NCBI RefSeq assembly: GCF_900168265.1
Contig: NZ_FVZF01000006.1
Location: forward strand, 1 to 64,000
Origin: Salegentibacter salarius
GTDB taxonomy: Bacteria; Bacteroidota; Bacteroidia; Flavobacteriales; Flavobacteriaceae
Length of the DNA: 64,000 nt
Direction of reading: 5' to 3'
Below, in pieces: positions 1 to 64,000 of the stretch. The notes beneath the pieces were generated by a model. That model was not told the DNA's origin, made no database searches, and saw only the letters and a list, made by a program, of their open reading frames with translations. The position numbers and the translations under genes are program-made. Position 1 is the first letter of the stretch. Every line of letters starts with the position of its first letter.

Positions 1-257
1 TCTTGTTTTCCCAGCCAGCGACGGCGTTTTATATGTAGGAATACCTTTTTACCACGCACAGGAAAATCCTGAATTGTTATTTCTTTATGGAATCCGTGGG
101 CTATGACCAGCTGAGAGGAGAACTCTTTAGGAATCTCCGGCTTCTCTTCAAAATACAGGTGTAATATATCTCCTTCTGTTTGATGACCGGTAAGATCAAA
201 ATGGGTGATTAATAATTCTGGTAATAATATCTTGAGTAGGTCTATATATGGATCCAA
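1..257 (-). mobile_element. ISAon1-type transposase, N-terminal region (cut by window edge)
   Basis: The minus strand reads without a stop from a TTG at 257-255 to the window edge, 85 codons. The protein begins LDPYIDLLKILLPELLITHF and goes on through HLYFEEKPEIPKEF, IVAHGF-like and TIQDFPVRGKKVFLHIKRRR. This is the pattern I know from the proteins called ISAon1 family transposase N-terminal region, common in Bacteroidota. In that family a second frame carrying the DDE catalytic part follows, which would lie outside this window to the left. The in-frame stop upstream is at 288-290, and no ATG lies between it and the conserved start, so TTG is the likely start. I could not define the terminal inverted repeat. 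Family assignment is from memory of the conserved N-terminus; confidence is good but the element is incomplete. Confidence 0.75.
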
Positions 258-326
258 TGCTTCCGCTTTTAGAAAACAAAAATCAAACTATAATTTCAAT
301 TCACACACAACTTTTGAGAATGATCC

Positions 327-401
327 GTTTATATACTATTTTCTGAAGCGCTGAATAAATATTATATCGGTTCTACACAGGATATTAAGGATCAAACCTA
401 A
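327..401 (+). pseudogene. GIY-YIG nuclease relic
   Basis: Read from 327, the + strand gives VYILFSEALNKYYIGSTQDI and then KDQT and a stop at 399-401. The order VYIL..., about ten residues, KYYIGST..DI is the N-terminal core of small GIY-YIG endonucleases (UvrC-type N-terminal domain), including the YIG tripeptide. There is no in-frame start codon nearby, and the rest of the roughly 80-100 residue domain is missing, so it is a broken remnant. It lies about 40-70 bases from the start of the ISAon1-type element, which suggests that the insertion or a linked deletion destroyed it. A complete but different GIY-YIG gene is at 58222-58545. Confidence 0.65.
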
Positions 402-445
402 TTGGTGTGTTTAAGCAAAAATCGTAGTCAAACTATCTTAGAAGA

Positions 446-476
446 AACCTCACAGGTTTTCAAAACCTGTGAGGTT
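446..476. terminator. Perfect 15-bp inverted repeat, likely terminator of the flavoprotein gene
   Basis: AACCTCACAGGTTTT (446-460) is followed by one base and its exact reverse complement (462-476). The repeat begins three bases beyond the stop codon of the minus-strand flavoprotein gene and is followed on that strand by TTCTTC. It fits a factor-independent terminator, although the near-zero loop means that the inner A/T pairs would open. The same palindrome sequence is, as I recall, widespread between genes in flavobacteria, so it may also be a dispersed repeat. Confidence 0.65.
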
Positions 477-479
477 TTG

Positions 480-1532
480 TTAAGCAAGAGTTTTTTCTTC
501 AGCTTCAATATAATTGGCGAGATATTGTGCATCTTTTTTAATTCCGCCTAAAGTTGCTGAGCCTCTTGTATGCAACCAGGGGAGACCAATAAAATAAAGT
601 CCTTCAATATTGCTAATACCTCGATTATGCTTAGGGTAGCCGTCTTTGGTAAGTTCCAAACCTTCAATCCAGCTAAAATTCGGTCGGTATCCGGTGGCCC
701 AGACGATATTCTTTAACTCTTCAATTTTTCGATTTTCAGTAACGATAATTTCACCTTTTGCATTTTTAGTTTTTCCTACAGGTATTACATTCTCTCTTTT
801 CAGGATCCCCTTTACATCTGTTCCAATAATAGGTTGTTTAGACTGACTCAACTTTTTTCCCAACCAGGTTTTTCGGCTAAAATTTAGGAAACCTATTTTG
901 GTGAACCACCACCATAATGTTTTTCCTAAAATTTCCTGCGGAAGCACACGTACATCGGTAGCTCCAGAAAAATAAGTTGTTCTGTTAGTTTGAGAGATTT
1001 CATCTAAGATTTGAAAACCCGAATCTCCGGCTCCCACCACCATAGCAGGCCCTTCCTGCAATTGATTGGGATTTTTATAATAGTTGCTATGAATCTGGAA
1101 AACATCTGTTGATATTTTCTTTGAAAAAGATGGTGTGTAAGGAATATGAAACGGCCCTGTAGCGATAACTACATTTTTCGACTTAATCTCGCCTTCCTGA
1201 TGTTTCAGAATAAAGTAATCCTCTTCTTTGCTAACCTGTTCCACCAATGTATTTAGACGAACTTCTATATTGAATTCAGTTACATAGTTTTTAAAGTATT
1301 CAGCTACATCTTCTTTAGTAGGATAATAACCTTTTTTCGCCGGAAAATCCATTCCCGGTAAATTATTGAATTCTGAAGGAGTAAAGAGCTTTAGGGAATC
1401 CCAGCGATTTAACCAGGAAGCGCCTACTTCTTTCTCCTTATCTACCACAACATAACTTTTGCCAAGTTCATTAAGATAATAAGCCATAGAAAGTCCGGCT
1501 TGAGCTCCGCCAACAATTACAAAATCTAACAT
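480..1532 (-). CDS. FAD/NAD(P)-binding monooxygenase-like flavoprotein (CzcO-like)
   Basis: A 350-residue cytosolic flavoprotein of the flavin-containing monooxygenase / CzcO group. The FAD-binding Rossmann motif is at the extreme N-terminus (IVGGAQAG, about residues 6-13) and the NADPH-binding motif VVGAGDSG is at about 165-172. FATG-type motifs VVIATG (about 121) and IVWATGYRP (about 290) join the two domains, and FQIHSNYY resembles the FMO fingerprint between them. The family oxidises small lipophilic or nitrogen/sulfur compounds with O2 and NADPH, but the substrate cannot be read here. Length is normal for CzcO-like proteins. It is a single gene, divergent from the creatininase-like gene, with a strong palindrome just after its stop. 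The name CzcO comes from a link with metal resistance that is not supported by the neighbours. Confidence 0.85.
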   Translation of the reverse strand: MLDFVIVGGAQAGLSMAYYLNELGKSYVVVDKEKEVGASWLNRWDSLKLFTPSEFNNLPGMDFPAKKGYYPTKEDVAEYFKNYVTEFNIEVRLNTLVEQVSKEEDYFILKHQEGEIKSKNVVIATGPFHIPYTPSFSKKISTDVFQIHSNYYKNPNQLQEGPAMVVGAGDSGFQILDEISQTNRTTYFSGATDVRVLPQEILGKTLWWWFTKIGFLNFSRKTWLGKKLSQSKQPIIGTDVKGILKRENVIPVGKTKNAKGEIIVTENRKIEELKNIVWATGYRPNFSWIEGLELTKDGYPKHNRGISNIEGLYFIGLPWLHTRGSATLGGIKKDAQYLANYIEAEEKTLA

Positions 1533-1626
1533 TTATTCGGGTTTTTTGTAAAGGTAAGTTTTAATTTCTATCCGTTAAATCTGTTGAAAAGCTTCAGATT
1601 TGCTAATTTTAAATCAAATTTAGCTT

Positions 1627-2400
1627 ATGGAAAGAAAAATCAGGCCTTATGTTCTGGCTGAAACAAACTGGAAGCACATAAAAGATGAAGATTTTAGCGT
1701 AGCGGTTTTGCCCTGGGGTGCAACCGAAGCACACAACTACCATTTGCCGTATGCTACAGATAATATTCTTGCTGAAGAAACTGCAATAAAAGCAGCTGAA
1801 AAAGCCTGGGAAAAGAAAGCTAAGGCAGTGGTCTTACCTACAATACCTTTTGGAGTTAATACCGGCCAAATGGACGTGAAGCTATGTATGAATCTTAATC
1901 CCAGCACTCAGTATGCTATTTTAAAAGATATAGCGCAGGTATTGCAGAAGCAAGAGATCAATAAGCTGGTGATTTTAAATGCTCACGGCGGAAATAATTT
2001 TAAGCAAATGATTAGGGAACTAAGTCTCGAATATCCTAAGCTTTTTGCCTGTTCTGTAAATTGGTGGCAAACTACAGATGCAACTCCTTATTTTGATGAA
2101 CCCGGCGATCACGCTGGAGAACTGGAAACCGCTGCGGTTATGCATTTGCGCCCCGAATTGGTTTTACCACTTGAAGAAGCCGGAGATGGCAGCGCCAAAA
2201 CTTTTAAAATAAAGGCTTTAAAAGAAGGTTGGGCAAGTGCACAGCGAGAATGGACCAGCGTAACAAAAGATACAGGGGTAGGGAATCCAAAAGCTGCAAC
2301 TGCTGAGAAAGGAAAGATCTTTATTGAAAAAACCACCGATATGATCGCCGATTTCTTTGTAGAATTACATTCGACAGACCTTAAAGATATGTATCATTAA
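1627..2400 (+). CDS. Creatininase-family amidohydrolase
   Basis: A 257-residue member of the creatininase family (creatinine amidohydrolase and related metal-dependent hydrolases, including those acting on riboflavin or mycofactocin intermediates). The expected metal ligands are visible: E34 and H36 in PWGATEAHNYHLPYATD, D45 at the end of that motif, H120 in LNAHGGNN, and the acidic pair in DHAGELETA (about 161-169). It has no signal peptide, so it is cytosolic. It starts at ATG 1627 and precedes the lrgA-like gene by only 14 bases, so the three genes to 3451 may be one transcript. The actual substrate is unknown; creatinine itself is unlikely to be specific evidence. The family call is firm and the reaction is not. 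Confidence 0.85.
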   Translation: MERKIRPYVLAETNWKHIKDEDFSVAVLPWGATEAHNYHLPYATDNILAEETAIKAAEKAWEKKAKAVVLPTIPFGVNTGQMDVKLCMNLNPSTQYAILKDIAQVLQKQEINKLVILNAHGGNNFKQMIRELSLEYPKLFACSVNWWQTTDATPYFDEPGDHAGELETAAVMHLRPELVLPLEEAGDGSAKTFKIKALKEGWASAQREWTSVTKDTGVGNPKAATAEKGKIFIEKTTDMIADFFVELHSTDLKDMYH

Positions 2401-2414
2401 CTATAGGAAAACCA

Positions 2415-2747
2415 ATGCTTAAGGCCTTAGCGTATATATTTGGATTTTTACTTTTAGGTGAGTTAATTACCTATTTTTTTGAAATTCCAATTGCTGGGAA
2501 TATCCTCGGAATGTTTTTAATTTTCCTGGCATTACGGCTTAAACTTATAAAGCTTCAGGATGTAAAACCGGCTTCAGATAAACTCATAAAATACCTGGTA
2601 TTGTTCTTTATTCCGTATGGTGTAGGATTAATGGTTTATTTTGAAATTATCGCCGCTTACTGGATGCCAATTTCAGTAGCAGTAATTGCCAGCACCGTGA
2701 TCACACTTTATATTTCAGCAATAATTATTGAAAAACTAGAAAAATAA
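2415..2747 (+). CDS. lrgA: CidA/LrgA family membrane protein
   Basis: A 110-residue hydrophobic protein with about four transmembrane helices and the typical LrgA/CidA layout: LLLGELITYFFEIPIAGNILGM near the N-terminus and FFIPYGVGLMVYF in the middle. LrgA/CidA proteins are small inner-membrane proteins that work with LrgB/CidB and were first described as holin-like regulators of murein hydrolase activity; later work links them to pyruvate or glycolate transport and overflow metabolism. The stop and the next start overlap by one base (TAATG at 2745-2749), the usual translational coupling with lrgB. The gene order lrgA-lrgB makes the call secure at family level. Confidence 0.85.
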   Translation: MLKALAYIFGFLLLGELITYFFEIPIAGNILGMFLIFLALRLKLIKLQDVKPASDKLIKYLVLFFIPYGVGLMVYFEIIAAYWMPISVAVIASTVITLYISAIIIEKLEK

Positions 2748-3451
2748 TGCAGGAGTTTTTTCAATTGCCGGTTTTTGGAGTTTTCATAAGCATTATTGCT
2801 TTTGCGGGCGGTCGCGAACTTCGCAAAAAGTTTAATTATGTTCTGCTGAACCCGGTATTGTTAGCTATTTTATTTATTATTTCATTTTTATTGATCTTCA
2901 ATATTGATTTTGAAGATTATAATCGCGGCGGTAAGTTTATTAGTTTCTTCCTGGGACCGTCGGTGGTGGCACTCGGGGTTTTCTTTTATGAGAAATATGA
3001 AGAAGTAAAACAGAATTTAAAAGTGTTTTTACTTTCTGTGGCGGTTGGTGGAATAAGCGGAATTTTGACCGTGATTATTTTCCTTCTGCTTTTAAAAGTT
3101 CCCGATTTTATTATTGAATCGCTGGCTTCAAAATCGGTTACTACACCTATTGCTATTGAAATCACGAAACTTACCGGTGGAATTCCTGAAATTACGGCCG
3201 GAATTGTAATTGCAGTTGGGATTTTTGGAAATGCTTTTGGCCCTTTTATCTTGAAGAAATTAGGCATTAAAAGTAAAATTGCCATTGGCACGGCGCTAGG
3301 AACCGCGGCTCATGGAATAGGAACTGCCCGCGCTTTTGAGGAAAGCAAACTGGCAGGAGTTTACAGCGGACTTGCAATGTGCGTAAACGGTATCATCACA
3401 GCACTTCTTACTCCATATTTGCTTCAGTTATTCCTTGGGAGTTTCACCTGA
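2747..3451 (+). CDS. lrgB: LrgB family membrane protein
   Basis: A 234-residue polytopic membrane protein of the LrgB/CidB/YohK family, which partners the LrgA protein encoded directly upstream. Typical features are the stretch SVTTPIAIEITKLTGGIPEI in the second half and the later GTALGTAAHGIGTARAFE, both conserved in the family. The pair is thought to act in the inner membrane in holin-like control of lysis or in export of small organic acids. It is coupled to lrgA by a TAATG overlap. Its last 24 bases overlap, tail to tail, the 3' end of the antiporter gene on the other strand, so the two coding sequences constrain each other. Confidence 0.88.
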   Translation: MQEFFQLPVFGVFISIIAFAGGRELRKKFNYVLLNPVLLAILFIISFLLIFNIDFEDYNRGGKFISFFLGPSVVALGVFFYEKYEEVKQNLKVFLLSVAVGGISGILTVIIFLLLLKVPDFIIESLASKSVTTPIAIEITKLTGGIPEITAGIVIAVGIFGNAFGPFILKKLGIKSKIAIGTALGTAAHGIGTARAFEESKLAGVYSGLAMCVNGIITALLTPYLLQLFLGSFT

Positions 3452-4699
3452 TTCGTTTTCGTTTTGTTCTGTTTTTCGCTTAAAATATTGAATAATTGAT
3501 GGTGCAGTTAGCCCGTGGAGAACAATAGAAATTAAAATAATATAAGCGGTGATAGCATAGAGTTCATTCTTACGCTCAAAACCTTCAAATTCTACAAAAG
3601 CCCAGGAAAGATAGAAAACCGAACCAATTCCCTTGATTCCCAGGAAACTAATTGCAAGCTTATTTTTAAAACTATCTTTTATCCCAATCATACTTATTAT
3701 TCCGGCAACGGGTCTAATAATTAATACAAAAGCGAAAGCGAAAACAATTCCCTTCCAGTCGGTAAGGCTAAGCATTCCATTCATAATAGAAGCTCCAAAG
3801 AGAATAATCCAAACAACCAAAAGCAAACGCTCTACTTCGTGAATAAAATCGTGCATTTTCGTTTTATAATCTCCACTAACTTTCTCGTAGTGTCGCAGGC
3901 TTAATCCTGTAAAGAAGACCGCCAGGAAGCCGTAGCCGTGTATAAGCTCTGTGGCTCCATAACTAAATAGCGTAATGGAAAGAGCAAGAAAACCGTCAAA
4001 AGTTTTAATGCCGGTGTATTTATGAACTCTATCCAGTAAAAATCCTATAGATTGCCCAATTGCAAAACCGGCTATAGTGCCAATTATAATTTTTAAAAAG
4101 AATTTATCCAGCATCCAGTCAGTAAAATCGAATGCGGCCCAACTCCCGGCCTGGGCTACCAAAACCGCCATATAAGTAAAAGGGAAAGCAAGCCCATCAT
4201 TTAAACCCGCTTCTGCCGTAAGCGCAAATCTTATTTTTCCTTTGTATTCTTTTTCTCGTTCTGGATCGTCAAGTTGAGTTTCAGCAGCCAGAACAGGATC
4301 GGTGGGAGCAAGAACGGCGGCAAGTAACAAAGAGGATGGAACACTTAAATATAGAAAATTTTGCCCCAGGAAATATGCCGAAATTATACAAAGCGGCATA
4401 GTTAGAAAAACCAGTAAAAAAGGTCTTTTCCAGGCTTTAAAGCTGTAATTATTACCAATTTTTAAACCGGCGCCCATCAGGGAAATAATTACGATCATTT
4501 CAGAAAAATACATAAGACCTTTATCGGCCCATAGAGGATCTGGCCAGACAATTGGTAAGCCCAGTGCGAATATTAAAAAACCAATAAGTAGTAAAATTAT
4601 AGGTCCGCTGATTTTAATTCGCTTTGAAATTGATGGCAGCCAGGCCATAATAAGTGTTGTGAAACCAATTCCCGCTAAGATCCAGTAATGTTCTTTCAT
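3428..4699 (-). CDS. Na+/H+ (cation/proton) antiporter, CPA1/NhaP-like
   Basis: A 423-residue inner-membrane antiporter with about 12 hydrophobic segments. CPA1 signatures are clear: LAPTDPVLAAE (about 130-140) and the ion-binding motif EAGLNDGLAFP (about 163-173), where the N-D pair marks electroneutral cation/proton exchange. Family members use the proton gradient to expel Na+ (or K+ or Li+) and to control internal pH, which suits a marine or saline lifestyle. The C-terminus is short and charged, with no TrkA-C regulatory domain. The gene converges on lrgB with a 24-base overlap. Ion specificity cannot be read from the sequence. Confidence 0.88.
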   Translation of the reverse strand: MKEHYWILAGIGFTTLIMAWLPSISKRIKISGPIILLLIGFLIFALGLPIVWPDPLWADKGLMYFSEMIVIISLMGAGLKIGNNYSFKAWKRPFLLVFLTMPLCIISAYFLGQNFLYLSVPSSLLLAAVLAPTDPVLAAETQLDDPEREKEYKGKIRFALTAEAGLNDGLAFPFTYMAVLVAQAGSWAAFDFTDWMLDKFFLKIIIGTIAGFAIGQSIGFLLDRVHKYTGIKTFDGFLALSITLFSYGATELIHGYGFLAVFFTGLSLRHYEKVSGDYKTKMHDFIHEVERLLLVVWIILFGASIMNGMLSLTDWKGIVFAFAFVLIIRPVAGIISMIGIKDSFKNKLAISFLGIKGIGSVFYLSWAFVEFEGFERKNELYAITAYIILISIVLHGLTAPSIIQYFKRKTEQNENESGETPKE

Positions 4700-4833
4700 A
4701 TATTTAAAATTAACTTTTTTAATTTATCTTGCTTAAAACACCTGGTTTTTTTACAAAAGTCTAACAGTTTAAATAAGGTAGATTATTAGTTATTCAGCTG
4801 ATATTTATCATATTAAAATCTTTTTATACAGGT

Positions 4834-4841
4834 TAACTTTG
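4834..4841 (+). promoter_or_regulatory. Candidate -7 box TAACTTTG
   Basis: TAACTTTG matches the Bacteroidota -7 consensus TAnnTTTG and lies 26 bases before ATG 4867. No clear TTTG box is present about 19 bases upstream, so this is a partial promoter match. Confidence 0.4.
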
Positions 4842-4866
4842 AGAGAATAACCAAGGCCTGTAAAAG

Positions 4867-5253
4867 ATGGATACTTCCTTATTTCTCGCTAAATTCTGGG
4901 GTTGGTATCTCCTTATTTTCTTTTTTGTACTGAGTTTTAATCCCAGGAGAATACAACAGATCTTTGAAGATTTGAAAGATCAAAAGTTCCTGATATTGGC
5001 TGCTTTTGCCGCTATAATCATGGGCTTGCTTAATATTCTTTTTCATAATATCTGGGAGCTAAGCTGGAAATTTATAATCACTATCCTGGGATGGGCGTCA
5101 CTTTTTATAGGTCTCGGCCTCTTTGTTTTCCCTGAATCTACTACGCGCAAACTTGTTGTTCTAAACCTCAAATTTGTACAAACAATTTATGTATTGCTTT
5201 TCCTTCTTGGAATTTTCCTGCTAAATATGGGTTATGAACTCGTGTTACAATAA
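4867..5253 (+). CDS. Small four-helix membrane protein of unknown function
   Basis: A 128-residue hydrophobic protein with about four predicted membrane helices (starting FWGWYLLIFFFVLSF, then FLILAAFAAIIMGLLNILF, IITILGWASLFIGLGLFVF and YVLLFLLGIFLLNMGYEL) and a charged loop after the first helix. I do not recognise a named family, although small unnamed membrane proteins of this shape are common in flavobacteria. It begins a run of + strand genes; ppsA starts only 12 bases after its stop, so the two are probably co-transcribed. A candidate promoter box lies just upstream. Function unknown. Confidence 0.7.
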   Translation: MDTSLFLAKFWGWYLLIFFFVLSFNPRRIQQIFEDLKDQKFLILAAFAAIIMGLLNILFHNIWELSWKFIITILGWASLFIGLGLFVFPESTTRKLVVLNLKFVQTIYVLLFLLGIFLLNMGYELVLQ

Positions 5254-5264
5254 AAATTAAGCTT

Positions 5265-7631
5265 ATGAAATTCATTAAAAAATTTAGAGAGATATCTATA
5301 AAAGATGTCACAAAGGTTGGCGGGAAAAATGCTTCTCTGGGCGAAATGTATAACGAATTATCTTCTGAAGGTGTTTTGGTGCCAGATGGTTTCGCTACCG
5401 CTTCTGAAGGTTTTTGGGCTTTTTTAAAGTCGAATAATATTGAAGAAGACTTAAAAAGTTTATTGAAAAAACTTGACAGGGAGGATTACGAGAACCTTAG
5501 CAATATTGGTTCTGAAGCCAGAAAACTAATTTTAGGAGGAGAATTTTCCAAAGAATTTTCCGAAGAAATTGTTGCGGCATATAGCGATTTGGGAAAAGGA
5601 GAAAATATTCAGGTTGCGGTGAGAAGTAGTGCCACGGCCGAAGATTTACCGGGTGCGAGTTTTGCCGGCCAGCATGATACCTTTCTAAATATTAAAGGAA
5701 ACGAAGCTTTGCTTGAGGCGGTTAAAAAATGTTTTGCTTCTCTTTATACCAATAGGGCCATTAAATACCGGGAAGATCAGGGCTTTTTGCATCACGAAAT
5801 AGCACTTTCGGTGGGGGTGCAGAAGATGGTGCGGTCTGATATTAGTTGCTCGGGGATTGGTTTTAGTCTTGAACCCGAATCTGGTTTCAGGAATATTATT
5901 CATTTATCGGGTGTTTGGGGATTAGGTGAAAATATAGTGCAGGGATTGGTGAACCCAGATGAGTTTGATGTATTTAAACCAACTATTGATAAAGCCGAAA
6001 ATCCTATTATTCAGAAGAAACTGGGACATAAAGAACTTTCTATGGTTTATGCCGAGTCCAGCGGTCACTCTTCAACCGTAAACATTGAAACGCCGTTGGA
6101 GAAACAGGATAGCTTTGTTTTAAATGACGATGAGGTAATTAAACTCTCCCGTTGGATTTTACTAATAGAAAATCATTACAATTGCCCAATGGACGTAGAG
6201 TGGGCAAAAGATGGCCTAACCAACGAACTTTTTATTACCCAGGCCCGCCCTGAAACAGTACATAAAGACGAAGATAAACGTTTTTATATCGAATATCACT
6301 TAAAGCAAAAAGGCGAAATTTTAACCAGCGGAAGCGCCATTGGTTCCAGCATCGCTACTGGGAAAGCACGATTTTTAATGTCACCTGAAGAAGGACATAA
6401 ATTAAATCCCGGAGAAATTCTTATTACCAATAACACCAGCCCAGATTGGGATCCTCTTTTAAAGCTGGCAGCTGCAGTTGTAACCGATAGAGGCGGTAGA
6501 ACCAGCCATGCGGCAATTGTAGCCCGCGAACTTGGTGTACCTGCAATAGTGGGAACAAACGATGCGACCACAAAAATTAAAGATGGCGAAATGATTACTG
6601 TTTCCTGTGAAGGAAAAACCGGCTTTGTTTATAAAGGTGCCCTGGAATTTGATACTAAGGAAATTGATTTTGGAAAAATTTCTCTTCCAAAAACCGAAGC
6701 TAAATTTATTCTATCAGATCCAGACAGGGCTTTTCAACTCTCTTTTTATCCTAATACGGGAATTGGATTATTACGAATGGAATTTATAATTACCCATAAA
6801 ATAAAAATCCACCCAATGGCTTTGGTGAAATATGAGGAGGTTAAAGAAAAAGCCGCAAAAAAGGCCATAGAAGAACTTACCTGGCAATATAAAGATAAAC
6901 GTGATTTTTTTGTTGAAGAATTATCGCGGGGAATAGCCGTAATGGCTTCCGCATTTCACCCAAAAGAGGTAATTGTTAGGCTTAGCGATTTTAAAAGTAA
7001 CGAATATGCAAACCTAATTGGAGGCCGCCAATTTGAACCTTTAGAAGAAAATCCTATGCTTGGTTTTAGGGGCGCTGCGCGTTATCCTCATCCTAATTAC
7101 AAAGAGGCTTTTGAACTTGAATGTAAAGCAATAAAAAGAGTTAGGGAAGAGATGGGTCTCGATAATTTAAAAGTGATGATCCCTTTTTGCAGAACGATAA
7201 AAGAAGCAAAAACCGTGATCGATCTTATGAAAGAATTCGGATTGGAACGCGGAAAGAATTCTCTGGAAATCTATATGATGGTTGAAATCCCCTCTAATGT
7301 AATTCTCCTCGAAGAATTTGCAGAATATTTTGACGGATTTTCCATAGGATCTAACGATCTCACACAACTTACTTTGGGTGTTGATCGCGATTCAGAACTA
7401 ATGGTAAGTATTTTTGATGAAAATAATGCTGCTGCAAAAGAAATGGTTGCCACAGCGATACAAAAAGCCAGGAAAATCGGGAAAAAAATAGGACTCTGCG
7501 GGCAGGCACCAAGTGATTTCCCCGAGTTCGCTTCATTTCTGGTAAAAGAACAAATAAATAGTATTTCGTTTAATCCTGATGCACTTTTAAAAGGAATAGA
7601 GAATATTAATAAGGCCGAGGCCGTGCAGTAA
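5265..7631 (+). CDS. ppsA: Phosphoenolpyruvate synthase
   Basis: A 788-residue enzyme, normal length for PEP synthase, which converts pyruvate, ATP and water to PEP, AMP and phosphate and so allows gluconeogenesis. The N-terminal ATP-binding (PPDK-N) domain shows VRSSATAEDLPGASFAGQHD at about 119-138. The swivelling phosphohistidine domain carries GGRTSHAAIVARELGVPAI, with the phospho-accepting histidine near residue 415. The C-terminal TIM barrel ends with LCGQAPSDFP, holding the catalytic cysteine near residue 745. This order separates it from pyruvate phosphate dikinase, which has a longer linker. It follows the small membrane protein by 12 bases. A dispersed repeat begins at its stop codon. 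Neighbouring genes (P-ATPase, hibernation factor) hint at an energy or starvation cluster. Confidence 0.95.
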   Translation: MKFIKKFREISIKDVTKVGGKNASLGEMYNELSSEGVLVPDGFATASEGFWAFLKSNNIEEDLKSLLKKLDREDYENLSNIGSEARKLILGGEFSKEFSEEIVAAYSDLGKGENIQVAVRSSATAEDLPGASFAGQHDTFLNIKGNEALLEAVKKCFASLYTNRAIKYREDQGFLHHEIALSVGVQKMVRSDISCSGIGFSLEPESGFRNIIHLSGVWGLGENIVQGLVNPDEFDVFKPTIDKAENPIIQKKLGHKELSMVYAESSGHSSTVNIETPLEKQDSFVLNDDEVIKLSRWILLIENHYNCPMDVEWAKDGLTNELFITQARPETVHKDEDKRFYIEYHLKQKGEILTSGSAIGSSIATGKARFLMSPEEGHKLNPGEILITNNTSPDWDPLLKLAAAVVTDRGGRTSHAAIVARELGVPAIVGTNDATTKIKDGEMITVSCEGKTGFVYKGALEFDTKEIDFGKISLPKTEAKFILSDPDRAFQLSFYPNTGIGLLRMEFIITHKIKIHPMALVKYEEVKEKAAKKAIEELTWQYKDKRDFFVEELSRGIAVMASAFHPKEVIVRLSDFKSNEYANLIGGRQFEPLEENPMLGFRGAARYPHPNYKEAFELECKAIKRVREEMGLDNLKVMIPFCRTIKEAKTVIDLMKEFGLERGKNSLEIYMMVEIPSNVILLEEFAEYFDGFSIGSNDLTQLTLGVDRDSELMVSIFDENNAAAKEMVATAIQKARKIGKKIGLCGQAPSDFPEFASFLVKEQINSISFNPDALLKGIENINKAEAVQ

Positions 7632-7725
7632 ACAACTTGGAGTAAGTTCACGAAGCATTGATATTGGAAAATATAATCTGATTTCGAGGCAAGCTCCGGA
7701 ACATTTAATCTAGATTATCGCGTAA
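7629..7725 (+). repeat. Stop-codon-linked dispersed repeat, copy A
   Basis: Starting with the TAA of ppsA, the sequence reads TAAACAACTT, then TTCACGAAGCATT, TATAATCTGATTTCGAGGCA and AGCTCCGGAACATT, to about 7725. The same string, with scattered changes, is found on the minus strand at 30858-30959, again beginning at a TAA stop codon. By eye about four of five positions agree over nearly 100 bases. The repeat fills the 105-base gap before the P-ATPase start. Confidence 0.75.
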
Positions 7726-7736
7726 AATACTAAGAA

Positions 7737-10364
7737 ATGTCTAAAGATCTGCACACGCTCTCTGTTGAAAAAATCCTGTCGGAATTTAATGTAGATCCCA
7801 ATAAAGGATTAACTGGTTCTGAGGTTAAATCAAGATTAGAAAAGCACGGCTATAATCGTTTAAAAAAGAGAAAATCTAAGAATATAGGGCTCATATTTTT
7901 AGAGCAATTTCTTGATCCCATAATTTATATTTTGGCTGCTGCCATGGCATTGGCTTATTTCTTTGGCGAATGGTTAGAAGGTACTGCTGTTTTAATAGTT
8001 ATTCTTATTACCGCCTTAATAGGCTTTTTTATGGAGTGGCAAGCGCTTCGCTCGGTAGAAGCTCTGCAGAAAATGGTAGAAACCCAGGCCAATGTTTTGC
8101 GCAGTGGTAAGGAAGAACAAATCAAAGCAGCAGGATTGGTTCCCGGTGATATTGTAATTCTGGAGAGTGGCGATGTTATTCCCGCCGATTGCCGAATGCT
8201 GGAAACTGAAAGTTTCGCGGTAAAAGAAGCCATTCTTACGGGTGAGAGCAATCAAATTGAAAAAAGTATAGAAGAACTTTCTGGCCAGGTTGCCCTTGCC
8301 GATCGTAAAAATATGCTTTATAAAGGTACTATTGCGGTTAGGGGAAATGCGAAAGCAATTGTTGGGGCAACAGGCCTCAAAACCGAAATAGGGCGCATTA
8401 GTGAACTAACCAGTGGTGCAAAAAAAGAAAGTACACCTTTAGAGAAAAAACTTAAAAAATTAAGCAGGTGGCTTATTTGGCTTACCTTAATTCTTGCCCT
8501 GCTTATTATTGTTACCGGCTATTTTCAAGGGAAAGATCTAATGTTGATGATAGAAACCGGGATCGCTTTGGCAGTGGCTGCGATTCCAGAGGGTTTGCCT
8601 ATTGTGGCAACTATCGCATTGGCTAGAGGAATGCTTCGACTTTCCAAAAAGAACGTGGTTATTAAAAAACTGGAAGCGGTTCAAACTTTAGGTGAAACCG
8701 GAATAATTTGCACAGATAAGACCGGTACACTTACCGAAAACAAAATGAGCGTTCATCATTTAATGCTTGGTTCTACAGCATTTCCTGCTACCGAAGCTGA
8801 AAATTTCAAAAAAGATCCAGCTTTTGAAAGGTTGATAGATATTGGTTGCCTCTGCAATAATTCAAAAATGAAAAATGGCGAAATGGCAGGAGACGCCATA
8901 GAGATCGCTCTGGTAGAATTCGCTGCTGAAATGGGTTTTGATTGTAAAGAAATTCAGCAAAAATATCCCAGGATAAAGGAAGTTCCTTTTGATGCTGAAA
9001 TTAAAAAAATGGCCACGCTTAATCGCGTTGAAGATAATTTCCTGGTATGTGTTAAAGGCGCCCTGGAAGCTTTGCTGGAATCTTGCGATTTAGTTTTAAC
9101 TAAAGAAGGGCCAAAAGAATTTCAGGATAAAGAAAAATGGGAAAAACAGGCGGAATTAATCGCTGCCGAAGGTATGCGGGTTTTGGCTTTCGCCTATAAA
9201 GAAAGTAAAGAAGAGCCAGACAAGGAAAGCTTAATGGAGAATCTAACTTTTGTTGGTATTCTTGGGTTTTTAGATCCACCGCGAAAGGATATTAAACAAG
9301 CTATTGAAACCTATAAGAACGCCGGAATTAGAGTGGTAATGATTACCGGAGATCACCCAGATACCGCAAGAAAAATAGGAGAGGAAGTAGCGCTTATTCC
9401 TGAAGATGCCCCTGCCGAGATGGTGATAAAAGGCTCTGAGCTGGAAGAAATAAAAACTTTAACAGAAGACCGGCAAAAAACTTTATTGGAAGCTGTAATT
9501 TTTGCCAGGATGGTTCCGGGGCAAAAACTGGATTTGGTAGAATTCTATCAAAAAAATAAAGCCATTGTAGGTATGCTTGGCGATGGGGTAAATGACGCAC
9601 CCGCTCTTAAAAAGGCCGATATTGGGATAGCGATGGGAATTAGAGGAACAGAAGCTGCCAAAGAAGTCGCCGATGTTATTTTAATGGACGATAAGTTTAC
9701 TTCTACAGAACTTGCCATAAGGCAGGGCCGCACCATTTTTGAAAATATCAGGCAATTTGTAATCTTTTTACTTTCCTGTAATCTCGCAGAGATAATTTCG
9801 GTAGCGCTGGCGTCTTTGAGTAATTTACCTATGCCTTTGCTGCCGCTACAAATTCTTTTTCTAAATCTTATTTCCGATGTTTTTCCTGCTTTGGCACTTG
9901 GCGTGGGGAAAGGAGATCCAAATATTATGAAAGATCCTCCCCGGGATCCGCAAGAGCCTATTTTAACCAAAAAACTCTGGAGAGCCACAGTTCTTTATGG
10001 TTTAAGTATTACCGCTGCTGTGATTGGCGTGGTGGCTTATACCCATTTTGAGATGGGCTTAAGTGGAATCCTGGTAAATAATATTGCTTTTTATACGCTA
10101 ATTTTAGCTCAATTACTCAATGTTTTTAATCTCCCAAGGAGAAAAATATCTTTTTTAAAGAACGAGGTGACCACCAATCCCTGGGTTTGGGCAGCCTCAG
10201 CTTTTTCCATTTTAGTGATGGTAATAGTTTACCATATTCCTTTGATGGCTGAAGCATTATCCCTGGTGCCTCTTTCTTTAAACCACCTATTAGTGGTAAT
10301 TGTTTTTGGTACCGCTTCACTGGTGATTTCACAAATACTGAAACATTTAAAATTAACGAATTGA
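7737..10364 (+). CDS. Cation-transporting P-type ATPase, P2 (Ca2+-ATPase-like)
   Basis: An 875-residue P2-type ATPase. In order: the N-terminal cation-ATPase domain (LSVEKILSEFNV to about residue 75), two membrane helices, the actuator domain with LTGES (about 167-171), PEGLP in TM4 (about 285), the phosphorylation site CTDKTGTLTENKM with D327, the nucleotide-binding KGALEALLESC, the hinge MLGDGVNDAPALKKADIG near 612-628, and six C-terminal helices with NLISDVFPALALG in TM6. PEGL in TM4 with N and D in TM6 is typical of Ca2+ pumps (SERCA/PMR1-like), but some bacterial relatives are annotated as Mg2+ or Mn2+ pumps. The protein is full length and sits in the inner membrane. It lies between PEP synthase and a small helical protein. 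Confidence 0.92.
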   Translation: MSKDLHTLSVEKILSEFNVDPNKGLTGSEVKSRLEKHGYNRLKKRKSKNIGLIFLEQFLDPIIYILAAAMALAYFFGEWLEGTAVLIVILITALIGFFMEWQALRSVEALQKMVETQANVLRSGKEEQIKAAGLVPGDIVILESGDVIPADCRMLETESFAVKEAILTGESNQIEKSIEELSGQVALADRKNMLYKGTIAVRGNAKAIVGATGLKTEIGRISELTSGAKKESTPLEKKLKKLSRWLIWLTLILALLIIVTGYFQGKDLMLMIETGIALAVAAIPEGLPIVATIALARGMLRLSKKNVVIKKLEAVQTLGETGIICTDKTGTLTENKMSVHHLMLGSTAFPATEAENFKKDPAFERLIDIGCLCNNSKMKNGEMAGDAIEIALVEFAAEMGFDCKEIQQKYPRIKEVPFDAEIKKMATLNRVEDNFLVCVKGALEALLESCDLVLTKEGPKEFQDKEKWEKQAELIAAEGMRVLAFAYKESKEEPDKESLMENLTFVGILGFLDPPRKDIKQAIETYKNAGIRVVMITGDHPDTARKIGEEVALIPEDAPAEMVIKGSELEEIKTLTEDRQKTLLEAVIFARMVPGQKLDLVEFYQKNKAIVGMLGDGVNDAPALKKADIGIAMGIRGTEAAKEVADVILMDDKFTSTELAIRQGRTIFENIRQFVIFLLSCNLAEIISVALASLSNLPMPLLPLQILFLNLISDVFPALALGVGKGDPNIMKDPPRDPQEPILTKKLWRATVLYGLSITAAVIGVVAYTHFEMGLSGILVNNIAFYTLILAQLLNVFNLPRRKISFLKNEVTTNPWVWAASAFSILVMVIVYHIPLMAEALSLVPLSLNHLLVVIVFGTASLVISQILKHLKLTN

Positions 10365-10443
10365 TCTTATTAGGGACTGACGAAAATCATACTTTTTTAG
10401 TTCGGTTTATATTAATTTCAATAGAACTTAAAATTTTAAAAAG

Positions 10444-10884
10444 ATGGAAAGCATAAGGAAAAGGCCAAAGGGCGATTTTATTGCTGAGGCCAATATGGAG
10501 CAGCTCTATGCGCTTACCAAACACTGGAATTCAGATCTACATTTCTTTAAAGACGACCTCAATTTTCTGCATAAACTCTTAGATAGCTACTTTATTTGGA
10601 TAGATAAAGACGAGAATTACAAAGTGGCTTCAAAAATGAAAAATGAATTATTAAAACTCAGGGAGCGTTGCGAAGACCTTTTAGATAAAACCGATAAGCA
10701 TAGAGAGCAAATAGGAAAAATGATTCTGGAAAAAATTAGTGATTCCAGGGTTTTTAGATTAGAGCACGAACATTTGGAAGATGAGATTGCAAGTTTTGTA
10801 AAAGCTTTCAGGTTGAACCGTTTAGAACTCTTTAAAGTAACTGAATATATTAAGGATACCGATAAGCTTCCCGAGACCTACTAA
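10444..10884 (+). CDS. Hypothetical all-helical cytosolic protein
   Basis: A 146-residue soluble protein rich in charged residues and leucine with heptad-like spacing (for example LRERCEDLLDKTDKHREQIGK), so it is probably a helical bundle or coiled coil. It has no signal peptide, membrane segment, metal motif or known catalytic motif. I do not recognise the family. It starts 79 bases after the P-type ATPase and 96 bases before the hibernation factor, all on the + strand, so shared regulation under stress is plausible but unproven. Function unknown. Confidence 0.65.
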   Translation: MESIRKRPKGDFIAEANMEQLYALTKHWNSDLHFFKDDLNFLHKLLDSYFIWIDKDENYKVASKMKNELLKLRERCEDLLDKTDKHREQIGKMILEKISDSRVFRLEHEHLEDEIASFVKAFRLNRLELFKVTEYIKDTDKLPETY

Positions 10885-10948
10885 GGGAGGGGAAGAAATT
10901 AAAGCAGGCAAAGTGACCGTTGTCATATTTTAGAAACTGCCTTCAACT

Positions 10949-10956
10949 TATCTTTG
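10949..10956 (+). promoter_or_regulatory. Candidate -7 box TATCTTTG before the hibernation factor
   Basis: TATCTTTG is an exact match to the Bacteroidota -7 consensus TAnnTTTG. It ends 24 bases before ATG 10981 and overlaps the TTG at 10954. This makes the ATG the likelier start and suggests a promoter private to this gene. A TTG occurs upstream, but at a spacing longer than the usual 17-23 bases. Confidence 0.5.
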
Positions 10957-10980
10957 ATTAAACTTAAAACTACTACTATT

Positions 10981-11280
10981 ATGCTCATCAATATTCAATT
11001 TATAAAAACAAAAGGAAGTCAGGATTTAACTCAATTTGTATCAGAACACTTAGATAAATTATCAGAAAAATATGAGTGGCTTATTAGAGCCGAAGTTTAT
11101 TTTAAAGAAGAAAATGATCCTACTGGAAAGTCAAAAATTTGTGAGATCGAGCTCAGTGCTCCCGGACCAAGAATTTTTGCTTCCTCTACAGAAGAAAGTT
11201 TTGAATTAGCCATCAAAAAGACCATCTTCGAACTGGAACAGCAACTCAAAAAACGTAAAGCTGTTTTCGCAGCATATTAG
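10981..11280 (+). CDS. HPF/RaiA-family ribosome-associated factor
   Basis: A 99-residue protein of the short hibernation-promoting factor / RaiA family: MLINIQFIKTKGSQDLTQFV opens the first strand and helix, and the second half has EIELSAPGPRIFASSTEESF and a helix ending in LEQQLKKRKA. These proteins bind the 30S decoding region and inactivate or protect ribosomes in stationary phase or under stress. I chose ATG 10981, not TTG 10954, because a -7 promoter box covers the TTG and because ATG gives the normal beta-strand start. It has no C-terminal dimerisation domain, so it is a short form. A strong two-way terminator follows. The neighbours are genes of energy metabolism and ion pumping. Confidence 0.8.
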   Translation: MLINIQFIKTKGSQDLTQFVSEHLDKLSEKYEWLIRAEVYFKEENDPTGKSKICEIELSAPGPRIFASSTEESFELAIKKTIFELEQQLKKRKAVFAAY

Positions 11281-11289
11281 GATGCTTGC

Positions 11290-11381
11290 AGAGACTGTTT
11301 AAAAATCACAGGGTTTACAATCCATTGCGGTTAAGCTCAATTTACCCGACTTTGGTAAAACCTATTTTTTAAACAGTCTCT
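11290..11381. terminator. Bidirectional terminator
   Basis: AGAGACTGTTTAAAAA (11290-11305) pairs with TTTTTAAACAGTCTCT (11366-11381). On the + strand it is followed by TTTTTT, and on the minus strand by GCAAGC after an A/T-rich arm. It lies between the converging hibernation-factor and DUF456 genes and can serve both. The 60-base loop is long for a simple hairpin. Confidence 0.7.
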
Positions 11382-11384
11382 TTT

Positions 11385-11882
11385 TTAAAATATCAATCCC
11401 CGAAATTCCCAGGCTTTATAGCTAAATAAGATTAAGAACCCTACCGCTACCACCAATTCCATAAAGGTAGAAGCAAGCAAGCCGATAAAAGATCCATAGG
11501 CGGCTCGCAAAGCCGATTTAGAATCTGATTTATTAATTATTTCTCCAATAAAGGCTCCTGCAAAAGCTCCTATTATTATTCCTAGCGGAATTGGAACAAA
11601 AATGCCGATTACCAATCCAATAGTAGCGCCCCACATTCCGGCTTTACTGCCCCCGTATTTTTTTGTTCCCATTGCAGGAATCACAAGTTGTAAAGCATAA
11701 ATTATAGCAGCTAGAATAAAAGCGATTCCCAAAACCCAGTAATTTATTGGCACTGATGGTGCTAAATAGAGTAGAAGTAATCCTACCCAACTAAGCGGTA
11801 CACCCGGCAAAACCGGTAAAAAACTCCCCAGAATTCCAAGGATCATTAAAACCGCTCCAACTCCAAATAATATTAGATCCAT
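11385..11882 (-). CDS. DUF456 family membrane protein
   Basis: A 165-residue inner-membrane protein with about five hydrophobic segments. The start GAVLMILGILGSFLPVLPGV, the glycine-rich middle GSKAGMWGATIGLVIGIFVP and the helix IIIGAFAGAFIGEIINKSD are the pattern of DUF456, a glycine-zipper-like membrane family of unknown function. It stands alone on the minus strand, and its stop lies 3 bases from the shared terminator. No role can be inferred. Confidence 0.82.
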   Translation of the reverse strand: MDLILFGVGAVLMILGILGSFLPVLPGVPLSWVGLLLLYLAPSVPINYWVLGIAFILAAIIYALQLVIPAMGTKKYGGSKAGMWGATIGLVIGIFVPIPLGIIIGAFAGAFIGEIINKSDSKSALRAAYGSFIGLLASTFMELVVAVGFLILFSYKAWEFRGLIF

Positions 11883-11951
11883 AGACTTTTAAATGTTTTG
11901 ATTATCAAATATAATTTAATTCCGAAGAAGTTTTTAACTAAATTATTAGGT

Positions 11952-11971
11952 TAAACTAAAATGTTAGTTTA
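11952..11971. promoter_or_regulatory. Candidate BlaI-type operator (perfect palindrome)
   Basis: TAAACTA, six bases (AAATGT), TAGTTTA is a perfect 7-base inverted repeat about 250 bases upstream of the BlaI-like repressor gene at 12223. BlaI/MecI repressors bind dyads that overlap their own promoter. The arms differ from those of the second system at 29893-29943, so a separate specificity is inferred. No matching promoter box was found beside it. Confidence 0.4.
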
Positions 11972-12057
11972 TATTAGCAGTGTTGAATTTGAATTTCACG
12001 GCATTTTGATTTTGTCACTTCGAGTGGAGTCAAGAATATGTTCTGGTCTAAATAAAA

Positions 12058-12210
12058 CGTCATCCTGAATTTATTTCAGGATCTAGTACCAGTTAAACTT
12101 AGAATCCCGAAGTTAATTCGGGATAAAGTCTGAAATAAATTCAGCTTGAAGAATTAGACGTTTAATATTCAAAGTAAATTAATAAGAGATTTCCGCCTTC
12201 GCGGAAATGA
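12058..12210 (+). repeat. CGTCATCCTGAA/TTTCCGC hairpin element, copy 1
   Basis: The element begins CGTCATCCTGAA, with the dyad ATCCTGAA (12062-12069) / TTCAGGAT (12075-12082), and ends with TTTCCGC (12190-12196), loop CTTC, GCGGAAA (12201-12207) and TGAC. The ends GTCAT and ATGAC are inverted. A shorter copy with the same ends lies at 22116-22209. In both copies the last hairpin ends exactly 15 bases before an ATG. Confidence 0.65.
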
Positions 12211-12222
12211 CAAAAATTAATT

Positions 12223-12585
12223 ATGAAACAACTAACCAAAGCCGAGGAAGAGATCATGCAGATTCTCTGGAAACTGGAGAAAGCCAATGTAGCTTCAATT
12301 ATCGAAGAAATGCCAGAGCCTAAACCTGCTTACAACACGGTTTCTACCATTGTAAGAATCCTGGAAGATAAAGGTTTTGTAGATCACGAAAAGAAAGGGA
12401 AGGGCTATTTATATTTTCCGCTTTTGGCTCGTGAGACTTATAGCAATCAAAGCATCAATAAATTGATGAACAATTATTTTAACGGCTCCTTTAAAAGTAT
12501 GGTTTCCTTTTTTATGAAAAAGAACGATATGGACACTAAAGACCTGGAAGCGATTTTAAAGGAAATCAATAAAAAAGAAAAGTAA
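12223..12585 (+). CDS. BlaI/MecI/CopY-family transcriptional repressor
   Basis: A 120-residue winged-helix repressor: LTKAEEEIMQILWKLEKANV forms the first helices and PAYNTVSTIVRILEDKGFVD the recognition helix, followed by the wing (HEKKGKGYLYFPL) and a C-terminal dimerisation region. BlaI-type repressors block their own operon and are cleaved when the partner M56 sensor protease is activated, classically by beta-lactams. The partner is encoded next, with a one-base overlap (TAATG). No beta-lactamase is nearby, so the stimulus is probably cell-envelope related but unknown. A second, divergent BlaI-like gene is at 29512-29877. Confidence 0.92.
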   Translation: MKQLTKAEEEIMQILWKLEKANVASIIEEMPEPKPAYNTVSTIVRILEDKGFVDHEKKGKGYLYFPLLARETYSNQSINKLMNNYFNGSFKSMVSFFMKKNDMDTKDLEAILKEINKKEK

Positions 12586-14060
12586 TGTTAGATTATATAC
12601 TTCAGGTAGTTGTGTTTCAACTCGGTTTTTTGCTGATGTATGAACTGCTGCTAAAAAAGGAGACGTTTTTTACGATAAACAGGCTGTATTTATTAATAAC
12701 ACCGCTTGTTTCCCTGTTACTGCCTTTATTGAAAATAGAAAGTTTATCGACCTTGGTTCCGGCAGAATCCATCTCGGCGCTTTCGCAGGTTTGGCTTCCG
12801 GAAGTTTATATTGGCGGTCAACCGGAGAATATTCAGCAATTACCGGCTGTAAATGTAGTGCAGGAACAGGGAATGCAAATAAACTGGTGGCTGGTTACCT
12901 ATGTTGCGGGTGTGATACTTAGCCTAATTTTATTGCTGAAAAAATATCAAAATCTCAATCATTTATTTCGTTTCCGAAGAATTTCAGAAGATAAAGAGCT
13001 GCGAATTATTGAAGTTCCTAACTCGAAAATTGCCTGCACTTTTTATAAAACCGTGTTTTTAGGCGATAAATTATCTGAAGCAGAAAAGCAACAAATTTTG
13101 TCTCACGAGTTGGTTCACGTAAAACAAAAACATAGCCTGGACCTGGTGTTTTTTGAAGCTTTAAAGATCATATTTTGGTTTAATCCGCTGGTGTATATCT
13201 ACCAAAGCAGGATTGCCACTTTGCACGAGTTCATCGCCGATGCAAATGTGGTAAAAACCACAACCAGGCGCAGCTATTATGAACAGTTGCTTAATACCGC
13301 GTTTAGCACGCAAAATATTTCCTTCATCAATCAATTTTTTAATCATTCATTAATCAAAAAACGAATTATTATGTTACAAAAATCAAGATCAAAAACAATT
13401 GCTAAATTCAAGTACTTATTTGTGCTGCCTTTACTTTTTATGATGCTCACTTATGTGTCATGTTCGGAAGATAAAGAAGGAATTAGCGAAAAACAGTCCC
13501 TTTCAAAACAAATAGATGAATTGGATATTAAAATTCAGGAAAATGATGGTATAACTGAAGAAGAGAGTAAAATGCTTATGGAGTTGGCTTTAAAAACTTA
13601 TAATGATGTTCAAGAGAGGAAGGGTTTATCAACTCCAACTCCACCGCCATTGCCACCTTTTGAAAAATCGGCAGCTTCAAAAGACAACTCAAACGCTATT
13701 CCGTTTGCAGTAATCGAAGAGGTGCCTGTATTTGAGGGTTGTGAAGACTTAAGTTCTAATGAAGAGAGAAAAGAATGTATGAGTCGCCAGATTACCAGAT
13801 TTGTAAATATGAATTTTAATACTAATCTAGGGGAAGAATTAAATCTAAAAGGAGTTAATCGTGTAATTACTCAATTTAGGATAGATGAAACCGGCGAAGT
13901 TGTAGATGTAAAAGCGAGAGCTACACATCCGGCCTTACAGGAAGAAGCCATAAGAGTAATTTCTGAACTTCCACAGATGCAACCCGGGAAACAAGATGGT
14001 AAAAACATAAGTGTGATGTATTCGCTTCCAATAGTTTTTCAAGTAGGTAGCAGTGAATAG
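12585..14060 (+). CDS. M56 (BlaR1-like) sensor metalloprotease with TonB-like C-terminal domain
   Basis: A 491-residue membrane protein. The N-terminal part has about four membrane helices with an M56 peptidase core: the zinc motif HELVH at residues 174-178, followed by the third ligand region LHEFIADANVV. A further helix, KYLFVLPLLFMMLTYVSCSE, precedes a periplasmic part that ends in a TonB C-terminal-like domain (about 380-488, from VPVFEGCEDL to SVMYSLPIVFQ). Bacteroidota often fuse BlaR1-type proteases with TonB-like domains in place of a penicillin-binding domain. It would sense an envelope signal and trigger cleavage of the BlaI-like repressor. It overlaps its repressor by 1 base and the TPR gene by 8 bases, so it is one operon. 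Confidence 0.9.
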   Translation: MLDYILQVVVFQLGFLLMYELLLKKETFFTINRLYLLITPLVSLLLPLLKIESLSTLVPAESISALSQVWLPEVYIGGQPENIQQLPAVNVVQEQGMQINWWLVTYVAGVILSLILLLKKYQNLNHLFRFRRISEDKELRIIEVPNSKIACTFYKTVFLGDKLSEAEKQQILSHELVHVKQKHSLDLVFFEALKIIFWFNPLVYIYQSRIATLHEFIADANVVKTTTRRSYYEQLLNTAFSTQNISFINQFFNHSLIKKRIIMLQKSRSKTIAKFKYLFVLPLLFMMLTYVSCSEDKEGISEKQSLSKQIDELDIKIQENDGITEEESKMLMELALKTYNDVQERKGLSTPTPPPLPPFEKSAASKDNSNAIPFAVIEEVPVFEGCEDLSSNEERKECMSRQITRFVNMNFNTNLGEELNLKGVNRVITQFRIDETGEVVDVKARATHPALQEEAIRVISELPQMQPGKQDGKNISVMYSLPIVFQVGSSE

Positions 14061-15201
14061 AGTTAGTCTAATAATTATTTTAATGTTAGTAGCCTTTAAA
14101 GCCGAAGCTCAAACTTCGGCTTTGGCTGTTTCAGACAGTTTGTATGCCGTGGGCGAATATGCCGGGGCCATAAATAAACTTCAGGAGATAGATCCGCAAA
14201 CAGAGAAGACCTACTTAAAACTTGCTAAAAATTATGCGGCCAACAGGCAACCTGAAATCGCACTGGAAAATTATAAAAAGGTTTTAAGTAAAAATCCCGA
14301 TCGCGTTTTAACCGCGGTAGATTATGGCGAATTACTGCTAAAAACCGGAAAATTAAATAGCGCCGACAGCCTGTTTAAGATTTTAGCCGAAAAATATCCT
14401 AAAAATGCCAATTTTAAATTTCAGCAGGGTTTAATTAAGGAGAAATTAAAAGACAGTACTGCGTTAGGATACTTTATGCATACTATGATCCTGGACACTA
14501 CACATCAAGGAGCGCTGTATAAACTGGCAAAAGATAAATTAAGAAATCGTCAGTACACAATGGCCGAACATTACAGCAAACAAGGGCTTCGGGCTAATTC
14601 AAATAATGCTTCTTTGCTATCTATCCTGGCGCAAACTTATTCTTCCCTAAAACTTTACGAAGAAGCCATTCCTCATTATGAAAAATTGATCCAGCTGGGA
14701 GAGGATACTGAGTTCATCTATAATAAACTCGGGTTTGCTTATTACAGACTTGGCGATTATAAAAAAGCCGTGAAGATGTATAACGAAGCTTTGAATTTTG
14801 AAGACCGAAATTCGGCCACGCATTATACACTCGGGAAATTATATGCTTTAATCGGCGATCTAGATAAGTCTGAAACCCATTTATTGATGTCAATTCTTAT
14901 TAAAAAGCAACCAGTTGATGCCGAATTTTTTAGCCTGGGACTCACTTACAAAATGCAGGAAAAATATAAAAGCGCACTGGAGTATTTCAATAAAGCTTTG
15001 GAAGAAAACCCCGATCACGAAAGAGCTTTATATGAGCGTGCAGTAGCTGCAGATAACTATATGGCCGATGACGAAACCGTAATTGGCTATTATCAGATGT
15101 ATTTTGACAAATATGAGAGTATAGGAAACGATGGAATGCTTTATAGGGCAAAAACCAGGATTAGTGATCTAAAACAAAAAATACACTTAGCTGAGAATTA
15201 A
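14053..15201 (+). CDS. Exported TPR-repeat protein
   Basis: A 382-residue protein with a signal peptide (MNRVSLIIILMLVAFKAEAQ) followed by about nine tetratricopeptide-like helical repeats, for example KTYLKLAKNYAANRQPEIAL, FIYNKLGFAYYRLGDYKKAV and ALEYFNKALEENPDHERALY. It is a protein-protein interaction scaffold in the periplasm. It starts at GTG 14053, eight bases inside the M56 gene, so it is translationally coupled and is the third gene of the blaI-blaR-like operon. TPR proteins after M56 genes recur in Bacteroidota as I recall, suggesting a helper or partner of the sensor. The exact role is unknown. Confidence 0.85.
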   Translation: MNRVSLIIILMLVAFKAEAQTSALAVSDSLYAVGEYAGAINKLQEIDPQTEKTYLKLAKNYAANRQPEIALENYKKVLSKNPDRVLTAVDYGELLLKTGKLNSADSLFKILAEKYPKNANFKFQQGLIKEKLKDSTALGYFMHTMILDTTHQGALYKLAKDKLRNRQYTMAEHYSKQGLRANSNNASLLSILAQTYSSLKLYEEAIPHYEKLIQLGEDTEFIYNKLGFAYYRLGDYKKAVKMYNEALNFEDRNSATHYTLGKLYALIGDLDKSETHLLMSILIKKQPVDAEFFSLGLTYKMQEKYKSALEYFNKALEENPDHERALYERAVAADNYMADDETVIGYYQMYFDKYESIGNDGMLYRAKTRISDLKQKIHLAEN

Positions 15202-15346
15202 TTTAATTTTCCGATATCGAGAATTTGGAATTATTTCTTACAGCCTTATTCAAACTCTTTCAATTTGGATATCTCGCTCGATTTCAACGTCACTACGAAC
15301 GAATTGAAATAATCTCTTTATTTGAAAAAGCTTTAAATTAACACCT
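15202..15346. repeat. Degenerate palindromic repeat between the TPR and exported-protein genes
   Basis: TTTCAATT and AATTGAAA flank a core with GATATCTCGCTCGATTTCAA and CGTCACTACGAACG, which resembles flavobacterial intergenic palindromes of the type TCACTNCGAGCG. There is no coding signal in this 145-base gap. Confidence 0.4.
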
Positions 15347-15745
15347 ATGAAATTTAAAACTACTTTGCTCTTCTTCAGTCTTTTTCTCATTGCTAATACA
15401 GGGCTTTCCCAGGAAGCTTTTGAAATCAATGTTTTTGTAGACGCCAATAAAAATATCTTTTTAGAAGAGCAAAAGCTGAGCCTGAGCGAAATTTTAGAAG
15501 AAACAAAAGCTTTGGTCTATAAGCAGCCGGCGGTCAAATTTAATCGGATTGTTTACAATATCTATGCAGATAAGAACCTGAAACACGGTTTTATTATGGA
15601 TGTAAATCATCAACTTTTACGAGCCGTGGAAGGTTTAAAATCAAAGACGAATAAATATCTTTTGGAGTATAAAAATCTTGATCTTGATGAGGCTGCATGG
15701 CAGTTAGAAATAAAGTCTTTGAAACTGGACGCCATAGAAGATTAG
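15347..15745 (+). CDS. Small exported protein of unknown function (BlaR-associated)
   Basis: A 132-residue protein with a clear signal peptide (MKFKTTLLFFSLFLIANTGLSQ, cleaved after about residue 21). The mature part has the pattern EINVFVDANKNIFLEEQKLS followed by VKFNRIVYNIYADKNLKHGF, and ends in charged helices. The string resembles ExbD-like or biopolymer-transport-like periplasmic folds seen downstream of M56/BlaR operons, but this is only a resemblance. It lies 145 bases after the TPR gene on the same strand. Function unknown. Confidence 0.65.
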   Translation: MKFKTTLLFFSLFLIANTGLSQEAFEINVFVDANKNIFLEEQKLSLSEILEETKALVYKQPAVKFNRIVYNIYADKNLKHGFIMDVNHQLLRAVEGLKSKTNKYLLEYKNLDLDEAAWQLEIKSLKLDAIED

Positions 15746-15781
15746 CTTTTTATTTTACCCAGGCTTTCTTTTAATTTTCCT

Positions 15782-15789
15782 TACTTTTG
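15782..15789 (+). promoter_or_regulatory. Candidate -7 box TACTTTTG
   Basis: TACTTTTG fits TAnnTTTG and lies 24 bases before ATG 15814. It overlaps the TTG at 15787, which argues against using that TTG as the start of the next gene. Confidence 0.45.
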
Positions 15790-15813
15790 CTTAAAGTCCA
15801 AGTGCGTTTGCCA

Positions 15814-16383
15814 ATGAAAAAAGCTTTACTCGATACTCGAGATTTAAATGCTCTGAAACCTGCTTCAAGTTTTAAGTCTTATTTCTTCAATAATTGTTTA
15901 TTAGTCTTCTTTCGGCGTGGATTATTTGTAATTGTACTTTTAGTAATTTCCTCATGTAATTTTGAGACCAAAAAAATTTCTTCAGAGGAAGTGCTGGAAC
16001 TGGAATCCAAAACGCTTAATTGGAAAGAAGTAGACGAATATCCGGCTTTTGAAGACTGCCAGAACGAAACCGAACTACTTGCGGCCCGGGAATGTTTTGA
16101 GCGGGAAGTAGCCGAAAATATTTATGCTTACCTGTCTAAACAACAACCGGTAGTTACAGAATCTATAGACGATACGCTTTATCTTTACCTGGAAATAAAC
16201 AGTGCGGGCCGTCCCGAGATAGATTCGGTTAAAATAGATTCTACCTTAAACAATCAACTGCCAGAATTGCGAATGTGGTTAGACCAAAGCATAGATTCTC
16301 TTCCAAAAATTTATCCGGCCAGTAAGCGCGGTGTACCTGTTTCTACCGTTTTTAAAATGCCTATTGTTATTAAAGCGGAATAG
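15814..16383 (+). CDS. TonB-C-like lipoprotein
   Basis: A 189-residue protein starting at ATG 15814; the TTG at 15787 would extend it by nine residues but overlaps a promoter box. A hydrophobic segment, GLFVIVLLVISSC, ends in a lipobox-like cysteine, so a lipoprotein is likely, although the region before it is unusually long (about 35 residues). The mature part has EYPAFEDCQNETELLAAREC, then CFEREVAENIYAYL and a strand-rich end (TLYLYLEINSAGRPEI and VSTVFKMPIVI), like the cysteine-containing TonB-C-type domain of the M56 protein upstream, which has VPVFEGCEDLSSNEERKEC. It converges on the YciI gene with a one-base gap. Function unknown. Confidence 0.65.
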   Translation: MKKALLDTRDLNALKPASSFKSYFFNNCLLVFFRRGLFVIVLLVISSCNFETKKISSEEVLELESKTLNWKEVDEYPAFEDCQNETELLAARECFEREVAENIYAYLSKQQPVVTESIDDTLYLYLEINSAGRPEIDSVKIDSTLNNQLPELRMWLDQSIDSLPKIYPASKRGVPVSTVFKMPIVIKAE

Positions 16384-16384
16384 A

Positions 16385-16660
16385 TTATTCCCCAATAACC
16401 ACATTCCATTTTTTTACAGACCAGCTTTTAATAAGCCCGTTTTTTACGTAGGGATCGTTTTGAGCAAAAGCTTCCACGATTTTATCACTGTCTGCTTTAA
16501 AAACCAATACTGCTTCGTTTGCCGCATCTATTGCTCCACCAAGTATAAGATAACCTTCATTAAAATATTCGGTGGCGTGATTTAAATGTTCTTTTCGGTA
16601 TTTTACCCTTTCCTCCAGGTAATTGCCAGAGGTTATATAATCTAAAATATAATAATTCAT
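16385..16660 (-). CDS. YciI-like protein
   Basis: A 91-residue alpha-beta protein of the YciI/YCII-related family: MNYYILDYITSGNYLEERVK at the start, the conserved histidine in RKEHLNHA, then EGYLILGGAIDA and DPYVKNGLIKSWSVKKWNVV at the end. YciI proteins form dimeric ferredoxin-like folds; some relatives are dehalogenase-like or muconolactone-isomerase-like, but most have no known reaction. It starts 2 bases after the stop of the glycosyltransferase gene on the same strand, so it is probably the second gene of that transcript. Confidence 0.82.
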   Translation of the reverse strand: MNYYILDYITSGNYLEERVKYRKEHLNHATEYFNEGYLILGGAIDAANEAVLVFKADSDKIVEAFAQNDPYVKNGLIKSWSVKKWNVVIGE

Positions 16661-16662
16661 CT

Positions 16663-17811
16663 TTAGTTTTTAAATTGTCTTCCTTTCCAGGAAAAGTCCG
16701 AAAATAGGGATTTCACTGCGACATAAGTGCTAAAGAAAGGATAAAAGATACTGCTCCAAAAATAACTTCTTAATACTGTTTCTCGTTGAAAAAAATTAGC
16801 TGAGCTGTAGATTAGTATAAAATCAAGATTAAATTTTACCAGGAAAATGATCAAAATAGGTTGGTAGGCTAGGATTTGTAAGAAGACTAAAAAAACAGCA
16901 ATCACAAGACATAAGTTCATTAAAAGCACGCTTACTCCGGTGAATTTTGCAAATAAGCTTTTGTAAGCCGGCGCTTTAGAAGCCCAACGAATTCGCTGTG
17001 AAACCAGATCACCAAAACTTTGTTGAGGTTTAGTACATACAATGACTTCCTTACTTTTTAAAAACCCGATTTTATAATTTTCCTGTAGAAATTTTTGAAG
17101 CAAAAAGACATCATCACCGCTTGCAATGTTATCATTTCCGGTGAACCCAGAAACAGTTAAAAAGGCTTCCTTCTCATAGCATAAATTGGCGCCATTGCAC
17201 ATAAAAGCTTTCCCGATTCCAAAAGCTCCGGCAGTTGATGCCTGAAGACTTAAAACATCTAGCTCCTCAAAATTCCTTAAAATGTTTTTGCGCTTATTAT
17301 TGGTGTTTTCTGTTGAAGTAGAGATTAAGGCAACCGGTCCCGCAATAAGCTTATTTCCGGTTTTAAGAATAAAATCATTATAGCTTTTTAACCAGTTTTC
17401 GGGAACCTGGCAGTCTGCATCGGTAGTAATTAGATATTCAAATTTAGCAGAATCAATCGCAGTATTAATCGCATCTTTTTTTGGCGAATTTGAACTTCGT
17501 TGGTTTTCTAAAACTTTTAAATTGAAACCTAGAGGAGTTTTCTGAAATTCCTCGATGATTTCCATCGAATTATCTTCAGATTCATCATTCACCAGGATAA
17601 TTTCAAATTTTGAATGTGGGTAATTTATTTCAGCTAAGGAATTCAATAAATCCGGTAAATTTTCAACTTCATTTCTAAAAGGGATAATAATAGAAAACCG
17701 AATTTCTGCAGGTGAATTTTCCAAAGAGAATTCTGGGATCTTTTTCCAGCCGTAAAGCAGCATTAGCATTAAAACCGAATAAAAAATACAGATTATAATA
17801 AAGATGAACAT
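16663..17811 (-). CDS. Membrane GT2 glycosyltransferase (processive type)
   Basis: A 382-residue glycosyltransferase family 2 protein. An N-terminal membrane helix (IFIIICIFYSVLMLMLLYGW) is followed by a GT-A catalytic domain with SIIIPFRNEVENL, VNDESEDNS, the metal-binding TTDADCQVP, a GDDVFLL motif and QRIRWASKAP, the Q/R-xx-R-W motif of processive enzymes. Two or three C-terminal membrane helices follow. Family members make beta-linked polymers or transfer sugars to lipids in the inner membrane. Donor and acceptor are unknown. It is separate from the large polysaccharide locus at 37 kb and is followed by the YciI gene. Confidence 0.85.
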   Translation of the reverse strand: MFIFIIICIFYSVLMLMLLYGWKKIPEFSLENSPAEIRFSIIIPFRNEVENLPDLLNSLAEINYPHSKFEIILVNDESEDNSMEIIEEFQKTPLGFNLKVLENQRSSNSPKKDAINTAIDSAKFEYLITTDADCQVPENWLKSYNDFILKTGNKLIAGPVALISTSTENTNNKRKNILRNFEELDVLSLQASTAGAFGIGKAFMCNGANLCYEKEAFLTVSGFTGNDNIASGDDVFLLQKFLQENYKIGFLKSKEVIVCTKPQQSFGDLVSQRIRWASKAPAYKSLFAKFTGVSVLLMNLCLVIAVFLVFLQILAYQPILIIFLVKFNLDFILIYSSANFFQRETVLRSYFWSSIFYPFFSTYVAVKSLFSDFSWKGRQFKN

Positions 17812-17857
17812 ATTCGGTTTTTAAATTCTTAATTCGCCTGTAAAGTAAACAAATCAC

Positions 17858-17997
17858 TGCAAATTCAAGAACAGGAGAAAGAGAAAATATCTAAGCTATT
17901 GTGTATTTGAAATCTCGCTTAGCGAGTAAGGAAATGAAATTGCTTAGCTTTGCGAAGCTACGTGAAATTTGGTAGGTTTTAAATTGAAACAGGTATT
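17858..17997. other. Gap before ruvC with two hairpins
   Basis: CTCGCT, one base, AGCGAG (17914-17926) and TAGCTT, TGCG, AAGCTA (17945-17960) are perfect short stem-loops in this 140-base gap. They probably belong to the dispersed palindromes of this genome. The second lies about 38 bases before the ruvC start. Confidence 0.45.
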
Positions 17998-18597
17998 TTG
18001 AAAAGCGAAAGAATCATTTTAGGAATTGATCCCGGTACCACGATTATGGGCTTCGGACTTATAAAAGTGGAAAATAAGCAGATGAAATTTATGCAGCTAA
18101 ACGAGTTGCAGCTTAGTAAATACAGCGATCCTTACGTTAAACTTAAATTGATTTTTGAACGTACTATAGAGTTGATAGATACTTATCACCCCGATGAAAT
18201 TGCGATTGAAGCCCCGTTTTTTGGTAAAAACGTACAATCTATGCTTAAGCTGGGAAGGGCACAGGGCGTGGCGATGGCCGCAGGACTTTCAAGAGAAATA
18301 CCAATTACTGAATATTTACCCAAGAAAATTAAAATGGCAATCACCGGTAATGGAAATGCCAGTAAAGAGCAGGTGGCAAAAATGCTGCAAAGTTTGCTTG
18401 GTTTGAAATCATTGCCAAAGAATCTCGACTCAACCGATGGGCTCGCAGCTGCGGTTTGTCATTTTTACAATTCAGGTAGAACCGAAGTCGGTAAAAGTTA
18501 TTCCGGTTGGGCTGCTTTTGTAAAGCAAAATAGCCCCCCAGCCCCCAAAGGGGGAGTTAGCTCAGTAAATTTACGAGGAAAGAAAAACAAGAAATAG
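17998..18597 (+). CDS. ruvC: Holliday junction endonuclease RuvC with repeat-derived tail
   Basis: A 199-residue RuvC, the nuclease that resolves Holliday junctions with RuvAB. The RNase H-like core has D11 in ILGIDPGTTIMGFG, E71 in IAIEAPFFG, and D144/D147 in NLDSTDGLAAAVCH, the four catalytic acids. The start is TTG at 17998, which gives MKSERIILGIDPG; no ATG is better placed. The core ends near SYSGWAAFVKQN. The last 20 or so residues (SPPAPKGGVSSVNLRGKKNK) include a stretch encoded by a G/C-rich palindrome (18533-18557) and do not look like a normal RuvC end. The tail is probably a repeat insertion that changed the C-terminus without damage to the core. hemW follows. Confidence 0.92.
   Translation: MKSERIILGIDPGTTIMGFGLIKVENKQMKFMQLNELQLSKYSDPYVKLKLIFERTIELIDTYHPDEIAIEAPFFGKNVQSMLKLGRAQGVAMAAGLSREIPITEYLPKKIKMAITGNGNASKEQVAKMLQSLLGLKSLPKNLDSTDGLAAAVCHFYNSGRTEVGKSYSGWAAFVKQNSPPAPKGGVSSVNLRGKKNKK
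18533..18557 (+). repeat. G/C-rich palindrome inside the ruvC 3' end
   Basis: AGCCCCCCAGCCCCCAAAGG continues into GGGAGTT, with the stem CCCCC (18542-18546), AAA, GGGGG (18550-18554). It is in frame with ruvC and encodes about SPPAPKGGV. A related sequence in opposite orientation is in the 5' end of hemW. Runs of this composition stand out from the A/T-rich surroundings. Confidence 0.7.
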
Positions 18598-18641
18598 TCT
18601 ACGATCCTCTAGAGATTATTATTAATAATTAAGAATAGGTT

Positions 18642-19832
18642 GTGATAGAAAGTCCTATACAGAGTGAAGATGAAAACTCCTCCCCATTGGGGAGGCGGGG
18701 AGGGGCTGCTGGTATTTACATTCACATTCCTTTCTGTAAGCAGGCTTGTCACTATTGTGATTTTCATTTCTCTACCTCTTTAAAAAAGAAAGGTAAACTT
18801 GTGGAAATGTTATGTAAAGAATTAGTGCTTCGGAAAAATGAGCTCAATTCTCCTAAAATCAAGACGATCTATTTTGGCGGCGGAACTCCCAGTTTGTTAG
18901 AAGCAGAGGAACTTCAGCAAATTTTTGAGACCATTTACTCGAATTATAAGATTGCCGAAAATCCTGAAATTACCCTGGAAGCAAATCCCGACGATCTAAC
19001 CGAAGAAAAGTTGAAAATGCTGAAGGCTTCTAAAATAAACCGCTTGAGTATTGGGGTGCAATCTTTTTTTGAAGAAGATCTTAAATTGATGAATCGCGCG
19101 CATAACTCAGAGGAAGCTTTAAAAAGCATAAAACTGGCTAGATCATATTTCGATAATATTTCTATAGATCTTATCTACGGCATTCCGGGAATGAGTTTAG
19201 AACAATGGCAGCGAAATGTAGAAATTTCGTTAGAACTTGGTGTGCCGCATATTTCCAGTTATGCGCTTACCGTAGAACCAAATACCGCGCTTCAGAAATT
19301 TATTGAAAGAGGGAAAATAAAACCGGTAGATGATGAAGCTGCTAAACTTCATTTCGAAATTTTGGTGGAAACCCTTACTAATAATGGTTTTGAGCATTAC
19401 GAATTCTCGAACTTTGGCAAGCCGGGCTATTTTTCAGAAAATAATACCGCTTATTGGCTGGGAAAATCTTATTTGGGTATTGGACCTGCCGCACATTCTT
19501 ACGATGGGAATTCCCGAAAATGGAATATTTCGAATAATCCTTTATATATAAAAGCCTTGGAAAATAATAAGATTCCGCAGGAAACGGAAGATTTATCGCT
19601 TTCAGATAAGTACAACGAATATGTGATGACCCGGCTGCGGACAAAATTTGGGGTAGAGCTTGCTGAGATTTCCGGGAAATTTGGAGAAGATTATAAAAAT
19701 CACTTTTTGGAGCTTGCTAAGCCATTGCAAAAGGAAGATTTACTTCAGGAGAAAAATGGGATCATTCATATTACTTCCAAAGGAAAATTTTTAAGTGATG
19801 GTATTGCTGCAGATTTGTTTTTCCTGGATTAA
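18642..19832 (+). CDS. hemW: Radical SAM HemW-like protein (heme chaperone / coproporphyrinogen oxidase-like)
   Basis: A 396-residue radical SAM protein. IYIHIPFCKQACHYCDFHFS carries the CxxxCxxC cluster ligands (C32, C36, C39), followed by FGGGTPSLL (the SAM-binding GGE-like motif), SIGVQSFFEEDL and ISSYALTVEPNT, and a C-terminal HemW domain. HemW proteins resemble HemN but act in heme delivery and lack strong coproporphyrinogen oxidase activity. Typical family members start MAGIYIHIPFC. Here the position of that Met is GCT (Ala), and the frame extends upstream to GTG 18642 through a G/C-rich palindrome encoding SSPLGRRGGAAG. A TTG at 18687 inside the palindrome is another possible start. 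The core is intact. Confidence 0.9.
   Translation: MIESPIQSEDENSSPLGRRGGAAGIYIHIPFCKQACHYCDFHFSTSLKKKGKLVEMLCKELVLRKNELNSPKIKTIYFGGGTPSLLEAEELQQIFETIYSNYKIAENPEITLEANPDDLTEEKLKMLKASKINRLSIGVQSFFEEDLKLMNRAHNSEEALKSIKLARSYFDNISIDLIYGIPGMSLEQWQRNVEISLELGVPHISSYALTVEPNTALQKFIERGKIKPVDDEAAKLHFEILVETLTNNGFEHYEFSNFGKPGYFSENNTAYWLGKSYLGIGPAAHSYDGNSRKWNISNNPLYIKALENNKIPQETEDLSLSDKYNEYVMTRLRTKFGVELAEISGKFGEDYKNHFLELAKPLQKEDLLQEKNGIIHITSKGKFLSDGIAADLFFLD
18677..18709 (-). repeat. G/C-rich palindrome inside the hemW 5' end
   Basis: CCTCCCC (18679-18685), ATT, GGGGAGG (18689-18695), followed by CGGGGAGGGGCT. The reverse complement aligns with the ruvC copy (AGCCCC..., CCCC, GGGG, AGTT), so the two copies are in inverted orientation about 130 bases apart and enclose the ruvC stop and the hemW start. 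Confidence 0.7.
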
Positions 19833-19872
19833 TAAATATCGAAATTAAAGTCAAAAATCGTAAATTTGAGTT

Positions 19873-20106
19873 ATGGCTATAGATCTTCAAAACAAGAAAA
19901 TAGAATTAATTCAATGGTTATCCACTCTGGATAATGAAATCATTATAGATAAATTAATGAAATTAAGAGAGAGTGAGAAGGCTGATTGGTGGAATGAAAT
20001 AACTGAAGAAGAAAAAAAATCTATAGAGAAAGGAATTGAAGATGCTGATTCCGGAAACTTAACACCTCAATCTGAAGTTAGAAAACTCTATGAAAAATGG
20101 TTATAA
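19873..20106 (+). CDS. Antitoxin-like protein of a ParE/RelE-type pair
   Basis: A 77-residue acidic, helical protein (LIQWLSTLDNEIIIDKLMKL, then WWNEITEEEKKSIEKGIEDA and QSEVRKLYEKWL). The pattern W-E-I/L-T-E-E-E-K, I-E-x-G-I and a C-terminal LYEKWL recurs in small addiction-module antitoxins of Bacteroidota. It lacks an obvious N-terminal DNA-binding fold, so whether it self-represses is unclear. The last 17 bases overlap the toxin gene in another frame, which couples translation, and antitoxin first is the usual order. It follows hemW by 40 bases. Confidence 0.75.
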   Translation: MAIDLQNKKIELIQWLSTLDNEIIIDKLMKLRESEKADWWNEITEEEKKSIEKGIEDADSGNLTPQSEVRKLYEKWL

Positions 20107-20395
20107 GATCTTTTGGACTATTCACGCCCTTTCTGAACTTGAAGAAACAATAGCTTATTTAGAAGAAAACTGGACCGCACAGGAATTAGAAAAATTCGCC
20201 AAAGAACTTGATCATACGCTAGAATTAATATCTAAAAACCCCAAGATATTTCAAATTTCATTTAAAAGAAAAAATATTCGAAGAGCTGTGGTTGCAAAGT
20301 TCAACAGCCTCTATTATAGAATACAAAATGATTCTATTGAGATATTATCTTTCTTTTCAAACAGGCAGGATCCTTCCAAAATTAAAATCGATTAG
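20090..20395 (+). CDS. RelE/ParE superfamily toxin
   Basis: A 101-residue basic protein with the RelE/ParE fold pattern: YKIFWTIHALSELEETIAYL (strand then helix), NWTAQELEKFAKELDHTLEL (second helix), PKIFQISFKRKNIRRAVVAK and NSLYYRIQNDSIEILSFFSNRQDPSKI (C-terminal strands and the conserved R-Q-D-P end). Members either cleave mRNA at the ribosome or poison gyrase; the F-x-N-R-Q-D-P ending is common in the ParE-like subgroup. It overlaps its antitoxin gene by 17 bases. The target is not known. Confidence 0.85.
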   Translation: MKNGYKIFWTIHALSELEETIAYLEENWTAQELEKFAKELDHTLELISKNPKIFQISFKRKNIRRAVVAKFNSLYYRIQNDSIEILSFFSNRQDPSKIKID

Positions 20396-20400
20396 ATTTT

Positions 20401-21147
20401 ATGCGAACCACTATTAATTTTAAAGCTAAAGATTATATTGTTGATCTCTCCAAACCCCTGGATATTTCTATTGGTCTACGAGGTGATGCTAAAAATCCGG
20501 TGGCGTGGTATTTAGATGCTCCTAAAATTAATCCGGTGAAAGACGGAGACTTTATTGGGAAAGTATCAGAAGGATCTTCGGTTAATTTTAACAATATTCA
20601 GTTTAATCCGCACGCTCACGGTACGCATACCGAATGCGTGGGGCATATTTCCAGGGAATTTTATAGCATCAATCAAACGCTGAAAACCTTCTTCTTTTTT
20701 TCTAAATTGATTTCAGTAGAACCTGAAACAAGAGGAGAGGATAAAGTGATTTCCGAAGCAATTTTAAAAGAAAAATTAAAGCCTAAAGATACTGAAGCTT
20801 TAATTATTCGAACGCTGCCTAACTTCAGGGAAAAGCAAACTAAAAAGTATTCGCATACCAATTGGCCTTATCTTAGTGAAGAAGCCGCTGTTTTTCTTAG
20901 AAATTCAGGTGTAAAGCATTTACTTATAGATTTACCTTCGGTAGATAAGGAAAAGGATGGCGGGAAGTTATTGGCGCATAAAGCCTTTTGGAATTACCCA
21001 AAAAATACCCGGTTTGAGGCTACAATAACCGAATTGATTTATGTTCCTAACTCTATAGAGGATGGAGATTACTTGCTCAATCTTCAAATTGCATCCTTTG
21101 AAAACGATGCCAGCCCTTCAAAACCTGTTTTATATAAATTCTTATGA
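20401..21147 (+). CDS. Cyclase-family metal hydrolase (kynurenine formamidase-like)
   Basis: A 248-residue protein of the cyclase family (PF04199), which includes bacterial arylformamidase (KynB). The metal-binding motif is NPHAHGTHTECVGHI (about 74-88), with H-x-G-T-H-x-E in place of the common H-x-G-T-H-x-D. Later LLIDLPSVDKEKDGGKLLAHKAFW also fits the family, where D and H help to bind the metal. The family hydrolyses N-formylkynurenine or related amides, but no other tryptophan-degradation genes are nearby, so the substrate is open. It starts 5 bases after the toxin gene and overlaps the next gene by 4 bases (ATGA). Confidence 0.85.
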   Translation: MRTTINFKAKDYIVDLSKPLDISIGLRGDAKNPVAWYLDAPKINPVKDGDFIGKVSEGSSVNFNNIQFNPHAHGTHTECVGHISREFYSINQTLKTFFFFSKLISVEPETRGEDKVISEAILKEKLKPKDTEALIIRTLPNFREKQTKKYSHTNWPYLSEEAAVFLRNSGVKHLLIDLPSVDKEKDGGKLLAHKAFWNYPKNTRFEATITELIYVPNSIEDGDYLLNLQIASFENDASPSKPVLYKFL

Positions 21148-21494
21148 AAATAACCCTCGCACTTGAAGAACTCCCAATGTTACTATTGGGAATCTTCGTT
21201 TTTAGCCGGTTAGACTTTGCCTGGTGGTGGTTTTTAGTCTTATTTTTTACACCAGATTTTGGAATGTTGGGGTATATCTTCAATAATAAAACAGGAGCTT
21301 TTATTTATAATCTTTTTCATCATAAAGGCCTTGCGCTTTTAATATGGTTCCTGGGATTTTATCTGCAAAGTGAAGTATTTCAATTAATAGGTGTAATTTT
21401 GTTTTCACACGCGGCTTTTGATCGTATTTTAGGCTACGGGCTTAAGTATGAAAAAGGCTTCAAGTTCACTCATTTGGGAGAAATAGGAAATTAA
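21144..21494 (+). CDS. DUF4260 membrane protein
   Basis: A 116-residue protein with three or four membrane segments. DFAWWWFLVLFFTPDFGMLG, NKTGAFIYNLFHHKGLAL and FSHAAFDRILGYGLKYEKGF match DUF4260 as I remember it, including the F-D-R-x-L-G-Y-G-L-K end. The family has no known role. It is coupled to the cyclase gene by an ATGA overlap and precedes the DUF4230 gene by one base, so all three are probably one transcript. Confidence 0.85.
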   Translation: MKITLALEELPMLLLGIFVFSRLDFAWWWFLVLFFTPDFGMLGYIFNNKTGAFIYNLFHHKGLALLIWFLGFYLQSEVFQLIGVILFSHAAFDRILGYGLKYEKGFKFTHLGEIGN

Positions 21495-21495
21495 T

Positions 21496-22110
21496 ATGGA
21501 ATTTTTATTTATCGGATTGGCCGTGGGAGCCGTCGTGGCTTATTTTATTTTCGCCAGGTTTAATAAGGAGAAATCAAAGCTTAAAACAAACGAGCAGTCG
21601 TTGGTGATTATGGATAAAATAAGGAGTGTTTGTAAATTTATAACCGTTGAAGGCGATTTTTCTGAAGTCTATCATTACGAGAATTTAAAGGAAAAATATC
21701 TGAGTTTACTTCTGGGGAAGAAAAAGGCTATTGTTTTGGTTAATGCCAAAGCGCACGTAGGTTTTGATCTTAGTAAAGTGAGAATGAATAGCGAAAATGA
21801 AAAGAGAACCATTGTGCTTACCAATTTTCCGCAGCCCGAATTGCTTACTGTAGAAACCGATTTTAAATATTACGATAAGCGCGAAGGATGGGCAAATCCG
21901 TTCACTACTTCTGATCTTACCGATATTAACCGTGATGCAAAAAACTATATAGTTGACAAAATTCCGCAAAGCGGACTTCTAGATCAGGCGAGAAAAGAAG
22001 CGCTGGATACTATTTTGTTGATGGAAAAAATAGTGGAAACCATAGGCTGGAAACTCGATTATACCGCACTGACTTTAGAAGATAGAAATCAGAAGAAAAT
22101 TGAGAAATAG
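21496..22110 (+). CDS. DUF4230 membrane-anchored protein
   Basis: A 204-residue protein with an N-terminal membrane helix (FLFIGLAVGAVVAYFIFARF) and a soluble domain of the DUF4230 type (residues about 35-190), with LVIMDKIRSVCKFITVEGDF and KAIVLVNAKAHVGFDLSKV. The family has no known function. The soluble domain most likely faces the periplasm. A repeat element of about 95 bases follows its stop codon. Confidence 0.85.
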   Translation: MEFLFIGLAVGAVVAYFIFARFNKEKSKLKTNEQSLVIMDKIRSVCKFITVEGDFSEVYHYENLKEKYLSLLLGKKKAIVLVNAKAHVGFDLSKVRMNSENEKRTIVLTNFPQPELLTVETDFKYYDKREGWANPFTTSDLTDINRDAKNYIVDKIPQSGLLDQARKEALDTILLMEKIVETIGWKLDYTALTLEDRNQKKIEK

Positions 22111-22115
22111 ACGGT

Positions 22116-22209
22116 GACGTCATCCTGAACTCGTCACTTCGAGCGGAGTCGAGAAGTCAGGATCTAGCATATTGATTATTAGATAGATTTCCGCCTGCGC
22201 GGAAATGAC
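22116..22209 (+). repeat. CGTCATCCTGAA/TTTCCGC hairpin element, copy 2
   Basis: ACGTCATCCTGAAC with the dyad ATCCTGA (22122-22128) / TCAGGAT (22157-22163), enclosing CACTTCGAGCGGAGTCGAGA, and ending in TTTCCGC (22188-22194), loop, GCGGAAA (22199-22205), TGACA. It is the same element type as 12058-12210, with its last hairpin again 15 bases before the next ATG. Confidence 0.7.
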
Positions 22210-22220
22210 ACAAGTTTATT

Positions 22221-22586
22221 ATGGACATCGAAACTTTTAGATACTACTGCATTAGCAAAAAAGGCGTAACCGAGGAACTTCCTTTTGGTCCAGATACCCT
22301 GGTTTTTAAAGTTATGGGCAAAATGTTTGCTTTGGCCGGGCTTGATGCAATTCCACTTAGTGTAAATTTAAAATGTGATCCTGAAAAAGCCATAATTTTA
22401 CGGGATGAATACGAGAATAATATTTTGCCCGGTTACCATATGAATAAACAACATTGGAATACCGTAATCCTGGATGGTCACTTAAAGCCCGACTTTATTT
22501 TTCAATTAGTAGACGATTCTTACAATTTGGTGAAAGCAGGATTAACTAAAAAGCAACAACAAGAACTTAAAGATTTAGATGAATAA
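22221..22586 (+). CDS. MmcQ/YjbR family DNA-binding-like protein
   Basis: A 121-residue protein of the MmcQ/YjbR family: MDIETFRYYCISKKGVTEEL, PFGPDTLVFKVMGKMFAL, SVNLKCDPEKAIILRDEY and PGYHMNKQHWNTVIL all follow the family pattern. The fold resembles CyaY and the family is described as having a double-wing DNA-binding motif, but no biological role is firm. Its last 8 bases overlap the MutS-like gene, so the two are coupled. The hairpin element just upstream replaces a normal leader. Confidence 0.88.
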   Translation: MDIETFRYYCISKKGVTEELPFGPDTLVFKVMGKMFALAGLDAIPLSVNLKCDPEKAIILRDEYENNILPGYHMNKQHWNTVILDGHLKPDFIFQLVDDSYNLVKAGLTKKQQQELKDLDE

Positions 22587-24357
22587 CCCATTAGGATTTT
22601 ATACAAAGCAGAAAGAAATACATCAGCAAGAACTGGCCAAAATTTCTAAAAAATTACTGATTTCCAGTTTAATCAGGCTTTTCATTTTTCTCATAATATG
22701 TTTCGTGATTTATTATTTCTTCGGAAATATGAATGTGATCGTACCCGTAATTTTTGGTGGAATTGCACTTTTTTTATTCCTGGTTTCCAGGCACAGCAAT
22801 CTTAAAGATAAGAGCGATAAGCAAAAGGAAATTATCAAGCTGAACGAACTGGAAATTGATATTTTAAAAACCCGGAATTTTCAGGAATTACCCGAAGGCA
22901 TTGAATTTGAAAATCCCACACATCCTTACAGTCAGGATATCGACTTATTTGGGCGGGGCTCTTTTTTTCAATATTCCAACCGAACCGCGCTTTATGAAGG
23001 TGCCAAAAAACTGGCGGACATTTTTACTGAAAATAGTATAGAGAATATTCCGCAGAAACAGGAAGCCGTTAAAGAACTGGCAACAAAAGCAGAATGGAGA
23101 CAGGAATTTACTGCATTGGCCAGATTGGTAAAAACTGAAACGCCGTCTAAAACCGTAATTAAATGGTTTAAGAATTATAAGAATTTTGTTCCGAATTATA
23201 TTAAGTGGTTACCCACTGTCTTTTCGGTGATTTCTATTTTAGTGATCGCGGGTTACGCCTTTGATTACTTAAAAGGAATTCACCTTTTTCTATGGTTTTT
23301 AGCCGGCTTACTTTTTACAGGAATATACCTGAAGAAGATCAATTTACTTTCAGGTAGTGTGAGTAAGATTCAGGATACTTTTCATCAATATCATTTGCTG
23401 TTGGAACTTCTTGAAAAAGAAGATTTTTCTTCAGAAATTTTAAAGAAAAATCAGTCGCTTATTCATTCAGAAAAGAAAAAAGCTTCTGCTATTTTTAAAG
23501 AATTTTCTAAAGCAATTGACGCTTTAGACCAGCGGAATAATATAATTTTGGCCATTTTTGGGAATGGTTTTTTGCTATGGGATCTTCGACAGAGTTATAA
23601 ATTAGAAAAATGGATTTCAGCTTACCGCCAACACGTAAAGAACTGGTTTGAGGTAATTGAATTTACTGATGCTTATAATTCCCTGGGGAATTTTGTTTTT
23701 AACCATCCAAACTATGTTTTTCCTGAAATTATAAACGAAAAAAGAGGTATTTCAGCTACAAAATTGGCACATCCGCTTTTAGATCCTAAAAAGAGGATTG
23801 CTAACGATTTTACGATTGGAGACGAAGAATTCTTTATTATTACCGGCGCGAATATGGCCGGGAAAAGTACTTTTTTGAGAACGGTTTCCCTTCAAATTCT
23901 AATGAGTAATATTGGGCTTCCGGTTTGTGCTGAAGCTTGCAAGTATTCGCCAATTAAACTCATTACCAGTATGCGCACCAGCGATTCGTTAAGTGACGAC
24001 GAATCTTACTTCTTTTCAGAATTAAAGCGCTTAAAGTTTATCGTGGACGAAATTAAAACCGATCGATATTTTATTATTCTTGATGAAATTTTGAAAGGAA
24101 CCAATAGTAGCGATAAAGCTATAGGTTCTAAAAAGTTTATCAGGAAATTGGTGAACTCTAATTCAACCGGAATCATCGCTACGCACGATCTGAGTTTATG
24201 CGAAATTACTTCAGAATTAAGTCAGGTGAAAAACCATTATTTTGATGCGGAGATTATCAATGATGAGCTGCATTTTGATTATAAATTTAAAGACGGAATT
24301 TGCCAGAATATGAATGCGTCTTTTCTTCTCCGAAAAATGGAGATTGTAGATGATTAA
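22579..24357 (+). CDS. MutS-like ATPase with membrane segments
   Basis: A 592-residue protein of the MutS family but without the mismatch-recognition domain. The N-terminus has two hydrophobic helices (LLISSLIRLFIFLIICFVIY and VIVPVIFGGIALFLFL), a further pair lies near 215-255, and the MutS clamp/lever region follows. The ATPase domain has Walker A GANMAGKSTFLRT (about 427-439), Walker B YFIILDEILKGTNSSD and the histidine switch IIATHDLSLCEI. It is a Bacteroidota-type MutS paralogue; membrane anchoring separates it from MutS1 and MutS2 and makes a role in mismatch repair doubtful. It overlaps the YjbR-like gene by 8 bases. Confidence 0.88.
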   Translation: MNNPLGFYTKQKEIHQQELAKISKKLLISSLIRLFIFLIICFVIYYFFGNMNVIVPVIFGGIALFLFLVSRHSNLKDKSDKQKEIIKLNELEIDILKTRNFQELPEGIEFENPTHPYSQDIDLFGRGSFFQYSNRTALYEGAKKLADIFTENSIENIPQKQEAVKELATKAEWRQEFTALARLVKTETPSKTVIKWFKNYKNFVPNYIKWLPTVFSVISILVIAGYAFDYLKGIHLFLWFLAGLLFTGIYLKKINLLSGSVSKIQDTFHQYHLLLELLEKEDFSSEILKKNQSLIHSEKKKASAIFKEFSKAIDALDQRNNIILAIFGNGFLLWDLRQSYKLEKWISAYRQHVKNWFEVIEFTDAYNSLGNFVFNHPNYVFPEIINEKRGISATKLAHPLLDPKKRIANDFTIGDEEFFIITGANMAGKSTFLRTVSLQILMSNIGLPVCAEACKYSPIKLITSMRTSDSLSDDESYFFSELKRLKFIVDEIKTDRYFIILDEILKGTNSSDKAIGSKKFIRKLVNSNSTGIIATHDLSLCEITSELSQVKNHYFDAEIINDELHFDYKFKDGICQNMNASFLLRKMEIVDD

Positions 24358-24426
24358 ATAGTAGAATTAAAGATTTTGGAACCTCTTCTAAGCTTTAGTT
24401 GAGATTATATGAAATGTCTTATTTTC

Positions 24427-24500
24427 GTCAAGCTGAACTTGTTTCATCTTCTAACATGATCTTATCAACGTATTAGATCCTGAAACAAGTTCAGAATGAC
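24427..24500. repeat. Imperfect inverted repeat, 20-base arms
   Basis: GTCAAGCTGAACTTGTTTCA (24427-24446) and TGAAACAAGTTCAGAATGAC (24481-24500) form a long stem with a 34-base loop, with mismatches near the ends. It lies in the 223-base gap between the MutS-like and YdjM-like genes. The GTCA..TGAAC module is shared with the elements at 12058 and 22116. It could end transcription, but no T-run follows. Confidence 0.7.
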
Positions 24501-24580
24501 GCGATTGAAAACTTTATTACTATCTAACTTTTCTTTTCGAAAAGTAGAAGTTACAAATCGGTAAAGAAAGGAAATCATAA

Positions 24581-25588
24581 ATGGATTCATTAACACAAAT
24601 AGTATTAGGCGCAGCGGTTGGCGAAGCAGTTCTCCGCAAAAAAGTGGGGAACAAAGCCATGCTTTACGGAGCCATTGCGGGTACAATTCCAGATCTGGAT
24701 ACTTTTGCCAGCGCTTTTACCGATACTATTACCGCTATTGAAATTCATCGTGGCTTTACACACTCAATCGTATTTTCCATACTTTTTGCACCTGTTTTTG
24801 GTTGGCTCATTTCCAAGATTGAAAAGAAATCTATCGCTACCTGGCAAAACTGGTCGTGGTTGATGTTTTGGGGCTTTTTTACACATCCACTGCTAGACTC
24901 TCATACAACCTGGGGAACACAACTATTCTGGCCTTTAGAAGTGCGTTTGGCGTATAAGAATATTTTTGTGATAGATCCTTTATACACTTTGCCATTTTTG
25001 GTGTTTTTAATCCTCGCGATGCGACAGGAACGAAGAACTAAAAAAAGGAGAAAACTAAATAATCTTGGCCTCTTAATAAGTAGCATTTATTTGTTGGTTA
25101 TTACCCCGGCATTAAAACTTTACACGTTTGATAAATTTACTGAAGCTTTAGAGGATCAGGATATTGCCTATTATAAAATTGAAACCAAACCGTCCCCGCT
25201 AAATGCTGTTTTATGGTCGGCTAATGTGGAGGTTGATGATGCATATTTAATTGGAAATTATTCAATTTTTGATACACAACCAATAGAGTTTATAGAACAT
25301 CCTAAAAACCATCATTTGCTAGGAGACTGGATTGAGAGACGAAATGTAAAACGGCTTATTGATATTTCGGAGGGGTGGTATACCATTTCAGAAAGAGATG
25401 GAGAAATTTATTTTAATGATCTTCGTTTTGGAACTTTAAGTCCAATAGCCAGGGTAGATGCCGACTTTGCATTCAGCTATAAACTGATCGAGGAAAATGG
25501 TGAAATTAAAGCCATAGAAACTGAAAAAACCCGAGGGGATGCAAAGGAACTTTTGTCGCAGTTGGGGAATAGGGTTTTGGGTAATTAA
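24581..25588 (+). CDS. YdjM-like membrane-bound metal-dependent hydrolase
   Basis: A 335-residue protein with an N-terminal half of about five membrane helices of the YdjM/DUF457 type. MDSLTQIVLGAAVGEAVLRK, AGTIPDLDTFAS, EIHRGFTHSIVFS and FFTHPLLDSHTTWGTQLFWP carry the conserved D and H residues that are thought to bind a metal. The C-terminal half (about 190-335) is soluble and strand-rich. The family is annotated as membrane-bound metal-dependent hydrolases, sometimes linked to the LexA regulon in E. coli, but no substrate is known. It is flanked by repeat-rich gaps and stands alone. Confidence 0.85.
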   Translation: MDSLTQIVLGAAVGEAVLRKKVGNKAMLYGAIAGTIPDLDTFASAFTDTITAIEIHRGFTHSIVFSILFAPVFGWLISKIEKKSIATWQNWSWLMFWGFFTHPLLDSHTTWGTQLFWPLEVRLAYKNIFVIDPLYTLPFLVFLILAMRQERRTKKRRKLNNLGLLISSIYLLVITPALKLYTFDKFTEALEDQDIAYYKIETKPSPLNAVLWSANVEVDDAYLIGNYSIFDTQPIEFIEHPKNHHLLGDWIERRNVKRLIDISEGWYTISERDGEIYFNDLRFGTLSPIARVDADFAFSYKLIEENGEIKAIETEKTRGDAKELLSQLGNRVLGN

Positions 25589-25901
25589 GAGATTTATATT
25601 TTCTGTCACAAAGCCACAAATTCACTAATTCTTTTAGAAAAAATACTAGAGGGTATGGTTTTGTTTCACTCCGCTGGAGCTCGTCGGAATTTTGAGCATT
25701 TTTTTCTATAAACATACCGCCCCTGCGGAGCTTTTGAATTCCTCATAAACCTTATCAACTAAGTTATGAGCCTCATAGAGACGTAATATTTATAGAAGGT
25801 TTTTAGGCATTAATGTATTAAGCTCCATCGGAGTGAAATATTTCAAGGGCTTATTTATAGAAATTCGTGTATTCGTGGCTAATTTAAATGCTTTTTTCTA
25901 A
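25589..25901. repeat. Gene-free, decayed repeat cluster
   Basis: These 313 bases hold no credible gene. They contain repeated modules in both orientations: CACTCCGCTGGAGCTC, CCGCCCCTGCGGAGCTTTT and GCTCCATCGGAGTGAAATA, alternating with TTTATAG-type motifs (TTCTATAAACATACC, ATTTATAGAAGG, ATTTATAGAAATTC), and end in ATTCGTGTATTCGTGGCTAA. They look like decayed palindromic repeats that were inserted near one another. Confidence 0.6.
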
Positions 25902-26063
25902 TCATTTTTCCAATTCGTCCTCAGAAATAACCTCTCCTTTCTCTGACTGACTTATACCATTTTCTACTTTTTCAATAAAGATCAGGCGTTCTACCAACTC
26001 ATCAATAGAAAATGTCTCTGGTAGTTTTTCAATTTCTTCCTTTAATTTACTTTTTGTAAGCAT
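25902..26063 (-). CDS. Small orphan antitoxin-like protein
   Basis: A 53-residue minus-strand reading frame, with ATG at 26063-26061 and TGA at 25904-25902. It reads MLTKSKLKEEIEKLPETFSI, then DELVERLIFIEKVENGISQS and EKGEVISEDELEK. The pattern K-x-x-L-P-E-x-F-S-x-D-E-L-V-E-R-L-I-x-I-E-K-V-E-x-G is that of short antitoxins found before RelE/ParE genes in Bacteroidota. The region downstream on its strand holds only decayed repeats and no toxin, so it may be an orphan or the remains of a pair. A run of A just before the ATG gives no clear ribosome site. Confidence 0.65.
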   Translation of the reverse strand: MLTKSKLKEEIEKLPETFSIDELVERLIFIEKVENGISQSEKGEVISEDELEK

Positions 26064-26226
26064 TTTTTTTCATCAATTTGAATCCAATAACAAGATACAA
26101 TTTTAAACTGAGTTTAAATTTAAAGAGAGGATCTACCGAATAAAAAATATTCCTGTATTCGTGGCAAGCCAAATTCCATATAAACTTCTTCAGAAACCTT
26201 ATCTTTATCAAAACTTCAATTTTTCT

Positions 26227-27936
26227 ATGAAACAAATACTTACTCTTACCCTCGCTTTTTTATGTATCTCTTTTTTATCTGCCCAGAAAGCTTCAGAAAA
26301 TTTAAAAACTATTATTCAGGAAATAGATGATCATAAATCCTACGATCGCGAAGAATTTCCTTTGGGATTATTTACAGAGAATTATTATAAAGAAGAATCA
26401 GAATTTGCTGAAAAACAATTGAAGCAACTCCAGGAAATAAAGTCCGATTCTTTAAGTGAAACCGAACAGATTTCGCTGGAAATGCTAAAGTTTAAGCTTC
26501 AGGAAACCATAGATCACTATGAGTATGAAGCCTATTTGAATCCTTTGCTTTCTGATTCTGGTTTTCATTTAAGCCTGGCTTACCAGGTGCGTGATTTAAA
26601 TAATTATGCACAGGTGAAAGCTTATTTAAATAAACTGAATGCGATTCCCACTTATGTAGATCAGCATTTCGCTTTATTGCGTGAAGGTTTACAGAAAGGA
26701 AATACCCAGCCACGAATAATTTTTGAAGGTTATGAATCTACTTATAACGACCAGATCGTGGAAGATCCAAAAGAAAGCTATTTCTATGAACCTTTTGAAA
26801 ATCTACCAGGGATACTTTCCGAAGCGCAAAAGGATTCGGTTTTAACGGCTGCAGAAAATGCGATTGCCAATAATGTGATTCCGCAGTTTATAAGAATTAA
26901 AGAATTTTTTGAAACCGAATATTTGCCAGGAACCCGAACAAGTTTAGGGGTTTCCGAAATTCCGAACGGTCGTGAATATTATCAAAATCGCTTGGATTAT
27001 TATACCACTTTAGACCTGAGTGCAGAAGAAATTCACCAGATTGGTTTAGAAGAAGTAGCGCGGATTAATTCAGAAATGAAGAAGATTATCGCCGAGGTTG
27101 AATTTGACGGGAGTTTCGAGGAATTTATCCATTATTTAAGAACCGATGAGCAGTTTTATGCAAAAACCGGGAAAGAATTATTAAAGGAAGCCCGCGACAT
27201 CGCCAAGCGAATTGATGCTAAACTTCCGGCATATTTTAAAACCTTACCAAGAAAACCTTATGGAGTGACTAAAGTGCCTGATGCTATCGCTCCAAAGTAT
27301 ACGACGGGACGTTATATCGGCGCTTCAAATGAAACCCAGCCGGGCTATTATTGGGTGAATACTTATAATTTATCTAATCGTCCGCTATATGTTTTACCTT
27401 CTTTAACTGCCCACGAAGCGGTGCCGGGACATCATTTGCAGAATGCGCTGAATGCCGAGTTGGGCGACAGTATTCCAAAATTCCGAAGAAATATGTACTT
27501 ATCGGCTTACGGTGAAGGCTGGGGTTTGTATTCTGAGTTCTTAGCTGAAGATATGGGAATTTATACCACGCCTTATGAGCTGTTTGGTAAACTTACCTAT
27601 GAGCAATGGCGTGCTTGCCGGTTAGTTATCGATACAGGAATTCACGCAATGGGTTGGAGCAGGGAAGAAGCGGTAGCATACTTCGAGAAGAATACCGCGC
27701 TTTCTATGCATAATATCAATACAGAAGTAGATCGTTATATTTCCTGGCCGGGCCAGGCGGTGTCGTATAAGATTGGAGAAATCAAAATCAGGGAATTACG
27801 AAAAAAGGCTGAAGAAGCCCTTGGTTCAGATTTCAATATTCGGGATTTCCACGAAGTGATTTTAGAGCAGGGGGTGGTTACGCTGCCGATTTTAGAAGAA
27901 AGGGTGAATGCTTTTATTGAAAGTAATAACGATTGA
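26227..27936 (+). CDS. DUF885 family exported metallopeptidase
   Basis: A 569-residue protein starting at ATG 26227 (a GTG at 26161 is in frame but would bury the signal peptide). The signal peptide MKQILTLTLAFLCISFLSAQ directs it to the periplasm. DUF885 signatures are present: LTAHEAVPGHHLQNAL, with the metal site at about 396-403, YGEGWGLYSEFLAEDMG and the C-terminal RYISWPGQAVSYKIGEIKI. Members are M1-like or gluzincin-related zinc peptidases with few tested substrates. TATCTTTA at 26198-26205 is a weak promoter box. A terminator follows the stop. It stands alone. Confidence 0.88.
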   Translation: MKQILTLTLAFLCISFLSAQKASENLKTIIQEIDDHKSYDREEFPLGLFTENYYKEESEFAEKQLKQLQEIKSDSLSETEQISLEMLKFKLQETIDHYEYEAYLNPLLSDSGFHLSLAYQVRDLNNYAQVKAYLNKLNAIPTYVDQHFALLREGLQKGNTQPRIIFEGYESTYNDQIVEDPKESYFYEPFENLPGILSEAQKDSVLTAAENAIANNVIPQFIRIKEFFETEYLPGTRTSLGVSEIPNGREYYQNRLDYYTTLDLSAEEIHQIGLEEVARINSEMKKIIAEVEFDGSFEEFIHYLRTDEQFYAKTGKELLKEARDIAKRIDAKLPAYFKTLPRKPYGVTKVPDAIAPKYTTGRYIGASNETQPGYYWVNTYNLSNRPLYVLPSLTAHEAVPGHHLQNALNAELGDSIPKFRRNMYLSAYGEGWGLYSEFLAEDMGIYTTPYELFGKLTYEQWRACRLVIDTGIHAMGWSREEAVAYFEKNTALSMHNINTEVDRYISWPGQAVSYKIGEIKIRELRKKAEEALGSDFNIRDFHEVILEQGVVTLPILEERVNAFIESNND

Positions 27937-27955
27937 TAGGGTACTAAAAATTAAA

Positions 27956-27996
27956 TAAAAAACCTCTTCCATCTAATATCGAAGAGGTTTTTTATT
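27956..27996 (+). terminator. Factor-independent terminator
   Basis: AAAACCTCTTC (about 27959-27969) pairs with GAAGAGGTTTT (27981-27991) over an 11-base loop and is followed by a T-rich run. It lies 20-25 bases after the DUF885 stop codon and reads on the + strand. On the minus strand the A/T arm may also help to end the M56 transcript. Confidence 0.8.
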
Positions 27997-28075
27997 TTTA
28001 ATCAGTTTTTCTAATTCTCTTTGTCGGTTAATTCTACGATTGGTTTTTCCTTATTGTTATAAGTAATTTGAACAT

Positions 28076-29509
28076 TTACCTTTTTTGATCTTCAACCAAT
28101 TTCCGAGCTTTTTGTGGCTCAATTGTTTTTCCCTTGTAATAAAAGATTGCGTCATCCGCTAATAGTTTTTGAAAACTTGGTGGCGCTGGAGGTGCAGGGG
28201 GAGTTTCAGGAGCCGGTGGAGGTGGCGGAAGAATTTCAAATCTTATTTTTTCAGCTTTCTTTCTTTGCGCTGCGGTCATTAAACTTCTTATATACATAAT
28301 TCTATTGGCGTGTTCCTGAGTCATTTTAAAGTCTTCTTCAGGAATAGAATTATAATGTTTAACCAGCCTGTTGTGTTCTGAAATCATTTCAGGAGTGGCT
28401 TTTTCCTGATCTTTATTGTTAGTAGTACAGGTAGCCACACTTCCTTTCAATTTATTTTCAGCCATTAGTTGAATTAGGTCTTTTAAAATAGTCGGTGAAG
28501 AATTTTCGACAACTTCAACATGGTATGAAGTAAAACTATTCTCTTTTATGTGCTTATTCAATTCTTCTATGGTAATTTTATTCTCGTGCAGCAGGAGTTG
28601 CCCGATCCTATCTACTTCAAGAATAAGAGTGGTGGAATTTAGATCATTTTCTACTTTTTCCTTATTAATGAAGCTAAAAAATAGAATAGAAATTAAAGGC
28701 AAGATCAATAGACTTTTTACTAAAATGGTTGATTTCGATGTTTGTGTTTTCATAACTGTAAAACGTTTTTTGATTGATGAATAATTAATAGGATTTACAA
28801 AATCACTATGTAAATGTCCCGATGAAAATGATAATAATGTGGTTTGATATTCGGCTTTCTGAATTCCTTTTTTAAGCACCTCGCGGTCGGCCAGGAACTC
28901 GTGGTTGAGTTTGATAAAATCTTTTAAGAAAAATATAAGCGGATTTATCCAGAAAATAATCTGCAGAAATTCTACGAAAAGAATATCTAAACTGTGTTTT
29001 TGATTAGCGTGTGCTTCTTCATGAATAATTACTTCTTTTGGAATTTGTTTCTGCTCATACTTCTTTTTGTTTAGAAAGATATAGTTCAAAAAAGTATGCG
29101 GATCAATTTCCTCTTGCAGCAATATTCGCAAGAAACCTTTCTTCTTCACCTTGGGATTTTTTCTAACCTTTAGTAATAATTCTCTTAGATTTCTTATGAA
29201 TTTTATACTGAAGAAAATCACTCCCAATGCATAGATGGTCCAAAGAATGAACGGCAGGTAATCCATAAAGGATAGATCTTCTGCTATTGAGGTTTTCTTG
29301 GAAGATTTAAGCAATGCAGGGTCAATATTTTGAGAAGTAGGATCAATATAGGTAGTAATGGTAATAAGCGGGATTCCAATAGATGCTATTACCGCAACGA
29401 GTAAGTAAAAACGTTTAAACGTATGCATGTCTTCTTTCTCAAGAAGCAACTTGTAAAAAAGAAGTAAAGTGGCCAGGATTGTCACAGATTTTAAAATATA
29501 CCATTCCAT
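28076..29509 (-). CDS. M56 (BlaR1-like) sensor metalloprotease, probably frameshifted at the 3' end
   Basis: A 477-residue membrane protease with N-terminal helices, the zinc motif HEEAH (residues 163-167) in EVIIHEEAHANQKHSL, the third ligand region LNHEFLADREVL, and a further helix (VKSLLILPLISILFFSF) before a periplasmic tail. The tail holds a proline-rich linker (LPPPPPAPETPPAPPAPP) and ends FYYKGKTIEPQKARKLVEDQ. At a run of six A (28081-28086) the frame runs to stop. One more A would continue it as KKVNVQITYNNKEKPIVELT to a stop at 28011, a natural-looking end. The BlaI-like repressor gene is 2 bases upstream in the operon. A frameshift, or an error in the sequence, is therefore likely. 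Confidence 0.88.
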   Translation of the reverse strand: MEWYILKSVTILATLLLFYKLLLEKEDMHTFKRFYLLVAVIASIGIPLITITTYIDPTSQNIDPALLKSSKKTSIAEDLSFMDYLPFILWTIYALGVIFFSIKFIRNLRELLLKVRKNPKVKKKGFLRILLQEEIDPHTFLNYIFLNKKKYEQKQIPKEVIIHEEAHANQKHSLDILFVEFLQIIFWINPLIFFLKDFIKLNHEFLADREVLKKGIQKAEYQTTLLSFSSGHLHSDFVNPINYSSIKKRFTVMKTQTSKSTILVKSLLILPLISILFFSFINKEKVENDLNSTTLILEVDRIGQLLLHENKITIEELNKHIKENSFTSYHVEVVENSSPTILKDLIQLMAENKLKGSVATCTTNNKDQEKATPEMISEHNRLVKHYNSIPEEDFKMTQEHANRIMYIRSLMTAAQRKKAEKIRFEILPPPPPAPETPPAPPAPPSFQKLLADDAIFYYKGKTIEPQKARKLVEDQKR

Positions 29510-29511
29510 AA

Positions 29512-29877
29512 CTACTTATTTTTTATTTCGTTATCTATTAACTTCTTTAAATCCTCCAATTCTTCTTTGGTTAAATTGGTCTCTTTGGTGAAAAATGAAG
29601 CAAACTGGGAAGCAGAATCATTGAAAAAATTCTTAATAATTCCATTAAACTGCTTAGAGAAGTAGTCTTTCTTTTTTACCAGCGGGAAATATTCCCTGGA
29701 TCGGCCATATTGTTTATAGTCCACAAAACTTTTGTCCTGCATCCTTTTTAAGAGTGTGGCAATAGTTGTAGGTGCGGGTTTAGGTTCCGGATAGGCTTCT
29801 ATAAGGTCTTTCATAAAAGCCTTTTCCTGTTTCCAGAGGATTTGCATTAATTGTTCTTCAGATTTTGAAAGACTCAT
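29512..29877 (-). CDS. BlaI/MecI/CopY-family transcriptional repressor (second system)
   Basis: A 121-residue winged-helix repressor, with LSKSEEQLMQILWKQEKAFM at the start and TTIATLLKRMQDKSFVDYKQ as the recognition region, followed by the wing and an acidic, helical C-terminus. It precedes the M56 protease gene by 2 bases in one minus-strand operon. Two dyads just upstream of its start overlap the promoter boxes, which fits self-repression relieved when the M56 partner is activated. It differs from the repressor at 12223 in the recognition helix, so the two systems probably control different operators. Confidence 0.92.
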   Translation of the reverse strand: MSLSKSEEQLMQILWKQEKAFMKDLIEAYPEPKPAPTTIATLLKRMQDKSFVDYKQYGRSREYFPLVKKKDYFSKQFNGIIKNFFNDSASQFASFFTKETNLTKEELEDLKKLIDNEIKNK

Positions 29878-29892
29878 TTTCTACAAGTTTAG

Positions 29893-29943
29893 ATTATTCT
29901 CTACAAATGTAGAATAATTATTTAATTCTACAAACATAGAATT
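29893..29943 (-). promoter_or_regulatory. Operator-promoter of the second BlaI/M56 operon
   Basis: On the minus strand TTTG (within TATGTTTG) is followed by exactly 19 bases and TACATTTG, a full Bacteroidota promoter. One dyad, ATTATTCT (29893-29900) / AGAATAAT (29911-29918), with TACAAATGTA in the middle, covers the -7 box. A second dyad, AATTCTA (29924-29930) / TAGAATT (29937-29943), covers the -33 box. The TACA..TGTA core is like that of known BlaI/MecI operators. Repressor binding would block both promoter boxes. Confidence 0.75.
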
Positions 29944-30117
29944 AAATAATTTTGCCTTAAGCAGCTGAGTACTATTGAAATGTTGTTTTCAAAAAGAGGA
30001 ATGGAATTGGAAAATGAAGATTATTTAACTAGTGATTAGGATAACTACGAAATTGCGAAATGCCTAAACAAGTAATTTCTTCTTTAATACCTATCTTCGC
30101 GACTTCAAAAATCAATA

Positions 30118-30699
30118 ATGAATTTAGAAAAAGAATTAAGGGAACGCAGCGATAGTACCTGCGAACTTTGCAGTGCTACAGATAATTTACAGGTTTATAG
30201 CCTTGAGAATTTCCCGGGAGAAGTTACCGATGGAAGCTTTATGGCTTGCCAGGTTTGCACCGAACAACTGGAAGATTTTGATAAAGTTGAGGTAAATCAC
30301 TGGCGTTGTTTAAACGATAGTATGTGGAGCACGGTTCCTGCTGTTCAGGTAACGGCTTTCCAAATGCTGACAAAACTAAAAGCCGAAGGCTGGCCTCAGG
30401 ATTTACTTGATATGATGTATATGGAAGACGAGCTGAAAACTTTTGCTAAATCCAAGTTGGTTTCCGAAGAAAATACTACGCCGGAAGTCACTCATAAAGA
30501 TAGCAAGGGTGCAGTAATCGAAGCCGGTGACACCGTGGTGCTTACTAAAGATTTAAATGTAAAAGGCAGTAGTTTAACCGCTAAACGCGGAACGGCTGTG
30601 CGCCGGGTTTCTCTGGTTCACGATAATGCAGAACAAATTGAGGGAAAGGTAGAAGGACAGCAAATTGTTATTTTAACCAAGTTTGTAAAGAAAGTATAA
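30118..30699 (+). CDS. PhnA domain protein with zinc-ribbon N-terminus
   Basis: A 193-residue cytosolic protein. The N-terminal part has two cysteine pairs (CELC near residue 16 and CQVC near 44) that form a zinc ribbon, and the C-terminal part (about 125-193, from VTHKDSKGAVIEAGDTVVLT to IVILTKFVKKV) is the PhnA SH3-like domain. The name comes from the E. coli phn region, but PhnA is not needed for phosphonate use, so no phosphonate role is implied. TATCTTCG at 30090-30097 is a near match to the promoter -7 box. Two hairpins follow the stop. It stands alone. Confidence 0.88.
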   Translation: MNLEKELRERSDSTCELCSATDNLQVYSLENFPGEVTDGSFMACQVCTEQLEDFDKVEVNHWRCLNDSMWSTVPAVQVTAFQMLTKLKAEGWPQDLLDMMYMEDELKTFAKSKLVSEENTTPEVTHKDSKGAVIEAGDTVVLTKDLNVKGSSLTAKRGTAVRRVSLVHDNAEQIEGKVEGQQIVILTKFVKKV

Positions 30700-30711
30700 G
30701 TTGAATTTTTA

Positions 30712-30790
30712 GAACAGCTATTTCCAATAAACGCTGTTCGATATTTTTCAAATAAAAAAAGCCACGAAAACATATTGTATTCGTGGCTTT
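30712..30790 (+). terminator. Two consecutive hairpins after the PhnA gene
   Basis: GAACAGC (30712-30718) pairs with GCTGTTC (30733-30739) and is followed by GATATTTTT. Then AAAGCCACGAA (30758-30768) pairs with TTCGTGGCTTT (30780-30790). The second is the stronger terminator; its CACGAA..TTCGTG arm is also seen at 25862-25880 and 26157-26166, so it may derive from a dispersed repeat. Confidence 0.65.
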
Positions 30791-30857
30791 AGATTTTACA
30801 GAAAAATTGAAGAAGGAAATTCAATAATTTTCGCTTCTTAATAATTTTTATGATAAC

Positions 30858-30959
30858 TCAATTACTCGATAATCGAGATTCAATGCTCCGAAGCTTGTCT
30901 CGAAATCAAATTATATTTTTCAATAATAATGCTTCGTGACCTAGCTTCGAAGTTGTTTA
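30858..30959 (-). repeat. Stop-codon-linked dispersed repeat, copy B
   Basis: The minus strand reads from the TAA of the DPP III-like gene (30959-30957) as TAAACAACTT, then GGTCACGAAGCATT, AATTTGATTTCGAGACAAGC, TTCGGAGCATTGAATC and TCGATTATCGAGTAA. It aligns with copy A after ppsA over nearly 100 bases and starts at the same point, the stop codon. Both copies are in the same orientation as the gene they follow. The end contains CTCGAT/ATCGAG, a short palindrome. Confidence 0.75.
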
Positions 30960-33005
30960 TTCCGCTCCGGCGTCTTCTTTTAAAAAGTTATATTTTTTTG
31001 AATAATCCAGCATTTGACCTTCAAAGCTTTCCGGCTGAGTAACCTTGATAGTCGTAATTTCACCATTTTCGTCCGTTTCGGTTACTAGCTCAGGATTTAC
31101 AAAACCGCTATAAGGCGCCGACTTAAATACAGCATTTCGTTCTAAAACTTCTTTGTGAATTTCCTGATCTACTTTTACACCATAATTTTCTACCAGGTTT
31201 TTGGCAGCTTCGTAATCACCTTCAGATTTAATTCTTTGAGTTTCACGTAATAACTCTCCAAAAAGTTCTCGAAGTTTCTCGTAATCCTTAATGTCGTAAT
31301 AAGTTTTTCCGTCTTTTTGAACTTTTTCGATCACTCCATCTTCTTTCCCTTTTTCAATAACCCAGGAACTTACCCACATCCTGTTTCTCATGTGAGCTTC
31401 CTCAATGTCTTCGCCAATCTCGATCCTGGTTAATTGGCCCAGCATTCCGTTTCTGATATAATCGTTGTAAGCCGCTTTACCAAGCTTCGTATGATCATCA
31501 GTTAATCCTAATTCTTCTAATTTTGGATCCATTAAGTAATAAAGTCCCACTAGATCAGCACGACCTTCTTCCATAGTAGAGGCATAGCTTTTTAAGGTTT
31601 CTTTGGTCTGGCCAACTCCCTGGTTGATTTTACCAGATGCGTGGCCTACTACTTCGTGAAGTGCAGTATGCAATTTATCGGCCTGTTCGCCGTACTGCCC
31701 ACTTAATTCAATCTCTTCCTCATCGTGAGAAAACTCTTTAAGTTTCTCGCTTCCTCCGGCTTTGCTATAGGCGTTATTAATATTACCCAGAGAAACAGAT
31801 TTACTTCCGTGCTCCTGTCTTATCCAGTTTGCATTAGGAAGATTTACACCAATGGGCGTGCTGGGTGAAGCATCTCCGGCTTCCCCTGCAACAATAACGG
31901 TTTTGTAGGTTACGCCAACTACTTCTTCTTTTTTGTGCTCATCCATGATAGGGGCGTTGTCTTCGAACCATTGTACATTATCTTCCAAAACTTTCATTTT
32001 TTGAGACATATCGAAATCTTTTATCTGCACAATATTCTCATAAGAACCACGGTAGCCTAATGGATCATTATAGACTTCGATAAATCCATTGATATAATCG
32101 ATATTTCCCTCTGTGGCTTCTACCCAGGCAACATTATAATCGTCCCAAACTTCAAGATCTCCGGTTTTATAATATTCTATGAGAAGTCCTAAAGCATTAG
32201 CTTGTTTTTCGTTTTCGGCAACCGCTTCAGCTTTTTCTAACCACTTGATAATTTCAGAAATTGCATCGCCATATAGGCCATCGACTTTGTAAACCTGTTC
32301 CTTTAATTGGCCGTTTTCCTTGACAAGTTTAGAATTGAGACCAAAAGAAAGCGGCTTATCGGGATTAGGGGATTTTTTATTTGCATAAAATTCTTCAACT
32401 TCAGCAGCGGTAACATCCGCTCCATAAAAATTGGTGGCAGATCCAGAAAGTAAACCTTCGGCTTCATCTAAGTTGACTTTTTTAGCGTCCTTGTCGTTAA
32501 AAATAACTTCTAAAGGCTCACCACTAAGTTCAGTATTGGTTTCTGATAATAATGATTGCAGATATGCTTTATCAAAATCTGGTTTGATCTTATTATTAGA
32601 GTAATGATGATGAATGCCATTAGAAAACCAAATTCGTTTTAGGTAGGTTTCAAAAGCTTTCCAATCTTCAGAGTCTTTGTCGCCTTCGTAATTGGCATAC
32701 ACATTCTCTAAAGCTTTTCTAATCTTTAGATTGTGTTTGTAGTTTTGAGCCCAAATAATATCTCGTCCGGCAAGGCCTGCGTGGGTTAGATAATAAACTA
32801 ATTTTTGCTCTTTGAGGTCTAGATTTTCCCATCCCGGTATTTCGTACCTAAGAATCTTAATATCTGCGAATTCATCTACCTTAACAGAACTATTCTCTGT
32901 GGTTTCAGTTTGTTCCTGGTTAGTATTCGCTTCTTTTTCCTGGTCGTTACAGGAAATAAAAATGCTTGCAAGTGCAAGCAGCAAAATTCCAAATTTATGC
33001 TTCAT
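30957..33005 (-). CDS. DPP III-like (M49) zinc exopeptidase, lipoprotein
   Basis: A 682-residue protein. The signal peptide ends in LASIFISC, a lipobox, so it is probably a lipoprotein. The M49 zinc site is HEVVGH (H450 to H455), one residue longer than HExxH, followed by the glutamate motif MEEGRADLVGLYYL about 50 residues on. M49 peptidases remove dipeptides from peptide N-termini; the bacterial form here is of normal length. It resembles the DPP III-like proteins of Bacteroidota, which have a long N-terminal region (residues 60-330) lacking metal ligands. It is a single gene, with a dispersed repeat that begins at its stop codon. Confidence 0.9.
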   Translation of the reverse strand: MKHKFGILLLALASIFISCNDQEKEANTNQEQTETTENSSVKVDEFADIKILRYEIPGWENLDLKEQKLVYYLTHAGLAGRDIIWAQNYKHNLKIRKALENVYANYEGDKDSEDWKAFETYLKRIWFSNGIHHHYSNNKIKPDFDKAYLQSLLSETNTELSGEPLEVIFNDKDAKKVNLDEAEGLLSGSATNFYGADVTAAEVEEFYANKKSPNPDKPLSFGLNSKLVKENGQLKEQVYKVDGLYGDAISEIIKWLEKAEAVAENEKQANALGLLIEYYKTGDLEVWDDYNVAWVEATEGNIDYINGFIEVYNDPLGYRGSYENIVQIKDFDMSQKMKVLEDNVQWFEDNAPIMDEHKKEEVVGVTYKTVIVAGEAGDASPSTPIGVNLPNANWIRQEHGSKSVSLGNINNAYSKAGGSEKLKEFSHDEEEIELSGQYGEQADKLHTALHEVVGHASGKINQGVGQTKETLKSYASTMEEGRADLVGLYYLMDPKLEELGLTDDHTKLGKAAYNDYIRNGMLGQLTRIEIGEDIEEAHMRNRMWVSSWVIEKGKEDGVIEKVQKDGKTYYDIKDYEKLRELFGELLRETQRIKSEGDYEAAKNLVENYGVKVDQEIHKEVLERNAVFKSAPYSGFVNPELVTETDENGEITTIKVTQPESFEGQMLDYSKKYNFLKEDAGAE

Positions 33006-33234
33006 TTTGATGATTATTTAGATCTCAAAGTTAAGAATAATCCTCTTTATGTGAAGCTTCCAGATATGGAAATCAGGCTTTATTCCAATTCTAGAAAATA
33101 CTTTGATAATTTCTGAAAAATGCAGAAGTCTGACTTTTATGACACCTTTTTTGAGTCAGATGAAAAAAATTGATTTAGGGAACAAACTAAACTAAGTGAG
33201 GTTGAATTTGGCAAGATATTTTTCGGATAACCGC

Positions 33235-33933
33235 TTATTGGCTCATTACCTCTTTTCGCTCGTCGCTTTCTACCATTCCATCCCGAAGGCGAATAATCCG
33301 GTGTGCATGGTGGGCAACTTCTTCTTCGTGAGTAACCAAAATCACTGTATTTCCCGCGGCGTGAATTTCATCAAAAAGATTCATAATTTCCAACGAAGTT
33401 TTTGAATCCAGGTTTCCGGTTGGTTCATCGGCAAGAATTATAGAGGGTTTGTTCACCAAAGCTCTCCCAACGGCTACCCTTTGACGCTGTCCACCCGAGA
33501 GTTGATTGGGTTTATGATCCATTCTATCTCCAAGTCCAACATTGGTTAAAACCTCTTCTGCACGTTTTTTTCGGTCGGTTTTATTGTAACCGGCATAGAT
33601 CATTGGTAAAGCAACATTTTCTAAAGCCGTAGTTCTGGGAAGCAGGTTGAAGGTTTGAAAAACAAAACCGATCTCTTTATTTCTGATTTCAGCAAGTTCA
33701 TCGTCTCCCATTTGGCTGGCATCTTTTCCATTTAAAATATAAGTTCCGGAAGTTGGCGTATCCAGGCAACCCAATAAGTTCATTAAGGTAGATTTTCCCG
33801 AACCGGATGGCCCCATAATCGCTACATATTCACCTCTATCAATATCCAGGTCTATCCCTTTTAAAACTTTAACCACTTCATTTCCCAGTGGAAAATCCCT
33901 GGTAATTTGCCTAATCTCAATGACTTTACTCAT
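33235..33933 (-). CDS. ABC transporter ATP-binding protein (LolD/MacB type)
   Basis: A 232-residue ABC ATPase. Walker A is GPSGSGKST, the Q-loop is FVFQTFNLL, the signature is [15 protein letters not shown], Walker B is [12 protein letters not shown], and the switch is [35 protein letters not shown] and the overall layout are those of the MacB/LolD/FtsE group, which extract lipoproteins or drive mechanotransmission. No FtsX-like permease gene adjoins it, so the partner lies elsewhere. It is a single gene on the minus strand, 45 bases after the methyltransferase gene start side. Confidence 0.9.
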
Positions 33934-33978
33934 TCCAAAATAATTTTGTGTTTATAGGACGCTGCTTTGACCTTTTTG

Positions 33979-34791
33979 TTACAACCTTATTGTAAAATGC
34001 TGCTTGGCCTGCTCTTTTCTAAAAAAAACAAGTCCGAGGAAAAATGTGTCTATAGTTACTCTTACTTCAGGATGCGCTTTGATCTCTTCCCAGGCAGCTT
34101 CCATTCCGGGAGACCAGTGGATATCATCAAAAATAAATACGGTATCATTATGAGCTGTTGGCAGCAACTGCTTAAAATATTTTAAAGTCGCTTCTTTTGT
34201 ATGGTGGCCATCGAAGTAAATTAAATCGTATTGGGTTTGTGGTTCGTTATGTATAGTTCTCTGAGGACTGCTGTCTTTAGAAAATAGCACAAATTTTGAA
34301 AGAATTTCTTCAAACTCGCCAACTTTCAGTTCCACATTGCTTAAGCCGAATTTCTCTAACTGATTTCTGGCCACATCGGCAGTTTGGGGGCAACCTTCGA
34401 TACTCGTTACTACGCTTTTACTATTGGTTGCAAGTGCAGAAGTACCAATTCCCAGGGAAGTGCCCAGCTCTAAAATATTCTTGCAGTTTAGATAATTGGC
34501 TAATCGGAATAAAAACCTGGCTCTTTTCTTCGGAATCCCCACGTTTTTAGCAATCGCTGAAATTGTGCGTTCGTTCGAAGTAAAGACCCTGCTTCCGGCA
34601 CCAAAATCGGTCACCTGAATGGTTTTATGATTCTTTAAAAGATCTTTTCGGTATTCGTTTAGAAGGTTGTATTCTTCATATTTCCTTTTATCATAAAAGC
34701 AATTCGTTACCAAATCGTACACAAACGGCGAATGCAATCCGTGCTGATTTTGGGATTTTAGAAGGAATTTTATGTAGGATTTTAGAAGCAA
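33979..34791 (-). CDS. Class I SAM-dependent methyltransferase (O-methyltransferase-like)
   Basis: A 270-residue cytosolic protein. The SAM-binding motif NILELGTSLGIGTSALA (about 114-130) is followed by SIEGCPQTADVARNQL, the acidic YDLIYFDGHHTKEATLKYF and FIFDDIHWSPGMEAAW, which resemble the metal-dependent O-methyltransferase fold. The N-terminal YIKFLLKSQNQHGLHSPFVY is shared by Bacteroidota relatives. The acceptor is unknown. It is followed on its strand by the LolD-like gene, 45 bases away. A GTTNNNN heptamer array lies directly upstream of its start. Confidence 0.82.
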   Translation of the reverse strand: MLLKSYIKFLLKSQNQHGLHSPFVYDLVTNCFYDKRKYEEYNLLNEYRKDLLKNHKTIQVTDFGAGSRVFTSNERTISAIAKNVGIPKKRARFLFRLANYLNCKNILELGTSLGIGTSALATNSKSVVTSIEGCPQTADVARNQLEKFGLSNVELKVGEFEEILSKFVLFSKDSSPQRTIHNEPQTQYDLIYFDGHHTKEATLKYFKQLLPTAHNDTVFIFDDIHWSPGMEAAWEEIKAHPEVRVTIDTFFLGLVFFRKEQAKQHFTIRL

Positions 34792-34798
34792 GCTATCG

Positions 34799-34836
34799 GT
34801 TGTCAGTTATGAGTTGTCAGTTTTCGGTTATGGGTT
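34799..34836 (+). repeat. GTTNNNN heptamer array (left end of S23 cassette 1)
   Basis: GTT recurs at 34799, 34806, 34813, 34820, 34827 and 34834, exactly every 7 bases, with units such as GTTGTCA and GTTATGA. It lies between the methyltransferase start and the four-helix gene. A matching array in opposite orientation is at 35251-35279. Confidence 0.8.
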
Positions 34837-34862
34837 TCGATTTAATATTCAGTTATAAATTA

Positions 34863-35225
34863 TTAAGTCTTCCAATTTTTTTCCACGTATTGTAAAAACG
34901 AATAAATCTTTCCCCCTAAAAGATCGTATTTTGTTCTTAGCGTCTTTATTTCTTTGATTTCATATAGCTCGTCTATCATTTCCAATTGTGATAAACATTC
35001 TAAAAGTGAGGCGTGTGCGTATACCAGGAATTTTATAAAATCTTGTTTGTAAGCTCTTCTTCCATATCCTTCAACGATATTGTCTTTGATACTTTTAGAG
35101 GACCTTCTTATCTGACTACCCTGCTCATACAATTCAAATTTCGGAAGTTTGAGTGAAACTTTGTGAACTTCAAGAGCGTATTCAAAAGAAAGATTGTAGA
35201 TATCTAAATCTCTATAACTTTTCAT
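34863..35225 (-). CDS. Four-helix-bundle protein (S23-like)
   Basis: A 120-residue protein of the four-helix-bundle family first found in intervening sequences of 23S rRNA: MKSYRDLDIYNLSFEYALEV, KLPKFELYEQGSQIRRSSKS, IKDNIVEGYGRRAYKQDFIK and AHASLLECLSQLEMIDELY are the family pattern. It is not inside an rRNA gene here. The fold is shared with Avd of diversity-generating retroelements, but no reverse transcriptase is in the window. Role unknown. Arrays of 7-base repeats flank the gene on both sides in inverted orientation, so gene and arrays look like one cassette. It resembles the second copy at 40639 in family but not closely in sequence. Confidence 0.88.
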   Translation of the reverse strand: MKSYRDLDIYNLSFEYALEVHKVSLKLPKFELYEQGSQIRRSSKSIKDNIVEGYGRRAYKQDFIKFLVYAHASLLECLSQLEMIDELYEIKEIKTLRTKYDLLGGKIYSFLQYVEKNWKT

Positions 35226-35250
35226 ATGTTGATTTTTAAAATTAATTGTG

Positions 35251-35279
35251 ACTCACAACTCACAACTCACAACTCACAA
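35251..35279 (-). repeat. ACTCACA x4 heptamer array (right end of S23 cassette 1)
   Basis: ACTCACA is repeated four times without a mismatch at 35251-35278. On the minus strand this reads as TGTGAGT, so GTT-type heptamers face the gene from this side, opposite to the array at 34799. It lies 26 bases upstream of the start of the four-helix gene. Confidence 0.85.
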
Positions 35280-35284
35280 ATGAA

Positions 35285-37150
35285 TCACTCCGCCTTCGCA
35301 CCAAGCTCGAACCAGCGTTCAGTTTTGGTTTCTATGGCGTCATCTATTTCCTGGAGTTTTATTGAGTTTTCTTTAATTTCATCGGGATCCAGATCTTCTA
35401 AGAATTTTTGCTGAAGTTTCTCTTTTTTCAGCTCCAGTTTTGCGATTTCTTTTTCAAGTTTTCCAAACTCTTTTTGTTCGTTATAACTTAGTTTAGTGCC
35501 GGAGCTGGTCTTCTTCCAGTCTTTCTTATTATTATCGCTTTCTGAAGTTTCTTCCCTGGCTTCTATAGTAGCGCTATCTTCGTATGCGCGATATTCGGTG
35601 TAATTTCCTGGAAAATCCTGAACTTCTGCATTTCCCTGAAACACGAAAAGGTGATCAACGATCTTATCCATAAAATATCTGTCGTGGGACACCACTAATA
35701 AACAACCCGGGAAATCTAGCAGAAAGCTTTCCAGGACGTTTAGCGTAACGATATCAAGATCGTTTGTAGGTTCATCAAGAATCAGGAAGTTAGGGTTTTG
35801 AATAAGTACTGTACATAGGTAAAGTCGTTTTCGCTCACCTCCACTTAATTTTTCAACAAAATCATATTGTTTTTTTCTGTCGAATAAAAAGCGCTCTAAA
35901 AGTTGCTGTGCCGAAATTTGCCGACCCTTTTTCAATGGGATATAATCGCCAAACTCCCGAATCACTTCAATAACTTTTTGGCCGGGTTTAATATTAATTC
36001 CTGATTGAGTGTAGTAACCGAATTTTATGGTTTCCCCAATAACTACTTTGCCATTATCGGGTTTAATCCCTCCGGTTAGGATATTTAGGAAAGTTGATTT
36101 TCCGGTACCGTTTTTTCCTATAATACCAATGCGTTCTCCACGCTTAAAATTATAGCTGAAATTCTCTAGCAGTTGTTTATCCTGGAAAGACTTGCCAATA
36201 TTATGAAGTTCCACAATTTTGCTTCCCAGGCGCTCCATATTTAACTCCAGCTGCACTTCGTGATCCTGGCGGCGTTTATGAGCACGGTCTTTAATATCCT
36301 GAAAATCGTCTATCCTGGATTTGGATTTTGTGGTACGCGCTTTAGGTTGGCGACGCATCCATTCCAGTTCTTTTTTGTAAAGCTGTTTGGCTTTCTCGGT
36401 GTTGGTGGCTTCCTGGGCCATCCTTGCATCTTTTTTATCCAGGTAATAGCCGTAATTTCCTTTGTAGGTGTAAAGATTACCGTGATCAAGCTCAACGATT
36501 TCGTTACAAACCCGTTCCAGGAAATACCTGTCGTGAGTAACCATAAAAATGGTAAAGTTCTCTTTCTTAAAATATTCTTCCAGCCACTCGATCATATCCA
36601 GATCCAAATGGTTGGTAGGCTCATCCATTATGATGAAGTTTGGTTTCTGCAGTAACATCACCGTTAATGCCAGACGCTTTTTTTGTCCGCCCGAAAGATA
36701 TTTCACTTCTTTAGAAAGATCGTCCAGTTTTAGTTTAAACAAAATTTGTTTGTACTGGGTTTCAAAATCCCAGGCTTGAGCAGCGTCCATTTCTTCAAAA
36801 GCCTTTTGATAAGCTTCAGCATCATCAGGATTTTTAAGCGCTTTTTCGTAGCGGTTTATTATATTCAGGATTTCATTATCTGAAGAAAATATAGTTTCTT
36901 CAACCGTTAAATTCGGATCTAAATTGGGTTCCTGCGGAAGAAAGGCAGTAGTAATATCCTTCCTGTACACCACTTTACCGGCATCTGGCGCATCGAAACC
37001 GGCCAGTATATCCAGAAGCGAAGTTTTTCCGGTTCCGTTTTTAGCTATAAATCCTACCTTCTGACCTTCATTGATTCCGAAGGAAATATCTTCAAATAAC
37101 ACGCGTTCCCCGTAGGCTTTAGCAATATTCTCTACACTTAAATAATTCAC
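35285..37150 (-). CDS. ABC-F family ATPase
   Basis: A 621-residue soluble protein with two ABC domains. Domain 1: GFIAKNGTGKTSLLDILAG, LSGGQKKRLALTVML, IIMDEPTNHLD. Domain 2: GIIGKNGTGKSTFLNIL, LSGGERKRLYLCTVLI, LILDEPTNDLD. Between them is the P-site-tRNA-interacting linker region, and the C-terminus has a coiled-coil (about 550-615), as in Uup-type proteins. ABC-F proteins bind ribosomes and regulate translation or protect from antibiotics; the Uup-like C-terminal coil suggests a housekeeping role. It has no membrane domain. It is a single gene whose stop lies close to the ACTCACA array. Confidence 0.92.
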   Translation of the reverse strand: MNYLSVENIAKAYGERVLFEDISFGINEGQKVGFIAKNGTGKTSLLDILAGFDAPDAGKVVYRKDITTAFLPQEPNLDPNLTVEETIFSSDNEILNIINRYEKALKNPDDAEAYQKAFEEMDAAQAWDFETQYKQILFKLKLDDLSKEVKYLSGGQKKRLALTVMLLQKPNFIIMDEPTNHLDLDMIEWLEEYFKKENFTIFMVTHDRYFLERVCNEIVELDHGNLYTYKGNYGYYLDKKDARMAQEATNTEKAKQLYKKELEWMRRQPKARTTKSKSRIDDFQDIKDRAHKRRQDHEVQLELNMERLGSKIVELHNIGKSFQDKQLLENFSYNFKRGERIGIIGKNGTGKSTFLNILTGGIKPDNGKVVIGETIKFGYYTQSGINIKPGQKVIEVIREFGDYIPLKKGRQISAQQLLERFLFDRKKQYDFVEKLSGGERKRLYLCTVLIQNPNFLILDEPTNDLDIVTLNVLESFLLDFPGCLLVVSHDRYFMDKIVDHLFVFQGNAEVQDFPGNYTEYRAYEDSATIEAREETSESDNNKKDWKKTSSGTKLSYNEQKEFGKLEKEIAKLELKKEKLQQKFLEDLDPDEIKENSIKLQEIDDAIETKTERWFELGAKAE

Positions 37151-37216
37151 AGACTTGAGTTTTGTGCAAAATAAAAGGAAAATTGCGACTTAATTTTATT
37201 ATTAGCCTACAAAAAC

Positions 37217-37224
37217 TATATTTG
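37217..37224 (+). promoter_or_regulatory. Candidate -7 box TATATTTG upstream of the polysaccharide locus
   Basis: TATATTTG is an exact TAnnTTTG match 91 bases before ATG 37316. It would leave a leader of about 80 bases for the first gene of the polysaccharide locus. No clear -33 box was found. I see no obvious structured leader motif. Confidence 0.45.
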
Positions 37225-37315
37225 TTAAAACTATCTAAATTAAGATGCTGGCTCGCTGTGAAAATGTGCGTTGGTCGATTTAAATCATCTTGATATCCCG
37301 AATCAATAGCAAAAT

Positions 37316-38113
37316 ATGCTGAAAAGATACTATCTCATTTTAATCTTAATGGCGGGAGTTTTAAGTTTCTCGTCTTGTATTTCTACTAAAAAAATAACTT
37401 ACCTGCAGGGTAAAGACCGGGAAATGGATAGTATTATCCAAATTCAGCAGTTAAAAAAACCATATCGCATCCAAACCGGCGACCTTTTAAGTATTCGGGT
37501 TAAAGCCCTGGACCAGGAACTGGTGGGAATGTTTAATCCCGTAGGAGAAGCAAATCCGAATGCTACTACGGAAGAAGCTGTTTATTTTGATGGTTTTACG
37601 GTAGATGATCACGGGAATATTCGTGTACCTACCCTGGGAGAAGTAAATGTTTTAGGTTATACCGAAAGAGAAATAAGAGAGAAAATAGAAAACTTATTGT
37701 TAGAAAATTACTTTAAAGAGGAAGCCAATCTTTTTGTTACGGTAAAGCTGGCAGGGATACGATATACCACACTGGGCGAAATAGGGACAGGCAGCCAGGT
37801 AATTTATAAAGAAAAAGTGACCATAATGGAGGCGGTGGCTAACGCCGGGGGAATTTCCGAATATGGCGATATGGAAAATGTAAAGATTATAAGGCAATAT
37901 CCATACGGGGAAGAAGTTCATAAAATAGATCTAACCGATATTGACGCGACCCAAAGTGAATATTATTATATACAACCCAACGATCTTATTTTGGTAAATG
38001 CTTTACCGCAAAAGGCGCTGGGATTGGGCACCACCGGATTGGAAATATTTAGAACAGGAGTTACCATATTATCATTTGTAACCACAACCATCTTATTATT
38101 TAGCAGGATTTAA
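37316..38113 (+). CDS. Polysaccharide export outer-membrane lipoprotein (Wza-like)
   Basis: A 265-residue lipoprotein: the signal peptide ends LSFSSC (lipobox, cysteine near residue 21). The polysaccharide export domain (PF02563) begins near YRIQTGDLLSIRVKALDQEL and contains TVDDHGNIRVPTLGEVNVLG; an SLBB-like domain follows (TTLGEIGTGSQVIYKEKVTI), and a C-terminal membrane helix (TGVTILSFVTTTILLFSRI). It forms the outer-membrane channel for capsule or exopolysaccharide export with Wzc. It is the first gene of the locus and abuts the Wzc gene with no gap (TAA then ATG). Confidence 0.9.
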   Translation: MLKRYYLILILMAGVLSFSSCISTKKITYLQGKDREMDSIIQIQQLKKPYRIQTGDLLSIRVKALDQELVGMFNPVGEANPNATTEEAVYFDGFTVDDHGNIRVPTLGEVNVLGYTEREIREKIENLLLENYFKEEANLFVTVKLAGIRYTTLGEIGTGSQVIYKEKVTIMEAVANAGGISEYGDMENVKIIRQYPYGEEVHKIDLTDIDATQSEYYYIQPNDLILVNALPQKALGLGTTGLEIFRTGVTILSFVTTTILLFSRI

Positions 38114-40585
38114 ATGGCGCACGAAGACGATCACATATCAGATGTTGGCTCAACCTTCGATTTTAAAGGTTTTGTACTTAAAGTTATAAGTTACTGGAAG
38201 CTTATTTTACTTTCGGTAGGGATTAGTTTGGCGGTTGCCTACTACAATAATGTCCGGAAATTACCGGTTTATAACCTGGGAAATTCCATTTCTATAAAAG
38301 ACGATCAGAATCCTTTTTTTACCAGCAATACTAGTCTAACTTTTAACTGGGGAGGAACTTCAGATAAGGTAAATACGGCTATGACCATCTTGCGATCGCG
38401 GTCCCATAACGAAGAGGTGGTAGAGGAACTTCAGTTTTATACCCAATATTTAAAGGAAGGTGAATATCAACGTATAGATGCTTATGGTAGCACCCCGTTC
38501 ACAGTGGTGGCAGATACGGCGAAAGCCCAGGCTATAAATGTAACGATGACGATCACATTTATAGATTCCCTCACCTACAATTTAAAAGCGAATGTACCGG
38601 CAAGTTTGAGCCTTCAGAATTATAAAACTAAAGAAAAAACTTACAGGGAGGTAGATGCTAAAGAGTTTAGTAAAAATTACAAATCGGGAGAGCAGGTTCG
38701 ACTTCCTTTTTTCCATGGAACTATACTTAGGGTAGATCAGCCTTTACAAGCCGGCACCCCTTTCTATGTGAGTTTTATGAATTTTGACTCCGCCGTTGGG
38801 AAATATCGAAATGTAAATGTAAGTCCTGAATCTCAAGGTTCTTCTGTGTTAAAAATGAATCAAACCGGAGGAAATAAAGACCGAATTGTAGATTATCTCA
38901 ATGGAACTGTTCGTGTGCTTAGTGAAAATATGCTGGCGCGGAAAAACCTTTTTGCCACTAAAACCATTCGATTTATAGATTCCAGTTTAGCAGTTCAATC
39001 TGAAGCTTTAAAATTAGTTGAAGCAGAGCTGAATCAATTCAGGAATGATAAGGCAATAATGGATATTTCTGCGGAAAGTTCTCAGCTTTCTAATAAACTT
39101 TCATCTTTAGATCTTAGAAAAGAAGACATCAGGCGACAACTTTCTTATTACGAAACCTTAAGAAATTACCTGGAAACCCGAAATGATTATTCTAATGTTC
39201 CCGCTCCTTCTGTAGCCGGAATTTCAGAAGGAAGTATTGCGAGTGGTGTATCCCGAATTATTGCCTTAGCAGAAGAAAGAAGTAATTACCAATATTCTCT
39301 AAAAGAAAATTCCCCGGTTTTTGACGATATAGACCGACAAATAAATTCGGTTAAATCCATTTTGCTGGAGAATATCAGTTCTTCAAGAGGTTTATTGAGG
39401 GAGGAGCAACAGGATATTAACCGGCAAATTGCGCAACTGGAATCTGAAATCAGTAAACTTCCACAGGAAGAACAGGATCTGCTTAAAATTCAACGTCGTT
39501 ACAGCCTTAACGAGAAATCTTATAATATGTTCCTTGAAAAGAGGAGCGAAGCCGGGCTAATTAAGGCGGCAAATGTAAGTGATGTGATGGTGATCGATTC
39601 GGCTAAAGATACCGGCGGGGGACAAATTGGCCCCAATACCCAGCTTAATTATGTGATGGCTGTATTGGTTGGGGGCGTAATTCCCTTAACTTTTGTATTC
39701 CTGTTAGTTTTTATGAATACCAATATTCATAACGCACAGGAAGTTACGCGATTGTCGCCAATTCCAATTTTAGGGATGATTGGAAAAAGTAAAATGGATT
39801 CCAATTTGGTCGTTTTTAGTAATCCGAAATCATCTATTGCTGAAGGTTTTCGAGGTTTGCGTTCTAGTCTTCAGTTTATGTACAAAAAACAAGGCGTTAC
39901 CGGTTCTAAAACTTTATTGATTACGTCTTCGGTATCGGGAGAGGGAAAGACTTTTTGCGCGATGAACCTGGCGACCGTTTTTGCTCTAAGTGAACGAAAA
40001 ACGGTATTGGTAGGTGTCGATTTAAGAAAACCGAAGATCTTTGATGATTTTCAGCTGAATAACGATCTGGGAGTGGTGAATTATTTGATAGACCAGGCGA
40101 GCAGTGATGAGATTATACAGCAAAGTAAGATTCCTTATTTGGACGTGATCACCGCCGGGCCAGTGCCTCCAAATCCATCAGAGTTGCTTATCAACGAGCA
40201 AATGGATAAGCTGATGGAGGAATTAAAACAGAAATACGATTATATTATCCTGGATACCCCACCAATTGGGATGGTTGCCGATGCTCTAAACCTCGTAAAA
40301 CACGCCGATGCTACAATTTACCTGGTGCGACAGGATTATACGAAGCGTGGAATGCTGGAGTCTATTAACGAGAAATACGGTAAAGGGGAAATCAAGAACA
40401 TCAGTTTTGTATTAAACCACTTTGTGCACCGCGCCAAATACGGTTATGGTTATGGCTATGGTTATGGTTACGGCTATGGCTATGGTTACGGGTATAACCG
40501 ATATTCTAAAGGCTACGTTGAAAAATCTGATCCCACCCGAAAGTTTAAACGCTGGTGGAAGAAGGCGATGAGGAATTTTGAGTGA
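38114..40585 (+). CDS. Polysaccharide co-polymerase / BY-kinase (Wzc-like) with tyrosine-glycine tail
   Basis: An 823-residue inner-membrane protein. A Wzz-type N-terminal helix (near residue 35) is followed by a periplasmic coiled-coil region (to about 510), a second helix (YVMAVLVGGVIPLTFVFLLV), and a cytosolic tyrosine kinase: Walker A TSSVSGEGKTFCAMNLA (about 603-620), Walker A' VLVGVDLRKPKIFDD and Walker B YDYIILDTPPIGMVADA. The C-terminal tyrosine cluster, the usual autophosphorylation site, is an alternating Y-G run at about residues 775-797. It controls chain length and export with the Wza-like protein. A four-helix cassette begins at its stop codon. Confidence 0.92.
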   Translation: MAHEDDHISDVGSTFDFKGFVLKVISYWKLILLSVGISLAVAYYNNVRKLPVYNLGNSISIKDDQNPFFTSNTSLTFNWGGTSDKVNTAMTILRSRSHNEEVVEELQFYTQYLKEGEYQRIDAYGSTPFTVVADTAKAQAINVTMTITFIDSLTYNLKANVPASLSLQNYKTKEKTYREVDAKEFSKNYKSGEQVRLPFFHGTILRVDQPLQAGTPFYVSFMNFDSAVGKYRNVNVSPESQGSSVLKMNQTGGNKDRIVDYLNGTVRVLSENMLARKNLFATKTIRFIDSSLAVQSEALKLVEAELNQFRNDKAIMDISAESSQLSNKLSSLDLRKEDIRRQLSYYETLRNYLETRNDYSNVPAPSVAGISEGSIASGVSRIIALAEERSNYQYSLKENSPVFDDIDRQINSVKSILLENISSSRGLLREEQQDINRQIAQLESEISKLPQEEQDLLKIQRRYSLNEKSYNMFLEKRSEAGLIKAANVSDVMVIDSAKDTGGGQIGPNTQLNYVMAVLVGGVIPLTFVFLLVFMNTNIHNAQEVTRLSPIPILGMIGKSKMDSNLVVFSNPKSSIAEGFRGLRSSLQFMYKKQGVTGSKTLLITSSVSGEGKTFCAMNLATVFALSERKTVLVGVDLRKPKIFDDFQLNNDLGVVNYLIDQASSDEIIQQSKIPYLDVITAGPVPPNPSELLINEQMDKLMEELKQKYDYIILDTPPIGMVADALNLVKHADATIYLVRQDYTKRGMLESINEKYGKGEIKNISFVLNHFVHRAKYGYGYGYGYGYGYGYGYGYNRYSKGYVEKSDPTRKFKRWWKKAMRNFE
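40437..40500 (+). repeat. Tyr-Gly codon repeat in the wzc-like tail
   Basis: TATGGT, TATGGC and TACGGC/TACGGG units in tandem encode alternating Tyr and Gly, about ten pairs. Use of several synonymous codons shows that selection keeps the peptide while the DNA varies. It is prone to length change in steps of 6 bases. Confidence 0.8.
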
Positions 40586-40589
40586 TTAG

Positions 40590-40620
40590 TAGTCGTTAGT
40601 TTTTAGACGTTAGACTTTAG
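40590..40620 (+). repeat. TAGNNNN heptamer array (left end of S23 cassette 2)
   Basis: TAG recurs at 40590, 40597, 40604, 40611 and 40618, exactly every 7 bases. It begins 4 bases after the wzc-like stop. Units are TAGTCGT, TAGTTTT, TAGACGT and TAGACTT. Confidence 0.8.
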
Positions 40621-40638
40621 AAAAATGAAGGAAATATA

Positions 40639-41004
40639 ATGGAAAACATCCCTGTTTTTAAGTTTGAAGATTTAAAAGTTTATCAAAAGGCATTGGATTT
40701 TGTGGATTTGGCTTATGATGTATCCAAGAGTTTTCCTCAGTCAGAATTATATAATTTAACCTCTCAATTTAAGCGAGCGGCTGTATCAATTCCTTTAAAC
40801 ATCGCTGAAGGCGCTGGAGATACCAATGCTCAATTTAATCGGTTTTTAGAAATTGCCAGCGGATCCGTAAAGGAATGCGTTGTTTGTTCTACAATCGCAA
40901 GACGACAGAACTTTATTAGTGAAGAAAAGAATTTGGAAAACCGGAGAAAACTAGCCGAACTTTCCAAAATGATGAGTAGTTTTAAGCGATATTTGAAGAA
41001 ATAA
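40639..41004 (+). CDS. Four-helix-bundle protein (S23-like), second copy
   Basis: A 121-residue protein of the S23/four-helix-bundle family: FKFEDLKVYQKALDFVDLAY, SFPQSELYNLTSQFKRAAVS, IPLNIAEGAGDTNAQFNRFL and ASGSVKECVVCSTIARRQNF. It is the same family as 34863-35225 but clearly a different subgroup (the IPLNIAEGAG motif instead of IKDNIVEGYG). It sits inside the polysaccharide locus between the wzc- and wzm-like genes, where such a gene has no obvious role, and is bracketed by 7-base-period arrays. Role unknown; a mobile cassette is inferred. Confidence 0.88.
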   Translation: MENIPVFKFEDLKVYQKALDFVDLAYDVSKSFPQSELYNLTSQFKRAAVSIPLNIAEGAGDTNAQFNRFLEIASGSVKECVVCSTIARRQNFISEEKNLENRRKLAELSKMMSSFKRYLKK

Positions 41005-41070
41005 TAGTTGTTAGACTGTAGTGATTAGTCGTTAGAACCATAAGAACTACCGTCTAAAGACTAAAGTCTA
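41005..41070. repeat. Head-to-head heptamer arrays TAGNNNN x5 then CTANNNN x4
   Basis: TAG recurs at 41005, 41012, 41019, 41026 and 41033, then CTA at 41047, 41054, 41061 and 41068, all at exact 7-base spacing. TAG and CTA are reverse complements, so the region is a large palindrome of arrays that begins right after the stop of the four-helix gene. Confidence 0.85.
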
Positions 41071-41365
41071 CCGACTTTTTTTACGCCACGAATCCACGGA
41101 TTTTTTAATGTTTTTGAGGCTTGTTCCGAGATCATGAATAAAGCTCCTTCCCTTTTTTCAAGGGAAGGTGGCACATCTTCGATGTGACGGAAGGGTTTCT
41201 TTAGTAGTCAGGATGATTCTTGCACCACTAAAGCTAATGCAGGATCTCATTCTGTATTATATGTTAGATGTTAAAAAACGTATCGATTAAAGTCTAAGGC
41301 CTCCCGACTAATAACTAATTAAAAATCCTTAATTTCGTTGCTTAAAAAATATCTCCGAAAATACC
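41071..41365. other. Gene-free stretch with hairpins and a third heptamer array
   Basis: It holds CACGAATCCACGGATTTT, a hairpin CCTTCCCTT (41146-41154) / AAGGGAAGG (41160-41168), a hairpin CACATC, TTC, GATGTG (41172-41186), and, at 41288-41320, an array in which the minus strand reads TTAG, TTAG, GGAG, TTAG, TTAA at 7-base spacing. There is no credible gene. It separates the four-helix gene from the wzm-like gene. Confidence 0.65.
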
Positions 41366-42223
41366 TTGACTAAAAACGACGACTGGTTATACGAAATCAC
41401 CCCGAAGCGCAAGCTTGTAGACCTTAATTTTAAGGAGATCTGGCGGTATCGTGATCTGTTGATCCTTTTTGTGAAAAGGGATATAGTCACAGTTTATAAG
41501 CAAACCATTTTAGGGCCGCTTTGGTATTTTATCCAGCCGCTTTTTACCTCTATAATCTTCACCCTTGTTTTTAATAATATAGCGAGTATTCCTACGGGGA
41601 ATGTGCCTTCTTTTCTTTTTAACCTAACTGGCATCACCGCCTGGAATTATTTTAACCAATGCCTTACTGGGACCTCTAATACTTTTACTGCCAATGCAGG
41701 TATTTTTGGAAAGGTCTATTTTCCACGGGTGATTATGCCTTTAAAAACAGTTATTAGCAACTTATTTAAATTTGGAATTCAATTACTGATATTGATTGTT
41801 TTTTATTTTTATTTTCTGTTAAGAGGTTATGAAATAAGTCCTAACTCAAATTTACTCTTATTCCCGGTTTATGTATTAATGATGGCATTATTAGGTCTAG
41901 GAGCGGGAATGACGATTTCTGCACTAACTACCAAATACCGTGATTTAACTGTGTTAGTAGGTTTTGCCACTACTTTATTAATGTATATTTCGGCTGTACC
42001 TTATCCTTTAAGTGAAGTTTCCGAAAAAATGCCGGATTGGGCCTGGCTGGTGAAATACAACCCCTTAACGCAAATTATAGAAGGCTTTAGATATATGGTA
42101 TTAGATACCGGTACTTTTACCTGGCCTGGGTTTTTCTATACTTTAGGAGTGTCAGTGGTGCTTTTTCTGTTGGGTTTAATTATTTTTAACCGAACGGAGA
42201 AGAATTTTATTGATACGGTGTAA
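41366..42223 (+). CDS. Polysaccharide ABC exporter permease (Wzm-like)
   Basis: A 285-residue inner-membrane protein of the ABC-2 type used in export of O-antigen, capsule and teichoic acids. About six membrane helices follow a cytosolic start (DDWLYEITPKRKLVDLNFKE, then IWRYRDLLILFVKRDIVTVY). FKFGIQLLILIVFYFYFLL and KYNPLTQIIEGFRYMVLD are typical. The start is TTG at 41366, as no ATG is well placed. It forms the channel with the Wzt-like ATPase encoded 57 bases downstream. Presence of Wzm/Wzt and absence of Wzx/Wzy in this window point to an ABC-dependent pathway. Confidence 0.9.
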   Translation: MTKNDDWLYEITPKRKLVDLNFKEIWRYRDLLILFVKRDIVTVYKQTILGPLWYFIQPLFTSIIFTLVFNNIASIPTGNVPSFLFNLTGITAWNYFNQCLTGTSNTFTANAGIFGKVYFPRVIMPLKTVISNLFKFGIQLLILIVFYFYFLLRGYEISPNSNLLLFPVYVLMMALLGLGAGMTISALTTKYRDLTVLVGFATTLLMYISAVPYPLSEVSEKMPDWAWLVKYNPLTQIIEGFRYMVLDTGTFTWPGFFYTLGVSVVLFLLGLIIFNRTEKNFIDTV

Positions 42224-42251
42224 GAGTGAAGAGTGAGAAGTGAATAGTAAA
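42224..42251 (+). repeat. AGTGAAN-like heptamer array between wzm- and wzt-like genes
   Basis: GAGTGAA, GAGTGAG, AAGTGAA and TAGTAAA follow each other at 7-base spacing just after the wzm-like stop. It has the same period as the arrays next to the four-helix genes, but no four-helix gene is here. Confidence 0.65.
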
Positions 42252-42280
42252 GACCTAATGTTGAGCTGAGAAAAGGAAGA

Positions 42281-43561
42281 ATGAGTGTAATATTAAAAGC
42301 AGAAAATATTTCCAAACAATACCGCTTAGGTACCGTTGGCACCGGTAGTTTACAGCATGATATAAACCGATGGTGGCACCAGATTCGTGGAAAAGAAGAT
42401 CCTTATTTAAAAGTTGGGGGTGTAAACGATAGAAGTGCTAAAGCTACCGAAGATTATGTATGGGCGCTACGTGATATTAATTTTGAAGTAAAACGTGGCG
42501 AGGTTTTAGGAATTATAGGGAAAAACGGGGCTGGGAAATCTACTCTATTAAAAATTCTTTCAAGGGTTACTGCGCCTACTACCGGGAGTATAAAAACCAA
42601 AGGGAGAATAGCTTCTTTACTGGAAGTAGGAACCGGTTTTCACGGCGAGCTTACCGGCAGAGAAAACATTTTTATGAACGGCGCGGTGCTGGGAATGAAC
42701 AAAGTTGAAATTAAATCTAAACTAGACGAGATTATCGCGTTTTCCGGTTGTGAAAAATATATAGACACCCCGGTAAAGCGTTACAGCAGTGGGATGACTG
42801 TACGTTTGGGCTTTGCAGTAGCGGCACATCTAGAACCTGAGATACTTGTGGTAGATGAGGTTTTGGCCGTGGGTGATGCAGAATTTCAAAAAAAAGCCAT
42901 TGGGAAAATGCAGGATCTTTCTACTGGGGAGGGAAGAACGGTGCTTTTTGTAAGTCATAATATGGCTAGTGTGAGAAATTTGTGTGATAGAGGAATTGTT
43001 TTAGAAAATGGTATGATAAATTATTACGGGGATATTTCAGACTCTATAGAATATTACTTGAAACCGAAAGAAACTATCGAAAGCTCTTTGAAAACTCGTA
43101 CTGATAGATTAGGAAGTGGTAAAATTAAAGTAGTAGAAGTAGAATTGTATAATAAAGACAATAATAATATTAGCGAAATAATTTCTGGGGATGAGCTATT
43201 AGTGAAGATCCATATTGAGAGAAATAGAGAGATTGATTTCTCGAAATTAAAAGTAGGAATTAATTTTGTTGATAGAAATGATAATTTTATAGTTTCTTAC
43301 ATCAATGATGAAATGGGGGTGGATTTTGCTATGCTTGCAGAGCAGGATTATTTCTTTTTAAGAGTACCTAATCTTTTACTCCGGGCAGATAAATATAATA
43401 TCAGAGTTTTCTTATCTGAAATCGATACGAGAAAAGAAAATTTTTTGGATGTTGTTGAAAATGTATATTCTTTAAGGATATTACCCGGGGATATATGGAA
43501 AACGGGAAAAATAAATAGAGCAGGGAATTCTGCCATAATACCAGGTAAATTTTATTTCTAA
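42281..43561 (+). CDS. Polysaccharide ABC exporter ATPase with Wzt C-terminal domain
   Basis: A 426-residue protein. The ATPase domain shows GIIGKNGAGKSTLLKIL (about 78-94), an LTGRENIFMNGAVLGMN region, RYSSGMTVRLGFAVAAHLEP and ILVVDEVLAVGD. The C-terminal half (about 255-426, rich in strands: VVEVELYNKDNNNISEIISG and so on) is a Wzt-C-like domain, which in other systems recognises a terminal modification of the finished glycan chain. It energises the Wzm-like channel. It starts 57 bases after the permease gene and overlaps the next gene by one base (TAATG). Confidence 0.92.
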   Translation: MSVILKAENISKQYRLGTVGTGSLQHDINRWWHQIRGKEDPYLKVGGVNDRSAKATEDYVWALRDINFEVKRGEVLGIIGKNGAGKSTLLKILSRVTAPTTGSIKTKGRIASLLEVGTGFHGELTGRENIFMNGAVLGMNKVEIKSKLDEIIAFSGCEKYIDTPVKRYSSGMTVRLGFAVAAHLEPEILVVDEVLAVGDAEFQKKAIGKMQDLSTGEGRTVLFVSHNMASVRNLCDRGIVLENGMINYYGDISDSIEYYLKPKETIESSLKTRTDRLGSGKIKVVEVELYNKDNNNISEIISGDELLVKIHIERNREIDFSKLKVGINFVDRNDNFIVSYINDEMGVDFAMLAEQDYFFLRVPNLLLRADKYNIRVFLSEIDTRKENFLDVVENVYSLRILPGDIWKTGKINRAGNSAIIPGKFYF

Positions 43562-44826
43562 TGAAAAATGAGACTAAAGTTTTAATTTTAGGTATTAATC
43601 AGTCCAATTTTCTGGATCCATTATATAGCTCGATTGCTAAAAAAAATTCAAATCTTAACTTCTCTTTAAATTCCTATCGCCAAATAAAGAATGGGACTGC
43701 GAAATTTAATTATGCGAAGGTTTATAACACGGAACTAATAAAACTTTCTAATTTTAGTTTTTTTAAAGCAGTTATGAGATTTTCATTTACTAAATTATTT
43801 TGGCAGATTCTTCTATTCGAATTATCTCGTAGGTCATCATTTTCCAAAATGAAAAAGCAAATTAAGGATTTTTCAATTTGCAAATTCAAAGTAGATAAAT
43901 ATTTAATACCAAATAATTTTGATATTTATCACTTTCATTTTTGTATTCCAGAGAATTTAATACCCATTTATTTTTTGCCGAAGGAAGCTAAAATAATCTG
44001 TTCTTTTTGGGGATCTGATCTTTTGAGGAGGACTGGTTTGTCTAACGTATTCTATGTTTCAAAGGCCTTGAAAAGAGCAAAAAGTATTACAACACAGACT
44101 GTAGATTTATCCCAAATTTTACTAGCAAAATATGGAAGGGAGTTTGAAAAGAAAATAAATGTGGTCCCCTTCATACTTGATAGGAGCATTTTTGACCAGA
44201 TTGATATTATTAAAGAAAAAAAAGCTCAAATAAATACTTTTAAGAGCTCTTATGGAATTGATCTCGAAAAAATTGTGATTGCTATAGGTCATAATGGTTT
44301 TGAAGAAAATAATCATTTGAGAATAATTGATGAATTAGAGAAATTACCCGAAGGCCTTTTAGTTAATTGCACATTTGTACTTCACATTTCTTACGGTGGT
44401 AATAGTTATTATCATGAAAAATTAAATGCAAAAACTAAAGAAAGTCATTTAAATTTCATTCTTATTGAGAAATTTTTTGAAGTTAAAGAAATGGCAATAT
44501 TGAGATTAGCTACAGATGTGCTTATTCAAGCACCTATAACCGATGCTTTAAGCGCCGCAATGACTGAAGTGCTCTATTCAGAAAATACCGTTATTACAGG
44601 TGGCTGGCTTCCTTATGATATTCTTTTTAGGAATGATATAAATATTTACAGCTTTGATTTTTTTCATCAATTAGGGCCAAGATTATCTGAAATATTGAAA
44701 GGTTTTGAAAAATTAAAATCTAAAAATACAGATAACCCTAGAAAGATCAGGAAGTTATTGTTAAGTGAATCAATTACTGATGAATGGGGTCATTTGTTTA
44801 ATGATAATTCTAAAGAAGAAGTTTGA
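43561..44826 (+). CDS. Probable GT-B glycosyltransferase, family not clear
   Basis: A 421-residue protein with no signal peptide. The middle reads FDIYHFHFCIPENLIPIYFL and IICSFWGSDLLRRTG, typical of N-terminal domains of GT4-like enzymes, with a DTD-free core. The end has VLIQAPITDALSAAMTEVLY and SENTVITGGWLPY, where the E-x7-E motif is only partly kept. It resembles WsaF- or TDP-Fuc4NAc-transferase-like proteins in layout, but I cannot place it in a numbered family. It overlaps the Wzt gene by 1 base and the next GT2 gene by 4 bases (TTGA), so it is co-translated with them. Donor and acceptor are unknown. Confidence 0.7.
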   Translation: MKNETKVLILGINQSNFLDPLYSSIAKKNSNLNFSLNSYRQIKNGTAKFNYAKVYNTELIKLSNFSFFKAVMRFSFTKLFWQILLFELSRRSSFSKMKKQIKDFSICKFKVDKYLIPNNFDIYHFHFCIPENLIPIYFLPKEAKIICSFWGSDLLRRTGLSNVFYVSKALKRAKSITTQTVDLSQILLAKYGREFEKKINVVPFILDRSIFDQIDIIKEKKAQINTFKSSYGIDLEKIVIAIGHNGFEENNHLRIIDELEKLPEGLLVNCTFVLHISYGGNSYYHEKLNAKTKESHLNFILIEKFFEVKEMAILRLATDVLIQAPITDALSAAMTEVLYSENTVITGGWLPYDILFRNDINIYSFDFFHQLGPRLSEILKGFEKLKSKNTDNPRKIRKLLLSESITDEWGHLFNDNSKEEV

Positions 44827-45776
44827 CAAAGTTAATAACAATAATAATTCCTTCATTTAATCGAAGTCATTTACTTGGCGCAACTTTAGATTCCATTTTA
44901 GCCCAAACATATCGCCATTGGGAATGTATCGTCGTTGATGACGGATCCTTTGATTACACTTTTGAATTGATGGAATTTTATTGCGCCAAAGATTCCAGGA
45001 TAAAGTTCTTTTTAAGGCCAGATAATCGTAGAAAAGGAGCTAACGCCTGTAGGAATTATGGTTTTGAAAAGAGTAGAGGAGAATATATACAATGGTTTGA
45101 TAGTGATGATCTGATGGTGTCAAATTTTCTGGACACTAAGATCAGAGCACTCAATGAATACAATGTTGATTATATAATTTCGAAGACTGCTAATTTTCTT
45201 GATAGTAAATTTAAAAAAATCATTTCAAAAAATGAGAATTATTATACTTTTCTAGATTATCCGATTACGGCTTTCAATTATATCACTCAAAAAGTAAACT
45301 GGCTTACTCCTGATTTTATGGGATGCCGGGAACTTTGTGAAAAAATTAAATTTCATGAAAGTTTAAATTCTGCACAGGAGCGTAATTTTTTCAGTAAACT
45401 TACTTGTTACTCAGTAAATGTAAGAGTTCTTAATGAGTATCTTACTTTACGAAGAATCCATAAAAACTCTATACAATCTAAAGTGAACAGGCAAAATAAT
45501 TATCGAGTCAAAGAACGTTTTAATTTTTTATACTTCACTTGGCTAGATATCTCAGCGATTAAACCGGGAACAGAGGAGGAGTTCTATTTCTTGGTTCGGT
45601 TACTGGAATTGGATGAAAGGAAAATTTTATTTCCTGAAAATTCTCAAAAAATATTTTGTTTGCTTCTAAAACAAAGAAGAATAAAAAAACTTTTTTATTT
45701 GATCTTATATATATATACGTATTTCTTAACAGGTGGCGGTTTGATTATAAGGAGAAGATTAAAATATTGTAAGTGA
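44823..45776 (+). CDS. GT2 glycosyltransferase
   Basis: A 317-residue GT-A enzyme: LITIIIPSFNRSHLLGATL, CIVVDDGSFDYTF, NACRNYGFEKSRGEYIQWFD with the metal-binding DSDD motif, and no membrane helix except a hydrophobic C-terminal segment. It transfers a sugar from a nucleotide donor to the growing chain. The start TTG (44823) is part of TTGA, which overlaps the previous stop. It resembles the next GT2 enzyme (45776) in most motifs (ECIVVDDGS, KGAN.CRN.GFEKS.G.YI.WFDSDDLM), so the pair probably arose by duplication. Confidence 0.85.
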   Translation: MTKLITIIIPSFNRSHLLGATLDSILAQTYRHWECIVVDDGSFDYTFELMEFYCAKDSRIKFFLRPDNRRKGANACRNYGFEKSRGEYIQWFDSDDLMVSNFLDTKIRALNEYNVDYIISKTANFLDSKFKKIISKNENYYTFLDYPITAFNYITQKVNWLTPDFMGCRELCEKIKFHESLNSAQERNFFSKLTCYSVNVRVLNEYLTLRRIHKNSIQSKVNRQNNYRVKERFNFLYFTWLDISAIKPGTEEEFYFLVRLLELDERKILFPENSQKIFCLLLKQRRIKKLFYLILYIYTYFLTGGGLIIRRRLKYCK

Positions 45777-46717
45777 TGAATTCGTTAGTTTCTATTATTA
45801 TTCCAACCTATAATCGAGGTGATTTGATAGTTCAGACTATCCATTCCATTCAGCAGCAAAATTATTCCTTTTGGGAATGTATTGTGGTAGATGATGGTTC
45901 AACAGACGATACTTGGAAGATTCTAAAAAAATATACTGAGAAAGACAGCAGGTTCAAATGTTATTTATGTCCTGATTATCGTCCCAAAGGCGCAAATTCC
46001 TGTAGAAATTTCGGTTTTGAAAAGTCTACTGGCGATTATATAATCTGGTTTGATAGTGATGATTTGATGACGCCAAATCATATTGAAAATAAGTTACGTC
46101 ATATAAAACAAAGCGATGTGGATTTCGTGGTAGCCCAAACACAGAATTTTGAAAACGATAAATTGCTTGAGCCTTATGTGTATGATAAGAAAGATTACGG
46201 TATTAAAGCTTCTGACTTTATCTTATTAAAAATTCATTGGTACACTTATGATGTATTACTTAAAAGAAAGATTGCCGAAGAAATTAAATGGAATGAACAA
46301 ATGAAATCCTGGCAGGATTATAATTATTTCTGTAAAATGCTTTTAATAACGGAGAATGGAGATTACCTGGATAAAATTTTGACCCAACGCCGCATTCATT
46401 CAGAGTCTATTCAAAAGTCCCTTACAAAAGATGCTAAAAGCTTTAATACAGAGCTGCTGGAGAACCGTTTATTGACTTATAAAGATATTTCAGAAAGAAT
46501 TGATACCGGAACAAGAAAAGAATTGGTTTTTGGAATGATGAATCTTTGTTTTGAATTGGCGAAAATGAGAATAGCATCTCCATATATAAAAGAGATTGAG
46601 CAGATGGTGAAAGATCAATTAGGAGTTGCTTCCAAAGCGTACTTTAAAATGGCGGTAATAACTGCCAGCTTAAGCAAAAAAGGGCATTATTTTTTAAATA
46701 AAGCTAAAGGAAAATAA
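45776..46717 (+). CDS. GT2 glycosyltransferase (tandem paralogue)
   Basis: A 313-residue GT2 enzyme: LVSIIIPTYNRGDLIVQTI, CIVVDDGSTDDTW, NSCRNFGFEKSTGDYIIWFD with DSDD. I chose ATG 45776, which overlaps the previous stop as TGATG; a GTG three bases earlier is also in frame. The high similarity to the upstream gene suggests tandem duplication with a change of acceptor. A half-copy of the CTTCGACA repeat follows its stop, between it and the converging GT14 gene. Confidence 0.85.
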   Translation: MNSLVSIIIPTYNRGDLIVQTIHSIQQQNYSFWECIVVDDGSTDDTWKILKKYTEKDSRFKCYLCPDYRPKGANSCRNFGFEKSTGDYIIWFDSDDLMTPNHIENKLRHIKQSDVDFVVAQTQNFENDKLLEPYVYDKKDYGIKASDFILLKIHWYTYDVLLKRKIAEEIKWNEQMKSWQDYNYFCKMLLITENGDYLDKILTQRRIHSESIQKSLTKDAKSFNTELLENRLLTYKDISERIDTGTRKELVFGMMNLCFELAKMRIASPYIKEIEQMVKDQLGVASKAYFKMAVITASLSKKGHYFLNKAKGK

Positions 46718-46727
46718 CCGGTTAAAA

Positions 46728-46748
46728 CTTCGACAGGCTCAGTTTGAC
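46728..46748 (+). repeat. CTTCGACA repeat, single left arm
   Basis: ACTTCGACAGGCTCAGTTTGA is a variant of the left arm found at 57986, 58143, 58524 and 58679. No right arm lies within reach. It sits between the convergent GT2 and GT14 genes. Confidence 0.65.
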
Positions 46749-46754
46749 GCTAAT

Positions 46755-47702
46755 TCAGTTTAAAAGCTCCTTATCAATTTCATCTAAAATTTCAGTATCT
46801 CGCTCAATATCAAACTTCCTTGCGAACAAATGATTTTTAGAAGCTTCTTTTAGTTCATCAAAATCTTCTTTTAGAAAAGTTATCGGAAGAGGTCCTGAAG
46901 GTCTTTCCCAGTTAACATAAGTTAGGGATCTTTTTATATCAAAATGTTTCTCCTTTTGAAGAAAGGCAATTATACTGTGAAAAAAAATTTCATCTGGAGC
47001 CAGAGTATATTTATGGTATTTTAAATATTCAGGATGGGTATTATGAAAACTCAAGATTCTATTTACAATTTCTATAGGAAGGGCCCACCACTGGCCGCCG
47101 CCAAAAGGTTCTAACAGGTCAGGAAATTTCCTTTTCTTAAAAATATTAAAAACTTTACGCCATCTACCAGTTTTCCTTAAGAAATTTATCTTTCCAAAGG
47201 TTTCCCAAGAATAGAATTCTCTATCGAATATTGAAGGAAGCATTAGAAAGTGTTTGCGTTGTGACGATTTATTTATTTTATATTTGTTTAACCGGGGCAA
47301 TCCACCATTTTCCCAACCAGGATGTGGAATTTTGAATAGACTGATAAAACTTTTTCCATAATTTCTTTTCAAAAAATCATAAATGTATTGATTGCTTGTT
47401 ATTGGATAATCCTGAGCACTTAAAAGGATGCTGTATCCGTTTCTTTGATCTTCAGAAACTTGATTCATGAGTTCTAAAGTTGCGGTTACCATACTAACAT
47501 CTCCCCAATGTATTTTTTTTCTCTTCCTAAGAGGAACAAATTTCAGATTTTGATAGCTCATTAATATTTTCTCAAATAATAATTGATTTGCTTTCTTATC
47601 GATATGGATGTAAAAATAAACATCAGGTTCATTCAGGTGTCTAACCAATCGCAATAATTGTTTTGGATTATTATGGGCTAAAATAAGATAGTTGATATTC
47701 AT
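46755..47702 (-). CDS. GT14 (core-2/I-branching) beta-N-acetylglucosaminyltransferase-like protein
   Basis: A 315-residue protein of the branching-enzyme family (PF02485, GT14): MNINYLILAHNNPKQLLRLV, YFYIHIDKKANQLLF, GYSILLSAQDYPI, then GGQWWALPIEIV and the conserved TLAPDEIFFHSIIAF. In animals these add beta-1,6-GlcNAc branches; bacterial relatives are linked to capsule or LPS. It is the only gene on the minus strand inside this locus, so it has its own promoter or was added later. Donor specificity is inferred from the family only. Confidence 0.85.
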   Translation of the reverse strand: MNINYLILAHNNPKQLLRLVRHLNEPDVYFYIHIDKKANQLLFEKILMSYQNLKFVPLRKRKKIHWGDVSMVTATLELMNQVSEDQRNGYSILLSAQDYPITSNQYIYDFLKRNYGKSFISLFKIPHPGWENGGLPRLNKYKINKSSQRKHFLMLPSIFDREFYSWETFGKINFLRKTGRWRKVFNIFKKRKFPDLLEPFGGGQWWALPIEIVNRILSFHNTHPEYLKYHKYTLAPDEIFFHSIIAFLQKEKHFDIKRSLTYVNWERPSGPLPITFLKEDFDELKEASKNHLFARKFDIERDTEILDEIDKELLN

Positions 47703-47866
47703 GATGTGTAAAAATTTAAAAAAGCTATTATCTCCTTTCAGTAAATGATGCTTTTTAGCCTAACTATTGTTATAATTGTAGAAGAGAATTATCACGTCAT
47801 TATTCTATTTCAAGTGCTAATTTTATAGATTAAAGAAACATAAAAGCCTTAAAATAATTTGCAAAA

Positions 47867-49036
47867 ATGGATTTCAAAAACAAAAGTATACTATTAATTC
47901 TACATGCGGGTGTTCTTGGCGGTGCTGAAAGACAAGGTTTAGGGCTTGGAAGAATTTTAGTTGAACAGTATAATTGTGAGGTCTATTTATTATTGACTCA
48001 TTCAGAGAAAACTTCTGCTGAATTTAGAGATTTCGCAAAAAAGTGTCATATAAAAGCTGTTTTTCATTTTGGTGAACCCTATATTGTTTTTAAGAAGGAG
48101 TTTAATATTAAAAATTTGAAGCGATTAGTTTGGTCTTCAAAATATTTACTAAGAATGAGAAAAGGCTTAATGCCGTATAGAATAGATTTCATTTTTCCTT
48201 TTCTTAATTTTCCTAGTAAAATAGCCTTTTATCTATATAAACTGCTCCCCACTGTTAAATTTACTTTCTGGCATCAATTAGGATTGGATGTATTTAAAGA
48301 TGATGTTTTTGAGAAGTTGGCTGCAAGATATACTCCCTGTGTTATAGCTAATGCTCCAAACGGGATTGAACTTTTTCGCGAGGCGCATAGGCTGGAGAAT
48401 AAAAGAGCTTTTGTTTTACCTCAATTTCTAACAATGAATTATCAAAATTTTTCAAAAGAGGAAATAAGACAAAAGTATGACATATCGCAAGATAGTGTTG
48501 TTATAGGCATGGTTTCACATTATCGACCGGACAAGAAGCATCATTTATTATTAGAAGCATTTTTTGAACTAAGTGAAAAATTTCAGAATGTAACTTTAGT
48601 TTTTCTCGGCTATAGAGGGGCTAATCCGGTCACTCAAGAAAAATTTGATAAAATTGTAAATAAGGTTAATAGGAAAAATGTACATAATAAGGTGCTCGTT
48701 TTATCAGAAAAGCCTGTAGAAGAAATACTCTCTATGATGGATATAGGCGTTTTGGTTTCAGAAGTTGAAGGTACACCCAATGTGGTAATGGAATACATGT
48801 TGTACAAATTGCCGGTTGTTGCATCCAGACATCCTGGATGTGTCGGACTACTTGAAAACTCTTCTTTTTTAATAAAGAATGATATTAATGAACTGAAAAG
48901 TGCTTTAACAAGTTTAATTGATTCTGAAGATTTAAGGATAAAGGAGGGCTTAAAAAATAGAAAAATTATAGATGGTTTTACCCCAGAAAATTATATGATA
49001 AAGCTTAATGGAATTATGAATAAAATGATCAATTAA
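47867..49036 (+). CDS. GT4 glycosyltransferase
   Basis: A 389-residue GT-B enzyme. N-terminal domain: ILLILHAGVLGGAERQGLGL. C-terminal donor domain: GMVSHYRPDKKHHLLLEAF, LSEKPVEEILSMMDIGVLVS and SEVEGTPNVVMEYMLYKLPV with the E-x7-E motif, followed by ASRHPGC. It transfers a sugar, with retention of configuration, to the glycan lipid. The gap upstream (164 bases) probably has the promoter for the next run of + strand genes, divergent from the GT14 gene. Confidence 0.88.
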   Translation: MDFKNKSILLILHAGVLGGAERQGLGLGRILVEQYNCEVYLLLTHSEKTSAEFRDFAKKCHIKAVFHFGEPYIVFKKEFNIKNLKRLVWSSKYLLRMRKGLMPYRIDFIFPFLNFPSKIAFYLYKLLPTVKFTFWHQLGLDVFKDDVFEKLAARYTPCVIANAPNGIELFREAHRLENKRAFVLPQFLTMNYQNFSKEEIRQKYDISQDSVVIGMVSHYRPDKKHHLLLEAFFELSEKFQNVTLVFLGYRGANPVTQEKFDKIVNKVNRKNVHNKVLVLSEKPVEEILSMMDIGVLVSEVEGTPNVVMEYMLYKLPVVASRHPGCVGLLENSSFLIKNDINELKSALTSLIDSEDLRIKEGLKNRKIIDGFTPENYMIKLNGIMNKMIN

Positions 49037-49040
49037 TTTA

Positions 49041-50057
49041 ATGGATTGTATTCCAAATATCTCTGTAATTCTACCTGTATTTAATGGAGAAACTTTTTTA
49101 GAAGAAGCTATTGAAAGCTGTTTGAAACAAACTTGGAAAAATTTTGAGTTGATAATTGTTGATGATTGTTCAAGTGATAATAGTCTGAAAATTGCAACAT
49201 ACTACGCAAATTTCGATCAAAGAATAAAAATCATATCCAATAGCACTAATAAAAAACTTCCTGCAAGTCTTAATATTGGGCATCATTCTGCCACCGGAAA
49301 ATACTTAACTTGGACTTCAGATGACAATATATTGAAGGGTAATATGTTGGAAGTATTATTGGATAATATGATTAAAAATAAGGCTGATTTAGTTTTTTCG
49401 GATTATGATATTATTGAAGAAGACGGGAGATATAGGCGAACCCAGGAATTAGGCCCTGTTAGTGGGTTGCTTTTTGGAAATACTATAGGTGCAAGTTTTT
49501 TATACAAGAAAAAAGTTTTTGAAAACCTGAGCGGTTTTGATGAAGATTTATATACTTTAGAAGATTATGATTTCTGGCTACGAGCTTCAATTAAATTTAA
49601 ACTTCATCATATAAGGGAGTCGTTATATTTATATCGAATACATAGAAATAACCTAACCTCTATTGTTGATGAAGATCCAGAAATAAAGAGGATTTTTGGG
49701 AATAAGCATAAGATCGTTTACGAAAAAATTTCTAATATCTTAGGCTGGTCAGAATCTACAATAAGATTCTTATATATGAGTAGGGGGTTTGAAAGCTGGG
49801 ATATGGAGTTTTTTAAAAATAATTTTAGTACGATTAAAAATGATTTGGGGAAATTTCAAGCAAGAGTTAATGCAAATGATAAAGGAAAAATTTTTCAAAA
49901 AATGGATATGCTTTTAAGACATGTCATATTAAATAATCCTTTAGATAAGAAATACATAGCCTGGCTTTTATTCAGAAGGCCCGGAATTCTTTTTGATCCA
50001 CATTATAGTAAAAAGACTAGTCTAAAAATTTTAAAGAAATACGTTGATTACAACTAA
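49041..50057 (+). CDS. GT2 glycosyltransferase
   Basis: A 338-residue GT-A enzyme: ISVILPVFNGETFLEEAIES, LIIVDDCSSDNSLKIA, the metal site TWTSDDN (S-D-D instead of D-x-D), and EDYDFWLRASIKFKLHHI as the acceptor-domain acidic motif. It has the common shape of capsular rhamnosyl- or hexosyltransferases, but the sugar cannot be read. It follows the GT4 gene by 4 bases and overlaps the next GT2 gene by 14 bases. Confidence 0.87.
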   Translation: MDCIPNISVILPVFNGETFLEEAIESCLKQTWKNFELIIVDDCSSDNSLKIATYYANFDQRIKIISNSTNKKLPASLNIGHHSATGKYLTWTSDDNILKGNMLEVLLDNMIKNKADLVFSDYDIIEEDGRYRRTQELGPVSGLLFGNTIGASFLYKKKVFENLSGFDEDLYTLEDYDFWLRASIKFKLHHIRESLYLYRIHRNNLTSIVDEDPEIKRIFGNKHKIVYEKISNILGWSESTIRFLYMSRGFESWDMEFFKNNFSTIKNDLGKFQARVNANDKGKIFQKMDMLLRHVILNNPLDKKYIAWLLFRRPGILFDPHYSKKTSLKILKKYVDYN

Positions 50058-51006
50058 TTATAAAGTTACTATACTTCTCGCTGCTCATAACCGGGCTCAT
50101 TTAATAGAAGAGACTTTAGATTCTATAGTTGCCCAAACCTATAAGAATTGGGAATGTATAATCGTAGATGATCATTCTGAAGATAATACGAGGGAAGTTG
50201 TTCGGGATTATGAAAAAAAAGATTCAAGATTTTCTTACTATTTAAAAACTGAAAAATATAAAAAGGGTCTTTCCGGAACTAGAAATTGTAGTTTAGATCT
50301 TGCCAAGGAGCGAGGAGCAGAGTATGTCCAGTTTTTTGATGACGATGATATAATGCATCCAGAAAAAATAGAAATTCAAATATTACCTTTTCAGGATAAT
50401 TCTTCCTTGGGTTTTACTGTTTGCCAATATTTAGGTTTTTCAGATCGTAAAGAGATTGATTTTAATAGTATGATTTCAGATATACCTATAAATTCAAATA
50501 ATCTTGCCAATGATTTTTTATTCTCTAGAATTAGAATCAATTCTGCAGGCCCCCTATTTAAATTAAAATTGTTTAAATCAGAAATTTTTGACGAAGAACT
50601 CAGATATGGAGAAGAATGGGAGTTGTTCAATAGGATATTTTTTAAATATCAGCCGGAATTTGTGTCTATTAATAAATGTTTATTTTATTATCGTAGTCAT
50701 AATAATTCAATAACTGGAAAGACTGAAACACAACCTGAGAAGATAGGAACTCAAATAATAATAATACAAAAATTATGGAATTTTTTAAAGAAAAATGATT
50801 TGCTTACTGATGTAAATATTACTTATTTTCTAAACCATTTTCTTTTTCAGTATAATAACAGGGAATCCATAATCGATATTAAATGTTACCTCAAGAAGGA
50901 AGGAAAATTGCCAGTTATAGAAAAATATAAATATGAATTACTAATTTTTGTGCATAATTTTTATTTGCGAGTAATGAAATTTTTACTGTTCAGAATAAAA
51001 TTTTAA
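50044..51006 (+). CDS. GT2 glycosyltransferase
   Basis: A 320-residue GT-A enzyme starting at TTG 50044, 14 bases inside the previous gene. KVTILLAAHNRAHLIEETLD, CIIVDDHSEDNTREVV, EYVQFFDDDDIMHPEKI (metal site) and LRYGEEWELFNRIF. The motif NWECIIVDD relates it to the tandem pair at 44823 and 45776. The basic, hydrophobic C-terminus may touch the membrane. Confidence 0.85.
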   Translation: MITTNYKVTILLAAHNRAHLIEETLDSIVAQTYKNWECIIVDDHSEDNTREVVRDYEKKDSRFSYYLKTEKYKKGLSGTRNCSLDLAKERGAEYVQFFDDDDIMHPEKIEIQILPFQDNSSLGFTVCQYLGFSDRKEIDFNSMISDIPINSNNLANDFLFSRIRINSAGPLFKLKLFKSEIFDEELRYGEEWELFNRIFFKYQPEFVSINKCLFYYRSHNNSITGKTETQPEKIGTQIIIIQKLWNFLKKNDLLTDVNITYFLNHFLFQYNNRESIIDIKCYLKKEGKLPVIEKYKYELLIFVHNFYLRVMKFLLFRIKF

Positions 51007-51015
51007 TAACGATTT

Positions 51016-51876
51016 ATGCATAAAATTAATAAACTTTCATTGTGTTTGTTACTTAAAGTATATGATAGCACTAAAAGCTACAAAATTCGGAAAATCATAA
51101 AGCAGTATTTAGAAGGGAAAGACGTTGAAATTAAGTATAAGAACGTCCGATTCAAGGTTAGGACTGCTTCCTCTATTGAATTCCTTCTAATTTTCAAAGA
51201 ATACAATGAAACTAATATTATAGCAATTATTCAATATTTAGCACGCAGGTCGTATTCTTTTATTGATATAGGAGCAAACATTGGAATTCATTCCCTTATG
51301 GCTTCTAAAGCCAATCCTGATATCAAAATTTATTCTTTTGAACCAGAACCCTCTAATTATAATCGCTTCACTGAAAACATTAGGCTTAATTCTTTTGCTA
51401 ATAATGTAACCACTTTTAATCTTGGACTGAGAGATGAAATTGGATCAAAAATTCTTAATATTAATGGTGCTAATAATAAAGGAAAACATTCCTTAAAAAG
51501 AAATTTTGGATCTGAAAACACTCAAATGCCAATTTCCATTGAAAGGCTAGACTCCTTCAAAAATCTCATTTTACCAGTTAACTCGTTGTTGATAAAAATT
51601 GATGTCGAAGGATTTGAAATGGAAGTATTAGATGGTGCAGTAAAATTTCTAAAACCGGTAGATGAAATAGTTATAATAATTGAATTACTTGAAGAAATAA
51701 ATACACTGCAAGGTTGTCGACAAATTTACGATCGATTAAAATTCGAAAACTTTGATGTTTGCTATAAAGTTACTGAAAATGGAATTCATTCTGTGACAGA
51801 ATATTCTTCTTCGGGAGATTATTTATTTCTGAAAGAAAATGAATCCAAAAGAATTTTTAATGAATTTCTAGTATGA
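51016..51876 (+). CDS. FkbM-family methyltransferase
   Basis: A 286-residue SAM-dependent methyltransferase: FIDIGANIGIHSLMASKANP (SAM motif I), IYSFEPEPSNYNRFTENIRL (motif II), and LLIKIDVEGFEMEVLDGAVK (FkbM signature). Such enzymes methylate sugar hydroxyls in capsules and other glycans. A terminal methyl sugar would fit the presence of a Wzt C-terminal recognition domain, as in O-antigens ended by methylation, but this is inference. It overlaps the next gene by 4 bases (ATGA). Confidence 0.88.
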   Translation: MHKINKLSLCLLLKVYDSTKSYKIRKIIKQYLEGKDVEIKYKNVRFKVRTASSIEFLLIFKEYNETNIIAIIQYLARRSYSFIDIGANIGIHSLMASKANPDIKIYSFEPEPSNYNRFTENIRLNSFANNVTTFNLGLRDEIGSKILNINGANNKGKHSLKRNFGSENTQMPISIERLDSFKNLILPVNSLLIKIDVEGFEMEVLDGAVKFLKPVDEIVIIIELLEEINTLQGCRQIYDRLKFENFDVCYKVTENGIHSVTEYSSSGDYLFLKENESKRIFNEFLV

Positions 51877-52853
51877 GAGAAGGGGTTAATCCGGAAAAAT
51901 TTAAGGATGAAAGAAATGTTCAGAAATTTCATCGAATAATTGTACCAATATTTATTCCTAATAGCCAAGAAGAATATTATAAAGGAAGTTTTGAAGTCGT
52001 TAAGACCTGTCTTACGTCCCTTTCTAAAACAATTAATTACGAAACAACAGCAATAACTATTATTAATAATGCATCTTCACCTATAGTTACAGAATTCTTG
52101 ACATCTTGCCTTAACTTAGGTTTAATTGATAAGCTGATTTCTTATTCGGAAAATCGAGGAAAGGTATATACGGTATTCGCAGAGGCCAGAGGATCTTATG
52201 AATCATTTATTACTATTGCTGATGCAGATGTTCTGTTTTTCGAAGGCTGGGAAAGTGCGGTTTTCGATATTTATAAGACTTTTCCGAAAAGTGGGGTAGT
52301 TTCGCCACTTCCATTACAAAATTTGGCGTTTAATAAAAATAATTCTGTTTTTTTTGATAATTTTCTATCAAATAAAATCAGATATGAAAAGGTTGTTTCT
52401 GATAAGGACTGTGAGTTATTTTTAAAGGGTATGGGTAATACTGCCTTATTAAAAAGAAATAATCGCACTTACTCCTGGAAGGAAAAACAGTATTTTTTAA
52501 AGAAGAAAGTAAATGCCGTACTGGGAGCAGGACATTTTGTGGCAACTTATAGAAAGGAAGTGTTTAAGGCAAATCTTCCTTTCCCAGTTTGGAAATTTAA
52601 AAATGGCTTCGAAGATCTTTATCTTGACGAACCCACAGACAAATTCGGTTGGTATCGTTTGTCTACTTCAAAATCATTTGCATATCATCTTGGCAATAGG
52701 GTGGATAATATTTCTGAAAACATGACCTTTGAAGGAATACGTAAATTAGATAAAAATATATTTGCTGAAATTGATACTCCTCAAAAATCTAAAGTGCCCT
52801 ATTCAATAAAAAAATATTTTTTCAGAGTATTAAAAAAGTTCTGGAAACTTTAA
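51873..52853 (+). CDS. Putative GT-A-fold glycosyltransferase
   Basis: A 326-residue protein: FHRIIVPIFIPNSQEEYYKG, TAITIINNASSPIVTEFLTS, SENRGKVYTVFAEARGSYES and FITIADADVLFFEGWESAVF, which has the D-A-D-V metal motif of GT-A enzymes. GAGHFVATYRKEVFKANLPF is the later acceptor region. It is GT2-like but lacks the usual VVDDGS string, having IINNAS. It is coupled by ATGA to the methyltransferase gene. The sugar is unknown. Confidence 0.75.
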   Translation: MREGVNPEKFKDERNVQKFHRIIVPIFIPNSQEEYYKGSFEVVKTCLTSLSKTINYETTAITIINNASSPIVTEFLTSCLNLGLIDKLISYSENRGKVYTVFAEARGSYESFITIADADVLFFEGWESAVFDIYKTFPKSGVVSPLPLQNLAFNKNNSVFFDNFLSNKIRYEKVVSDKDCELFLKGMGNTALLKRNNRTYSWKEKQYFLKKKVNAVLGAGHFVATYRKEVFKANLPFPVWKFKNGFEDLYLDEPTDKFGWYRLSTSKSFAYHLGNRVDNISENMTFEGIRKLDKNIFAEIDTPQKSKVPYSIKKYFFRVLKKFWKL

Positions 52854-52905
52854 TCCAAAAAATTAATTCTTATCCTATTTTGAAAACTTCTTTTAGTAAA
52901 TCATT

Positions 52906-54027
52906 TTGAAACTCCTCCTTTGTTTTGGTACCCGTCCCGAAGCCATAAAAATGGCTCCTATTATTCATGAGTGCAAGAGAAGAAATATTTCTTTTAAAGT
53001 TTGTGTTACCGCACAACATCGCGAAATGCTGGATCAGGTACTGGATTTTTTTGAAATTCAGCCTGATTATGATCTCAATCTTATGAAGGCTGGGCAATCT
53101 TTAAATAGTTTAAGTGCAGCTATTTTTAATAAATTCGATCAAGTATTGGAATTGGAGCAACCAGATCTGTTGCTTGTGCACGGAGATACGACCACAGCTT
53201 CTATGATTTCCCAGGTTGCCTTTCATAGGCAGATAAAAATAGGACATGTGGAAGCAGGTTTACGCACTTATAATAAAAGTTCCCCCTTTCCCGAAGAGAT
53301 AAACCGTCAAATTATAGGGAAAATAGCCGATTTTCATTTTGTTCCTACGATTAATGCAAAAAATAATTTGTTAAGTGAACAGGTTCCGTTAGAACAAATT
53401 ATACTTACGGGGAATAGTGTTGTAGATGCTTTGGAGTGGGCAGGTGTGAAAATAGAAAGAATAGGTTTGCCTCAGGAAATTCATAACATTCAGACCTGCC
53501 TTGATCCCAAAAAGAAATTAATTCTTATTACAGGCCATCGCAGGGAGAACTTCGGGAAGGGCTTGGAAGAAATTTGTGAAGCACTATTAGAACTATCCCA
53601 GAATACTGATATTGAGTTGGTATTTCCAATGCATCTTAATCCAAAAGTAACATCCACAGTAGAGAAAACCTTAAAAGATAAACCTAATATTCATCTTATC
53701 GCTCCTGTTTCTTATCCATCTCTACTATGGTTAATGAAGAAATCAATATTTATAATTTCCGATTCGGGTGGTATTCAGGAGGAAGCTCCTGCATTTGGAA
53801 AGCCGGTTATAGTAACAAGAAATGTCTCAGAGAGAATGGAAGGGGTAGAGGCAGGATTTTCTTTTTTAACAGGAACTAGTAAAACCAAAATCTTAAAAGA
53901 AGCAAACCAAATTATTGGTCAACCACCAAATTTTGAAGGAAAGAAAAATCCTTATGGAGATGGAAAGGCTGCTCAAAGAATAGTAGCATTTCTGGCGAGT
54001 CTGGCAAGAAGTTCTTCTAATGAATGA
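52906..54027 (+). CDS. wecB: UDP-N-acetylglucosamine 2-epimerase (non-hydrolysing)
   Basis: A 373-residue enzyme, normal length for WecB/MnaA, which interconverts UDP-GlcNAc and UDP-ManNAc. LLLCFGTRPEAIKMAPIIHE, VCVTAQHREMLDQVL, LLVHGDTTTASMISQVAFHR, KIGHVEAGLRTYNKSSPFPE and the catalytic ISDSGGIQEEAPAFGKPVI are all present. The start is TTG 52906. It supplies ManNAc donors for the glycan. It is distinct from the hydrolysing NeuC at 58753, so the locus has both types of 2-epimerase. Confidence 0.95.
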   Translation: MKLLLCFGTRPEAIKMAPIIHECKRRNISFKVCVTAQHREMLDQVLDFFEIQPDYDLNLMKAGQSLNSLSAAIFNKFDQVLELEQPDLLLVHGDTTTASMISQVAFHRQIKIGHVEAGLRTYNKSSPFPEEINRQIIGKIADFHFVPTINAKNNLLSEQVPLEQIILTGNSVVDALEWAGVKIERIGLPQEIHNIQTCLDPKKKLILITGHRRENFGKGLEEICEALLELSQNTDIELVFPMHLNPKVTSTVEKTLKDKPNIHLIAPVSYPSLLWLMKKSIFIISDSGGIQEEAPAFGKPVIVTRNVSERMEGVEAGFSFLTGTSKTKILKEANQIIGQPPNFEGKKNPYGDGKAAQRIVAFLASLARSSSNE

Positions 54028-54104
54028 TAATAATTATGGTATGGTCTATTTGGCTTGTTGCGGTCTCGGCAAATACATATCTTTATCCCAAATTTTTACA
54101 CTAG

Positions 54105-55361
54105 TTGAAACCATCTTCCTTAAAAAAAATTTTAGTAGTCGCCGAATCTATAGATGTAGAAGATAGTAGTGGTTCTAAAGCTAACGTAGCACTGATTAAA
54201 AACTTAAAAAGTTCAGGATTTGAGGTATTGGTTTATCATTATACCAGGAAAGTAATAAGTCTGGGGTCTATTCCCTGTAGGGCCATTAAAGAAAATAGGA
54301 AAAGTTTGCTTTTTTATTTAAGCCGGTTACAACGAAAACTTCAGCATACTTTTAATTGGAACCTGGCAAAATATTTAGAACCGCGGTTTGGATTCTCTTT
54401 TACTTTTTTTAATGATAGCAAAAGTATAACAGAAGCTCTAAGAAAAGATAAAAACTTTCAACCTGACCTAGTGATAACTTTAAGTAAAGGGGCTAGCTTT
54501 AGGCCTCACCATGCTTTATTAGCAATTCCTGAATTACATGATATGTGGTTTGCATATATTCACGATCCTTATCCTTTTCATTATTATCCGGAACCTTATA
54601 ACTGGAGCGAGCCGGGTTATCAAAAGAAAATTGAATTTTTTAAGGAAGTAGCAGATAAGTGTCAATGGGCAGGATATCCTTCTTTACATTTAGCCACATG
54701 GATGGAAGATCATTTTCCGGTTTTTAAAGGGAAAAGAATGATTATACCGCATCAGTTAAATAATGAAAATGATCTTACTGTAACTTTACCTTCGTGGTTT
54801 GATCCTGAAAAATTTAATCTTTTGCACGCTGGAAATTTAATGAAACAAAGAGATCCTTTTCCACTAATTGATGGGTTTCGAAAATTCTTGGAAGGAAATC
54901 CACAGGCCAGAAAAGACGCTCGTTTATTATTAGTAGGAAGTGCTTCTCATCATTTATCCCGATTGATTAAAACGGAGAAGGAAATTCAAGAATTATTTAT
55001 TAGCAAAGGCTACGTGCCTTACGATCTTGTGCTTAAATTACAAAAGGAGACTGTTGTAAATATAATTTTGGAATCAATTGCTGAGCAAAGTCCTTTTTTA
55101 CCGGGAAAATTCCCGCATTGTATAGAAGCTAATAAGCCTATTCTACATCTGGGACCTGAGAAAAGCGAAGTGAGAAGATTGTTGGGTCCAGATTACGAAC
55201 TTTGTGCTGAAGCAGATGATATAAATGGAATTACAAAAAGAATTGAAGAACTATATTTCAAGTGGAAGGATAATCTGGAAACTATGGCCTTAGGTAGGAA
55301 TGATATCCAGCTTCACTTATCTGCTGAAAATCTAAAGATTCAAATAGATAAAATAATTTAA
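54105..55361 (+). CDS. Probable GT4-like glycosyltransferase
   Basis: A 418-residue protein starting at TTG 54105: KKILVVAESIDVEDSSGSKA opens an N-terminal Rossmann-like domain, and the C-terminal part has FNLLHAGNLMKQRDPFPLID, ARLLLVGSASHHLSRLI and SPFLPGKFPHCIEANKPILH, a GT-B donor-site layout in which the E-x7-E motif is weak. The middle has YIHDPYPFHYYPEPYNWSEP, an unusual aromatic stretch. The family number is uncertain. It begins a run with the next GT2 gene 2 bases away. Confidence 0.72.
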   Translation: MKPSSLKKILVVAESIDVEDSSGSKANVALIKNLKSSGFEVLVYHYTRKVISLGSIPCRAIKENRKSLLFYLSRLQRKLQHTFNWNLAKYLEPRFGFSFTFFNDSKSITEALRKDKNFQPDLVITLSKGASFRPHHALLAIPELHDMWFAYIHDPYPFHYYPEPYNWSEPGYQKKIEFFKEVADKCQWAGYPSLHLATWMEDHFPVFKGKRMIIPHQLNNENDLTVTLPSWFDPEKFNLLHAGNLMKQRDPFPLIDGFRKFLEGNPQARKDARLLLVGSASHHLSRLIKTEKEIQELFISKGYVPYDLVLKLQKETVVNIILESIAEQSPFLPGKFPHCIEANKPILHLGPEKSEVRRLLGPDYELCAEADDINGITKRIEELYFKWKDNLETMALGRNDIQLHLSAENLKIQIDKII

Positions 55362-55363
55362 GA

Positions 55364-56254
55364 ATGGAGGCTTCTGTATTAATTGTTTCTAAAGATAGAT
55401 TTTCAGAACTTCAGAAGACCTTAAAAATCCTGCACGATTATTTAAATTTGAAGGATCAAGAAATCTTAGTTTTTTTGGATGGATGTATAGATGAGTCTGA
55501 AAAGCTAATTAAACTTTTCCCATTTGTAAAGTGGGAGATTTCCCCTGAAACTTTGGGGGCATCCAGGGCGAGAAATATTCTTTATAAAAAGGCAAAGGGC
55601 AAGATATTATTTGGACTTGATGACGATGCTCATCCATTGCATAAAGATTTTATCAGGATTTCAAATGAAATTTTCACCAATAATACGAAAGTTGGAATTA
55701 TAGCATTTAAAGAGATAAGAGGCATTTTTGCGACAGATGATGATATTCCTGATTCTTTAAAGCAAAAGAAAGTGGATTATCTTGTCAAAGATTTTTTAGG
55801 TTGCGGTTTTGCTATTAGAAGTGAAGTTTATAATAAAACACGAGGTTTTCCAGTGTGGATTGATATTTACGGCGAAGAAGTTTGTGTAGCATTAGAAACA
55901 CTGGAATTAGGTTATGATATTTTATTTACACATCAAATTGTGGTAAATCACCGTACTCAAAAGCAGAAAAAGAATATTAATGGAGCCAATTACTTCAGGT
56001 TTGGGAAACAATTAAAAAATACAGCTTCTTTCTACCTGGTTTATTATCCTTTTCCACTATTATTGAAAAAAGTTCTAAGATTATACGTTTTGAATTTTCG
56101 GAAGTATGCCTTGAAAGATTTACAATTTTTTAAAAAATATTTATTCTCTTTAATTGAATTGATTTGGAATCTTCCGCAAATACTCAAAAATAGAAAACCA
56201 GTAGGTAGGTCTGTTATAGTTAAATTTAATGGTCTTAGAAACCCAGAATATTAA
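55364..56254 (+). CDS. GT2-like glycosyltransferase
   Basis: A 296-residue GT-A enzyme: ASVLIVSKDRFSELQKTLKI, ILVFLDGCIDESEKLIKLFP, GASRARNILYKKAKGKILFG and LDDDAHPLHKDFIRIS (metal site DDD). DFLGCGFAIRSEVYNKTRGF and VWIDIYGEEVCVALETLELG match the acceptor region of GT2 enzymes. It lies 22 bases before the neuA gene. Confidence 0.82.
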   Translation: MEASVLIVSKDRFSELQKTLKILHDYLNLKDQEILVFLDGCIDESEKLIKLFPFVKWEISPETLGASRARNILYKKAKGKILFGLDDDAHPLHKDFIRISNEIFTNNTKVGIIAFKEIRGIFATDDDIPDSLKQKKVDYLVKDFLGCGFAIRSEVYNKTRGFPVWIDIYGEEVCVALETLELGYDILFTHQIVVNHRTQKQKKNINGANYFRFGKQLKNTASFYLVYYPFPLLLKKVLRLYVLNFRKYALKDLQFFKKYLFSLIELIWNLPQILKNRKPVGRSVIVKFNGLRNPEY

Positions 56255-56276
56255 ACGGATTTTATCATCTTAAAAA

Positions 56277-56942
56277 ATGAAAACTATAGCGATAATCCCG
56301 GCTCGTTCCGGTTCTAAAAGATTACCGGGGAAAAACAAAAAGTTATTGGGCAGAGTGCCATTGATTGTGCATAGTATAAAATATGCAAAACAGCACGGGA
56401 GTATTATTGATAAAATTATAGTCTCTACTGATGATACTGATATAAAAGCTATAGCACTTTCTGAAGGAGTTGAAGTAATTGATCGTCCTGCGGAAATTGC
56501 AGGGGATGAGGCTACTACACTTTCCGCTTTACAACACGTATTAGCGAATACAAAAGAGGATGTAGAAAATATATTTTTATTACAGCCTACTAACCCATTA
56601 AGACCGGAAAATCTATTGGAAAATGCTTTTAAGGAGTTTTCCAAGGGTAAATACGAAAGTCTTATGACGGTAAGCAGAAGCTATCAGAAATTTGGGAGAA
56701 TTAGAAACAACCAATTTGTTCCTTTTAATTATAAGATGGGACAGAGAAGTCAGGATCTAGAACCGCTCTATTTTGAAAATGGTTTGCTTTATATCATAAA
56801 AGCCTCTTTAATAAGACAGGATAAATTATTAGGAGAAAATAACTTTCCGTTTATTGTAGATCATCTATTTTCCAAAGTTGATATAGATGAAAAAGAAGAT
56901 TTTGAATATGCAGAATTCTTACTAAACAGAACAGAGAATTAA
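56277..56942 (+). CDS. neuA: Acylneuraminate cytidylyltransferase (CMP-nonulosonate synthetase)
   Basis: A 221-residue enzyme of the CMP-sialic acid synthetase family: [20 protein letters not shown] (nucleotide-binding loop with R, S, K), [39 protein letters not shown] and [16 protein letters not shown]. It activates a nonulosonic acid with CTP for transfer. It is short and lacks the phosphatase-like C-terminal domain of some NeuA proteins. The stop overlaps the neuB start by one base (TAATG). Substrate (Neu5Ac, legionaminic or pseudaminic acid) is not decided by the sequence. Confidence 0.92.
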
Positions 56943-58000
56943 TGAATCCATTTTTAGAAATAGCCGGCCGTAAAATAGGACTTGATTATCCGCCTCTTGT
57001 AATTGCCGAAATAGGTATTAATCACGAAGGCTCACTTCAAGTAGCTAAAGAAATGGTAGATGCTGCCCAGAGAGCAGGTGTGGAAATGATAAAGCATCAA
57101 ACTCATATTGTTGAAGATGAGATGAGCAGTGAGGCAAAAAAAGTAATACCGGGGAACGCCGATATTTCTATTTATGAAATTATGGAACGTTGTTCTTTAA
57201 ACGAAAAAGATGAGCTGGCACTAAAAAACTATGTGGAAAATAAAGGCATGATTTTTATTTCCACTCCATTTTCCAGGGCTGCAGCCAATAGACTTGAAAA
57301 TTTTAATGTACCGGCATATAAAATAGGTAGTGGGGAATGCAATAACTATCCATTACTTGAGCATATTGCTGGTTTTGGAAAACCTGTAATTTTAAGTACA
57401 GGGATGAATAGTTTAAAAAGTATAGAAAAAGCCGTTCGGATATTTGATGATAAAAAAGTGCCGGTAGCTTTACTACATACCACCAATCTTTATCCTACTC
57501 CTGCTCATTTAGTGAGATTTGGAGCGTTTCAGCAACTAAAAGAAGCATTTCCGGAAAAAGTTGTGGGACTTTCAGATCATACTTTAAATAACAATGCCTG
57601 CCTTGGAGCAGTAGCTTTAGGAGCATCCATCCTTGAAAGACATTTTACCGACCATATGAACAGAACGGGCCCTGATATTAATTGCAGTATGGATGAAAAG
57701 GCCTGTGGGGCACTTCTTAAAGATGCCACAGAGATTGCGCTGATGCGAGGTGGTGAAAAAAAAGCAGCTAAAGAAGAGCAGGTCACTATCGATTTTGCTT
57801 TCGCCAGTGTTTGTACTATTGCACCTGTAAAAAAAGGAGAATATTTTTCTAAAGAAAATATATGGGTTAAACGACCCGGCAAAGGAGGAATCTCAGCTGA
57901 ACAGTATAGTAAGGTGCTAGGTAAAAAGGCGAAACATGACATTAAATCTAATGTTCAGGTAAAACGGGAAGATATTGTAAATGGGTCTTCGACAAGCTAA
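56942..58000 (+). CDS. neuB: N-acetylneuraminate synthase with repeat-derived end
   Basis: A 352-residue enzyme that condenses PEP with a ManNAc-type sugar to give a nonulosonic acid. The TIM barrel has [84 protein letters not shown] and [20 protein letters not shown], and an antifreeze-like SAF domain follows (about 285-345). The last residues, VNGSSTS, and the TAA stop are encoded by a CTTCGACAAGCT repeat element rather than by a normal gene end. The enzyme core is complete, so activity is probably kept. Confidence 0.93.
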
Positions 58001-58060
58001 GACTGACGATGTCACGTAGCGGTTGCATTGAGGTCGTCACACTGAGCCTGTCGAAGTGTG
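57986..58060 (+). repeat. CTTCGACA inverted-repeat element, full copy (E1)
   Basis: The left arm TCTTCGACAAGCTAAGACTG (57986-58005) continues to GAC, and the right arm GTCACACTGAGCCTGTCGAA (58036-58055) to G plus TGTG. The arms are inverted around a 28-base middle. The neuB stop TAA falls inside the left arm, at the position where other copies read CTCA. Confidence 0.85.
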
Positions 58061-58142
58061 TTTGTTAAGTTGGAATTTTTATTTTATGGTATTCTAATTC
58101 TAAATCGAGGGATTTTAAAGAAAATTGAAGGTGTTAAATAGG

Positions 58143-58198
58143 TCTTCGATAAGCTCAGACTGACGGGGTAACTCAGACTACAGCGGTGTTTCATTGAG
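58143..58198 (+). repeat. CTTCGACA element, left part only (E2)
   Basis: TCTTCGATAAGCTCAGACTG (58143-58162) and AC, followed by a middle that aligns with E1 (TACAGCGGTGTTTCATTGAG against GTAGCGGTTGCATTGAGG). The right arm is missing. It ends about 25 bases before the start of the GIY-YIG gene. Confidence 0.7.
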
Positions 58199-58221
58199 TA
58201 CGGAATCATATTATTTTGGAT

Positions 58222-58545
58222 ATGAAAAAGTTTTATGTTTATATAGTTGAGTGTAGTGATGATTCTTTTTATACGGGGGTTACCTCCAGGCTTCAAAAGC
58301 GAATAGATGAGCATAATGCCGGCTTACATCCTAAAGCTTATACCTATAGTAGAAGGCCGGTGAGTCTAAAATGGGTTCAAGAATTTAATGATTCCTTTTC
58401 AGCTTTTTTAGTAGAAAAACAGATTAAAGGATGGAGTCGGAGGAAGAAACTTGCATTGATTGAGCAGGATTGGGATAAATTGGTTAAATATTCGAGAAAT
58501 TATACGGAATATGGGAAGGATGGTTCTTCGACAAGCTCAGACTGA
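58222..58545 (+). CDS. Small GIY-YIG endonuclease (UPF0213-like) with repeat-derived end
   Basis: A 107-residue protein from ATG 58222 (a TTG six bases earlier is in frame). FYVYIVECSDDSFYTGVTSR holds the GIY-YIG core, here with YVYIV and YTG (T in place of I), R in TSRLQKRIDEHN, and the last conserved part is SAFLVEKQIKGWSRRKKLAL with the catalytic E. These are putative nucleases without known targets. Its last codons and its TGA stop (GSSTSSD, stop) are encoded by the left arm of repeat element E3, and E2 lies just upstream. It is out of place in a sugar locus, splitting neuB from neuC. A link to the repeats is inferred. Confidence 0.9.
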   Translation: MKKFYVYIVECSDDSFYTGVTSRLQKRIDEHNAGLHPKAYTYSRRPVSLKWVQEFNDSFSAFLVEKQIKGWSRRKKLALIEQDWDKLVKYSRNYTEYGKDGSSTSSD

Positions 58546-58599
58546 CGGTAGCTTTTAGCTGATGCATCGAAACCGTCACACTGAGCTTGTCGAAGTGTG
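58524..58599 (+). repeat. CTTCGACA inverted-repeat element, full copy (E3)
   Basis: The left arm TTCTTCGACAAGCTCAGACT (58524-58543) and GAC, then the right arm GTCACACTGAGCTTGTCGAA (58575-58594) and G, TGTG. The GIY-YIG reading frame enters the left arm and stops at TGA 58543-58545. It can also fold as a terminator-like stem of about 20 pairs. Confidence 0.85.
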
Positions 58600-58678
58600 G
58601 TTAGGAGTTGAGATTTTGTTTTGTTTAAGTTCGATCTGTTGAATATTTAATTTAAAAAGAGCTGAGGGGTTTTAAAGG

Positions 58679-58701
58679 TTCTTCGACAGGCTCAGACTGA
58701 C
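58679..58701 (+). repeat. CTTCGACA element, left arm only (E4)
   Basis: TTCTTCGACAGGCTCAGACT and GAC, about 50 bases before the neuC start. No right arm follows. The 207 bases between the GIY-YIG stop and neuC hold only E3, E4 and A/T-rich spacer. Confidence 0.7.
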
Positions 58702-58752
58702 TTGGTGGTTGCTTTTAAAACTACTATAATTGAATTAGGATAAATTTTAACT

Positions 58753-59880
58753 ATGAATAAAAAAATACTCTTTCTCACAGGGACTCGTGCTGATTTTGGA
58801 AAAATTAAAAGTCTGATTCAAAGTCTTGAACAGCATTCTAATTTTGAAGTTTTTGTATTCGTTACCGGAATGCATCTGCAATGGGAATATGGCTACACCT
58901 TACTGGAAATAGAACGTTGTAATTTTTCTAATGTGCATACTTTCGGGAATCATACCCACGAAACCACGATGGATCTTACTCTGGCTAAAACTATAGAAGG
59001 TTTATCTGAATATATAAAAAAAGTAAATCCAGATCTTATTGTGGTACACGGCGATAGGGTTGAAACCCTGGCCGGTGCCATTGTGGGTTCACTAAACAAT
59101 ATCCTGGTAGCGCATATAGAAGGAGGGGAAATCTCAGGGACGGTAGATGAATTGATTAGGCATAGTGTTAGCAAACTAAGTCATATCCATTTTGTGTCTA
59201 ATATTGAAGCAGCTAGAAGACTGGAACAAATGGGGGAAATTGATAAATCGATCTTTGTGATTGGTTCACCTGATATAGATTTAATGTTTTCAAAAGATCT
59301 TCCCGTTTTATCCGAGGTAAAAGAATATTATGAAATACCTTTTGAGGAGTTCGCGGTGGCTATGTTTCATCCGGTTACTACCGAGGCTGAAGATATGAAA
59401 GAATATGCCCAAAATTTTGTGCAGGCTTTACTTAAGGATGATCACAATTACGTGGTAATCTATCCAAATAATGACTGGGGCAGTTCTTTTATTCTTAAAG
59501 AATATATGAAATTGAAGGGAAATAAACGCTTCAGGGTAATCCCGTCCTTGCGGTTTGAATATTTTTTGAGCCTATTGAAAGAAGCGCAATTTATTATAGG
59601 TAATAGTAGCGCGGGGATTAGAGAAGCTCCTTATTACAATAAAGCAATTATAAATATAGGAACACGTCAGCAAAATAGAGCACGGGAATCACATATAGTA
59701 AATGTGGGATATGATGAAAATAGTATTTTAGAATCCTTAAAAAATATTCAGAAGAATAAGTTAAAAGCGGAACCTTCCAAATTCGGTGATGGGAATAGCA
59801 CTGAATTATTTTTAAGTTGCCTTGAGAAGCCTGATATTTGGATGTTGAATCAGCAAAAACAATTTAAAGACCTGCCTTGA
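58753..59880 (+). CDS. neuC: UDP-N-acetylglucosamine 2-epimerase (hydrolysing)
   Basis: A 375-residue enzyme that converts UDP-GlcNAc to ManNAc and UDP, the first step of sialic acid synthesis in bacteria. ILFLTGTRADFGKIKSLIQS, LIVVHGDRVETLAGAIVGSL, VAHIEGGEISGTVDELIRHS, FVSNIEAARRLEQMGE and FIIGNSSAGIREAPYYNKA are the NeuC/SiaA-type motifs and set it apart from WecB (TRPEAIK and VEAGLRT). It restarts the neu set after the repeat and nuclease stretch. The stop overlaps the next TTG start (TTGA). Confidence 0.92.
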   Translation: MNKKILFLTGTRADFGKIKSLIQSLEQHSNFEVFVFVTGMHLQWEYGYTLLEIERCNFSNVHTFGNHTHETTMDLTLAKTIEGLSEYIKKVNPDLIVVHGDRVETLAGAIVGSLNNILVAHIEGGEISGTVDELIRHSVSKLSHIHFVSNIEAARRLEQMGEIDKSIFVIGSPDIDLMFSKDLPVLSEVKEYYEIPFEEFAVAMFHPVTTEAEDMKEYAQNFVQALLKDDHNYVVIYPNNDWGSSFILKEYMKLKGNKRFRVIPSLRFEYFLSLLKEAQFIIGNSSAGIREAPYYNKAIINIGTRQQNRARESHIVNVGYDENSILESLKNIQKNKLKAEPSKFGDGNSTELFLSCLEKPDIWMLNQQKQFKDLP

Positions 59881-61292
59881 AACAAAATAATAAGACATTA
59901 GGATTGGTGATTACCGATGGAGTAGGTTTTCGTAATTTTATATTGAGTGGTTTTCTAAAGGAAGTACAAAAAGAATTTACTCAAATAGTTATTTTTTCGG
60001 GTCTTCCAATTTCGGTTTATGAGAAATTTCAAACTCAAAATTGTATAATTAAAGAATTATATGATTTTATTGAACCGGGGCAAACCTGGTTTTTTCGAAA
60101 ATTAAAAGAAAACGCACATTTACAGCTTAACAAGCCAGAAAATTTCGGGATTCAGGATAACTTAAAGACTACGTATTCAAATTCAAATAGTAGACGAGGC
60201 AAGGTAACCCGCGGAATTTTTAAGTGGGCGAAACATTTTAATTCTGAAAATTGGATAGGTTTATACAATAAACTTCAACAAAAAAGTTTTGCAAATCATT
60301 CTTCAACTAAAAATTATAGAAAACTTCTAAGTCAGTATAAACCTGGTCTTCTTTTTTTTACTCATCAAAGACCTCCTTATATCGCTCCACTTTTATACGC
60401 TGCGGAAAAAGAAAAAATTAAAACTTGTAGCTTTATTTTTAGTTGGGATAATCTTGCTTCTAAAGGAAGAATGGCGGGAAATTTTAACCATTATTTGGTA
60501 TGGAGTGGGTTGATGAAAGATGAACTACTTCAGTTTTATGGTAGAATTTCAGATAAACAGGTTCAAGTGGTGGGAACTCCACAGTTTGAACCTTATGTGA
60601 TGCCAGAGTACAGTAGTACTAAAAATGAATTCCATAATCGGTTTGACCTGGATTCTGAATTGAAGACTATTTGCTTTAGTTGTGGAGATGTCTCAACCAG
60701 TGCAAACGATCCGTTATATATTGAAACCATAGCCGAGGCTTTAATAAAAAATGAAATTGAGGGAAATCTTAATTTTCTTGTAAGAACCTCCCCGGCAGAG
60801 GAACCTGAAAGATTTACTTATTTACGGGAAAAATATCCTTTTATAAAGTGGAATTATCCCGCCTGGACCCAAAGCAGAAGTGATCATTCTGAAACCTGGT
60901 CGCAACGAATTCCCTCAACCAAAGATCTTAAAGACCTTAGGATGATTTTAGAATTTTCAGATCTCGGTATTAATATGTGTTCTACAATGAGCCTGGATTT
61001 TATGGTTTTCGATAAACCGGTAATAAATCCGGTTTTTGGTAATGAAAATAACGGACTTTATAACGATCAGCGCTTTTTAAAATATGCCCACTATAAAAAA
61101 GTGGTTGAAAGCGCTGCGGTTATAATAGCCAAAAATAAAAAGGAATTAATAGCAGGAATAAAAACATATTTAGAAAAACCAGGCTTGCATTCCCCGAAAC
61201 GTAAATCTTTGTTGCGATTGCAAATAGGTAAACCTCTTAAGGGAACTAGTGCAGGGATTGCAGCTTCACTAAAACAACTTTCAAAAGCTTGA
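59877..61292 (+). CDS. Protein of unknown family, probable GT-B surface-glycan enzyme
   Basis: A 471-residue soluble protein. It begins with a Rossmann-like strand (LGLVITDGVGFRNFILSGFL), has TCSFIFSWDNLASKGRMAGN, YLVWSGLMKDELLQFYGRIS and VQVVGTPQFEPYVMPEYSST in the middle, and MILEFSDLGINMCSTMSLDF near the end, a pattern like that of GT-B enzymes or CDP-glycerol/polysialyltransferase-like proteins. I cannot assign a family. Coming directly after neuC with a TTGA overlap, it is the best candidate in the window for a nonulosonate-handling transferase, but this is inference from position only. Confidence 0.6.
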   Translation: MKQNNKTLGLVITDGVGFRNFILSGFLKEVQKEFTQIVIFSGLPISVYEKFQTQNCIIKELYDFIEPGQTWFFRKLKENAHLQLNKPENFGIQDNLKTTYSNSNSRRGKVTRGIFKWAKHFNSENWIGLYNKLQQKSFANHSSTKNYRKLLSQYKPGLLFFTHQRPPYIAPLLYAAEKEKIKTCSFIFSWDNLASKGRMAGNFNHYLVWSGLMKDELLQFYGRISDKQVQVVGTPQFEPYVMPEYSSTKNEFHNRFDLDSELKTICFSCGDVSTSANDPLYIETIAEALIKNEIEGNLNFLVRTSPAEEPERFTYLREKYPFIKWNYPAWTQSRSDHSETWSQRIPSTKDLKDLRMILEFSDLGINMCSTMSLDFMVFDKPVINPVFGNENNGLYNDQRFLKYAHYKKVVESAAVIIAKNKKELIAGIKTYLEKPGLHSPKRKSLLRLQIGKPLKGTSAGIAASLKQLSKA

Positions 61293-62365
61293 AAAGTTCA
61301 AAGCACATAGCGGTAATTTGCAACTATGAACTAAAACCAGAGAGGATAGGTGGAATGGACCGCTTCTTTATAGCCTACGACCAGGCTTGTAAAGAAAAAG
61401 GTTATGAAGTAGATTGGTTTTTTAGTAACAGCGAGGTTCATTCTTTTTATAAAAATTTAAAGGTTTTTGTTTCTGAAGGAATTGCCGCAGAAAAGCAATT
61501 TCTTGAATATTCAAAGGATTTAATGCGGTATGATATTGTAATTACTCATTTCGTTGCTTTATGTACACCATTTTTTCAGAAGTTAAAAAATGAACGGGAA
61601 GCTTATATAATTGCGGTAGATCATAATCCAAGACCGCTTAACGGACTTCCAATTAAAAAGAAATTGAGAAATAAGATAAAGGGAGTTTTATACTCTAAGT
61701 ATATTGATTGTTTCGTAGGAGTATCGAAATATACGGTTAGTTGTATTTTAGAAGATTACGGCAGCCATTTAAGAAGGAAGACGCTACTTGTTTATAACGG
61801 AATAAAAACTTCTTTATATGAAGAAAGAAAATCCGAAAATTTTGGAAAGATGATCGTGGCTTCTCATTTGAGAGAATCAAAAGGGATCCAGGATCTCATT
61901 GAGGCTGTGAATTTGTTGCCCGAAGAAAATAAAGTCTACCTTAAGATAGATATATACGGAGAAGGCCCAATGCAAATGGAGTTAGAACGCAAAGTAGAGT
62001 TATATGACCTGGAAAATCAAATCACTTTTAAAGGAAGTTCTTCTGAATTGCCTAATCTGTTGCAAGAATATTCCTTTTTATTACAACCTACTTATATGGA
62101 ATGCTTTAGTCTATCTATTTTAGAAAGTCTTGCCGCAAATGTCCCGGTAATTACTACTCCGGTTGGCGGAAATCCAGAGATCATCAAAGAAGGAGAAAAT
62201 GGATTTATTTTTAAAGCTGGCCATATACAAACCTTATCTTCTATTATAGACAAGGTTTTACAGAAGCAATATAAAATTGATAAGAAAGTAAACCTGTTAA
62301 TTAAAGAACAATTTTCACTGGAAAGAATGGTAGAAGAACATATAAAATTGTTGCCATGCACATAG
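61289..62365 (+). CDS. GT4 glycosyltransferase
   Basis: A 358-residue GT-B enzyme starting at TTG 61289 (TTGA overlap). MDRFFIAYDQACKEKGYEVD, FVGVSKYTVSCILEDY, MIVASHLRESKGIQDLIEAV, KIDIYGEGPMQMELERKVEL and PTYMECFSLSILESLAANVP with the E-x7-E motif, followed by TTPVGGNPEII. The family uses UDP- or GDP-sugars with retention. It overlaps the next GT4 gene by 10 bases, so the two are co-translated. Confidence 0.9.
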   Translation: MKSSKHIAVICNYELKPERIGGMDRFFIAYDQACKEKGYEVDWFFSNSEVHSFYKNLKVFVSEGIAAEKQFLEYSKDLMRYDIVITHFVALCTPFFQKLKNEREAYIIAVDHNPRPLNGLPIKKKLRNKIKGVLYSKYIDCFVGVSKYTVSCILEDYGSHLRRKTLLVYNGIKTSLYEERKSENFGKMIVASHLRESKGIQDLIEAVNLLPEENKVYLKIDIYGEGPMQMELERKVELYDLENQITFKGSSSELPNLLQEYSFLLQPTYMECFSLSILESLAANVPVITTPVGGNPEIIKEGENGFIFKAGHIQTLSSIIDKVLQKQYKIDKKVNLLIKEQFSLERMVEEHIKLLPCT

Positions 62366-63504
62366 GATTTCTTACCCCTGAATATCCACACCCTAAATCT
62401 ACATCATCGGGCGGACTCGGCACAAGTATTAAAAACCTGGCATCTTCTCTTGTGGCAGAAAATATAAAAGTAAGTGTATTCGTCTATGGGCAAAAAACAT
62501 CACTCAGGTTTAAAGAGAACAATATTGATTTCCATTTTATTGAACAGATAAAATATAAGTTTTTTGGATGGTATCTTTATAGGAAATATTTACAGGCCTA
62601 TCTAAATAGTGCGATAACTAAAAATAAAATTGATCTTATAGAAGCGCCAGACTGGACAGGGATTACTGCTTTTATGAAGTTTCAATGTCCCTTGATTATT
62701 CGAATGAATGGATCTGATGCTTATTTCTGTGCTTTGGAAAGTAGGAAACAGAAATTTAAAAATCGCTTTTTTGAAAATTCAGCATTAAGATCGGCAGATG
62801 TTCTTGTTTCGGTAAGTCGTTTCACTGCAGAGAAAACCAGGGAAATATTTAAGTTAAAAGAGGATATAGAAGTTATTCCAAATAGTATTGAGGCAAATAA
62901 GTTCTCAGGAGCTGAAGAAGTAGCGGTTAAAAACAGGGTTTTGTATTTTGGGACCCTTATAAGGAAAAAGGGGGTGCTGGAACTTACCGAAATTTTTAAT
63001 GAAGTAATTTATGGAAATTCGGAAGCAGAATTATTTCTTATTGGTAAAGATGTGGTAGATATTTTTGAAGACAAATCTACCCTGGAATTGTTTCAAGAAA
63101 GATTAAGTGTTCAAGCTGCAAACCAGGTTAAATATTTTCCCGAAGTAAGTTATTCAGAGATAAAAGAACATATTTCCCGAGCAGCTGTAATCGTTCTGCC
63201 CAGTTTTGCAGAGGCTTTACCAATGACCTGGCTGGAAGCCATGGCAATGGAAAAGCCACTGGTTACCTCAAACATTGGTTGGGCAAAAGAAGTAATGCTT
63301 AACGGGGTAACTGGATTTACTGAAAATCCCAAAGATCATAAAGCTTATGCCGAAAAAATCCTTTACTTGTTAGATAATCCTTGTGAGGCGGCTGAAATGG
63401 GTAAGGCAGCTAGAGATAGAGTGAAAAAGAAATTTTCTACTGAGGTAGTGGTGGATCAGAATATTAAGTTCTATAATTCTGTATTAAAACCGGATTCGAA
63501 TTGA
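62356..63504 (+). CDS. GT4 glycosyltransferase
   Basis: A 382-residue GT-B enzyme: MHIGFLTPEYPHPKSTSSGG, RSADVLVSVSRFTAEKTREI, NRVLYFGTLIRKKGVLELTE, RAAVIVLPSFAEALPMTWLE and AMAMEKPLVTSNIGW, with the E-x7-E motif. It resembles the upstream GT4 enzyme in the last third. It overlaps the previous gene by 10 bases and the next by 4 bases (TTGA). Confidence 0.9.
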   Translation: MHIGFLTPEYPHPKSTSSGGLGTSIKNLASSLVAENIKVSVFVYGQKTSLRFKENNIDFHFIEQIKYKFFGWYLYRKYLQAYLNSAITKNKIDLIEAPDWTGITAFMKFQCPLIIRMNGSDAYFCALESRKQKFKNRFFENSALRSADVLVSVSRFTAEKTREIFKLKEDIEVIPNSIEANKFSGAEEVAVKNRVLYFGTLIRKKGVLELTEIFNEVIYGNSEAELFLIGKDVVDIFEDKSTLELFQERLSVQAANQVKYFPEVSYSEIKEHISRAAVIVLPSFAEALPMTWLEAMAMEKPLVTSNIGWAKEVMLNGVTGFTENPKDHKAYAEKILYLLDNPCEAAEMGKAARDRVKKKFSTEVVVDQNIKFYNSVLKPDSN

Positions 63505-64000
63505 TTATTATTTCTCATATAAACGCAAAAAAGCAAGTGCAGGTTATTAGGAATGATAACCCACAGACCGGATTTTCTGAATCACTGGTAAAAGCATTTT
63601 GGGAGGTATGCGAAAAATATCCAAAAGATCTAATTTTATGGCAGGAAGAAGGTATAGAGATCAATACCGAATCTATTGATGAGGTATTTCAACACTCATT
63701 AGTTATGGCCTCCTATCCGGTTAAGGAATACTTTATTCCTGATACTATTGGTTATGTAGATCAGCTTCCTTTTGTTAATCCCAGTAAAAACGTGAAATAT
63801 CCTACCTGGAGGATGAGTGTGGCTATTGGAGGTGTTTATGGGGAAACTGCTCTAAGATTAAAATCTCCTTTGAAAGAGATAAGTGATTTTGGTGTTTTAA
63901 TTAATAGTATCGCCAAGATAGGGCAGCAAAACACCCTATTTTGCTATAGCCATCCGGCTTTGTTGAAAAAAAGCAACAGGAAATTGAGTTTGGTTAAAAC
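63501..64000 (+). CDS. Partial gene of unknown family at window end
   Basis: An open frame from TTG 63501 to the window edge, 166 codons with no stop. It starts IIISHINAKKQVQVIRNDNP and continues TGFSESLVKAFWEVCEKYPK, VMASYPVKEYFIPDTIGYVD and FCYSHPALLKKSNRKLSLV. The TTG overlaps the previous stop as TTGA, like other junctions here. It is likely one more sugar-transfer or glycan enzyme of this locus, since the W-E-x-C-E-K-Y-P region resembles flavobacterial GT2-like proteins, but I cannot name it. The C-terminal part is outside the window. Confidence 0.55.
   Translation, partial: MIIISHINAKKQVQVIRNDNPQTGFSESLVKAFWEVCEKYPKDLILWQEEGIEINTESIDEVFQHSLVMASYPVKEYFIPDTIGYVDQLPFVNPSKNVKYPTWRMSVAIGGVYGETALRLKSPLKEISDFGVLINSIAKIGQQNTLFCYSHPALLKKSNRKLSLVK

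Follow-up and report, generated by a model that had tools for sequence, protein, structure and literature searches.

Why should about 720 bases of a Salegentibacter salarius contig hold six arms of one inverted repeat around the gene for a 107-amino-acid GIY-YIG nuclease? An earlier note on this DNA had proposed that gene and arms form a nuclease-REP system analogous to the RAYT transposases and their REPs. Our analysis of the window (the whole stretch of 64,000 nucleotides), of the genome and of relatives of the nuclease supports that proposal, since arms of this type lie at the gene and at 46728 and many relatives are linked to such repeats. We put the probability at roughly two in three that a small GIY-YIG nuclease and its cognate CGTC-class REPs make up a two-part system, selfish or semi-domesticated, and that the cluster is one of its loci.

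The repeat units and the nuclease of the window

The repeat cluster around the gene is real. With CTTCGACAAGCTCAG and up to two mismatches, the window contains seven matching places, at 46728(+), 57987(+), 58042(-), 58144(+), 58526(+), 58581(-), and 58681(+). Shuffled sequence gave a mean of 0.03 matches and a maximum of one, and none of 100 shuffles reached seven. The single arm noted outside the cluster, at 46728, was confirmed. Across the 48 contigs of the genome (3.33 Mb), exact copies of CTTCGACARGCTCAG number five, all on the window contig (at 46728 and in the cluster), and a one-mismatch search of the genome with CTTCGACAAGCTCAG gave a single place beyond the window, C15:17293. The expectation that a genome-wide search would tie the arms to the GIY-YIG gene was therefore borne out in S. 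salarius, where they are confined to that gene and to 46728.

Each arm is by itself a hairpin carrying a 5′ GTC tag, and the single arm is the unit (Table 1). The six arms previously read as two full elements and two left-arm copies are all present, but the full elements are head-to-head pairs of units, a/b (57984-58059) and d/e (58523-58598), whose tags face each other. In the window units, a 5-bp stem starting with A encloses an 11-nt loop of the form GAG...CGA, and the tag is CGTC in six of the seven and AGTC in the other. Folded by itself, unit d barely forms a hairpin (-0.1 kcal/mol); the d/e pair folds with -26.2 kcal/mol (z -8.3). The stop codon of the nuclease, TGA at 58543-58545, is the TGA of the arm's CTGAC, so that the tail SSTSSD is encoded by the arm. 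Tails of the type SSTSSD or SSTGSD recur in other genomes, as had been anticipated (L123, L168, L119). The nuclease had been described as the only gene of the cluster, to which we add that the upstream NeuB gene likewise has its 3′ end inside an arm (the ORF ends at 58000). At the left end of the window, the N-terminal GIY-YIG relic noted earlier is present (324-398, E 2.4e-5); the palindrome beside it (448-474), however, is a different one, which we do not assign to the family.

Table 1. Positions of the nuclease gene and of the repeat units in the window
Feature	Positions	Strand	Description
Standalone GIY-YIG nuclease gene	58222..58545	+	107 aa from ATG at 58222; stop codon inside REP unit d
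REP unit a	57984..58007	-	Tag CGTC, stem AGTCT, core degenerate TAG; overlaps neuB 3′ end; pairs with unit b
REP unit b	58036..58059	+	CGTC-ACACT-GAGCCTGTCGA-AGTGT; weak hairpin fold, -4.1 kcal/mol
REP unit c	58141..58164	-	CGTC-AGTCT-GAGCTTATCGA-AGACC; single, 5′ of nuclease gene
REP unit d	58523..58546	-	CGTC-AGTCT-GAGCTTGTCGA-AGAAC, weak stem; overlaps nuclease gene 3′ end; pairs with unit e
REP unit e	58575..58598	+	CGTC-ACACT-GAGCTTGTCGA-AGTGT
REP unit f	58678..58701	-	Tag AGTC; single, 3′ of nuclease gene
REP unit at 46728	46725..46748	-	CGTC-AAACT-GAGCCTGTCGA-AGTTT; alone between two genes; the genome's sole other clear unit of this type

The assignment of the gene product to the GIY-YIG nucleases was upheld by a PF01541 match of 60.8 bits (cut-off 22.6). 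Residues Y7, Y17, G19, R27, H31, and E65 are invariant in alignments of 13 and 25 sequences, and they include the conserved Tyr, Tyr, Arg, and Glu of the domain (Y7, Y17, R27, and E65), which we take to be its catalytic residues. A structure model of the protein (pLDDT 89; residues 97-107 under 50) has UPF0213 as its nearest fold neighbour and Slx1 as the next. The UPF0213 structures 1zg2 and 1ywl are the sole PDB sequence matches to E 0.1 and also rank at the top by fold; the nuclease is thus predicted to combine a UPF0213-like sequence with an Slx1-like fold. PADLOC had no match for the window protein or for L064, and a weak one to a homing endonuclease for L249; the reading as a defence system was rejected for lack of a match to the first two.

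Linkage of nuclease relatives and repeats

In most relatives examined, nuclease genes and REPs are linked far above chance. At 80 relatives, which are the best 80 of at least 544 matches to a query derived mainly from proteins with linked repeats, window-type arms number 135 in the 131.8 kb that lie no more than 700 bp from the gene and eight in the 345.6 kb beyond, and occur at 37 loci. Pattern 1 (a GTC-N5-GAG..CGA-N5′ unit), which was drawn up once the flanks of this set had been read, finds 244 units in 103 kb near the genes versus 42 in 374 kb far from them, at 76 of the 80 loci; Markov copies of the set contain one unit. Such units flank the gene on both sides within 300 bp at 53 of 75 loci (five with short flanks being left out), compared with two of 108 control ORFs.

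A second set, drawn from a plasmid collection, consists mostly of alpha-Proteobacteria and retains 18 of 33 records after omission of 13 near-copies and two from Neisseria gonorrhoeae; four remaining Sphingobium loci are one place and two Shinella loci another. Definition 2, which takes the tag and stem of PMC3733652 with the loop relaxed to 3-8 nt and one mismatch, places units on both sides at 14 of the 18 loci versus 0 of 24 control ORFs (p 6e-8), a result that is not blind because the definition was written after the plasmid flanks had been seen. Pattern 1, the first to be tried on this set, finds units at only two of the 18 loci (seven in 23.2 kb near, eight in 89.5 kb far). Conversely, definition 2 on the 80 set gives one locus upstream, two downstream, and none of 75 on both sides, no better than the control ORFs (4, 10, and 0 of 108). 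Two definitions are therefore needed.

With both definitions fixed beforehand, units were found at 60 of 82 unseen genes, with 219 in the 81.7 kb close to the genes and 56 in the 156.7 kb further away. This set comprised 60 loci hand-chosen from the matches listed, together with 30 pre-supplied loci less four that were already known; four of the resulting 86 genes were dropped as duplicates. The proportion declines as relatedness falls, from 23/23 to 25/39 and then 12/20. The 22 genes with no unit within 500 bp under either definition were searched post hoc: nine show a GAG...CGA hairpin whose stem is a different one and which mostly lacks the GTC tag, five more have a GTCATT hairpin, and eight have neither. 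Among small genes retrieved by PF01541 searches, 14/29 have units nearby with pattern 1 alone and 14/23 with both definitions, several loci being shared with other sets. Of 139 small GIY-YIG genes, 22 lack a unit within 500 bp by either definition, in subfamilies such as L004, L055, L067, L098, L276, L277, L279, L280, L282, L284, L285, and L288.

Starting from the arms gives a different view of the co-location predicted by the earlier note, which holds for many nucleases in that they are flanked by arms, but not for most arms. Among 49 arm-selected regions (2.2-8.3 kb) from 15 other genomes, a small GIY-YIG gene stands no more than 500 bp from an arm in seven, small genes of other GIY-YIG subfamilies lie further off in two (L097, L098), and the remaining 40 showed none, so that in relatives the majority of arms are not near any nuclease detected. 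This is expected of dispersed non-autonomous repeats, yet it also limits the linkage.

Could small GIY-YIG genes and REPs simply share intergenic hot spots, by chance or hitch-hiking? Both are intergenic, and at one of 26 Y1 transposase loci (L309) a TGTC-tagged hairpin stands on either side. Against this stand the control ORFs given above, the finding of a GTC-GAG..CGA unit at 0/9 longer GIY-YIG genes and, elsewhere, of one doubtful hairpin at 1/7, the rarity of any repeat match at Y1 loci (3/26), and the agreement of REP type with nuclease clade described below. We regard this explanation as negligible.

Repeat type, nuclease clade, and copy number

The REP type goes with the nuclease clade. 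On a quick tree of 98 columns, counted over the 108 of 139 proteins that have a type label (the other 31 being set aside), REP type changes 19 times, compared with 54-66 times in 60 shuffles; for the 44 Flavobacteriaceae/f1 rows the figures are 6 and 17-25. In 130 units chosen without regard to the stem, 85% of stem positions pair versus 54% when shuffled. GTC and GAG...CGA are constant, and the stem letters vary with pairing kept, although the outermost stem pair forms in just half of the type-A units. The tags of 130 type-A cores (42 loci) are TGTC in 93, CGTC in five, and AGTC or GGTC in seven.

A given REP type can stay at its nuclease alone or reach dozens of copies scattered elsewhere. 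One Sinorhizobium meliloti replicon carries two nucleases of this kind and two REP families: the four copies of family 1 all lie within ~310 bp of nuclease 1, and family 2 has 60 dispersed copies, five of them within ~640 bp of nuclease 2. Reversed-pattern controls gave 0. S. salarius itself also has a 111-copy CGTC family, members of which crowd a tandem nuclease pair on contig C8.

These copy numbers bear on the idea that the REPs serve the nuclease gene as terminators or regulatory hairpins, the enzyme for instance cutting or binding its own transcript. The REPs do sit tight against the start and stop codons of nuclease genes (flanks of the 80 loci), and 16 of 139 proteins match the arm-encoded tail pattern. 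However, families of 60 and 111 dispersed copies, and the tandem arrays of many units that enclose some of the genes, make this reading highly improbable. Rfam's only two matches in the region fall far under their gathering scores, for which reason regulatory RNA was rejected.

The gene and its REPs are also absent together. At the Azospirillum empty site sufB-sufC there is neither nuclease gene nor REPs; the comparison gave no resolved insertion border. Nor was a clean border obtained for three S. meliloti REP sites aligned with K101, or an exact one for four searched against other records, because the sites are embedded in larger mosaics or have divergent flanks. Together with a truncated nuclease copy of 67 codons (L105) and a match split into two pieces (H20/L259), the empty sites point to a dispensable gene. 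They argue against a domesticated role in genome maintenance, in which the nuclease would resolve REP cruciforms or other branched DNA without spreading REPs. Such a role, which the Slx1-like fold would suit and which the SOS box at one of three Caulobacter COG2827 genes might suggest (excerpt of PMC1839093), we consider quite improbable.

Y1/RAYT transposases do not lie beside these repeats. In 20 arm-bearing genomes, none of the arms listed is within 5 kb of a PF01797 (Y1_Tnp) match, eight of the genomes have no such match at all, and none was found in the S. meliloti replicon. A RAYT as mobiliser is disfavoured by position and absence in these genomes, in that replicon, and at the Y1 loci.

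GIY-YIG is a classic homing-nuclease fold, and the gene might be a free-standing homing endonuclease that uses older REPs, spread by something else, as landing sites. The position of the gene between REPs fits such a course, and L249 and L064, though not the window protein, give weak, sub-threshold matches to a model of group I intron endonucleases. Nevertheless, the REP type of the window cluster in S. salarius, like family 1 in S. meliloti, is almost confined to its nuclease, so that in these two cases no older dispersed population is seen; the Azospirillum empty sites lack REPs, and the S. meliloti replicon and eight of the 20 arm-bearing genomes lack a Y1 transposase match. We therefore judge homing into older repeats unlikely and favour the nuclease as the partner of its own REPs.

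A proposed mechanism

We infer that the nucleases cut and spread the repeats. Because GTC and GAG...CGA stay constant while the stem varies with pairing kept, the enzyme may recognise the tag and the hairpin loop on an extruded or single-stranded REP. It would then nick or cut beside the GTC tag, and units would be copied by host repair or replication to sites nearby and, less often, to distant ones. GIY-YIG enzymes act on DNA by hydrolysis and are not known to form a covalent link to it; spreading would thus be copying of the homing or repair type, not HUH transposition. One nested REP was seen among the non-viral loci examined, at 22118-22165 of the window, where a single unit would have inserted at a GT step.

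In a broader form of this proposal, on which we are evenly divided, small GIY-YIG nucleases are the dedicated mobilisers of the CGTC REP superfamily across bacteria. They would make up a second class of REP system beside RAYT/GTAG, independently evolved, in which a hydrolytic structure-specific nuclease reads the GTC tag and hairpin, and break-repair copying inserts single units at a GT step. If true, this would assign a function to a large family that annotations mostly call just GIY-YIG nuclease or UvrC-like. With an enzyme of ~95-110 aa and two cognate pairs in the plant symbiont S. meliloti, the question is directly testable.

Comparison with known systems

Among GIY-YIG proteins, UPF0213/COG2827 members (YhbQ, YazA, BH0048) are closest to the window protein by sequence and fold. 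Eukaryotic Slx1, whose fold ranks after them, has a PHD-type zinc finger and a partner, Slx4 (excerpt of PMC7017083), whereas the window protein is a nuclease domain with a short tail. The free-standing GIY-YIG nucleases of phages belong to the same superfamily and are likewise standalone genes; 46 viral-contig loci gave six REP-like matches in 267 kb, at 4/46 loci, with convincing units at L240 only.

In REPtrons, GTAG REPs flank a RAYT (an HUH tyrosine transposase, Y1_Tnp), as REPs flank the enzyme here. Repeat-specific enzymes, with few enzyme genes and many repeats, are a further likeness, by analogy only. The enzymes are unrelated, and the tag is GTAG there and GTC here; at hairpin ends near the gene in the plasmid set, GTAG accounts for 0/206 tetramers and CGTC, the commonest, for 31/206 (11/450 further off).

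The closest counterpart of the repeats is the CGTC superfamily, known to us from part of its 2013 description: CGTC-, TGTC-, or CCTC-tagged hairpins, predominantly head-to-head dimers, with dispersed copies in five phyla, a stem of 8-9 bp starting AT, a loop of 4-5 nt, and a CCA tail (Di Nocera, De Gregorio, Rocco 2013, PMC3733652). As far as that partial description allows comparison, the window units share the unpaired 5′ CGTC tag followed by a hairpin and the head-to-head dimers (a/b and d/e, counted in the window only), but differ in their 5-bp stem. Most Bacteroidota units depart in the same way, with a variable 5-bp stem and the constant GAG...CGA loop. Nuclease-adjacent units of alpha-Proteobacteria fit it in tag, 8-9 bp stem, mostly AT start and often CCA tail, as in CGTCATCCTCGGGCTTGACCCGAGGATCCA. 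Full-text searches, judged by titles and abstract starts among the matches listed, found no literature linking GIY-YIG to REPs, and in two later papers citing PMC3733652 CGTC occurs only within that citation. The 2013 account, in the part available, reports a dedicated enzyme or transposase as lacking, which was then an open point. Many relatives of the window nuclease, from several bacterial phyla, lie among repeats of this class. We conclude that CGTC REPs probably have their dedicated enzymes in these nucleases, and that the nuclease of the window is a strong candidate for the one so far missing, by which such widespread repeats would be copied or moved.

REP units around the window nuclease

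Six of the seven window sites that matched CTTCGACAAGCTCAG at up to two mismatches surround one small GIY-YIG gene (see the table), where 0.03 sites would be expected in the whole window and none of 100 shuffles reached seven, which bears out the clustering claimed in the earlier note. The genome-wide search for the arm that the note had proposed gave five exact copies of CTTCGACARGCTCAG in 3.33 Mb, every one on the window contig; the AAG form, at one mismatch, adds two copies in the cluster and a single place elsewhere. Profile searches placed a NeuB gene on one side of the nuclease gene and an Epimerase_2 gene on the other, and its stop codon is a TGA within an arm. The genome holds ten PF01541 matches, and the window gene alone adjoins arms of this REP type (type A, with a GAG...CGA loop core).

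Positions of repeats and nuclease genes in the window and on two other contigs (C8, C15) of the same genome
Feature	Position	Remark
Type A arms (units a-f)	57987-58695	six arms
GIY-YIG gene, 107 codons	58222-58545	between REP units c and d
Further type A arm	46728	
AAG form of the arm	C15:17293	one mismatch
CGTCATCCTGAACTTGTTTCAGGATCT	C8:7562-10023	11 places at ≤5 mismatches
GTCACTTCGAGCGGAGTCGAGAAGT unit	22118-22165	within the loop of a CGTCATCCTGAAC...TCAGGATCT CGTC REP
Other-family palindromes tagged CGTC or TGTC	12058, 12189, 22187, 24426-24501	some paired; one from the 111-copy family
N-terminal GIY-YIG gene relic	324-398	beside CCTCACAGGTTTTCAAAACCTGTGAGG
Perfect palindrome CCTCACAGGTTTTCAAAACCTGTGAGG	448-474	

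For covariation, every GAGC[TC]TGTCGA core near 42 nuclease loci was collected with its flanks unconstrained. Over the five bases on each side of the core, 85% of positions were paired versus 54% with shuffled partners (maximum 58.5%), and the exchanges C-G, G-C, A-T, and T-A were seen at two positions; the outermost stem position was paired in just half of the units. Since stem pairing is kept, and NGTC stands directly 5′ of the stem in 105 of 130 units, the arms are tagged hairpins in which tag and loop stay constant and the stem covaries. The full inverted-repeat elements described earlier are head-to-head pairs of these hairpins, and the basic unit is the single hairpin. Folding is strong for pair d/e (-26.2 kcal/mol, z -8.3) and weak to almost absent for single window units. 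Other loci carry other REP types that retain GTC (CTTCGACTCCGCTCAG, GTCACTTCGAGTG...TATCGAGAAGT, GTCATTCTGA, and GTCATTGCGA). Hairpins resembling GGTGGCT-GAG...CGA-AGCCACC, mostly without the tag, adjoin the nuclease genes of loci L063, L379, L381, L385, L387, L388, and L390, and loss of the tag may track an enzyme clade.

The AlphaFold2 model of the window nuclease has a pLDDT of 89, with the last 11 residues under 50, and its structural matches are UPF0213 structures first and then Slx1, a nuclease acting on branched DNA. Tyr7, Tyr17, Arg27, and Glu65, which we take to be the catalytic residues, are invariant in alignments of relatives.

Linkage of nuclease genes and REPs in other genomes

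The linkage between nuclease and REPs extends to other genomes. CTTCGACARGCTCAGNNTGAC is present in 20 of 99 genomes, the window genome counted, and in eight of the remaining 19 (G006, G013, G019, G038, G052, G055, G063, and G087) an arm cluster contains or adjoins a small GIY-YIG gene. We also examined the best 80 of 544 relatives from a scan that covered one genome per species, with a query alignment built largely from repeat-linked proteins; besides Bacteroidota, their sources are records labelled Chlorobiota, Ignavibacteriae, Nitrospinota, Nitrospirae, Chloroflexi, Patescibacteria, and Eremiobacterota. Among these best 80, the exact arm type (≤1 mismatch) occurs within 700 bp of the nuclease at 37 loci; the sequence inside this distance totals 131.8 kb and has 135 arms, that beyond it 345.6 kb and 8 arms. 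A generic unit (GTC, a 5-bp stem with ≤1 mismatch, GAG, loop, CGA), composed after inspection of the flanks of these 80 loci, lies within 500 bp at 76 of them (244 units in 103 kb inside this distance, 42 in the 374 kb beyond it, and 1 in Markov copies). Because this pattern postdates the reading of those flanks, the fair test comes from 246 genomes searched across the order with both unit definitions fixed beforehand. There, a unit lies near 60 of 82 unseen genes (23/23, 25/39, and 12/20 by falling relatedness), and the counts are 219 units for 81.7 kb of near sequence and 56 for the 156.7 kb further off.

Longer GIY-YIG proteins had units in 0 of 9 cases in one set and 1 of 7 in another, and 46 phage-contig loci of relatives gave six unit hits in 267 kb. 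On one viral contig (L240), unlike the remaining viral relatives, the nuclease sits among three GTCATTCT units. The system is independent of Y1 transposases (RAYTs), the HUH tyrosine transposases serving GTAG REPs. Of 26 control loci with such a transposase, 3 gave any hit. One such locus (L309) has a TGTC-tagged hairpin on both sides, unlike the other 25. Small GIY-YIG genes found through Pfam had units nearby in only 14/29 and 14/23 cases, about half to two thirds, so the linkage is a property of particular subfamilies and not of all such genes.

A tblastn search of plasmid records with a nuclease of the second group (L064) matched 33 records, of which 24 are Rhizobium, Sphingobium, Shinella, or Sinorhizobium and others include Azospirillum lipoferum 4B and Novosphingobium. 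In the 18 records fetched, the GTC-N5-GAG..CGA pattern gave units at just two loci, and longer hairpins were visible in the flanks. When the unit was instead defined after the description in Di Nocera et al. (2013; PMC3733652), with a CGTC, TGTC, or CCTC tag, an 8-bp stem, and a short loop, REPs lie within 300 bp on both sides of 14 of 18 genes versus 0 of 24 control ORFs (p 6e-8), and on at least one side of 16 of 18 versus at most 3 of 24. The two definitions together give a unit on at least one side of all 18 genes. In a tag-blind count of tetramers at hairpin ends, CGTC is the commonest near the gene (31/206, versus 11/450 further off). The units beside these alpha-Proteobacterial nucleases are classic REPs (e.g., CGTCATCCTCGGGCTTGACCCGAGGATCCA), and Di Nocera et al. 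list S. meliloti, A. lipoferum, and G. forsetii as CGTC-positive. For Caulobacter crescentus, a CGTC-REP species, a passage in PMC1839093 reports three COG2827 genes, of which one has an SOS box.

Cognate pairs

Nucleases and REPs form cognate pairs. Two small GIY-YIG genes are present in the 3.72-Mb S. meliloti record CP090106.1: all four copies (≤3 mismatches) of REP family 1 lie within ~310 bp of the first, and five of the 60 copies of family 2, spread across the record, lie within ~640 bp of the second. Reversed-pattern controls for both families gave 0, and no match to a Y1 transposase was found in the record. CP090106.1 is labelled plasmid pSymB, yet its size and its ctrA and suf genes indicate that it is probably the chromosome. 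The window genome has the same pattern: type A is restricted to the window gene and the one further arm, and CGTCATCCTGAACTTGTTTCAGGATCT has 111 copies (≤3 mismatches), members of which crowd a tandem nuclease pair on C8.

In a quick tree of 139 proteins, with REP types that we assigned from the flanks on 108 rows, the type changes 19 times, compared with 54-66 changes across 60 shuffles; for the 44 rows of Flavobacteriaceae and the window's family code, f1, the figures are 6 versus 17-25. Far flanks are similar in only 27 of 1228 pairs sharing a REP type. The main rival explanation holds that the enzyme is a homing nuclease landing in REPs; the confinement of REP types to their nuclease argues against it.

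Empty and filled sites

Nuclease and REPs are jointly absent at an empty site. The sufB-sufC gap of A. lipoferum 4B contains two REPs, the nuclease, and two more REPs. In A. ramasamyi and in A. oryzae, with 96.6% and 95.7% identity over the matched pieces, the spacer is ~90 bp and has neither nuclease nor REPs. In Shinella sp. PSBB067 the same gap holds a different nuclease and a different REP type. Exact insertion borders were not readable at sufB-sufC or at the S. meliloti sites compared. A natural filled site in the window, the GTCACTTCGAGCGGAGTCGAGAAGT unit (a single unit of another type than the outer REP), can be set against uninterrupted copies of the outer REP elsewhere in the genome: the outer REP runs to ...CTCGT, 22 bases follow, and TCAGG... 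comes next; relative to the empty form one T is missing, and there is no duplication. It is one example of a single unit placed after a GT.

Proposed mechanism and relation to known systems

We infer that the nuclease would recognise the tag and loop of its REPs, extruded or single-stranded, and would nick near GTC, and that copying may proceed via repair. Among the matches listed in searches of open-licence PMC papers, none linked GIY-YIG nucleases with REPs. The system is probably a repeat with a dedicated nuclease, and should its copying prove hydrolytic, it would deserve a separate class. It works like a REPtron (a RAYT with its REPs) and resembles one without being one, since both the enzyme and the tag differ.
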